Below, in pieces: positions 1-35,733 of a DNA stretch of 35,733 nucleotides. How positions within the stretch are numbered: the first letter of the stretch is position 1; every line of letters begins with the position of its first letter. The notes under the pieces are model-generated. The model did not search any database, was not told where the DNA came from, and saw nothing but the letters and a program-made list of their open reading frames with translations. The DNA comes from Alphaproteobacteria bacterium (lineage in GTDB: Bacteria; Pseudomonadota; Alphaproteobacteria; UBA828): the NCBI GenBank assembly GCA_016869195.1, contig VGET01000008.1, positions 1 to 35,733 on the forward strand. Direction: 5' to 3'. Made by a program: the position numbers and the translations under genes.

Positions 1-1283
1 GGCATCGCGGCGATCAGCCCGTCGCGCCCGGCCTGTTTCAAGAGCTCCGCCGCCTCGATCGACTCGGCACTCTCAGGCAGCCAGCTGCCCCGCGGAAAAT
101 TCAGGCTGAGCGTCGCGCTGTGAACGGCAAGCGCGATCAGTGGCGCGGCCGAGAGTACGAGCACTGTTTTTGGTCTGCGCACCACGAACTCGGCCCAGCG
201 CCGCCACCAGCGGCCCTCGCCTTGGCGTCGTTTCAAGAATGGCAGACGAAAGCGATCGACCCAGGGCCCCACGATCGCGAGCAATGCGGGAACGAGAGTC
301 GTTGCCACGAGCACGGCGACCACCGAGGCGAGCAGACCGCCAAGCGCCACCGAGCGCATTTCGGTAATCGGCATGACCAGCATGGCGGCAAAGCCGACCG
401 CGACCGCGAGGCCCGAGGTCGCAACCGTCGCGCCTGAGCCCTGAATGGCAAGCTTCGCCGCCTCCACGCGGTCGGCGCCCGCCCGAATCGTGTCGCGATA
501 GCGGCTCACCATCAGCAGCGCATAGTCGATGCTAAGGCCAAGCCCGATCATGGTGACGACATTGATCAGCAGCACCGAGATCGGCATCACCGCGGTCAGC
601 AGCACGGCGATGCCAAGTGCGATCGGCAGCGTGATCACGCCCGAGAGCACGGGCAGGCCGGCGGCGATGAGCCCGCCAAAAACCAGGAGCAACAGCGCAA
701 AGGTGAGCGGCACGACGCGCATCTCGGCGGTGCGTGCCTCGTCTGTGCCGACGACGCGCAGGTCGATGTTGAGCGCGTCAGGCCCGGTCCAGAGCAGCCC
801 GGCCTCCTTGTGGCTGGAGCGCAAGCTCGGCAACAGGGCGGTGGTCCGCCCCCTGAGGGCCGGAATCAGGGTATCGACCGGAATCGTGTTGGGGTCGATG
901 CCGACCAGCACGATCCCGACCGCACCGGCCGCGAAAAACGGGTCGGGCGAGTCGAGATAGGAGGCGACGGCGACAACGTCCGGTTCCTCTCGCACGGCGC
1001 CAACAATGGTTTCGAGCGCCGCGCGCCCCTCGGCAGATTCAGGTGCCGGCAGGCCGGAGGTGATGAGAACGGCGGTGTCGGCGAAGGGCGATTGGAACTT
1101 GTGCTCGAGCAGGTCGGCGACGCGCGCCGATTCGCTGCCTTCGATGCGGGCGGCCGACTGGAGCTTTGATTCGATCTGGGCCGAGAACGGAATCAGGCAG
1201 GCGAGAATGACGACCCAGAGCCCGATCACCACCCAGCGATGGTCGATGACCGTGCGCGCAAAGCGCCCGCCGGGCCCGGCCAT
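1..1283 (-). CDS. MMPL/RND family transporter, partial (3' end outside window)
   Basis: Not in the ORF track because it has no stop in the window. Reverse strand from ATG at 1283 reads MAGPGGRFARTVIDHRWVVIGLWVVILACLIPFSAQIESKLQ... and stays open to base 1, with RND/MMPL-type segments (ITLPIALGIAVLLTAVMPISVLLINVVTMIGLGLSIDYALLMVSRYRD). Confidence 0.9.
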   Translation of the reverse strand, partial: MAGPGGRFARTVIDHRWVVIGLWVVILACLIPFSAQIESKLQSAARIEGSESARVADLLEHKFQSPFADTAVLITSGLPAPESAEGRAALETIVGAVREEPDVVAVASYLDSPDPFFAAGAVGIVLVGIDPNTIPVDTLIPALRGRTTALLPSLRSSHKEAGLLWTGPDALNIDLRVVGTDEARTAEMRVVPLTFALLLLVFGGLIAAGLPVLSGVITLPIALGIAVLLTAVMPISVLLINVVTMIGLGLSIDYALLMVSRYRDTIRAGADRVEAAKLAIQGSGATVATSGLAVAVGFAAMLVMPITEMRSVALGGLLASVVAVLVATTLVPALLAIVGPWVDRFRLPFLKRRQGEGRWWRRWAEFVVRRPKTVLVLSAAPLIALAVHSATLSLNFPRGSWLPESAESIEAAELLKQAGRDGLIAAM

Positions 1284-1298
1284 CAAACGGGCTTAGGC

Positions 1299-2795
1299 TC
1301 AGCTCGCGACAAGCGCGACCCGGGCCGGGCGTTCGACCAGCTGGCGGCCCTCGAGCCGGCGGATGAACTCCTGGATGATCCGGCGATAGAGCTCGTCCTT
1401 GAGGACGCGGTCTTCATAGCCGGTGTCGATGCTCGGATTGTCGTTGACCTCGATGACGTAGAGGCCGTTCGCGGTTTCCTTGATGTCGACGCCGTAGAAG
1501 CCGTCGCCGATCAGATTGGCCACGCGCACGGCGAGCTGAACCACGGCCTGCGGCGCCTCGTGCACCGCGAAGGTGGTGGCGCTGCCTTCCTCGAAGCGGC
1601 CGTCATCGCCGTGTTTCACGATCTGCCAGTGGCCGCGCGACATCATGTACTGGCAGACATAGAGTGGCTCGCCGCGCAGCACGCCGACACGCCAGTCGAA
1701 CGCGGTGTAAAGGTACTGCTGCGCGAGGATGACGTCCGACTCTTTCAGCAGGAGTCCCGCGCGCAATAACAATTGCTCGCGATTCTCGACCTTGACCACG
1801 CCACGCGAGAACGAGCCATCCGGAATCTTGAGCACCGCGGGGTAGCCGATCTCGCGCTCGACCGATTCGACCGTGCCCCGGTCGATGATGAGCGTGCGCG
1901 GGATCGGCACGCGGTTCGCCTTGCACAGCTCGGCCAGATACACCTTGTTGCAGCAGCGCAGGATCGAGGTCGGATCGTCGATCACCGGCATGCCTTCTGA
2001 CTCGGCCTTTCGGGCGAAGCGGAAGGTGTGGTGATCGATCGCCGTGGTGGCGCGAATGAAGAGCGCGTCATATTCCGCGAGTTCGGCATAATCCTTGCGC
2101 TCGATCAGCTCGACCTTGACGCCCATCTGCTCGCCGACCCGGATGAACTTCTGCAGCGTCCGGGGCGAGGACGGCGGCATGCTCTCGCTCGGATCGTGGA
2201 GCATGGCGAGGGTGTATTTCGGCACCACGGTCGTTTTCGGGATGCGCCAGGTGGCGCGCGTGTAGTCGTCGAGCGCCGCGCGGAAGCGATCCTGCTGCTC
2301 CAGGCTGAGCTCGCCGAAGGAAAGCGGGCGGATGCGCGCGATGTGCCAGCGCCCCTCGGCGGAAACCTCGACCCGGAGAATCGGGCAGCGAAACCGGTCG
2401 AACACCTTGCGGGCGAACTCACCGAAGCGATCGTCGTCCGGCCGCCCGAAATAGACATCGAGGGCGAAGCGCGAGAGCGTCGGCGCCTCGATCTTCTTCA
2501 TGCGCTGGCGCAGCGCCTCGTCGAGCTCGGGCAGCGCGTGGCGGTAGATCGAGCGGTCGCGCAGCTCAAGGAGCGTGCGCACCGAGGGGATCACCTTCAG
2601 CTTCCGCGCCTCGGCCAGGAGCGAACAATAATAGCCATAGCCCAAATAGCTATAATCCGCGCACAGGTTCACCACCTTGTCGCGGCGAGGCTGGAACTGC
2701 TCTGGCTTGGTGATGAAGTCGCGATCGCGAATCGCGGTCCAGTTTCGGTAGGAGATGGGCAGCTGAATCTTGCGGTCGATGACAACGACGTGCAT
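1299..2795 (-). CDS. RimK-like ATP-grasp ligase with RLAN-type N-terminal domain
   Basis: 498 aa; N-terminus MHVVVIDRKIQLPISYRNWTAIRDRDFI plus ATP-grasp segments (YPAVLKIPDGSFSRGVVKV, ...DWRVGVLRGEPLYVCQYMM, GLYVIEVNDNPSIDTGYED). Confidence 0.88.
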   Translation of the reverse strand: MHVVVIDRKIQLPISYRNWTAIRDRDFITKPEQFQPRRDKVVNLCADYSYLGYGYYCSLLAEARKLKVIPSVRTLLELRDRSIYRHALPELDEALRQRMKKIEAPTLSRFALDVYFGRPDDDRFGEFARKVFDRFRCPILRVEVSAEGRWHIARIRPLSFGELSLEQQDRFRAALDDYTRATWRIPKTTVVPKYTLAMLHDPSESMPPSSPRTLQKFIRVGEQMGVKVELIERKDYAELAEYDALFIRATTAIDHHTFRFARKAESEGMPVIDDPTSILRCCNKVYLAELCKANRVPIPRTLIIDRGTVESVEREIGYPAVLKIPDGSFSRGVVKVENREQLLLRAGLLLKESDVILAQQYLYTAFDWRVGVLRGEPLYVCQYMMSRGHWQIVKHGDDGRFEEGSATTFAVHEAPQAVVQLAVRVANLIGDGFYGVDIKETANGLYVIEVNDNPSIDTGYEDRVLKDELYRRIIQEFIRRLEGRQLVERPARVALVAS

Positions 2796-2806
2796 GGCAC
2801 CCCGTG

Positions 2807-3388
2807 TTATGGGCTGGCGAGGCGCGGCTTGCGTGCCTCGAGTGCGTCGCGGCCTGGCAGCCGTCGGCGCGACGTGAGCGGAGACTTGGCGGGCGAGCGG
2901 GCGCGGCCGGCGCGAGTCACCGGGGCGCCGCCCTTCCCTGGATTGACGGCGCCGAGGGCCTTCTCCATGCGGAGCGCGTCGGCATGGTCCTCGTAGTAGT
3001 CGGCGACCGTTTCGATTTCGTGAAAACCGGCCGCCCGATACATCCGGAGCGCCGCTTCGTTGTCTGGCCGCACCTCGAGCCGAAGGCGCGTCAGGTTACG
3101 GCCGAGTGCCTCGCGCTCACAGGCGTCGAGCAGCGCCCGACCGATGCCATTGCCGCGCTCTCGGGGTAAAACGGCGAAGGAATAGAGGCGCGCGATCGGC
3201 ACCCGCGCGCGAAACAGGAGAAGCGCATAGCCGCCGATCTGGCCGCCCTCCTCATGGACCAGACAGCTGACCTTGCCCTTGGTCAACAAATGGTGAAAGT
3301 TCCGACGCGTCAGCCGATCGGCCGCGAAGGAGTCATCCTCGATGCGGCGAAGGGCCGGGATGTCGCTAACGCATGCGGCGCGGATCAT
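2807..3388 (-). CDS. GNAT family N-acetyltransferase
   Basis: From internal Met MIRAACVSDIPALRRIEDDSFAADRLTRRNF; acetyl-CoA loop VLPRERGNGIGRALLDACE; LRLEVRPDNEAALRMYRAAGF. Basic Arg/Pro/Ser-rich C-terminal tail. ORF track start (3493) is probably too long. Confidence 0.88.
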   Translation of the reverse strand: MIRAACVSDIPALRRIEDDSFAADRLTRRNFHHLLTKGKVSCLVHEEGGQIGGYALLLFRARVPIARLYSFAVLPRERGNGIGRALLDACEREALGRNLTRLRLEVRPDNEAALRMYRAAGFHEIETVADYYEDHADALRMEKALGAVNPGKGGAPVTRAGRARSPAKSPLTSRRRLPGRDALEARKPRLASP

Positions 3389-3504
3389 CGAGGGGTTGGA
3401 CGCGAGCTCCTTCTGGCTCGTCCAGCGAGAGACTCGACTCGGGCCTCTCGGGCGACAATAGATAACGCGTTTGCGTTCGAGCGAAAGGGGCAATCGAAAA
3501 GAAA

Positions 3505-4722
3505 ATGTCAGGCATGCTTTCCGGCATCAGGGTGGTCGAGAGCTCGGCGTTCGTGGCGGCGCCGGTGTGCGGCATGACGCTGGCCCAGCTCGGCGCCGAC
3601 GTCATCCGCTTCGATCCCATCGGCGGCGGGGTCGATGCCAATCGCTGGCCGGTCACCGCCAAGGGCGAGAGCCTCTATTGGGCCGGGCTCAACAAGGGCA
3701 AGCGCTCACTTGCCGTAAACCTGGCGGACCCGCGTGGGCGCGAGCTCGTGGCCGCGCTGATCGCGGCGCCCGGGCCGAACGCCGGCTTCTACCTGACCAA
3801 TCTGCCGGTGCGCGACGGGCTCGACTACGAAACGCTCAAGGCCAAGCGCGCCGACGTGATCATGCTCTTGATCCAAGGCAACCCTGACGGCAGCACGGCG
3901 GTCGATTACACGGTCAATGCCGCGGTGGGATTTCCCTTCGTCACCGGCCCTGAATCCGCGATCGGCCCGGTCAACAACGTGCTGCCGGCCTGGGATCTCA
4001 CCTGCGGGCTGCACGCCGCGATCGGGCTCCTCACCGCCGATCGTCACCGCCGTCTCACAGGCGAGGGTCAGCAGATCACGCTCAGCCTGTTCAATGTCGG
4101 GGCGGCGCTCACCGCGGCGCTTGGCTACACCGCCGAGGCCGAGATCAACGGCACCGATCGCGAGCGCCTCGGCAACTCGATCTACGGCACCTTCGGGCGC
4201 GATTTCCCGACCAGCGATGGCCGGCGGATCATGGTGCCGATCGTGACCGCGCGCCAGATGATGGACCTGGCCAAGGCGACCGGGCAGGAAGGCCAGATGA
4301 AGGCCCTCGAAGCCTCACGCGGCCTCGATCTCAGAAAGGACGGCGATCGCTGGTCGGCGCGAGAGGCCCTGGCCGCGCTGTTCGAGCCCTGGTTCGCGGC
4401 CCGGCCTTATAACGAGATCGCCGGCGTGCTCGCTCGCGCCGGCATTCTGTTCGGGCCCTATCAGCGCTTCACCGAGCTGGTGCGCGACGATACGAGGTTC
4501 ACCACCGCCAATAAGATGATCGCGGAGATTGAGCAGCCGGGTGTCGGTCGCTACCGGGTGCCGGGCTCGCCGCTCGATTTCGGCGCGAGCCCGAGGCTGC
4601 CGCCGGCGCCGGCGCCCCGGCTCGGCCAGCATACCGATGAGATCCTCTCGAGCGTGCTCGGCCTCGATTCAGGCGCGATCGGCCGGCTGCACGATGCCGG
4701 CGTGGTGGCCGGGCCGAAGTGA
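3505..4722 (+). CDS. CaiB/BaiF family III CoA-transferase, possibly 2-methylfumaryl-CoA isomerase-like
   Basis: 405 aa; MLSGIRVVESSAFVAAPVCGMTLAQLGADVIRFDP and YWAGLNKGKRSLAVNLADPRGRELV are typical of family III CoA-transferases. Substrate assignment is weak. Confidence 0.85.
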   Translation: MSGMLSGIRVVESSAFVAAPVCGMTLAQLGADVIRFDPIGGGVDANRWPVTAKGESLYWAGLNKGKRSLAVNLADPRGRELVAALIAAPGPNAGFYLTNLPVRDGLDYETLKAKRADVIMLLIQGNPDGSTAVDYTVNAAVGFPFVTGPESAIGPVNNVLPAWDLTCGLHAAIGLLTADRHRRLTGEGQQITLSLFNVGAALTAALGYTAEAEINGTDRERLGNSIYGTFGRDFPTSDGRRIMVPIVTARQMMDLAKATGQEGQMKALEASRGLDLRKDGDRWSAREALAALFEPWFAARPYNEIAGVLARAGILFGPYQRFTELVRDDTRFTTANKMIAEIEQPGVGRYRVPGSPLDFGASPRLPPAPAPRLGQHTDEILSSVLGLDSGAIGRLHDAGVVAGPK

Positions 4723-4726
4723 GAAT

Positions 4727-5020
4727 CTAGGGCGTATAGCCCTCGACGATGATCACCTTCGAGCGCGCCGAGCGCTCGCGCATGGCCAGGAGCGGCGCAT
4801 AGGCCGGTCCGTCGTGCCAGGCCTTGGCGACGGCGACGCTTGGGAACTCGAGGATGATCAGGCGCTTCGGGTTCCAATCCCCCTCGACGCGGGTGACCGC
4901 GCCGCCGCGCACGACATAGCGCCCGCCATGGGCCGCGACCGTGGCCGGCACGCCCGCGCGATATTGCTCGAACAGCACCGGGTCGGTGACCTCGACCTCG
5001 GCAATCACATAGCCTGCCAT
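4727..5020 (-). CDS. DUF1330 family protein
   Basis: 97 aa; MAGYVIAEVEVTDPVLFEQYRAGVPATVAAHGGRYVVRGG...RLIILEFPSVAVAKAWHDGPAYAPL pattern. Confidence 0.85.
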   Translation of the reverse strand: MAGYVIAEVEVTDPVLFEQYRAGVPATVAAHGGRYVVRGGAVTRVEGDWNPKRLIILEFPSVAVAKAWHDGPAYAPLLAMRERSARSKVIIVEGYTP

Positions 5021-5047
5021 CTGCCTCTCCTTCTTGTTCGGGTGATC

Positions 5048-5557
5048 TCAGTACCAGCGTGCCGGATAGCGCCGCCCCGGCACGAAGGCGTGCAGGATGA
5101 GCGCGAGCACGAGCATCGCCGCCGCCCCGGCCATCACGGGCAGGCCGATGAACGACCATTCGTGCGGCTCGAGCGCGGTCAACACGGCGGTCGCGCCGGC
5201 CGGGGCGTGCAGCGATTGCAGCCCTATCATCAGCGTGATCGAGACGAACACCGCGGGCGCGGCGGCGAGCCAGCCCGGGCCGATCAGGCGAGCGAGGATG
5301 ATGCCGGCCACGACCGCGACGAGGTGACCAACCAGCACGCTGCGCGGCTGCGACATCAGGCTGTCAGGCACGGCGAAGAGGAGAAGGGCCGTCGCGCCGA
5401 GCGGGGCAATCAGCAGCGGCGCGTCCGACAGGCTGCCGATCGCGCCGACCACCAGCACCGCAAGCGCCGCGCCGAAGGCGCCATAGAGCGAGAGGCCGAG
5501 TTTGGCCCTCGGCTCGGGCACGGCGACGGAATGAAAGCGGTAGAGCCAGTCCTTCAC
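5048..5557 (-). CDS. HPP family membrane protein
   Basis: Hydrophobic ORF with LIAPLGATALLLFAVPDSLMSQPRSVLVGHLVAVVAG and LHAPAGATAVLTAL. GTG start at 5557 proposed because the longer ATG start (5632) overlaps the upstream gene's end. Confidence 0.8.
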   Translation of the reverse strand: MKDWLYRFHSVAVPEPRAKLGLSLYGAFGAALAVLVVGAIGSLSDAPLLIAPLGATALLLFAVPDSLMSQPRSVLVGHLVAVVAGIILARLIGPGWLAAAPAVFVSITLMIGLQSLHAPAGATAVLTALEPHEWSFIGLPVMAGAAAMLVLALILHAFVPGRRYPARWY

Positions 5558-5573
5558 ACAGCGTATCCGGGGC

Positions 5574-6473
5574 TCAGTCGCGTGGCATCCATCCGGCCGC
5601 CCGCACCTCGGCCAAACGCCGGGCCTCGTCACTCAGCTCCGCCTCGAACTCCTTCATATAGAAGCGCGCCAGGGTCGGCTCCTGGGGCTCCGCCAGGAGC
5701 AACCAGAACCAGGCTTCTGTCAGGTCTCGCGTCGTGCCCTCGCCACGCGCGTACATGCGCGCGAGCAGCATCTGGCTCTTGGCATAGCCCTGGTCGGCCG
5801 AGCGCTTGAACAGCTCGAGCGCGCGCGCGAAATCGCGCGGCACCTCTTCGCCCATATAATAGAGTGAGCCGAGGGCGAACTGTGCGCTGGCCTCATCGCC
5901 GGCGGCCGATTGGCGAAACAGCTCTTGCGCTTTCTCCGCGTCCTTCGGAACGCCGGCGCCGAAATAATACATATAGCCGAGATTCTTCAGCGCCCTCAGA
6001 TTGCCCTTGTCGGCGGCTTGCTGAAACAAAGCCGCCGCGCGCTCATAGTCCCGCGGCACACCTTTGCCCTCGAGATAGAAGGTGCCGAGATTGCGCAGCG
6101 CCCGCGGGTCGCCCTGGTCGGCCGCTGCCTGATACCAGGCGAGCGCAAAGCTCAGATCCTTGGGCACGCCCTTGCCGATTTCATAATAGGTCGCGAGGGC
6201 GTGCTGGGCGTCGCGGTGGCCCTGTTGCGCCGCGCGGCGGAACCACTCGGCGGCCTTGGGCGGGTCGATCGGCAGGCCCTCACCCCGATCGTACATCTCG
6301 CCCAGCTTGAACTGGGCGTCCGCATCGCCGGCCTCTGCCAGCGGCACGACCACCTTGAGCACCTCCGCAAAGGGATCCTGCGCGGCCGGCACAGCGTCAT
6401 CGGCAAATGACGGTGCGCCGACAACTGCGCCGAGCAGCACGAGCGCGACGAATCGGATTGCGCGACGCAACAT
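5574..6473 (-). CDS. Sel1-like repeat protein, secreted
   Basis: 299 aa; N-terminal signal-like segment, then repeated units such as DADAQFKLGEMYDRGEGLPIDPPKAAEWFRRAAQQG. Confidence 0.88.
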   Translation of the reverse strand: MLRRAIRFVALVLLGAVVGAPSFADDAVPAAQDPFAEVLKVVVPLAEAGDADAQFKLGEMYDRGEGLPIDPPKAAEWFRRAAQQGHRDAQHALATYYEIGKGVPKDLSFALAWYQAAADQGDPRALRNLGTFYLEGKGVPRDYERAAALFQQAADKGNLRALKNLGYMYYFGAGVPKDAEKAQELFRQSAAGDEASAQFALGSLYYMGEEVPRDFARALELFKRSADQGYAKSQMLLARMYARGEGTTRDLTEAWFWLLLAEPQEPTLARFYMKEFEAELSDEARRLAEVRAAGWMPRD

Positions 6474-6479
6474 GGCGTC

Positions 6480-7169
6480 TCAGCTGAGGCCCAGCAGCGC
6501 CGGCAGTTCGGCGAGCGAGCGGAGCTCGGCATCGGGCGCACCCGGCAGGCGCTCAGGTTTCTGGCCGAAGCGGTTGATCCAGGCGACCCGAAAGCCGAAA
6601 TGTGCCGCCCCTGCGGCGTCCCAGGCGTTCGAGGAATGGAAGCTGATGCGCCGCGCCGGCACACCGAGGCGATCGACCGCCAGCTGATAGACCGAGCGGT
6701 GCGGCTTGTAGATGCCGAGCGAATCGACCGAGAGCACCTCGTCGATCAGGCTCTCAAGGCCGGCATTGCGCACGGCCGCCGCCAGCATCGCGGGCTCACC
6801 GTTTGAGAGGATCGCGGTGCGCTGTCCGGCCGCCTTCAGCGCCTTCAGCATGGCGGGTACCTCGGGGTACGCGCCGAGCGCGAGATAGGCGCTCATCAGG
6901 CGATCGCCCAGGCCCGGCTTGTCGAGGCCGAGGGCGGCGAGCGCATAGTCGAGCCCGTCGCGCGTCACCACCCAGAAATCGGTATAGGCGCCCATCAGGC
7001 TGCGCAGCCACGTGTATTCGAGCTGCTTGGTGCGCCACAGCTGGGTCAGTTGATCGGCCTTGTCGCCGAGCTCGGTGCGATGCTTGGCCGCCGCGGTGCC
7101 GAAATCGAACAGCGTGCCATAGGCGTCGAAAACGCAGGCGCCGATATCGGCAAATCTCGGGTGGCTCAC
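6480..7169 (-). CDS. Haloacid dehalogenase type II (HAD superfamily)
   Basis: 229 aa; FDAYGTLFDF motif, ILSNGEPAML, KPHRSVYQLAVDRLG, SSNAWDAAGAAHFGFRVAWINR. Confidence 0.9.
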   Translation of the reverse strand: MSHPRFADIGACVFDAYGTLFDFGTAAAKHRTELGDKADQLTQLWRTKQLEYTWLRSLMGAYTDFWVVTRDGLDYALAALGLDKPGLGDRLMSAYLALGAYPEVPAMLKALKAAGQRTAILSNGEPAMLAAAVRNAGLESLIDEVLSVDSLGIYKPHRSVYQLAVDRLGVPARRISFHSSNAWDAAGAAHFGFRVAWINRFGQKPERLPGAPDAELRSLAELPALLGLS

Positions 7170-7238
7170 GCGCTGGACCTCCGGTTGGCTGACCGATGCT
7201 AAAGCATCGGTGCGGGGGAGCGAAACAGCCGAGGTGCT

Positions 7239-8285
7239 TCAGCGCCGCAACATGAACCAGCGCCGGCCCTCGACCACCTGCCAGGCGACCAGGCCCGGCA
7301 GGCCGAGCGCCAGCTCGCGCACGCGCTTGATCAGCGAAAGCGCGAGCGCGGTCTCGGGCGACAAACCGATCGCGGTGCCGAGCAGCACATAGCCGCCCTC
7401 CTGCACGCCAAGCGAGCCCGGCACCAGAAAGGCGGCCGAGCGCACGGCCTGGCCCAGCGCCTCGATCATCAAGGCATCCAAAAGGCTCACGTCGTGGCCC
7501 ATGAAATGCAGCGCGAGCAGCACCTCGCCGGTGCCGATGAGCCAGGACACAAGCTGGAAGCCGATGCTGCGGAGAATGGCGCGTCGATGGCGATAGACCT
7601 TGGCCACCATCGCATCGAGCTCGCCGGCGCCGCCAACCAGCGCCAGCCATTCGCGGCCCCTGGTCAGCGCCTTGACGAAGCGAGCAATCAGGCTGAACAG
7701 GCCGATGCGCTGCGCCAAATAGAAGACGGCGACGCTCGCGAGGATGATTCCCGCGCCGATCGCGGCGTGAACGGTCGCATCGCCGTTCCGGCCGTATTGC
7801 AGAATGAGGATGACCACGCCGATCACGGCGAAAATCGCTTGGGTGAGGATTCCAAGCGTCAGGTTCACGACCACCGACGCGCCCGCCTGCAGCGCCGGCA
7901 CGCGGGCGATCACCAGGAGTCGCGTCTTGATGAACTCGCCGCCAATCTGGGCGACGGGCAACAATTGATTGATCGCCTCGGTGATCCACTGGATGCCGAA
8001 GAGCCTCGCATGGCTCGGCCGCTGCTCGCGCGGAATGACGGCGCCGAGGCCGGCGGCGTCGAGCCCAACCGGAATAAGATGAAACAGCGTGACCGCGGCG
8101 ATGCCCCAGCCGGCGCGGCCGATCGCATTGGCGATCTCGCCAACATCCTGAAACACAAAGAGCCCGGCCATGAGGCCGAAGCCGAGCAGCAGGAAAAGCA
8201 GGGTCCAGAGCCGGCTGAGCGTCACGCGCCGACGGCCCCTCCCGGGCAAGGCTGCCGGTGATTCAGTGCGGTCGGCGTCGTCCAT
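7239..8285 (-). CDS. hpnL: HpnL-like lysylphosphatidylglycerol synthase-type membrane protein
   Basis: 348 aa multi-TM; FLVPGSLGVQEGGYVLLGTAIGLSPETALALSLIKRVRELALGLPGLVAWQ resembles HpnL; adjacent to an HpnI-like gene. Confidence 0.75.
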   Translation of the reverse strand: MDDADRTESPAALPGRGRRRVTLSRLWTLLFLLLGFGLMAGLFVFQDVGEIANAIGRAGWGIAAVTLFHLIPVGLDAAGLGAVIPREQRPSHARLFGIQWITEAINQLLPVAQIGGEFIKTRLLVIARVPALQAGASVVVNLTLGILTQAIFAVIGVVILILQYGRNGDATVHAAIGAGIILASVAVFYLAQRIGLFSLIARFVKALTRGREWLALVGGAGELDAMVAKVYRHRRAILRSIGFQLVSWLIGTGEVLLALHFMGHDVSLLDALMIEALGQAVRSAAFLVPGSLGVQEGGYVLLGTAIGLSPETALALSLIKRVRELALGLPGLVAWQVVEGRRWFMLRR

Positions 8286-8344
8286 GGTGGTCGGGGCGGG
8301 AGGCTCTCAGGGTCGGTGCCGGGGCCCGGTGAACGCCGAGCCGG

Positions 8345-9490
8345 CTAGTCGAGCGCCATCATCTGCCCGCTCGGCTTGAGCGTAAAGCGGTGGCCGCGCC
8401 AGAGAATACCTTTGCCGCCCAGGCTCGCGAGCCGAACCGCCATGGTGATCAGGTCCCGATAGGGAATGAGCCAGGGGCGATAGGGTGCATCGCCGCCGAA
8501 GCGCCAGCTCACCACGCTGTGATGCAACACGCGCAGGATGCCGGCCGCGAGGAAGAGAAGGCCCGCCTCTGCGGCAAGCGCGCTCGCCACGAATGCGATT
8601 AACGACAATGGCAGCGCATCGGTGATCAGCGTCAAGGGGTAGAGCAGCGGGCGTACCGCACGCAATGTGCGCGCCCAGCGCAGCTCGTGACGGAACAGTG
8701 TGGCGAGATCGGCCTCGCACACGACATTGTCGATCATCGTGGGGGCGATCGCGATGTCATGGCCCGCCTGTTTCACCAGCTCGCCCAACATGTAGTCGTC
8801 GGCGACATGGTCCTTGAGCGCGTCGAGCCCGCCGACCTTGTCCAGAACGTCGCGTCGAATCGCCATGGTCTGGCCGAAGCACGGCTTGAGCCCGCCGATG
8901 GTCGAGGCGAGCACGACCGAGGACATGTACCAGTCGTTCAGGTAGAGCGCGCCCAGCGATGAGGCGCGGCCCTCTCCTACGGTGCCGCGATAGAGGCAGG
9001 TCACCGCACCTACGGACTTGAGCTCAAACGCGGTGGCGACCGCTCGCAAGTAATCCGGTGCCACCCGCGTGTCGCTGTCGGCCATGATGATCAGGCTGTG
9101 CTTGGCAATGCCGATCATGTTGGCGAGGTTCGAGACCTTGTAATTGCGGCCGATCACCCGACCGTCGATCACCAGCGCGAGGTCGCGCTCGGGCATCTCG
9201 GCGATCAAGCGGCGTACCACAGCGATCGCCGGGTCGCCCGCCTCGCGCACGCCAAAGACCACCTGAAAATTTGGGTAATCCTGGGTGCAGTAGCTTTTCA
9301 GATTGTCATAGAGGTGCGGCTCATCGCCGCACAGCGGCTTCAGCACGCTGATCGGCGGCAGAACTGCTGGTGCGCGCGCGCCGCGGGGCCGGCCCTTCAG
9401 CGCCACGACGATCGTCATCATGGTGAGATAGAGGAGGCCGAGGGCGGCGATCCCCATCAACACGGCTGTGGTAATCTGGTGTTCGGTCAT
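8345..9490 (-). CDS. hpnI: HpnI-like hopanoid-associated glycosyltransferase (ceramide glucosyltransferase-like, GT2)
   Basis: PPISVLKPLCGDEPHLYDNLKSYCTQDYPNFQVVFGV, DSDTRVAPDYL, GLKPCFGQTMAIRRDVLDKVGGL; start at MTEHQITT (9490). Confidence 0.82.
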   Translation of the reverse strand: MTEHQITTAVLMGIAALGLLYLTMMTIVVALKGRPRGARAPAVLPPISVLKPLCGDEPHLYDNLKSYCTQDYPNFQVVFGVREAGDPAIAVVRRLIAEMPERDLALVIDGRVIGRNYKVSNLANMIGIAKHSLIIMADSDTRVAPDYLRAVATAFELKSVGAVTCLYRGTVGEGRASSLGALYLNDWYMSSVVLASTIGGLKPCFGQTMAIRRDVLDKVGGLDALKDHVADDYMLGELVKQAGHDIAIAPTMIDNVVCEADLATLFRHELRWARTLRAVRPLLYPLTLITDALPLSLIAFVASALAAEAGLLFLAAGILRVLHHSVVSWRFGGDAPYRPWLIPYRDLITMAVRLASLGGKGILWRGHRFTLKPSGQMMALD

Positions 9491-9712
9491 CCGGGGGCAC
9501 CCCTGCGTCCCCAAGGGGCGGAGTCTGCACGGGATAGGTTACGCCGACTGTGCCTTGAACGTATCAATCCGTTGCGCCGGTCGGGAACGCGCCGAACCGA
9601 GCCTTTGAGCATCAACGCATCCGCCGGGACTTGAGCGTTGCCCGACGCTGAGCTAAGGCTTGCAACGAAACTCGCAGAAAACCTGCAAAACGCAAGGGGG
9701 AGTATAGGCGGA

Positions 9713-10474
9713 ATGTCTCGACTCAAGGGCAAAGTAGTGGCGATCACCGGGGGCGGGAGCGGCATGGGCCTCGCCAGCGCCAAGCTGTTCGTCAAGGAGG
9801 CGGCCAAGGTCGCCATCATCGATTACAGGGACGAAAAGAGCCTCGACAAGGCGGTGAAGCAGCTTGTGAAGGCTGGCGCCAAGAAGGGCCAGCTATTCTG
9901 TCATCGCGCCGATGTCGGCGATGAGCGTGCGGTCAAGGCCGCGTTTGCTGCGGTAAAGAAGGCGCTGGGGCCGGTCGATGTGCTGGTCAATGCCGCGGGC
10001 ATCGACACGACCAGCGAGGTCGCCGACATGTCGACCAAATTGTGGGACGACATGATCCGCATCAATCTGCGCGGCACGTTCCTGTGCACGCGCGAGGTGC
10101 TGGCCGACATGAAGAAGAAGAAGTGGGGCCGCATCATCAACTTCGCCTCCCAGCTCGCCCACAAGGGCGCGCCCGAGATGGCGCACTATGTAGCCAGCAA
10201 ATCCGGCGTGATCGGCTTCACCCGCTCGCTCGCCTATGAAGTGGCGAAGGACAACATCACGGTCAACGCGATCTGCCCCGGGCCGATCGTAACGCCGCTG
10301 CTGATGTCGATCCCCAGGCCCTGGCTCAACCGCAAGCAGAAGGAGCTGCCGATCGGCCGCTTCGGTGAGGTCGAGGAGGTGGCGCCGACCGTGCTCATGC
10401 TCGCGCTCGACCCCGATGGCAACTACTACATCGGCGCGACGCTCAACATGAACGGCGGCGATGTCATGGTTTGA
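9713..10474 (+). CDS. SDR family oxidoreductase
   Basis: MSRLKGKVVAITGGGSGMGLA (TGxxxGxG), NAAG, YVASKSG (YxxxK). Start at 9713 rather than the ORF-track start. Confidence 0.9.
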   Translation: MSRLKGKVVAITGGGSGMGLASAKLFVKEAAKVAIIDYRDEKSLDKAVKQLVKAGAKKGQLFCHRADVGDERAVKAAFAAVKKALGPVDVLVNAAGIDTTSEVADMSTKLWDDMIRINLRGTFLCTREVLADMKKKKWGRIINFASQLAHKGAPEMAHYVASKSGVIGFTRSLAYEVAKDNITVNAICPGPIVTPLLMSIPRPWLNRKQKELPIGRFGEVEEVAPTVLMLALDPDGNYYIGATLNMNGGDVMV

Positions 10475-10528
10475 TCACACAATCGTGACAGCGGACGACT
10501 CGGTCACTGGTGATTGAATTTCGTTATT

Positions 10529-10556
10529 GGCGGGCACCCTTAAAAAGGGGCCCGCC
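10529..10556. other. Strong GC-rich hairpin (terminator or mscL 5'-UTR structure)
   Basis: ggcgggcaccctt-aaa-aaggggcccgcc: 12 bp paired with one bulged A and a 3-nt loop; lies between the SDR stop and mscL start. Confidence 0.6.
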
Positions 10557-10601
10557 AACGTTCGATCGGGGACAGGGCATAGCTCGGGGAGGAACACGGG
10601 C

Positions 10602-11015
10602 ATGGCGATCATCAAGGAGTTCAAGGAGTTCATCTCTCGCGGCAGCGTCATCGACCTTGCCATCGGTATCATCATCGGCGCGGCGTTCACGAGCGTCGTC
10701 ACCTCGCTGGTCAATGACATCATCATGCCGCCGATCGGCTTAGCTCTCGCCGGCATCGACTTCTCGAACCTGTTTGTAACCATGTCGGAAGGCACCTACG
10801 CCTCGCTCGAGGATGCGCAGAAGGCCGGTGCCGCGACCTGAAACTACGGCAGGTTCATCAATTCGTGCATTCACTTCCTGATCGTCGCCTTCGTCATCTT
10901 CATGGTCGTGAAGCAGATCAATCGCTTCCGCACCAAGAAGGAGGCGGGCCCGCCGCCGCCGCCGCAGAGCGAAGTGCTGCTCGGGGAAATTCGCGACCTG
11001 CTGAAGAACAAATAG
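10602..11015 (+). pseudogene. mscL: Large-conductance mechanosensitive channel MscL, interrupted by in-frame TGA at 10839-10841
   Basis: [46 protein letters not shown]...GAAT[TGA][60 protein letters not shown]. Same frame resumes after TGA with TM2 and the C-terminal EVLLxEIRDLL motif. Confidence 0.88.
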
Positions 11016-11027
11016 CATCAAACCTCT

Positions 11028-11065
11028 GAAGCGCCGCGTGGGCTGGAGGGCTCGCGCGGCGCTTC
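11028..11065 (+). terminator. Candidate intrinsic-type terminator downstream of mscL
   Basis: Perfect 11-bp inverted repeat gaagcgccgcg / cgcggcgcttc separated by 16 nt; only a short T-rich tail. Confidence 0.55.
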
Positions 11066-11082
11066 TTCGTTGGAGCGGCCTG

Positions 11083-12039
11083 ATGCGCCTGCCTGTCGTC
11101 GTCGGCTTCCGCCTGCCTGAGCCCGTCGAGCGCGAGTTTCAGGCCCGGCTCGATGCGCGCTTTCTCGACGTGTTTCCGCGCGATGAGGGGGGCCTCAAGG
11201 CCGCGCTCGATGGTGCCGCCGCGCTCGTGGTGACGCCGCCGATCAAGGCCGACGCCTGGCTGTTCGAACATTTGCCCGACTCGATCAAGGCGATCGCGAC
11301 CTATTCGGTCGGGCTCGATCACGTCGATCTGGCAGCGGCGCGCCGGCGTGGCCTCCCCGTTGTCCATACGCCGGACGTTCTCACGGACGCTGTCGCGGAG
11401 ACCGCGATGCTGCTCTTGCTCAGCGCCATGCGGCGCGCGACCGAGTCGATTGTCCTCATCCGCTCGCGCCAATGGCAGGGCTGGAACCCGCGCCAGATCA
11501 TCGGCCAGGGGCTCGACGGCAAGACGCTCGGCATTCTCGGCATGGGGCGCATCGGGCGCGGCATCGCGGCCCGCGCCCGCGCCTTCGGCATGGCCATCGC
11601 CTACTCCAATCGACATCGTTTGCCGCCGACGCTCGATAACGGCGCGACCTTTCACGACACGCCCGAAACGCTACTCCCGATCTGCGACGCGCTGGTGCTC
11701 GCCTGTCCCCTAACACCCGAGACGCGCGGGTTCCTCAACGCGCGCCGCATCGCGCTGATGAAGCCGAGCGCCGCCGTGGTCAACATCGCGCGCGGCGATG
11801 TCATCGTGGACGATGATCTGATTGCGGCGCTGGCCGAGGGGCGGCTGTTCGCGGCCGGGCTCGACGTCTTCGCCGGCGAGCCGCGAATCGATGCGCGCTA
11901 TTTCGATCTGCCCAATGTGTTCATGCTGCCGCACATCGGCTCATCCACGATCGAAACGCGGCTCGCCATGGGCCGCGCGGTGATCGACGGGCTGATCGCC
12001 GTGCTCTCCGGCAGCCGCCCGCCGAACTTGGTGGCGTAA
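11083..12039 (+). CDS. D-isomer specific 2-hydroxyacid dehydrogenase (glyoxylate/hydroxypyruvate reductase-like)
   Basis: GKTLGILGMGRIGRGIAARARAFGM (GxGxxG), NIARGDVIVDDDLIAAL, LPHIGSSTIETR; start at internal Met 11083. Confidence 0.9.
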   Translation: MRLPVVVGFRLPEPVEREFQARLDARFLDVFPRDEGGLKAALDGAAALVVTPPIKADAWLFEHLPDSIKAIATYSVGLDHVDLAAARRRGLPVVHTPDVLTDAVAETAMLLLLSAMRRATESIVLIRSRQWQGWNPRQIIGQGLDGKTLGILGMGRIGRGIAARARAFGMAIAYSNRHRLPPTLDNGATFHDTPETLLPICDALVLACPLTPETRGFLNARRIALMKPSAAVVNIARGDVIVDDDLIAALAEGRLFAAGLDVFAGEPRIDARYFDLPNVFMLPHIGSSTIETRLAMGRAVIDGLIAVLSGSRPPNLVA

Positions 12040-12045
12040 GAGCCT

Positions 12046-12810
12046 CTATCGCGGCGCCATGCGGAGCGCGCCGTCGAAGCGGATGACCGAGCCGTTCAAG
12101 AATCGGTTCTCGACGATGTGGCGCGCGAGCGCGGCATATTCCTCGGGCTTGCCGAGGCGCTTCGGGTAGAGCGTGGTGGCGACCAGGGCTTCCCGCACAT
12201 TGTCGGGCAGGCCGGCCAGCATCGGCGTGTCCATCAGGCCGGGCGAGATCGCGTTGACGCGAATGCCCTCGCGCGCCAGCTCGCGGGCGAAGGTGAGCGT
12301 GATCGAGACGATCGCGCCCTTGGAAGCCGAATAGGCGCCCTGGCCGACCTGGCCCTCGAACGCCGCGACCGACGCGGTGCCGATCATCACGCCGCGCTCG
12401 CCATCCTCCAGCGCCGGCAGCGCGGCGGCATCGGCGGCGGTCAGCCTCATGCAATTGATCGTGCCCATCAGGTTGATGTCGATCGTGCGCTTGAAGGCGT
12501 CGAGCGGTGTCGCCTTGCCGTCCTTGCCGATCAACTTGGCGCCGGTCGCGACGCCGGCGCAGGCCACCAGAATGCGCGCCGGCCCGATGGCCTTGCGGAG
12601 GGATTCATAGGCGGCTTCCAGGCTGGCCGCATCGGTCACGTCGGCCGCCGCTGCCGCACCGCCGATCTCCTTGGCGACCGCCTCGGCCGCCTCGCGCTTG
12701 ACGTCGATGATCCCGACCTTGGCGCCCGCCTTGGCCAGCTCGCGCGCGGTCGCGGCCCCAAGGCCTGAGCCGCCGCCCGTGATGATGGCGCTGTGCCCCT
12801 TGATCTCCAT
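12046..12810 (-). CDS. SDR family NAD(P)-dependent oxidoreductase
   Basis: 254 aa; HSAIITGGGSGLGAATARELAKAGAKVGIIDV, YSASKGA, VNAISPGLMDTPML. Confidence 0.9.
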   Translation of the reverse strand: MEIKGHSAIITGGGSGLGAATARELAKAGAKVGIIDVKREAAEAVAKEIGGAAAAADVTDAASLEAAYESLRKAIGPARILVACAGVATGAKLIGKDGKATPLDAFKRTIDINLMGTINCMRLTAADAAALPALEDGERGVMIGTASVAAFEGQVGQGAYSASKGAIVSITLTFARELAREGIRVNAISPGLMDTPMLAGLPDNVREALVATTLYPKRLGKPEEYAALARHIVENRFLNGSVIRFDGALRMAPR

Positions 12811-12879
12811 GATCGCCCCCGTCCGGATGTTCGGGGCGCTCTATAGCAGGAAGGTCGGGTGGAAGCGATTCCTGAAAGA

Positions 12880-13836
12880 TCAAGCCTCCTCGTCGGTGCG
12901 CACGAGCGCGCGGCACTCGCGGGCTCCCTTCAGCGAGAGATAGGCCGCGCTCGCGATGATGATGGCGCCACCCACCCAGGTCCAGACGCCGGGGAACTCG
13001 CCGAAGGCGAAATAGCCGATCAGAATGGCGAACGGCAGGCGGGTGAAATCGAGCGGCACCAGCGCGCTGGCTTCGGCGAGCGAGAGCGCGCGCGCCATCG
13101 AGAAATGGCCGATCAGTGCGATGATGCCGATGGCACAGAGGAGCCCGAGCTCGAGCGCCGAGGGCGTCGACCAGAAGGCGACCGCCGGTCCGATCGAAAG
13201 CGGCGTCATGATCAGGTTCATGTAGAACACGATCTGGGTCGGGCTCTCGGTCTTCGAAAGCAGCTTGATGATGCACATCGAGAGCGCGAACAGCGAGGCC
13301 GAGCCGATGGCGAGCAAACCACCCAGGCTGAAGGTCTCGGCCCCCGGCTGCAGCACGATGAGCACGCCGGCGAAGCCGACGCCGGTCACCAGCCAGCGGA
13401 TCAGGTCCACGCGCTCCCGCAGCAGCACGATCGCGATCGGGATCATCCAGAGCGCGACCGTGAAGTTGAGCGTGATCGCCTCGGCGAGCGGCATCATGCC
13501 GAGCGCGGAATACCACGCCCACATCGCGACCATGCCGATCGAGCCGCGCGAGAGATAGAGTTTCAGCCGATTGGTGCGCAGCGTGCCGAAACCGATATGC
13601 ATCATCCACGGCAGCAGCACGACGAGCCCGACCGCGTTGCGGAAGAAGGCGACCTCGAAGGGCGAGATCGTGGTCGACAAATAGCGGATGAGCGCCGACA
13701 TGGCGGCGAAGCAGGCGCAGCTTCCCACCATGAGCAGCGCGCCCTCGACGCCGGCCGGCAGCCGACGCGGCCGCGCCAGCGCGTCGCGCAACATCGTCAT
13801 GGCAGGTTGTTTGCCGGGAACGGTGAGGGCGGTCAA
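12880..13836 (-). CDS. DMT/EamA family transporter
   Basis: 318 aa, two EamA-like halves (MSALIRYLSTTISPFEVAFFRNAVGLVVLLP...; LVPLDFTRLPFAILIGYFAFGEFPGVWTWVGGAIIIASAAYLS). Confidence 0.87.
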   Translation of the reverse strand: MTALTVPGKQPAMTMLRDALARPRRLPAGVEGALLMVGSCACFAAMSALIRYLSTTISPFEVAFFRNAVGLVVLLPWMMHIGFGTLRTNRLKLYLSRGSIGMVAMWAWYSALGMMPLAEAITLNFTVALWMIPIAIVLLRERVDLIRWLVTGVGFAGVLIVLQPGAETFSLGGLLAIGSASLFALSMCIIKLLSKTESPTQIVFYMNLIMTPLSIGPAVAFWSTPSALELGLLCAIGIIALIGHFSMARALSLAEASALVPLDFTRLPFAILIGYFAFGEFPGVWTWVGGAIIIASAAYLSLKGARECRALVRTDEEA

Positions 13837-15584
13837 CCGCCGCCGAGCGAGGAAAGCGCGACGGCGATGCGGCTGAAGGAGCGGGTCTGCCCGAACGGGT
13901 CGTCGACGTCGCGCGCGATCGCGGTCGCCTCCTTCAAGAGGTCGGCGGCAAGCGGCCCGGCGCCGGTGCGGGCGGCGAGGCGGGCAAGGTCGATCAGGGA
14001 AAAGGCGCGCTCGACCGGGTTTTCGATGGTGCGTGCGAGCGTTGCTGCCCCGGCTTCGATGGCAAGGGCGCGGGCCGTATCGCCGCCGTTGTTCACGGCT
14101 TCGGCAATGCCGATCAGCGCGTCAAGCCGAGCGCGGATGTCGGGAATTCGGTCCGCAATCCGCGTGGCGTCATCTGTCAGGCCAGCGCGGGCAGTTGCAA
14201 CCGCAACTCCTGAATGGGCGAACAAGCGCGTGTAGCCCGGCTTCAGCTCATTGACCACGGCCATGGCGGCCTCATGGCGCCCGAGCTCGGCCTCGGTAAT
14301 TGCAAGGCGCGCATGGGCATGCTGACAGTCCGCCCGCTCGATCGGGCAGGCGAGGCCGGATTGTGCGCTGATGAGGGTCTCCCCCGCCGCGGCGGACTTC
14401 CCGGCGCGCGCCTCGATCGTCGCGATCTCGGCCAGCGCCTTGCTCCGCTCGGAGCGGTCGCGGATTTCTTCCGTCAGCGCCTTGGCAGCAGCAACGTTGC
14501 CCAGCTCGGCATCCAGCTCGGCGATCAGGCCGGTCGCAAAGTCGCGCAAGCTGCCCCGCTTGAGCGCCTTCAAGTCGGCTGCCGCCTTGTCCCGCAGCGC
14601 CCGCGCGCGCTCGATCTGGCCGGCTTCGATCTCAGCCCTTGCGGAGGCAATCAGCGCCGGTAGCCGTTCCGCCGGCGCATCGATGCGGCCGGCGGTTTCA
14701 GCCGCGGCGGCGGCCTCGCCAACGCTCGCCTGGCCTTCCGCCACCGCGCGCAAGGCCTTGTCGCGAAGCGTGTCGTCCGGCACGCGCGCGGCCGCTTCAA
14801 CGGCATCGCCCGTCTGGCCGCTGCGCGCGAGCCCAACCGCGATCGAGCCGACCGCCGCGATCACCGAGCGGGGATCGGTGATCGAGCGCGCGGTTTCGAG
14901 CGCGTCCGCCCTCAGGCTGGCGTGCACCTGGGCTTCCACGACATGGCTCAGCGCCCAGTCGCGCAGGTCATCCTTCTGGATGCGCTTGGCGCTGCTCAGC
15001 GCCAGGCTGATCAGGCACTCCGGCTCAGGCGCGGCGAAACAGGCCGCGGAATCGACGGAGGCGGTTGCGGCCCGGTGTTCCGTGCCGCGCGTGTGGGCCC
15101 AGTCGGGTCCGAATTCCTTCTCCAGAGCCGCGCGCGCGGCGATGATCTGCTTTTTGCGCGCCGCGTCGAGCTTGTTGACCAGCTCCTTGGCGGCACCTTG
15201 TGTCGAGTTCAGCTTGTTGAGCAGTGTCTCGCTCGGTACGCCATCCGGCGTCAGGCCGACGATCTCCTGATAGGCCTTGATGGCCTTCTCGGTCTCCGGC
15301 GTCATCGTGCCGCCGACCGGCCCGTTGTAGAGCCCGCGCTCGGCCAAGTGCACCTGAATCATGCGCACGAGCGGGCTGTATTGGCCCATCTCGGCCTCGT
15401 TCGCTTCCTTGGAGACCGCCGCGAGTTTCAGCTTCGAGGCGGCCTCCGCGCCTCCGATGTGGCACGGAGCAATCGCAAGCGCCGCGCCCATTAGCGCAAC
15501 CAAGGCGAGCGACCGGGGCCACCGGCCGCTCCGGAGCGCCTCGGCGGCTAGCGCCGAAGAAACACTGACAACATTCAGGGCCAT
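13833..15584 (-). CDS. Peptidoglycan-binding-domain protein with alpha-helical (TPR-like) repeats, exported
   Basis: N-terminal hydrophobic segment, then LVRMIQVHLAERGLYNGPVGGTMTPETEKAIKAYQEIVGLTPDGVPSETLLNKL (PG_binding_1-like), then Ala-rich repeats. Start 15584 (MALNVV) or 15635. Confidence 0.72.
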   Translation of the reverse strand: MALNVVSVSSALAAEALRSGRWPRSLALVALMGAALAIAPCHIGGAEAASKLKLAAVSKEANEAEMGQYSPLVRMIQVHLAERGLYNGPVGGTMTPETEKAIKAYQEIVGLTPDGVPSETLLNKLNSTQGAAKELVNKLDAARKKQIIAARAALEKEFGPDWAHTRGTEHRAATASVDSAACFAAPEPECLISLALSSAKRIQKDDLRDWALSHVVEAQVHASLRADALETARSITDPRSVIAAVGSIAVGLARSGQTGDAVEAAARVPDDTLRDKALRAVAEGQASVGEAAAAAETAGRIDAPAERLPALIASARAEIEAGQIERARALRDKAAADLKALKRGSLRDFATGLIAELDAELGNVAAAKALTEEIRDRSERSKALAEIATIEARAGKSAAAGETLISAQSGLACPIERADCQHAHARLAITEAELGRHEAAMAVVNELKPGYTRLFAHSGVAVATARAGLTDDATRIADRIPDIRARLDALIGIAEAVNNGGDTARALAIEAGAATLARTIENPVERAFSLIDLARLAARTGAGPLAADLLKEATAIARDVDDPFGQTRSFSRIAVALSSLGGG

Positions 15585-15613
15585 CGGGAAGTTCGAGGGT
15601 TGTGCTTGCCCGG

Positions 15614-15648
15614 ACGATAAGGAGTGTCGCCCCACGATAAAGGAGTGT
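15614..15648. repeat. Near-perfect tandem direct repeat acgataaggagtgt / acgataaaggagtgt
   Basis: Copies at 15614-15627 and 15634-15648, 20 nt start-to-start, in a divergent intergenic region. Confidence 0.75.
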
Positions 15649-15657
15649 TTATGGCAT

Positions 15658-15672
15658 TAACCTTAATGGTTA
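15658..15672. promoter_or_regulatory. Small palindrome TAACC-TTAAT-GGTTA, candidate regulatory site
   Basis: Inverted repeat just after the direct repeats, upstream of the PAS-like gene; contains TTAACC / GGTTA half-site-like motifs. Confidence 0.35.
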
Positions 15673-15787
15673 GACTCGATTCGCGCGACTCGACCGGGAC
15701 GCCGGCCCCTGCGGCAACCGAAGGAACGAGCGCCCTACCTGGTCAAACTGGGAAGGGGACCGACGATTCGCAACCTTGAAGGGGTCC

Positions 15788-16297
15788 ATGGCACATCCGA
15801 GTGAGCGCCGCGCTGGCCGGCGCCTCTTCGCCTGTTGGCTCGAGGCGAGCGGCGGGAGGCGTTTTCCGAGCCTCAATCAAGTCTCCCGCAAGGCCGACAA
15901 AGACTTGTGGGATCAATCGTTTATCATTGACGTCCAAAAGGGCCCGGGGGCCTACACGATCAGCCGTGTCGGTGGCGCGCTGTCGGCCAAGTTCAGGGAC
16001 GACTTTGTCGGTCTGAAGCTGGATTCGTTGCCACGCAGCATCGCCGACGATATCAGTGACATCTGCCTGGCCGCTGTTGCTTCGGGCAAGCCGGTCGCGC
16101 GCGGGGAGGATCTTGCGCACCTGTTTGGCCATACGGTGAGTTACCGTCTGGTGCTGCTACCGGTGGGTGAGGCCGAGGTGGTTGAGCAGCTTGTCGGCAC
16201 GATCGGATTTCTCGATCGGCCGATCGATTTTCCCACGCTCGCGCCGACCAACGCCAACGCCAAGCTGCCGCCGAGCCGCCTGCCGCCCGGCACTTGA
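15788..16297 (+). CDS. PAS-domain-like protein (PAS_5-type)
   Basis: 170 aa; SFIIDVQKGPGAYTISRVGGALSAKFRDDFVGLKLDSLPRSIADDI...VSYRLVLLPVGEAEVVEQLVGTIGFLDRP resembles alphaproteobacterial PAS_5 proteins. Confidence 0.68.
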   Translation: MAHPSERRAGRRLFACWLEASGGRRFPSLNQVSRKADKDLWDQSFIIDVQKGPGAYTISRVGGALSAKFRDDFVGLKLDSLPRSIADDISDICLAAVASGKPVARGEDLAHLFGHTVSYRLVLLPVGEAEVVEQLVGTIGFLDRPIDFPTLAPTNANAKLPPSRLPPGT

Positions 16298-16438
16298 AGG
16301 CCGGCTGATCATCCCCATATCCGATTCGCCGTCGCCGCATGGGGCGGGGCGGCGAGTATGTGGCTTGCCTGCTGCGATGGCCCTTGCCGGTGACGGGAGG
16401 GCGAGATGCGGCCGCCCGCTCGGGATGAGGGGCCTTTC

Positions 16439-16987
16439 ATGAGCCGAATGTCGCCATTCAATAGTCCGCTGCTGCTCGGCTTTGACCAGCTTGAGCGCGT
16501 GCTTGAGCGTGTCGCCAAGAACGGAGGCGATGGCTACCCGCCCTATAACATCCTCCAGCTCGGTACCGACCGGCTGCGTATCACGCTCGCGGTCGCAGGG
16601 TTCGCCGAGGCGGAGCTGATGGTGACGGTGGAAAACCGGCAGCTCCTCATCCGGGGCGCCAAGGCCGAGGACGTGGAGGATGGCGCCGTCTATCTCTATC
16701 GGGGCATTGCCGGGCGGCAATTCCAACGTACCTTTCTTCTTGCCGAGGGCATTGAGGTGACCGGCGCCTCGCTCGAGAACGGGCTGCTGCACATCGATCT
16801 CGCACGCCCGGTCGAGCAGGACACGGTGCGACGGATCAGCATCACGACCAAGCGATCCACCAAGGATGAGGGCAGCCGCCTTTTCGGCGACGGGCGGTCA
16901 GCGCCTCAAGCAGCAGAGCCAGTCGCCGAGCAGAGCCCGACGCGGCGTGTCGTCAGCGCGCCGGCGCGGGAACGGAGTACGACATGA
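16439..16987 (+). CDS. Hsp20/alpha-crystallin family small heat shock protein
   Basis: SPFNSPLLLGFDQLERVLERV, GYPPYNILQLGTDRLRITLAVAGFAEAELMVTVENRQLLIRG, RISI (IxI); extra ~45-aa tail. Confidence 0.92.
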   Translation: MSRMSPFNSPLLLGFDQLERVLERVAKNGGDGYPPYNILQLGTDRLRITLAVAGFAEAELMVTVENRQLLIRGAKAEDVEDGAVYLYRGIAGRQFQRTFLLAEGIEVTGASLENGLLHIDLARPVEQDTVRRISITTKRSTKDEGSRLFGDGRSAPQAAEPVAEQSPTRRVVSAPARERSTT

Positions 16988-17208
16988 TCAAGGACGCCGC
17001 CAACACCAACCACGCCACGCTGGCAGCCGAAGCGTTTGCGGCTCTCGGTGGCCCGACGCTCGCCTATATCAAGGCCGAGATGTTCGGCAAGGACGAGGGC
17101 TTCGCCATCCATGGCGCAGATGGGCGCCTGCTCGGCGCGGCGCCGACCCGCGAGCTCGCCTTCGCGGCCGCGCGCCAACACAATCTCGAGCCGGTCAGCG
17201 TGCATTGA
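16984..17208 (+). CDS. DUF1150 family protein
   Basis: 74 aa; LGGPTLAYIKAEMFGKDEGFAIHGADGRLLGAAPTRELAFAAARQHNLEPVSVH; ATGA overlap with hsp20. Confidence 0.88.
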   Translation: MIKDAANTNHATLAAEAFAALGGPTLAYIKAEMFGKDEGFAIHGADGRLLGAAPTRELAFAAARQHNLEPVSVH

Positions 17209-18214
17209 GGGTAGCCTCGCCGGTCGCGCTGGCGACCACGGTGGGCCTGCCATCGATCGTCCGAACCAACCGATACTCACCGCGATAGACGCCGGGCGGC
17301 CAGCCGCCTTTCGGTTGCTTGCGCCCGGCGAAGTCGAAGTGCTGATGTGCATCGGCCTCCAACACGTGGCGATGCGCCACTAGCTCGACGCCCCCAGGAC
17401 CGATCAGCCGAAACTCCTCGATATCTCCGGCCCGGAGGCCGTAGACGTCGGCGTAGAAGGTCAGGGCCGGCGCGTCGGTGCTGAAGCTGAGCGCGCGCTC
17501 GGCGCCATCGCGCACGCGCGCCTTGTCGGGTTTGCCCACGGCGAAGCCTGAGAGCAGCACGCCGGTCGGCTGATAGCTGAGCAGCGCGAGCGTCTCGGCG
17601 TTCCACAAGGGCGCCCGCTTCGCGCGGCAATCCTGACCCGGCGTCGGCCCGACATAGGGATCGATCGCGGCCTCACCCAAGCGCACCGCAAAGTCGAGAT
17701 GCGGAAAATTGCTGTTGCCCGAGAGCCCGATTTTTCCGAGGCGCTGGCCTGCGACGACGACATCGCCCGGCTTCACCGCGAGGCTGCCCTTCATCAGGTG
17801 CGAATACTGGGTCTCCCAGCCGTCGCTGTGGCTGATCACCACGGCATTGCCGGCGTCCTTGCCTTCAAGCGACTCTTGGCCCCGCTCATCGACGCTGATC
17901 TCAGGCTCGCCGTCGCGCACGGCGCGCACGACACCGTCGGCCGCTGCGAGCACGTCCACGCCCGCGCGCATGGCGGCGTAATCGGGCAAACGAAAATCCG
18001 TGCCCTTGTGCTCGTCATAGGTGAGCACGCCGCAGGCAAAGTCCTGGATCGGCTTGCCCGGTGCGAGATCGACATGGAACTGCACGAAACAGGTCTCCCC
18101 GATCACGCAGTCGACCGGCAGCTGAAGACTGGGCGCCGAGCCCGCGCTTCGCGCGTCACCGACCATCGCCGTCGTGGCGAGCACAATAAGCGCACCGAAC
18201 CTGAGCCAAACCAT
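17195..18214 (-). CDS. M23 family (LytM-like) metallopeptidase, secreted
   Basis: MVWLRFGALIVLATTAMVGDARS leader; HKGTDFRLPDYAAMRAGVDVLAAADGVV; SNFPHLDFAVR. Start 18214 chosen because the longer ORF overlaps the histidine kinase. Confidence 0.87.
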   Translation of the reverse strand: MVWLRFGALIVLATTAMVGDARSAGSAPSLQLPVDCVIGETCFVQFHVDLAPGKPIQDFACGVLTYDEHKGTDFRLPDYAAMRAGVDVLAAADGVVRAVRDGEPEISVDERGQESLEGKDAGNAVVISHSDGWETQYSHLMKGSLAVKPGDVVVAGQRLGKIGLSGNSNFPHLDFAVRLGEAAIDPYVGPTPGQDCRAKRAPLWNAETLALLSYQPTGVLLSGFAVGKPDKARVRDGAERALSFSTDAPALTFYADVYGLRAGDIEEFRLIGPGGVELVAHRHVLEADAHQHFDFAGRKQPKGGWPPGVYRGEYRLVRTIDGRPTVVASATGEATLNAR

Positions 18215-18221
18215 GAATCGG

Positions 18222-19952
18222 TCAGGTGCCGGGGGCGGCGGCCAGGGTCGCCTGGAAGCGGGCGCCGATGCCGGTGCGCGCCTCGAGGCAAAGCAGCCGT
18301 CCGCCGAACGCCTCGATGATTTGGCGCGAGATGCTGAGCCCGAGGCCGGCATGGGTGCCGAACTTCTCGCCCTGCGGCCGCGAGGAATAGAAGCGCTCGA
18401 AGATGCGCTCGCGCATCGCCTCGGGCACGCCGGGCCCTGAATCCTCGACCTCGAAGATCACGGCGCGGCCGGTGCGCGCCAGCCTTAGCGTCACCATGCC
18501 GTCGGGCGGGCTGAACGAGCGCGCGTTCTTCACGAGATTCTGAATCACTTGGGTCAGGCGGTCCTCGCCCGCGACGACGATGAACGGGCCTGGCCCTTCG
18601 GTCTCAAGCCTGAGCGGGATGAAGCCTGGCGTCTCCGCGTTCATCTCCTCATCGAACGAGACATGGAGCGAGAGCAGCTGCGCGAGATCGACCGGCTCGA
18701 GCGCCATGCGCGAAAGCTCGGAATCGAGGCGCGACGCCGCCGATATTTCGCTCAGCAGCCGGTCGAGGCGCTTCACGTCGTCGATCACGATCTCAAGTAG
18801 CTGTCGGCGCTTGGCGTCATCCCCGATGCGGATCGCGGTTTCGACCGCGCTGCGCACCGAGCTCAACGGGTTCTTGATCTCGTGCGCGACATCGGCCGCG
18901 AAGCGCTCAATCGCATCGATGCGCTGATAGAGCGCGTTGGTCATGTCACGCAGGGCGCCCGAGAGGCCGCCGATCTCGTCGCGCCGCGACGAGAAATCCG
19001 GGATCACCGGCTTCTCGCCCCGACCGTGGCGCACGCGAAGCGCCGCTTCGGCGAGGCGTTTCACCGGGCGGGTGATGGTGCCGGCGAGATAGAGCGAAAG
19101 CAGCACGGTGATGAGAAGCGCAATGCCAAAGGCCTCGAGCACGGCAAAACGCATGCCGCGCACGTCGCGCGCCACGTCTTCCGCGCTCGCGGTGATCAGG
19201 AGCGCGCCCTCGATGCGCTTCAGCGCCTGAACCGGCAGCGCCACCAGCACAGCGAGCGAACCGTCCGAGGTCTCGCCGATCAGGCTGGTGGTTTCACCGG
19301 TCAGCGCGCGGCCGACGGTCGCGCCGATCACCGAGCGCGAGCCCTTGCCTTCGACGATCCTGGGCATCCTGGTGCGCGGCGGCAGGTCGCGCACGATCCA
19401 CTCATAGATGTCGACGGCGAGGCGCCCGAGGAAGCCGTTCTCGGGCGGTGCCGGCAATTCGCTCGTCTGCACCTTCGCGCCGGGAAGCCCCTGGGAATCG
19501 ACGATGAGGCGTCCCCGCGTGTCGAACAAGCGCACGCGCTGGTCGGCGGGCAAGGAGAGCCGGCCGATGAAGCCCGCGGCATCCACGCGGCGCGGCTTGT
19601 TTGCGGCGCCCTCCTCCTCGACGTCGCGTACGAGCCCGCTTGCGATCATGCTGCCCTCGAGCTTGAGCGAGGAGATCTTGTTCTCGATCAGGCTGCGCTG
19701 ATAGCGATCCAGATAGAAAAAGCCGCCGAGCAGAAGCGCAAGCGCCAGCACGTTGATTGCGAGAATGCGCGCGGTGAGCGGAATGAAGGGGCGGCGTGAG
19801 CGCGCCTTCTTGGGCTTCGCATCGGTTGCCTTGGAGCGCGCCGGCTTTTGCGGGATCTCGATGTCTGCCGCCGCGGCCGCCGCCGTCGCGCCGAGCGCCT
19901 CGGTCCCCGGCGCCTTGGCGTCAGGACTGTAAGAAGCGATATCCGACGCCAT
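18222..19952 (-). CDS. chvG: ChvG/ExoS-like sensor histidine kinase
   Basis: TM segments, [28 protein letters not shown]-box, [25 protein letters not shown]; immediately downstream of a ChvI-like regulator. Confidence 0.88.
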
Positions 19953-20622
19953 AGAGCGTCTCGATCTTGGCGAAGGACGTATCGACGCTCTTGAACTTCT
20001 TGCGAATGCGCTTGATGTGGCTGTCAATCGTCCGGTCGTCGACGAACGTCTCGCCGTCATAGGCCGCGTCCATCAGCTGGTCGCGGCTCTTCACATGGCC
20101 TGGGCGCAGCGCGAGTGATTTCAACAGCAGGAACTCGGTGACGGTGAGGATGATCGATTCGCCGCGCCAGGTGCAGAGATGGCGCGTCGGGTCGAGCACG
20201 AGCTCGCCCCGCACGATCACGGGCTCGGCCGGCGTCGTCGTACCGGCGGCGCGGCTCTCGAGATTGCGGCGCAGCACCGCCTTGATGCGCTCGATCAGCA
20301 GGCGCTGGGAGAACGGCTTGGTGATGTAGTCGTCCGCGCCAAGCTTCAGGCCTTCGATCTGGTCGGCCTCTTCGATCTTCGAGGTGAGAAAGATCACCGG
20401 CATGGCGCTGTGCCGGCGCAGCTGGCGCAACAGCTCGAGTCCGTCGAGCTTCGGCATTTTGATGTCGATGACCGCGATGTCGGGCGGTTTGGCGAGCAGG
20501 TCCTTCAGGCCCTTCTCGGGATCGCTCGACGGTCGCACGGCAAAGCCCTCGGCCTCGAGCGCCATGGAGACCGAGGCGAGAATGTTCTGGTCGTCATCGA
20601 TCAGGGCGATCGTCTGAGGCAT
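19921..20622 (-). CDS. chvI: ChvI-like OmpR-family response regulator
   Basis: [59 protein letters not shown]-terminal w[21 protein letters not shown]. Confidence 0.9.
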
Positions 20623-20758
20623 CGGCGAGACGGTCCTGCGTGCGGGGGCCGATCGGGTGTCGGCCGCGTGATCCTGGCAGGTCAAGGTTTGCCAAGTATT
20701 GAGGCGATTCTACGACCGGGCCGCGCACTTTGCCACTTGGGGCGGCTGCTCCGGCCTG

Positions 20759-22126
20759 TCAAGCCGGTGCAAGCGCACGGCGGGTGAGCGTTCTGAAGCG
20801 GAGCGCGAGGGTTAATGAGGAGACGATCGTGCCCGCCGTGATCGCCCAAATCAGGCCGGACGCGCCGAGCCCGGCGCCGACTGCCAGGCCATAGCCCAAG
20901 GGCAGGGTGACGCACCACCACGACACGAACTGGATGATCGAGGGCGCCCAAACGTCCGCGAGGCCCCGAAGCGCGCCCTGGAGCACCATCTGGGCGCCGT
21001 CGGTGATGAGGAAGGTCGCCGCCACCAGGATCAGCGTTTGGGTCAAGGCCCGCACGTCCTGGTCATCCGTGTAGAGGCCTGCGATGCCGCCCGGCACCGC
21101 GACAAAAGCCACCGTCGCGATCGCCATGATCACGGCAATTACCACCACGCTCGCCCAGCCGGCCCGCGCCATCTCGAGCGGCTCGCGCCGGCCGAGCGCG
21201 GTGCCGACCCTCACCGTCGCGGCCGAGCCGGTGCCGACCGCCGACATGAACATGAGCGAAGCGAGGTTAAGCGTGATCTGATAGCCGGCCAGCGCCGCCG
21301 GCCCGAGCAGCCCGGCGATCAACGTGAGGGCCGAGAAGGCGCCCGCCTCGAGCCCGCGCGAGAGGCCAAGCGGGTAGCCCAGGCGGAACAGCCGGCCGAT
21401 CTCGGGCCAAAGGCCGGTCCACCGGCCATTGAGGCCGAGCGCCTCGCGGTCCTTAAGGCGTGTGATGTAGCCGAGCAGGCAAAACAGCATGAGCCAGCGC
21501 ACGATCGAGGTGGCAATCGCCGCGCCCTCCGCCCCAAGCGGTGGCAGGCCGAGCCCGCCATAGATGAACAGCCAGTCGAGCAGTGCATTGGCGAGGACGG
21601 CGCTGAGCGAGGTGATCATGCCGGGCAACGGCCGGCTCAGGCCTTCGAGAAAGAAGGAGCAGGCGATCCACAGGCCGAGGCCCGGCATGCCCCAGGCGAA
21701 CATCAGGAAGATGCGCCCTCCGCCGGCTGCGATCTCAGATGACTGGCCGAGCAAGAGCAGCAGCCACTCGCCGAGCAGGCTGATCAGGCCAAGCGCGAGG
21801 CCGAGCAGGGTGCCAAGCATGAGGCTGGCGCGGAACAGCGTGCCGCAGGCTTTGAGGTCGCCTGCGCCGACATTGCGCGCGACCAGGATCGCCGTGCTTT
21901 GCAGCAGGCCGACCGCGACCAGCACCATGACGAACTGGACCGCATTGGCCGCCGCGAAGCTCGCCAGCGAATTGACGTCGTAATGCCCGAGCATGGCGGT
22001 ATCGACCGCCAGCATCAGAAGCAGCCCGGCGCGCGCGATCACGACCGGCACCGACAGTCTGAGCGTAGGGCCGATATGGCTCTTGAGGCCCGGGGAAAGA
22101 GAGAGCGTGCGAGGCAGGCGCGACAT
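20759..22126 (-). CDS. MATE family efflux transporter
   Basis: 455 aa multi-TM; VDTAMLGHYDVNSLASFAAANAVQF, VGTGSAATVRVGTALGRRE. Confidence 0.92.
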   Translation of the reverse strand: MSRLPRTLSLSPGLKSHIGPTLRLSVPVVIARAGLLLMLAVDTAMLGHYDVNSLASFAAANAVQFVMVLVAVGLLQSTAILVARNVGAGDLKACGTLFRASLMLGTLLGLALGLISLLGEWLLLLLGQSSEIAAGGGRIFLMFAWGMPGLGLWIACSFFLEGLSRPLPGMITSLSAVLANALLDWLFIYGGLGLPPLGAEGAAIATSIVRWLMLFCLLGYITRLKDREALGLNGRWTGLWPEIGRLFRLGYPLGLSRGLEAGAFSALTLIAGLLGPAALAGYQITLNLASLMFMSAVGTGSAATVRVGTALGRREPLEMARAGWASVVVIAVIMAIATVAFVAVPGGIAGLYTDDQDVRALTQTLILVAATFLITDGAQMVLQGALRGLADVWAPSIIQFVSWWCVTLPLGYGLAVGAGLGASGLIWAITAGTIVSSLTLALRFRTLTRRALAPA

Positions 22127-22228
22127 GGCGCGCGACCATAGCCAACCGAACGGCCCCTGTCGCGTGCTCGCGCGTTACAGCGCGCCGGGCGATACTGGGC
22201 GCGGTTTAGCAATCCAGGGGCATGACGG

Positions 22229-22996
22229 ATGGAACGGGGCGGGGATGATCTCGGGCGGTCGGCGCGACGGCTGATCAGGCAATCAAGAGTTGCGACACTT
22301 GCAACTGCCGGCCGGGTCGATAGCCCCGCCGCCGGGCATTCTTATGGCTCGCTGGTGCTGGTCGCGGCCGACTATGACGCTGCCCCGCTCCTGTTGATTT
22401 CGCGCCTGGCCGAGCACACCCAAAATATCGCTCAAGACCCTCGGGTCTCGCTCCTGTTCGAGGCGACCGCCGGCTTGGTCGATCCATTGACCGGGCCGAG
22501 GCTCACACTCCTGGGTGTGGCTGAGCCGGCCGAGCGATCTGGCCAGCGCACGCGCTTCCTCGCGCGCCACCCGTCGGCCGCGGACTATGCCGGGTTCGCC
22601 GACTTTTCGCTGGTCAGGGTTCGCGCGATCCGTGCCCATCTGGTCGCCGGCTTCGGCCGGATTAATTGGATCGAGGCGGAGTCTTTGACTTTCGAAATAG
22701 GGTCGGCCCAGGCGTTGATCCGGGCTGAGGCCGAGATCGTAGCCCATATGAACGCGGATCACGCGGATGCGCTCTCCCTCTATGCGACCGTCCTGCTCGG
22801 CGCCGAGCCTGGCGATTTGCGGATGACCGGCATCGACCCCGAGGGTCTGGATCTTCGGGCGTCCCCGGCACGGGTGCTTCGGCTCGACTTCGAGTCGCCG
22901 GTTCGTGACGGCGCGGAGGCACGGGAAAGACTGATCGACCTGGCCCAACGCGCACGCCGGGCTGGGGCCGCAAACCGGCCGGTCGAGAGGTCTTGA
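22229..22996 (+). CDS. HugZ-like pyridoxamine 5'-phosphate oxidase-fold protein with DUF2470-type C-terminus
   Basis: [84 protein letters not shown]. Confidence 0.87.
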
Positions 22997-23096
22997 ACCA
23001 GGGCGGCGCGCGGTGTTGAATGCGCCGCCAATCGCCCCCGGTTTCGGCGCCGCCGGCGTTCGCGACCTGACCCAACAACGAAGGTTGATCGACGAC

Positions 23097-24704
23097 ATGG
23101 CGCAGGCAGCAAAGCATACCGCTCATGATGGACTCACCGCGCTCGGCCATGGGCTGATGGCGCGGCCGCATTTCAATTTGTCGGTCCCGGCCCTCTATGA
23201 GCACGCGCTGCGGCGCGGCGAGGCGGAGTTGGCGGCCGGCGGGCCGCTCGTCGCCCGCACCGGCATCCACACCGGCCGCTCGCCGAATGACAAGTTCATC
23301 GTGCGCGATGCCGCGACGGACTCGACCGTCTGGTGGGGCAATGTGAACCGGCCGATGGAGCCGGCGAGGTTCCAGTCGATCAAGTCGCGCATGGTCGGCT
23401 ATCTGAAAGGCCGCGAGCTTTATGTACTGGATTGCTTTGGCGGCGCCGACCGCACCCATCGGCTCCCGGTGCGCGTCATCAGCGAGCTCGCCTGGCACAA
23501 TCTGTTTGCGCGCAATCTGTTCATTCAGCCGAACGCGGCCGAGCGCGCCCAGCATAAACCGGAGTTCACGATCATACAGGCGCCGGGCTTCCAAGCCGAT
23601 CCAAAGGCTGATGGCGTCAATTCGCAGACCGTGATCCTGGTCGATTTCAGCGAGCGCCTCGTGCTGATCGGCGGCACCTCCTATGCCGGCGAGTGCAAGA
23701 AATCGGTCTTCACCATCCTCAACTATCTGCTGCCGGCCAAGGGCGTGCTGCCGATGCACTGCTCGGTCAATGTCGGGCCCAAAGGCGATTCGGCGATTTT
23801 CTTTGGCCTGTCCGGCACCGGCAAGACGACGCTCTCGGCCGATCCGCATCGTACGCTGATCGGCGATGACGAGCACGGCTGGAGCGAACACGGCCTGTTC
23901 AATTTCGAGGGCGGCTGCTACGCCAAGGTGATTCGCCTCTCGAAGGAAGCCGAGCCCGAGATCTACGCGACCACGCGCATGTTCGGCACGGTGCTCGAGA
24001 ATGTCGTGATGAACCCCGCGACGCGCGAGCTCGACCTCGACGATTCGAGCCTGACCGAGAACACTCGCGGCGCCTATCCGCTCGCCTCGATCCCCAACGC
24101 CTCGGCCGAGGGCATCGCCGGCAATCCGAAGAACGTGATCATGTTGACGGCGGACGCGTTCGGCGTATTGCCGCCGATCGCGAAGCTGTCACCCGCCCAG
24201 GCGATGTATCACTTCCTCTCGGGCTACACGGCGAAGGTCGCCGGCACCGAGAAGGGCCTCGGCAAGGAGCCGCAGGCGACCTTTTCCACCTGCTTCGGCG
24301 CCCCGTTCATGCCACGCCACCCCTCGGTTTATGCCCGCATGCTGCGCGAGCGCATCGAAGCAACCGGCGCGTCCTGCTGGCTGGTCAACACCGGCTGGAC
24401 CGGCGGCGCGTTCGGCACCGGCGAGCGCATGCGCATCGCCTACACCCGCGCGCTCTTGCGCGCCGCGCTCGATGGCGCGCTCGAGAAGGTACCGTTCTCG
24501 CGCGACAATCTGTTTGGTCTCGCGGTGCCGCAGGCCTGTCCCGGCGTGCCGGACGAGGTGCTCAACCCGCGCGGCACCTGGCGCGACAAGGGGGCCTATG
24601 ATTCAACGGCGCGTGACCTCGTGGGCCGTTTCCACAAGAATTTCACGCAGTTCGAGAGCCATGTCGGCGACGAGGTGCGGGCCGCCGCGCCGAAGGCCGC
24701 GTAA
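23097..24704 (+). CDS. pckA: Phosphoenolpyruvate carboxykinase (ATP)
   Basis: [60 protein letters not shown]; start [12 protein letters not shown] at 23097. Confidence 0.97.
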
Positions 24705-24726
24705 GCCGCCATACCAGCCTCCTACT

Positions 24727-24752
24727 CCGGCGAACTCTGGATGAGTCGCCGG
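24727..24752. terminator. Candidate terminator hairpin between convergent pckA and CBS gene
   Basis: ccggcgaactc-tggat-gagtcgccgg: 10-bp stem with a one-nt bulge, 5-nt loop; no clear T-tract. Confidence 0.5.
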
Positions 24753-24768
24753 GGGTCGGCGCTATTCC

Positions 24769-25200
24769 TCAGCCGCTCGCGACGTAGTCGACCAGCAGCG
24801 CCCGCTCGCGCTCGAGCTCTTCCAGCCGGTGCTTCACGACATCGCCGATCGAGACGATGCCGGCGAGCGACTCGCCCTTGACGACTGGCAGATGGCGCAC
24901 CCGCCGCGCGGTCATCTCGCGCATCAGCGACTCGAGCGAATCGTCGAGCCCACAGGTCGCGACATTGCGTGTCATGGCGGACTCGACCGTGCTGGCAAGG
25001 GCGTTGCACCCCTCTGCCGCGATCGCGCGCACGATGTCCCGCTCCGAAATGATGCCGAGGATGCGATCAACGCTGTCGATAACCACGAGCGAGCCGATGC
25101 GCTCGCGCGCGAGGGCGGTCGCGGCGGCTTCCAGGGTAGCCGAAGCGGCCACGGTCGAAACGCCCGGCCCTTTCATCTTGAGAATCTGACTGACGATCAT
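24769..25200 (-). CDS. CBS domain-containing protein
   Basis: MIVSQILKMKGPGVSTVAASATLEAAATALARERIGSLVVIDSVDRILGIISERDIVRA; second CBS motif VRHLPVVKGESLAGIVSIGDVVKHRL. Confidence 0.92.
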   Translation of the reverse strand: MIVSQILKMKGPGVSTVAASATLEAAATALARERIGSLVVIDSVDRILGIISERDIVRAIAAEGCNALASTVESAMTRNVATCGLDDSLESLMREMTARRVRHLPVVKGESLAGIVSIGDVVKHRLEELERERALLVDYVASG

Positions 25201-25500
25201 GCTGGCCTCCTCATCTGGATGCCCAAGCAAATCGCGCGGTCGGTACGGCGCGTCTGGAGCCTGAAAGGTCGACACGCCCGCGCGTCGCGTGTCGGCCCCA
25301 ACCAGAGACCTAGATCACCCGTCCATGTTCGAACAGGGCTCCTTCGAAAAGCAATAGCACGAACAAAACAGGATCACACGCGATCACTGGAAAATCGCCG
25401 AAATCGCATGTCAATGCCTGCGCAGGCTCGCCGGCCCTGAGCCGTGTAATCCCGAGACCCGGCCTCGGTCCAGAACGGTCGGGCGACCAGGGAGCAGGGC

Positions 25501-25938
25501 ATGATCAAAGCAAGGATACTCCGACATACCGCGATCGCGGCGTTGGCGCTGGCGGTCGCGGCCAGTGCGATGATTACCAGTGCCGAAGCCGGGCCCGTGC
25601 CGGTCTCGAGCCTGGGCGGCACGATCGATCGACAGGCCGTCGAGCGCAGCGGCAATCTCGTCGAGGCGCATGACGATTGGGGCCATGGCCGCCGCCATTG
25701 GCGCAACCACCATCGTCACCATCACCGAAAGCACTGGAAGCACCGCCGGCATTATGACGATGACTATTACTACGATCGGCCGGTCGTCGTGGAGCGCTAT
25801 CGCTATGTCGAGCGCTATCCGGCGCCGCGCTACTATTACTACAACCCGTTCGACTCGCTGTTCGGCGCACTGGTCTTCAATTTTTCGTTCGACGGTGACC
25901 GGCCTCGTCATCGGCACCATCACCGGTATCGGGACTGA
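25501..25938 (+). CDS. Secreted His/Tyr/Arg-rich hypothetical protein
   Basis: 145 aa; signal-peptide-like N-terminus; HGRRHWRNHHRHHHRKHWKHRRHYDDDYYYDRPVVVERYRYVERY. Confidence 0.72.
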   Translation: MIKARILRHTAIAALALAVAASAMITSAEAGPVPVSSLGGTIDRQAVERSGNLVEAHDDWGHGRRHWRNHHRHHHRKHWKHRRHYDDDYYYDRPVVVERYRYVERYPAPRYYYYNPFDSLFGALVFNFSFDGDRPRHRHHHRYRD

Positions 25939-25987
25939 CGCTCCCCGCGTCAGCCCGGCACCCCAGCCCGCGCCGCTCTCCCCCCAA

Positions 25988-26926
25988 CTACCGCGGCGCG
26001 GGCGGGTGCACCTTGATCCAATGCTCGGCGATGTCGATGCCGCGCGCGATCCAGACCCTGTCCTTCGATTTCATATAGTCGAGCAGGCGAATGAGGCCGG
26101 CGGCGCGCGCCGGCCGGCCGATCAGCCGATCGTGCAGCCCGATTGACAGCAGTTTCGGCCGCTCAGCGCCCTCTTCGTAGAGCACGTCGAACGCGTCCTT
26201 CATGTAGGTGAAGAAGTCGTCGGCGGTCTTGAAGCCACGGTTCTCGTCGAACCGGTTGTCGTTCGATTCATAGGAGTAGGGGATCACGAGGTGGTCTCGC
26301 CCGCCGACCTCGACCCAATAGGGCAGCTCGTCATTGAGCGCATCGCGATCGTAGAGGAAACCGCCGGCCTCGACGTGCAGGCGCCGAGTGTTCGGGCTCG
26401 GCCGCCCCGTCATCCAGCCCTTGGGCCGCGCGCCTGTTAGTCGCTCGATGCCGTCGATCGCGCGCCGAATATGCTCGCGCTCGCCGGCCTCGGGCATCGC
26501 CTGATAGTCGATCCAGCGCCAGCCGTGGCTCACGATCTCATGGCCCGCCTCGTGAAAAGCGTGCGCGATCTCGGGGTTGCGCCGCAGGGCCTGGACGACG
26601 CCGAGCACGCTGACCTTGACGCCGAAGCGCTCGAAGATCCGCAGGCAACGCCATACGCCTGCGCGTGCACCATATTCGAACGTGCCCTCAGCGTGGACGC
26701 TGCGCGCACCCGGCACCGCCGGAAAGCCGATGTCGGTGAGCAGGCCCTCCGAGGCCTCATCACCGTCGAGCACGTGGCGCTCGCCGCCGCCCTCATAGTT
26801 CAGGTTGAAATTGACGCAGATCCTGGCACGGCCCGGCCAGCGCGCTTCGGGCAGGTCGCGCCCATAGCCCCTGAAGTCGCGCCACCAGCCGGGCTCGCCG
26901 GCCGTATCCCCCGCCTCTCGCGCCAT
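25988..26926 (-). CDS. Polysaccharide deacetylase family protein (PuuE allantoinase-like)
   Basis: 312 aa; EYGARAGVWRCLRIFERFGVKVSVLGVVQAL, FHEAGHEIVSHGWRWIDYQ, SYESNDNRFDENRGF. Confidence 0.87.
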   Translation of the reverse strand: MAREAGDTAGEPGWWRDFRGYGRDLPEARWPGRARICVNFNLNYEGGGERHVLDGDEASEGLLTDIGFPAVPGARSVHAEGTFEYGARAGVWRCLRIFERFGVKVSVLGVVQALRRNPEIAHAFHEAGHEIVSHGWRWIDYQAMPEAGEREHIRRAIDGIERLTGARPKGWMTGRPSPNTRRLHVEAGGFLYDRDALNDELPYWVEVGGRDHLVIPYSYESNDNRFDENRGFKTADDFFTYMKDAFDVLYEEGAERPKLLSIGLHDRLIGRPARAAGLIRLLDYMKSKDRVWIARGIDIAEHWIKVHPPAPR

Positions 26927-27072
26927 TCCCGCCCCCCCTCTGGCTCAACCCGCGCTCAACCGCCGCTCACGATTAGTTCAGCGCCTGTGTGCATCCGGCG
27001 AGCGGGGGCGCTCCGTAAACCATAGCAGAAGCGGGTCGAAGGTGATCCGCCGCCAACGAGAGGAGGCGTTGT

Positions 27073-27678
27073 ATGCGTTCGATCGAAAAGTCTTCGGGCC
27101 TTGTGCTTCCCGGCCGCCGTCAGTTTCTGCGTGCGGCGGGCGTGGCCACCTTGTCGGCCGCGACGGTTGGCATTCTTGCCGGCAACCCGGCCATGGCCGG
27201 CAGCAAGGCCAAGGGCAAGAAAAGCGCGGAGCACGACGCCGGCATTCTCAACGTCGCGCTCGGGCTGGAGTGGGAGGGCATTGGCGCCTATCAGCTCGGC
27301 GCGGAAAGCGGCCTGCTTTCGAAGGGCGTGCTCGACGTAGCGGTGCTGTTCCAGAGCCACCACAAGGCGCATGCGGATGCGCTGGTTGGTGCGATCAAGC
27401 AGCTCGGCGGCAAGCCGGTCGAACCCAAATCGAATGCGGATTATGCGGCGGCGCTCAACGCGGCGTCGCTCAAGAGCGAGGCCGACGTGCTGATGCTCGC
27501 CCTCAAGCTCGAAAAAGGCGCGGCCAACGCCTATCTCGGTGTGATCCCGAGCTTCACGGATGCAGCCTTTGCGCAGGTCTCGGGCCGGCTCGCGGCCGAT
27601 GAGGTGATGCACTGGACCGCGCTGGCCCAGGCGCTCGGCAAGTCGATCCCGGCGGAAGCGCTGAGCTTCGGCGCCTGA
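27073..27678 (+). CDS. Tat-signal ferritin-like domain protein
   Basis: PGRRQFLRAAGVATLSAATVGILAG twin-arginine leader; LGLEWEGIGAYQLGAESG...HHKAHADAL...LEKGAANAYLGVIPSFTD...ADEVMHWTAL ligand pattern. Confidence 0.82.
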   Translation: MRSIEKSSGLVLPGRRQFLRAAGVATLSAATVGILAGNPAMAGSKAKGKKSAEHDAGILNVALGLEWEGIGAYQLGAESGLLSKGVLDVAVLFQSHHKAHADALVGAIKQLGGKPVEPKSNADYAAALNAASLKSEADVLMLALKLEKGAANAYLGVIPSFTDAAFAQVSGRLAADEVMHWTALAQALGKSIPAEALSFGA

Positions 27679-27702
27679 CGCCTGAGGAGTCGCCCGGGTT
27701 GA

Positions 27703-27723
27703 CGCAAGTTTCCCCCACTTGCG
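27703..27723. promoter_or_regulatory. 7-bp inverted repeat flanked by CGCCCGGG direct repeats (27691-27698, 27726-27733)
   Basis: cgcaagt-ttccccc-acttgcg between the ferritin-like and cytochrome c genes. Confidence 0.45.
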
Positions 27724-27775
27724 GACGCCCGGGCGGCCCCGCCTTAACGTCGAACAAGAAACAAAGAGCGCGACG

Positions 27776-28168
27776 ATGACGAAGAACAGTCTTTGGCTCC
27801 AAGCTGCGCTGATTGCGTCCGGCCTTGTGATCGGAGGCGCCGGCAATGCCGCGGCCGACGGGCTCGTCGGCGATCCGGTGAAGGGCCAGGAGGTCTATGA
27901 GCGCTGCGAGGGCTGTCACTCGCTCGACGCCAATCGCGTCGGCCCGAAGCATCGCGGGCGCATCGGACGCAAGGCCGGAGGCGTTGAAGACTACGATTAT
28001 TCCGACGCGCTGAAATCCTCCGGCATCGTGTGGGACGAGGTGACGCTCGATCGCTGGCTGCAGGGGCCGGGCAAGCTCGTGCCCGGCACCAAGATGGGCT
28101 TCATCCTGAAGGATCCGAAAGCCCGTGCCGATGTCATCGCCTTCCTCAAGCGGGAAAGCGCCAAATAG
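27776..28168 (+). CDS. Class I c-type cytochrome, exported
   Basis: Signal peptide, single CEGCH heme motif, GPKHRGRIGRKAG, distal GTKMGF methionine. Confidence 0.92.
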   Translation: MTKNSLWLQAALIASGLVIGGAGNAAADGLVGDPVKGQEVYERCEGCHSLDANRVGPKHRGRIGRKAGGVEDYDYSDALKSSGIVWDEVTLDRWLQGPGKLVPGTKMGFILKDPKARADVIAFLKRESAK

Positions 28169-28173
28169 GGGTG

Positions 28174-28821
28174 ATGGCGACGGTGAGCGAGACCGAGCCG
28201 GCGGTGGTCGCCGATCATCTCCTCGGCTATGCTGCTGCGAAACCCGCCGCAGGCCTGCGCCCCGTGTCTTCGTCCAAGGTATCGCTCGATCTGGCTGATC
28301 TGCTGCGCCGCGTCGCGACCGGCGATGACGATGCGTTCGAGGCGCTCTATCGGGCGGCCTCACCGACGCTCTTGGGGCAGATCATCCGCAAGGTCGGCGC
28401 GCGCGATGTGGCCGAGGAGCTGCTTCAGGAATCCTTCGTCCTCATCTGGCGCCATGCCGAGCGCTATGACCCAGCGCTCGGCTCCGCGCTCGGCTGGATG
28501 GGCACCATTGCGCGCAATGCCGCGATCGATCGGCTACGCAGCCAGCGGCGCGAGGCACCGCGGACCGAGTTGCCGGACAACCCGGAAGAGCTTGACCGCA
28601 TTGCCGAACTCGCCGCGGACCCGCTGCGACTGGACGATACGCGGGCGATCCTCACCTGCCTCGAGGCGCTCGATGAGACTCCAAGACGCGCGGTTGTGCT
28701 ATCATTTTGCTACGGCTACACCCATGACGAGCTGGCTGAGGCGCTTGGCCTGCCGCTCGGCACGGTGAAAAGCGCGATCCGCCGCGCACTGCCACGGTTA
28801 AGGGCCTGCCTCGAGCCATGA
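28174..28821 (+). CDS. ECF-type sigma-70 family RNA polymerase sigma factor
   Basis: AFEALYRAASPTLLGQIIRKVG...VAEELLQESFVLIWRHAERYDPALGSALGWMGTIARNAAIDRLRSQRRE; region 4 CYGYTHDELAEALGLPLGTVKSAIRRAL. Confidence 0.93.
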   Translation: MATVSETEPAVVADHLLGYAAAKPAAGLRPVSSSKVSLDLADLLRRVATGDDDAFEALYRAASPTLLGQIIRKVGARDVAEELLQESFVLIWRHAERYDPALGSALGWMGTIARNAAIDRLRSQRREAPRTELPDNPEELDRIAELAADPLRLDDTRAILTCLEALDETPRRAVVLSFCYGYTHDELAEALGLPLGTVKSAIRRALPRLRACLEP

Positions 28822-29369
28822 CGGAACGCGAAGACCTCGACCACATCGCCGCCGAATATGTGCTCGGCCTCACCGGCGGCCTTCACTGCGAGCGCATCGA
28901 GGCGCGCCTGAAGTCCGAGCCGGCATTGGCCGAGCGTGTGAACTTCTGGCGCCTTCACTTGGCCCCGCTCGATGGCGCGGCGACGCCCGCCATGCCCTCA
29001 GCCGATACCTGGACGCGTCTCAAGGCGCGCATCGCGGCGGAGCCGAAACCGGGCGAGCATGGGCCGATAACGATTCGGGAGGCCGAGGGCGCGTGGGAGC
29101 AGCACTCGCCCGGCGTGCAGATCAAGCTCCTCAACGTCGATGCGGCGAGCGGCGCACGCTCCTATCTGCTCAAGATAGACCCGGGCAGCGAGGTGCGGGC
29201 CCATGAGCATCTGGTCGATGAAGAGTGCTACATGATCTCGGGCGAGGCGATGATCGGCGACCTGCATTTGCGCGCCGGCGACTATCATCTCATCCCGCGC
29301 CATCTCAGGCACCCGATCACGCGCTCGGAGAAGGGCGCGCTCGTGTTCGTGCGCGGCAAGGTCGCCTGA
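28818..29369 (+). CDS. Anti-sigma factor with ChrR-like cupin domain
   Basis: ATGA overlap with sigma gene; RskA-like N-terminus (DHIAAEYVLGLTGG...ERVNFWRLHLAPLDG) and cupin YLLKIDPGSEVRAHEHLVDEECYMISGEAMIGDLHLRAGDYHLIPRHLRHP. Confidence 0.85.
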   Translation: MTEREDLDHIAAEYVLGLTGGLHCERIEARLKSEPALAERVNFWRLHLAPLDGAATPAMPSADTWTRLKARIAAEPKPGEHGPITIREAEGAWEQHSPGVQIKLLNVDAASGARSYLLKIDPGSEVRAHEHLVDEECYMISGEAMIGDLHLRAGDYHLIPRHLRHPITRSEKGALVFVRGKVA

Positions 29370-29387
29370 ATAGCGCGTGCTGCGCGC

Positions 29388-32183
29388 CTAATGCGCGCTC
29401 GCCCAGTTGTTGCCGATCCCGGTATCGACCGTGAGCGGCACGGAGAGTGACGCCGCCCCCTCCATCACCTTCTTCACCAGCGCCGCGGTCTCCTTCGCTT
29501 CGTCCTCCGGCACCTCGAAGACGAGCTCGTCGTGCACCTGTAAGAGCATGCGGGCCTTGAGCTTGGCCTTCTCGAGCGCGGGGTCGATGCGCTGCATCGC
29601 GCGCTTGATCACGTCCGCCGCCGTGCCCTGGATCGGCGCGTTGATCGCGGCCCGCTCCTGAAAGCCGCGCATCGCCGGGTTCTTGTCATTGATGCCTGAG
29701 AGGTGCACGCGCCGGCCGAACAGGGTCGTGACATAGCCCTTGGCGCGCGCGGTCTCCTTCGCCTTGTCCATATAGGCGCGGATGCCGGGATAGCGCTTGA
29801 AATAGGCCTCGATATAGGCGCGCGCGGCCGCTTGCTCGACGCCGATCTGGCGCGCGAGGCCGAAGGGCGAGATGCCGTAGATAATGCCGAAATTGATCGC
29901 CTTGGCGCTGCGCCTGACCATCGGGTCCATGCCCTCGATCGGCACGCCGAACACCTGGCTCGCGGTCAAGGCGTGAATGTCCTGACCTTTCTTGAATGCC
30001 TCTTTCAGCCCGTCGACCCCGGCGATGTGCGCGAGGATGCGCAGCTCAATCTGAGAATAGTCGGCCGAGAGCAGCACATGGCCCTTTGAGGCGATAAAGG
30101 CCTCGCGGATCTTGCGGCCTTCCTCGGTGCGCACCGGAATGTTCTGCAGGTTCGGCTCGGTCGAGGCGAGCCGGCCGGTCGCCGCGCCGACCATGGAGTA
30201 GGAGGTGTGCACCCGCCCGGTCTCGGGGTGGATGTATTCGACGAGCGCATCGGTGTAGGTGCTCTTGAGCTTGGAGAGCTGGCGCCAATCGAGCACGCGG
30301 GCGGGCAGGTCATGGCCTTGCGCCGCGAGGCCGTCGAGCACGTCGGAATCCGTGCCATAGGCGCCGGTCTTGCCCTTCTTGCCGCCTTCGAGGCCCATTT
30401 CCTCGAACAGGATGTCGCCGAGCTGCTTGGGCGAGCCGATGTTGAAGCTGCGGCGCGCGAGCTTGTGGATTTCCTTCTCCAGCGTCGCGATGCGGCCGGA
30501 GAAATCCTCGGAGAGGCGGGCGAGCGCCGCGCGGTCGACCAGGATGCCGGCGCTCTCCATGCGCGCGAGCACCGGAATGAGCGGGCGCTCGATCGTCTCG
30601 TACATCGTGCACAGATGTTCCGGCACGAGGCGCGGCTTCAGAAGCTGGTGAAGACGCAGCGTGACCTCGGCATCCTCGGCCGCGTAGTCGCGTGCCTTGT
30701 CGAGCGGCACTTTATCGAACGTCACCTGGCTCTTGCCGGTGCCGGCCACCTCCTTGAAGCTGATCGTCTTGTGGCCGAGGTGCAGCAGCGAGAGCTCGTC
30801 CATGCCGTGGCCGTGCTTGCCGCCCTCGAGCACGAACGAGATCAGCATCGAATCATCGACCGGTCCAAGCGTGATGCCGTAGCGCGCAAACACGCGCATA
30901 TCGTATTTGATGTTGTGGCCCACTTTCAGCACCGCCTCGTGCTCCAACAATGGCTTGAGCGCGTCGAGTGCCTCTGTCAGCGGAATCTGCTGGATCGGCC
31001 CGCTGCCCAAGAGGTCGCCCGCGACATGGCCGACCGGCACATAGCAGGCATGTCCCGGCTCGAGCGCGAGCGAGATGCCGACGAGATCGGCGCGCGACGG
31101 CTCAAGCGATGTCGTCTCGGTATCGACCGTGACGCAGCCTGCCTCGCGCGCCCGCGCGATCCAGTCCTTCAGAGCATCCAGTGTCTGCACCAGATCGTAG
31201 CGCGCCGGACCGTCTTGCGTTTTGGCCGGCGCCGCCTCTTTCGTTGCAGGCCTGTGCTCGCTCCGTGTCGTCGAAGTCGCGGGCCCTGAAGTGTCCGGCG
31301 CATTGGCCACACCCAGGCGCGTCAGCACGGAGCGGAACTCCTGCGCCTCGAGAAAGGCGCGCAGCGTCTCCGGCACGAAGGGCTTGCGCGCCAGCTCGTC
31401 GATCGACGCCGGCACGGGCGCATCGGCACGCAGGCGCACGAGCTCGCGCGAGAGCCGCGCCTTCTCCGCATGCCCGATCAGGCTCTCGCGCCGCTTCGGC
31501 TGCTTGATCTCGCCGGCGCGCGCCAGGAGCGTGTCGAGATCGCCATAAATGTTGATCAGCTCGGCCGCGGTCTTGACCCCGATGCCCGGCACACCCGGCA
31601 CGTTGTCGGCGGAATCGCCGGCGAGCGCCTGGACATCGACCACGCGCTCCGGCCCGACACCGAACTTCTCCTTCACCTCGTCCGAGCCGATCTCGCGGTT
31701 CTTGAAGAAGTCGTAGAGCACCACGTCGTGGTCCTCGACGAGCTGCATCAGGTCCTTGTCCGATGAGACGATGGTCACCTTGCCGCCGCGCGCACGCTCG
31801 AGCTTGGTATAGGTCGCGATCACATCATCGGCCTCGAAGCCTTCGAGCTCGATCGCCGGCAGGCCGAAGGCGCGCGTCGCCTCGCGCACCAGCGGAAACT
31901 GCGGCACGAGCTCAGGCGGCGTCTCCGGACGGTGCGCCTTGTATTCCTTGTAGAGATCGTTGCGGAAGGTGAAGCGCCCCGCATCGAACACCACGGCCAC
32001 CGCATCGGCCTCCACATCACGCATCACCTTCATCAACATGTTGACAAAGCCGAGCACCGCGCCAACCGGCGTACCGTCCTTCCGCGTAAAGGGCGGCAAC
32101 GCATGAAAGGCGCGGAACACGAAGCCCGACGCATCGATCAGGAACAAATGGTGCGGGTGAGCCAGCGACTTTTCGTCCTTCAT
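29388..32183 (-). CDS. polA: DNA polymerase I
   Basis: 931 aa; 5'-3' exonuclease, DTETTS 3'-5' exonuclease motif, LLSADYSQIELRILAHIAG, QVHDELVFEVPEDE. Confidence 0.98.
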   Translation of the reverse strand: MKDEKSLAHPHHLFLIDASGFVFRAFHALPPFTRKDGTPVGAVLGFVNMLMKVMRDVEADAVAVVFDAGRFTFRNDLYKEYKAHRPETPPELVPQFPLVREATRAFGLPAIELEGFEADDVIATYTKLERARGGKVTIVSSDKDLMQLVEDHDVVLYDFFKNREIGSDEVKEKFGVGPERVVDVQALAGDSADNVPGVPGIGVKTAAELINIYGDLDTLLARAGEIKQPKRRESLIGHAEKARLSRELVRLRADAPVPASIDELARKPFVPETLRAFLEAQEFRSVLTRLGVANAPDTSGPATSTTRSEHRPATKEAAPAKTQDGPARYDLVQTLDALKDWIARAREAGCVTVDTETTSLEPSRADLVGISLALEPGHACYVPVGHVAGDLLGSGPIQQIPLTEALDALKPLLEHEAVLKVGHNIKYDMRVFARYGITLGPVDDSMLISFVLEGGKHGHGMDELSLLHLGHKTISFKEVAGTGKSQVTFDKVPLDKARDYAAEDAEVTLRLHQLLKPRLVPEHLCTMYETIERPLIPVLARMESAGILVDRAALARLSEDFSGRIATLEKEIHKLARRSFNIGSPKQLGDILFEEMGLEGGKKGKTGAYGTDSDVLDGLAAQGHDLPARVLDWRQLSKLKSTYTDALVEYIHPETGRVHTSYSMVGAATGRLASTEPNLQNIPVRTEEGRKIREAFIASKGHVLLSADYSQIELRILAHIAGVDGLKEAFKKGQDIHALTASQVFGVPIEGMDPMVRRSAKAINFGIIYGISPFGLARQIGVEQAAARAYIEAYFKRYPGIRAYMDKAKETARAKGYVTTLFGRRVHLSGINDKNPAMRGFQERAAINAPIQGTAADVIKRAMQRIDPALEKAKLKARMLLQVHDELVFEVPEDEAKETAALVKKVMEGAASLSVPLTVDTGIGNNWASAH

Positions 32184-32224
32184 CGGAAATTTCCGATTGT
32201 TGCCAACATCGCGTGTGCCTCGCC

Positions 32225-32297
32225 CTCACGCTTCGACAGGCTCAGCATGAGAGCTCAAATCTGTTGCGACCTCATCCTGAGCCTGTCGAAGGATGAG
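32225..32297. repeat. REP-like imperfect inverted repeat
   Basis: Arms ctcacgcttcgacaggctcagcatgag (32225-32251) and ctcatcctgagcctgtcgaaggatgag (32271-32297); reverse complements match at 24 of 27 positions. Confidence 0.85.
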
Positions 32298-32400
32298 GCG
32301 GATCGGAGGTCGATCACAGGGCGTTCGGTCATTGCTTGCCAGGGGCAGCGGCCACTCCCACTATGCCACGCCCCGACGCCGCCTCCCATCGAGGAACCGC

Positions 32401-33591
32401 ATGAACGCTGAGAGCTCGCTTCCGCCGGTGCCCGGCTGGCGCTCGCCCGCGGTCAGGCTTTCGCTGTTCTATGGCGTGTTCTTTCTGGTCGCCGGTGTGC
32501 TGGCGCCGTTCTGGCCGATGTTCCTCGATGGCCGCGGCTTCAATGCCGAGCAGATCGGGCTCCTGCTCGGTATCAATCTGTGGGCGCGCACCCTCGCGGG
32601 TCCGCTCGCCGCGCGCCTCGCCGACACGTTCCACAATGCGCGTGCGGTCATCGTCGGCTGCTCGGTGACCGCGCTCATCGTCGCCTGCGCGCTGTTCGGC
32701 GTGACCAGCCATCTCGCGATCTTCGCGATCAGCTCGCTCTTCTATTTCCTGTTCTCCGGCATCATGCCGCTGGCCGAGGCGATCACCTTACGCGCGACCG
32801 ATGCGCACCGCGGCTATGGCCGCATTCGCCTGTGGGGCTCGATCAGCTTCGTCTCGGCGGCCTTCGTCGGTGGCCTGGTGCTCCAGTTCTATGGCCGACT
32901 CTCGCCCGACACGGTGCTGTGGCTCGTGGTCATCACCATGGGCCTTGTCGTGCTGGTCACGCCCACCATGCCGCCGCTCAACCCGCCGCACGCTTCGCCC
33001 AGCCGGGGCGCCTTCCGCGCGCTCATGACCAGCCCGCCATTTCTCCTGATGATCGCCGCGGCCGGCCTGATCCACGGCGCCCACGCGGTGCAGTTTGGCT
33101 TCGGTAGTCTTCATTGGAAGGCGGCGGGCTATCCCGATTGGCTGATCGGCACGCTCTGGGCCGAAGGCTCGATCGCCGAGATCCTGCTGTTCGCCTTTGG
33201 CGGGCCGTTGGTGCAGCGCCTTGGGCCCAGCCGGCTCCTCATCATTGCGGGCCTGCTCGGCGCGATTCGCTGGCTCGCCTTCGGATTCACCACGGACCTC
33301 GCGGTGGTGGCGCCGATCCAGTTGCTGCACGCCGCCAATTTCGGCGCCATGCATCTCGGCGCCATGCTGTTCATCACCCGTGCCATCCCGCCGGGCCATG
33401 CCAACATGGCGCAGAGCCTCTATTCCGGTATCACGGTCGGCGCGCTGATGGGGGGCTCGATGCTGCTGGCCGGTGTTCTCTATCGGGGTGATCCGGCCTC
33501 GGCCTATTTCGCGGCCGCCGCCATGTCCATCATCGGGGCCGGCGCGGCTGTGTGGCTTGGCGTGACGTGGCGGGAGCGCGCGCAGGCTTGA
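32401..33591 (+). CDS. MFS transporter (phenylpropionate-permease/HcaT-like family)
   Basis: Start MNAESSLPPVPGWRSPAVRLSLFYGVFFLVAGVLAPFWPMFLDGRGFNAEQIGLLL; 12-TM-like hydrophobicity. Confidence 0.87.
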   Translation: MNAESSLPPVPGWRSPAVRLSLFYGVFFLVAGVLAPFWPMFLDGRGFNAEQIGLLLGINLWARTLAGPLAARLADTFHNARAVIVGCSVTALIVACALFGVTSHLAIFAISSLFYFLFSGIMPLAEAITLRATDAHRGYGRIRLWGSISFVSAAFVGGLVLQFYGRLSPDTVLWLVVITMGLVVLVTPTMPPLNPPHASPSRGAFRALMTSPPFLLMIAAAGLIHGAHAVQFGFGSLHWKAAGYPDWLIGTLWAEGSIAEILLFAFGGPLVQRLGPSRLLIIAGLLGAIRWLAFGFTTDLAVVAPIQLLHAANFGAMHLGAMLFITRAIPPGHANMAQSLYSGITVGALMGGSMLLAGVLYRGDPASAYFAAAAMSIIGAGAAVWLGVTWRERAQA

Positions 33592-34077
33592 TCAGCAAAT
33601 GACCTTTTCCAACATCTCCACATAGGGCTCGAAGCCGAAGCGGCGATAGGCCCGGCGCGCTTCATTGTTGGCTGAGAGCACCTCGATGCGAAGCCGCGCC
33701 ATGCCGCGTTCTCGGGCAAAGGCCTCGGCCCGATCGAGCAGCATTTGAGCGATCCCTCTTCCGCGCTGCGCCTGCGCCACGCAGATATCGGAGACCAGCA
33801 CGAAGGTCGCGGAGTCGGCGGTCTCTTCCGGCCCCTCATAGTGATCAATCAAAAAGGCGACGAAGCCGACGACGCCGCCCTCGAGCTCCGCGACCCAGAG
33901 CTCGCCCCCGCTGGCGGTGAGATGGCGCTCGAGATAGGCAAGATACGCCTCCGCGATCTGTGCGCCCGGCAACAGGCCGTCATGCAGACGTCGCTCGTGC
34001 TCCTGCAGCTCGATGATCAGGGTGAGGAGCGCCGGGCGATCGCGCGCTTCGCTCGGCCTGAGGACGGACTCGGCCAA
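33592..34077 (-). CDS. GNAT family N-acetyltransferase
   Basis: 161 aa; ICVAQAQRGRGIAQMLLDRAEAFARERGMARLRIEVLSANNEARRAYRRFGFEPY. Confidence 0.92.
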   Translation of the reverse strand: MAESVLRPSEARDRPALLTLIIELQEHERRLHDGLLPGAQIAEAYLAYLERHLTASGGELWVAELEGGVVGFVAFLIDHYEGPEETADSATFVLVSDICVAQAQRGRGIAQMLLDRAEAFARERGMARLRIEVLSANNEARRAYRRFGFEPYVEMLEKVIC

Positions 34078-34093
34078 ACTCGCCCCTCTGCTC

Positions 34094-34273
34094 CTAATGC
34101 CCGCCCGCGGCCTTGGCGCCGCGTTTCAGCACATAGCGCCGGCCGCAATAGGGGCAGTCGACCTCGCCCTTGGCCTCGAGGCTTAAGTACACCATGGGGT
34201 GCCCGAGCGGCCCGCCACCGCCGTCGCAACCGACGTTCAGGTTCTCGACCTCGATGGTTTCAGGCGCTTGCAT
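34094..34273 (-). CDS. CHCC-type zinc-finger domain protein
   Basis: 59 aa; NVGCDGGGGPLGHPMVYLSLEAKGEVDCPYCGRRYVLK. Confidence 0.87.
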   Translation of the reverse strand: MQAPETIEVENLNVGCDGGGGPLGHPMVYLSLEAKGEVDCPYCGRRYVLKRGAKAAGGH

Positions 34274-34340
34274 GGGGCTGGCCTCTGATTGACGCTGGCG
34301 GGGGGCCGATGATACCGATGGCGCCGGCCGGTTCAACCGC

Positions 34341-35336
34341 TTGCGCCATTTTCCCACCTTGATCTCCTTATCGTCGTCCAGCCAAAGCGCCGCAATCTCG
34401 ATCAGCGGCCTGACCAAGGTCTATCGCCGGCGCACCGGCAAGACGGTCGAGGCCCTTAAAGGCATCGATCTCGAGGTGCCGCGCGGCTCGTTTTTCGGCC
34501 TGCTCGGGCCCAATGGCGCGGGCAAGTCGACCCTGATCAACATCGTCGCCGGGCTCACGCGCAAGACGGCGGGCCGGGCGCTGATTTGCGGCCACGACAT
34601 CGAGCGCGACATGCGGGCCGCGCGCCGCTCCATCGGCGTGGTGCCGCAGGAGCTCGTGCTCGACCCGTTCTTTCCGGCGCGCGAGGCGCTCGAGGTTCAT
34701 GCCGGGCTCTATGGCGTGCCCAAGGCCGAGCGGCGCACGGACGAATTGCTCGAGGCGGTCGGCCTCACGGCCGAGGCGCACACCTATGCGCGCGCGCTCT
34801 CGGGCGGCATGCGAAGGCGCCTCATGGTGGCGAAGGCGCTGGTGCACAACCCGCCGGTCGTCGTGCTCGATGAGCCGACCGCGGGCGTTGACGTCGAGCT
34901 GCGCCAGCAGCTCTGGCGCTATATGCGCGCGCTCAACGCCAAGGGCACCTCGATCGTCCTCACCACGCACTATCTGGAGGAGGCCGAGGCGCTTTGCGAC
35001 CGCATCGCGATCATCGACAAAGGCGCGCTGATCGCGTGCGAGCCGACCGAAACGCTCATTGCCCGGCTCGATCACAAGGAGCTCCACATTACCGCGACGG
35101 CCGATCTCGACGGCGTGCCTGAGAGCCTCGCGCGCTTCGAGCCGAGCTTCGAGCCGCCGCGGCGCCTGACGCTCCATTATCGGCGCGGCGAGATCGGCAT
35201 CGATGCGCTGCTCGATGCGGTGCGCCAGGCCGGCGTCGGCATCGCGGATCTCACCACCGAGGAAAGCCGGCTCGAGGACGTGTTCCTGCACCTGACACGA
35301 CGCGACGGTGCTTTACAATCGAACCCCGGCCGATAG
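34341..35336 (+). CDS. ABC transporter ATP-binding protein
   Basis: Walker [10 protein letters not shown], signature [15 protein letters not shown], Walker [14 protein letters not shown]-loop [11 protein letters not shown]. Exact start uncertain. Confidence 0.93.
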
Positions 35337-35383
35337 AGTAGCCCCAGTTCCGAGCCCCTTTTTCCGGGCCGGCGCCACCTTGT

Positions 35384-35460
<77 letters not shown>

Positions 35461-35549
35461 ATTAAATCAAATAGTTATAACTGTCTTGAAACTGCCTGAT
35501 TGGTGGCTGGCAACCATATGGCAACCACTGGCGGGCGTTTCGCCGACCA

Positions 35550-35733
35550 TCAATCGAAGGGAACGACTGCCAGACCCAAACGCTTCGCTCTCTCGGAGAT
35601 CTTGTTAAACCCTACCGACCAGGCCGCTTCGCTCCGTGCCTCCGCGCGTTCCAGCCTCTCAAGCAGTCGGTCATAGGTTTTCCAGCGCATCCACCTCGGC
35701 TTGGGCGGAGGAACAGCCTCGTGGCCCCAATCG
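35550..35733 (-). CDS. Hypothetical protein, C-terminal fragment (5' end outside window)
   Basis: Open reverse frame ...DWGHEAVPPPKPRWMRWKTYDRLLERLERAEARSEAAWSVGFNKISERAKRLGLAVVPFD-stop (TGA at 35552-35550). Confidence 0.45.
   Translation of the reverse strand, partial: DWGHEAVPPPKPRWMRWKTYDRLLERLERAEARSEAAWSVGFNKISERAKRLGLAVVPFD

Follow-up and report, generated by a model that had tools for sequence, protein, structure and literature searches.

Organization of the locus

The window analyzed here, a stretch of 35,733 nucleotides, is the start of one contig (C8) in the 395-contig assembly of the source species (G000). Its first three genes, all on the minus strand, encode a GNAT-family acetyltransferase, a predicted RLAN-domain RimK-like ATP-grasp amide ligase and the N-terminal part of an MMPL transporter (Table 1). 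Open reading frame calls and Pfam matches bore out both the identity of this trio and the tight spacing given in an earlier sequence-only reading, with gaps of 11 nt (positions 2796-2806) between the first two genes and 15 nt (positions 1284-1298) between the second and third. Because the genes share a strand and are separated by such short gaps, they are likely to be co-transcribed in the source species. The window holds only the N-terminal 427 aa of the MMPL protein, which scored 145.8 bits against a Pfam gathering score of 20.5; the remainder was located on a contig of 4,958 bases (C237; L118:1-1155) that overlaps C8 by 227 bp at 98% identity. On C237 the transporter gene is followed by SnoaL-like, methyltransferase-like and MTHFR-like genes (the first two labels being readings of the sequence, with no family search behind them).

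Table 1. Coordinates and supporting matches of features in the window
Feature	Position	Strand	Evidence and remarks
MMPL transporter, N-terminal part	1..1283 (ATG 1283 or TTG 1286)	-	Pfam MMPL 2e-42; cut short at base 1, where the contig ends
RLAN-domain RimK-like ATP-grasp amide ligase (predicted), 498 aa	1299..2795	-	Pfam RLAN 2.7e-45, RimK 1.4e-7
GNAT acetyltransferase, 194 aa	2807..3391 (start about 3391, stop 2807)	-	Pfam Acetyltransf_1 3.8e-19
Non-homologous tail of the GNAT	2807..2947	-	GC 0.76; about 680 bp of DUF3335 coding sequence here in the genus orthologues
CoA-transferase related to 2-methylfumaryl-CoA isomerase	3505-4722	+	509 bits (cut-off 725); divergent from the GNAT; position kept in the genus
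HpnL-like and HpnI-like genes	7239-9514	-	332 bits (cut-off 196) and 401 bits (cut-off 310); syntenic in both genus-mates
Sigma-70-family factor, then ChrR-type cupin protein	28030-29369	+	Possibly an ECF sigma/anti-sigma pair
Second, weak RimI-model match	33592-34077	-	42.8 bits

The acetyltransferase and the ligase

The acetyltransferase carries the acetyl-CoA loop R-G-N-G-I-G and a YYEDHADALRMEK motif, and its identity to the L117/L116 proteins is 64-71% over residues 3-146/157. Compared with the rimI model (TIGR01575) it scored about 82 bits (82.0-82.8), just under the cut-off of 86.4, and was the best match to this model in the source genome, in which no protein passed the cut-off. In a structure model of a GNAT-DUF3335 fusion (pLDDT 90), the GNAT half matched ARD1 (4pv6) with a TM score of 0.92 and RimI (2cnm) with 0.87; the enzyme thus models as an ARD1/RimI-type N-alpha-acetyltransferase. 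GNATs of this fold acetylate small molecules as well.

In the ligase, the RLAN domain (residues 25-173) is followed by the RimK domain (residues 292-458), and in its ATP-grasp portion the model of the protein (pLDDT 84) matches RimK-RpsF (5zk6), LysX/ArgX and Ddl. Residues K284, K323, D437, E449 and N451 were invariant among 54 RLAN homologues; from knowledge of the fold, we take them to be the ATP-grasp lysines and acidic metal ligands. The ligase is 91-92% identical within the genus, compared with 62-84% for neighbouring genes. Its pN/pS ratio was 0.06 between the two genus-mates and 0.11-0.12 between these and the window; the corresponding values for the GNAT were 0.24 and 0.29-0.34. By these ratios both genes are still under purifying selection, if slightly less strongly where the window is one of the sequences compared.

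The two enzymes might be taken for a second RimI and RimK that modify ribosomal proteins, as the GNAT is the genome's best match to the RimI model (82.8 bits) and the fold of the ligase matches that of RimK in complex with RpsF. This is unlikely, however, since a RimB-like protease and a full-scoring RimK already lie side by side on another contig (G000:C76:5462-6796; L194, L196), so that the RLAN ligase is not the RimK of the source genome. In addition, the RLAN protein scored 83 bits with the RimK model TIGR00768, under the curated cut-off of 143.4, and the module is patchy: RLAN was found in 81 of the 398 genomes sampled from the phylum (completeness at least 90%), and none of the 18 further family members searched beyond the genus has the module.

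Conservation of the GNAT-RLAN module

Regarding the 80 close homologues of the ligase, mostly from Alphaproteobacteria, a GNAT gene adjoined RLAN in 79, the exception (L042) being a locus cut by a contig end. Across 40 phylum-wide loci, a GNAT lay within 3 kb of RLAN in 38, either co-directional or on the opposite strand. The RLAN (PF14401) system was reportedly described by Iyer et al. in 2009; no substrate, product or activity for any RLAN enzyme was found in the searchable literature. The suggestion that RLAN-ATP-grasp and GNAT together form a conserved, uncharacterized amidoligase system was therefore upheld for the two enzymes; the exporter included in that suggestion was not (see below). 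Genes downstream of RLAN vary between relatives (PAD_porph, RsmJ, peptidase M74, DUF155, Gcw_chp, GATase, NMT1-like and DAO), and no third gene was common to the neighbourhoods examined, so that a conserved third member of the module was rejected. An RLAN-type ligase was also seen on a Pseudomonas aeruginosa plasmid (L120, 5797-7386), with no GNAT annotated alongside.

The GNAT of the module is normally fused to DUF3335, a papain-fold, C39-like peptidase domain that the sequence-only reading had missed. Both same-genus genomes (G001 and G002) carry GNAT-DUF3335 together with RLAN; the domain was found neither in the window GNAT nor anywhere in the whole source assembly. In a blastn comparison with L116, homology ended at position 2948 and picked up again at 2795, a GC-rich, unrelated stretch of about 150 bp taking the place of about 680 bp of DUF3335 coding sequence. 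With tblastn, 44 of the 80 close homologues had DUF3335 after the GNAT and the other 36 gave no match, and the domain is therefore usual and not obligatory. Of 63 upstream proteins scanned with Pfam, 37 carried the domain, and at 26 of the 40 phylum-wide loci it lay within 3 kb of RLAN. Among the 398 phylum genomes, 62 had DUF3335 (61 together with RLAN, one alone) and 20 had RLAN alone, from which it follows that DUF3335 depends on RLAN more than the reverse; the p value for co-occurrence (Fisher test, 5e-53) is only indicative, because the genomes are related. Neither partner is strictly required beside the ligase, since DUF3335 was missing from 20 of the 81 RLAN genomes and an adjacent GNAT from two of the 40 phylum-wide loci and from the Pseudomonas plasmid.

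Regarding the 25 full-length fusions, the Q, C and H of DUF3335 were invariant in all, and the fourth position was D in 23 and E in two; by analogy with the C39/papain pattern, these four are the presumed catalytic residues. In a rapidly built tree of 55 RLAN proteins, with DUF3335 labels from tblastn that could miscount a very divergent domain (e.g., in the 357-aa L031 protein), presence of the domain switched at least 13 times, 11 of the switches being forced by well-supported branches and one falling inside the genus.

The MMPL transporter

From the arrangement in the window, the sequence-only reading had proposed a biosynthesis-and-export operon, in which the GNAT and the RLAN ligase make an N-acylated, amino-acid-ligated small molecule and the MMPL protein exports the product. 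MMPL proteins export lipids and peptides, and the shared strand and short gaps that make co-transcription likely in the source species also agree with such an operon, but the neighbourhoods of relatives do not: no MMPL or RND gene was adjacent to RLAN at any of the 120 loci surveyed (flanks of up to 10 kb, shorter where contigs end), the MMPL gene is missing from both same-genus genomes, which carry the module, and among plasmids its best matches are in Actinobacteria. An export operon is hence quite unlikely; a lack of conserved linkage to MMPL genes among relatives, as seen here, is an outcome that the sequence-only reading itself had named as refuting it.

By tblastn, none of the 80 close-homologue loci contained a match to the window MMPL. 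Profile matches to MMPL/RND occurred at three of these 80 loci and five of the 40 phylum-wide loci, the nearest being about 2.2-2.3 kb off, mostly to open frames of AcrB size. At a threshold of 1e-12, the other 288 of the 289 sampled genomes of the class yielded no further match. The flanking genes close up in G002, in which the SnoaL-like, methyltransferase-like and MTHFR-like genes that follow the MMPL gene in the source genome stand directly after RLAN. Matches in a plasmid collection came mostly from Streptomyces and Rhodococcus, with a best identity of 31.7-31.9%. Judged by these best plasmid-borne relatives and by the sampled class genomes, the transporter would be of an actinobacterial type. 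The gene most likely reached its position by an insertion specific to this lineage, for which horizontal transfer is the simplest account, and is probably co-transcribed with the module without being a part of the conserved unit.

Two other candidates were rejected. In G001, a different RND gene of 790 aa (L116, 7932-10304, minus strand) has HAE3 as its best match and is convergent with RLAN, the 3' ends overlapping, and for these reasons it is no counterpart of the MMPL gene. The HpnN hopanoid transporter had been suggested by the nearby hpnI and hpnL genes; the window part of the MMPL protein scored 49.3 against a cut-off of 751.85 and 27.9 against 1100. HpnI is the bacteriohopanetetrol glucosamine glycosyltransferase.

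Proposed function

The preferred reading, with a probability of about 0.6, is that the GNAT and the RLAN-ATP-grasp ligase constitute a two-enzyme cytoplasmic system for the modification of peptide or protein termini, laid out on the RimI/RimK plan but separate from the ribosomal enzymes, and that in this lineage DUF3335 was lost and an MMPL gene inserted. The ligase, being RimK/LysX-like, would activate a carboxylate with ATP as an acyl-phosphate and then add an amino acid, the RLAN domain presumably helping to choose the substrate. The GNAT would acetylate an alpha-amino group on that molecule. The papain-like peptidase fused to the GNAT in most relatives may cut the conjugate or a precursor, which would render the modification reversible or processed. 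The source species has lost the peptidase domain, recently on this reading, with the GNAT and the ligase kept under purifying selection and the foreign MMPL gene most likely inserted just downstream of RLAN. Taken together, fold matches and conserved linkage suggest that one molecule is both acetylated and joined to an amino acid, and in most relatives also cleaved. The domain content, the conserved linkage, the loss of DUF3335, the restriction of the transporter to this lineage and the intact catalytic positions are observed; the reaction steps are inferred.

A different product, a capped dipeptide serving as compatible solute, would result if the GNAT placed the cap and the ATP-grasp enzyme joined two amino acids. 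The synthetase of N-acetylglutaminylglutamine amide (NAGGN) likewise combines a GNAT with an ATP-grasp domain, and the window GNAT touches the model TIGR03103 weakly (2.9e-4). Such an osmolyte is doubtful, however, given that this match scores 19.5 bits where the cut-off is 569, that the ligase resembles RimK/LysX, and that the papain-like peptidase is without a counterpart in NAGGN synthesis. As no other gene is common to the neighbourhoods, there is also no linked amidotransferase or M42 peptidase.

It is highly improbable that the lineage exchanged one clearing route for another, i.e., that it lost the peptidase cutting an acetylated conjugate and gained an MMPL pump transcribed together with the module, which would have turned a reversible internal modification into an exported metabolite.

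The survey defines the unit to be studied as GNAT plus RLAN, usually with DUF3335, and excludes the exporter from it as a general component. Pairs with and without the peptidase within one genus offer a natural comparison of products. About a fifth of the sampled phylum genomes carry RLAN, an enzyme for which the searchable literature yielded no substrate.

Comparison with known systems

The ligase shares the ATP-grasp fold of RimK, which glutamylates RpsF in a reaction reversed by RimB (PMC4741518, PMC11957791), and most RLAN relatives likewise pair the ligase with a peptidase; in contrast to RimB, that peptidase is papain-like and not a retropepsin, and an RLAN domain and a GNAT are additional. 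The rlo operon (RloA-RloB-RloC; PMC12239564) also links an ATP-grasp protein genetically to a peptidase, whereas the sole RimB/RloA-type protease (PF05618) of the source genome adjoins rimK on C76 and the RLAN ligase is accompanied by a GNAT instead; RloB (PF14400), an inactive-transglutaminase membrane protein, had no match in the source genome or in any control genome. With the RimI/ARD1 N-alpha-acetyltransferases, the GNAT has in common the fold and the YY...A..M motif, and differs from them in falling just under the rimI cut-off, in its linkage to an amide ligase and in its usual fusion to a peptidase. The transporter is about 31% identical to Rhodococcus MMPL copies over most of its length, but lies far under the curated cut-offs for MmpL3 and actII, and its host is alphaproteobacterial.

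The fusion of GNAT with DUF3335 (PF11814) has been noted before (PMC10318531). Compared with the RLAN-RimK plus GNAT-DUF3335 systems, the locus in the window has the same ligase architecture, the same GNAT and the same adjacency, and differs in lacking the DUF3335 domain and in the MMPL gene directly after the ligase. The GNAT-RLAN module is thus not new in kind, and the source species, its ligase 91-92% identical to the same-genus orthologues, carries a variant that lacks the peptidase and is followed by a foreign transporter gene.
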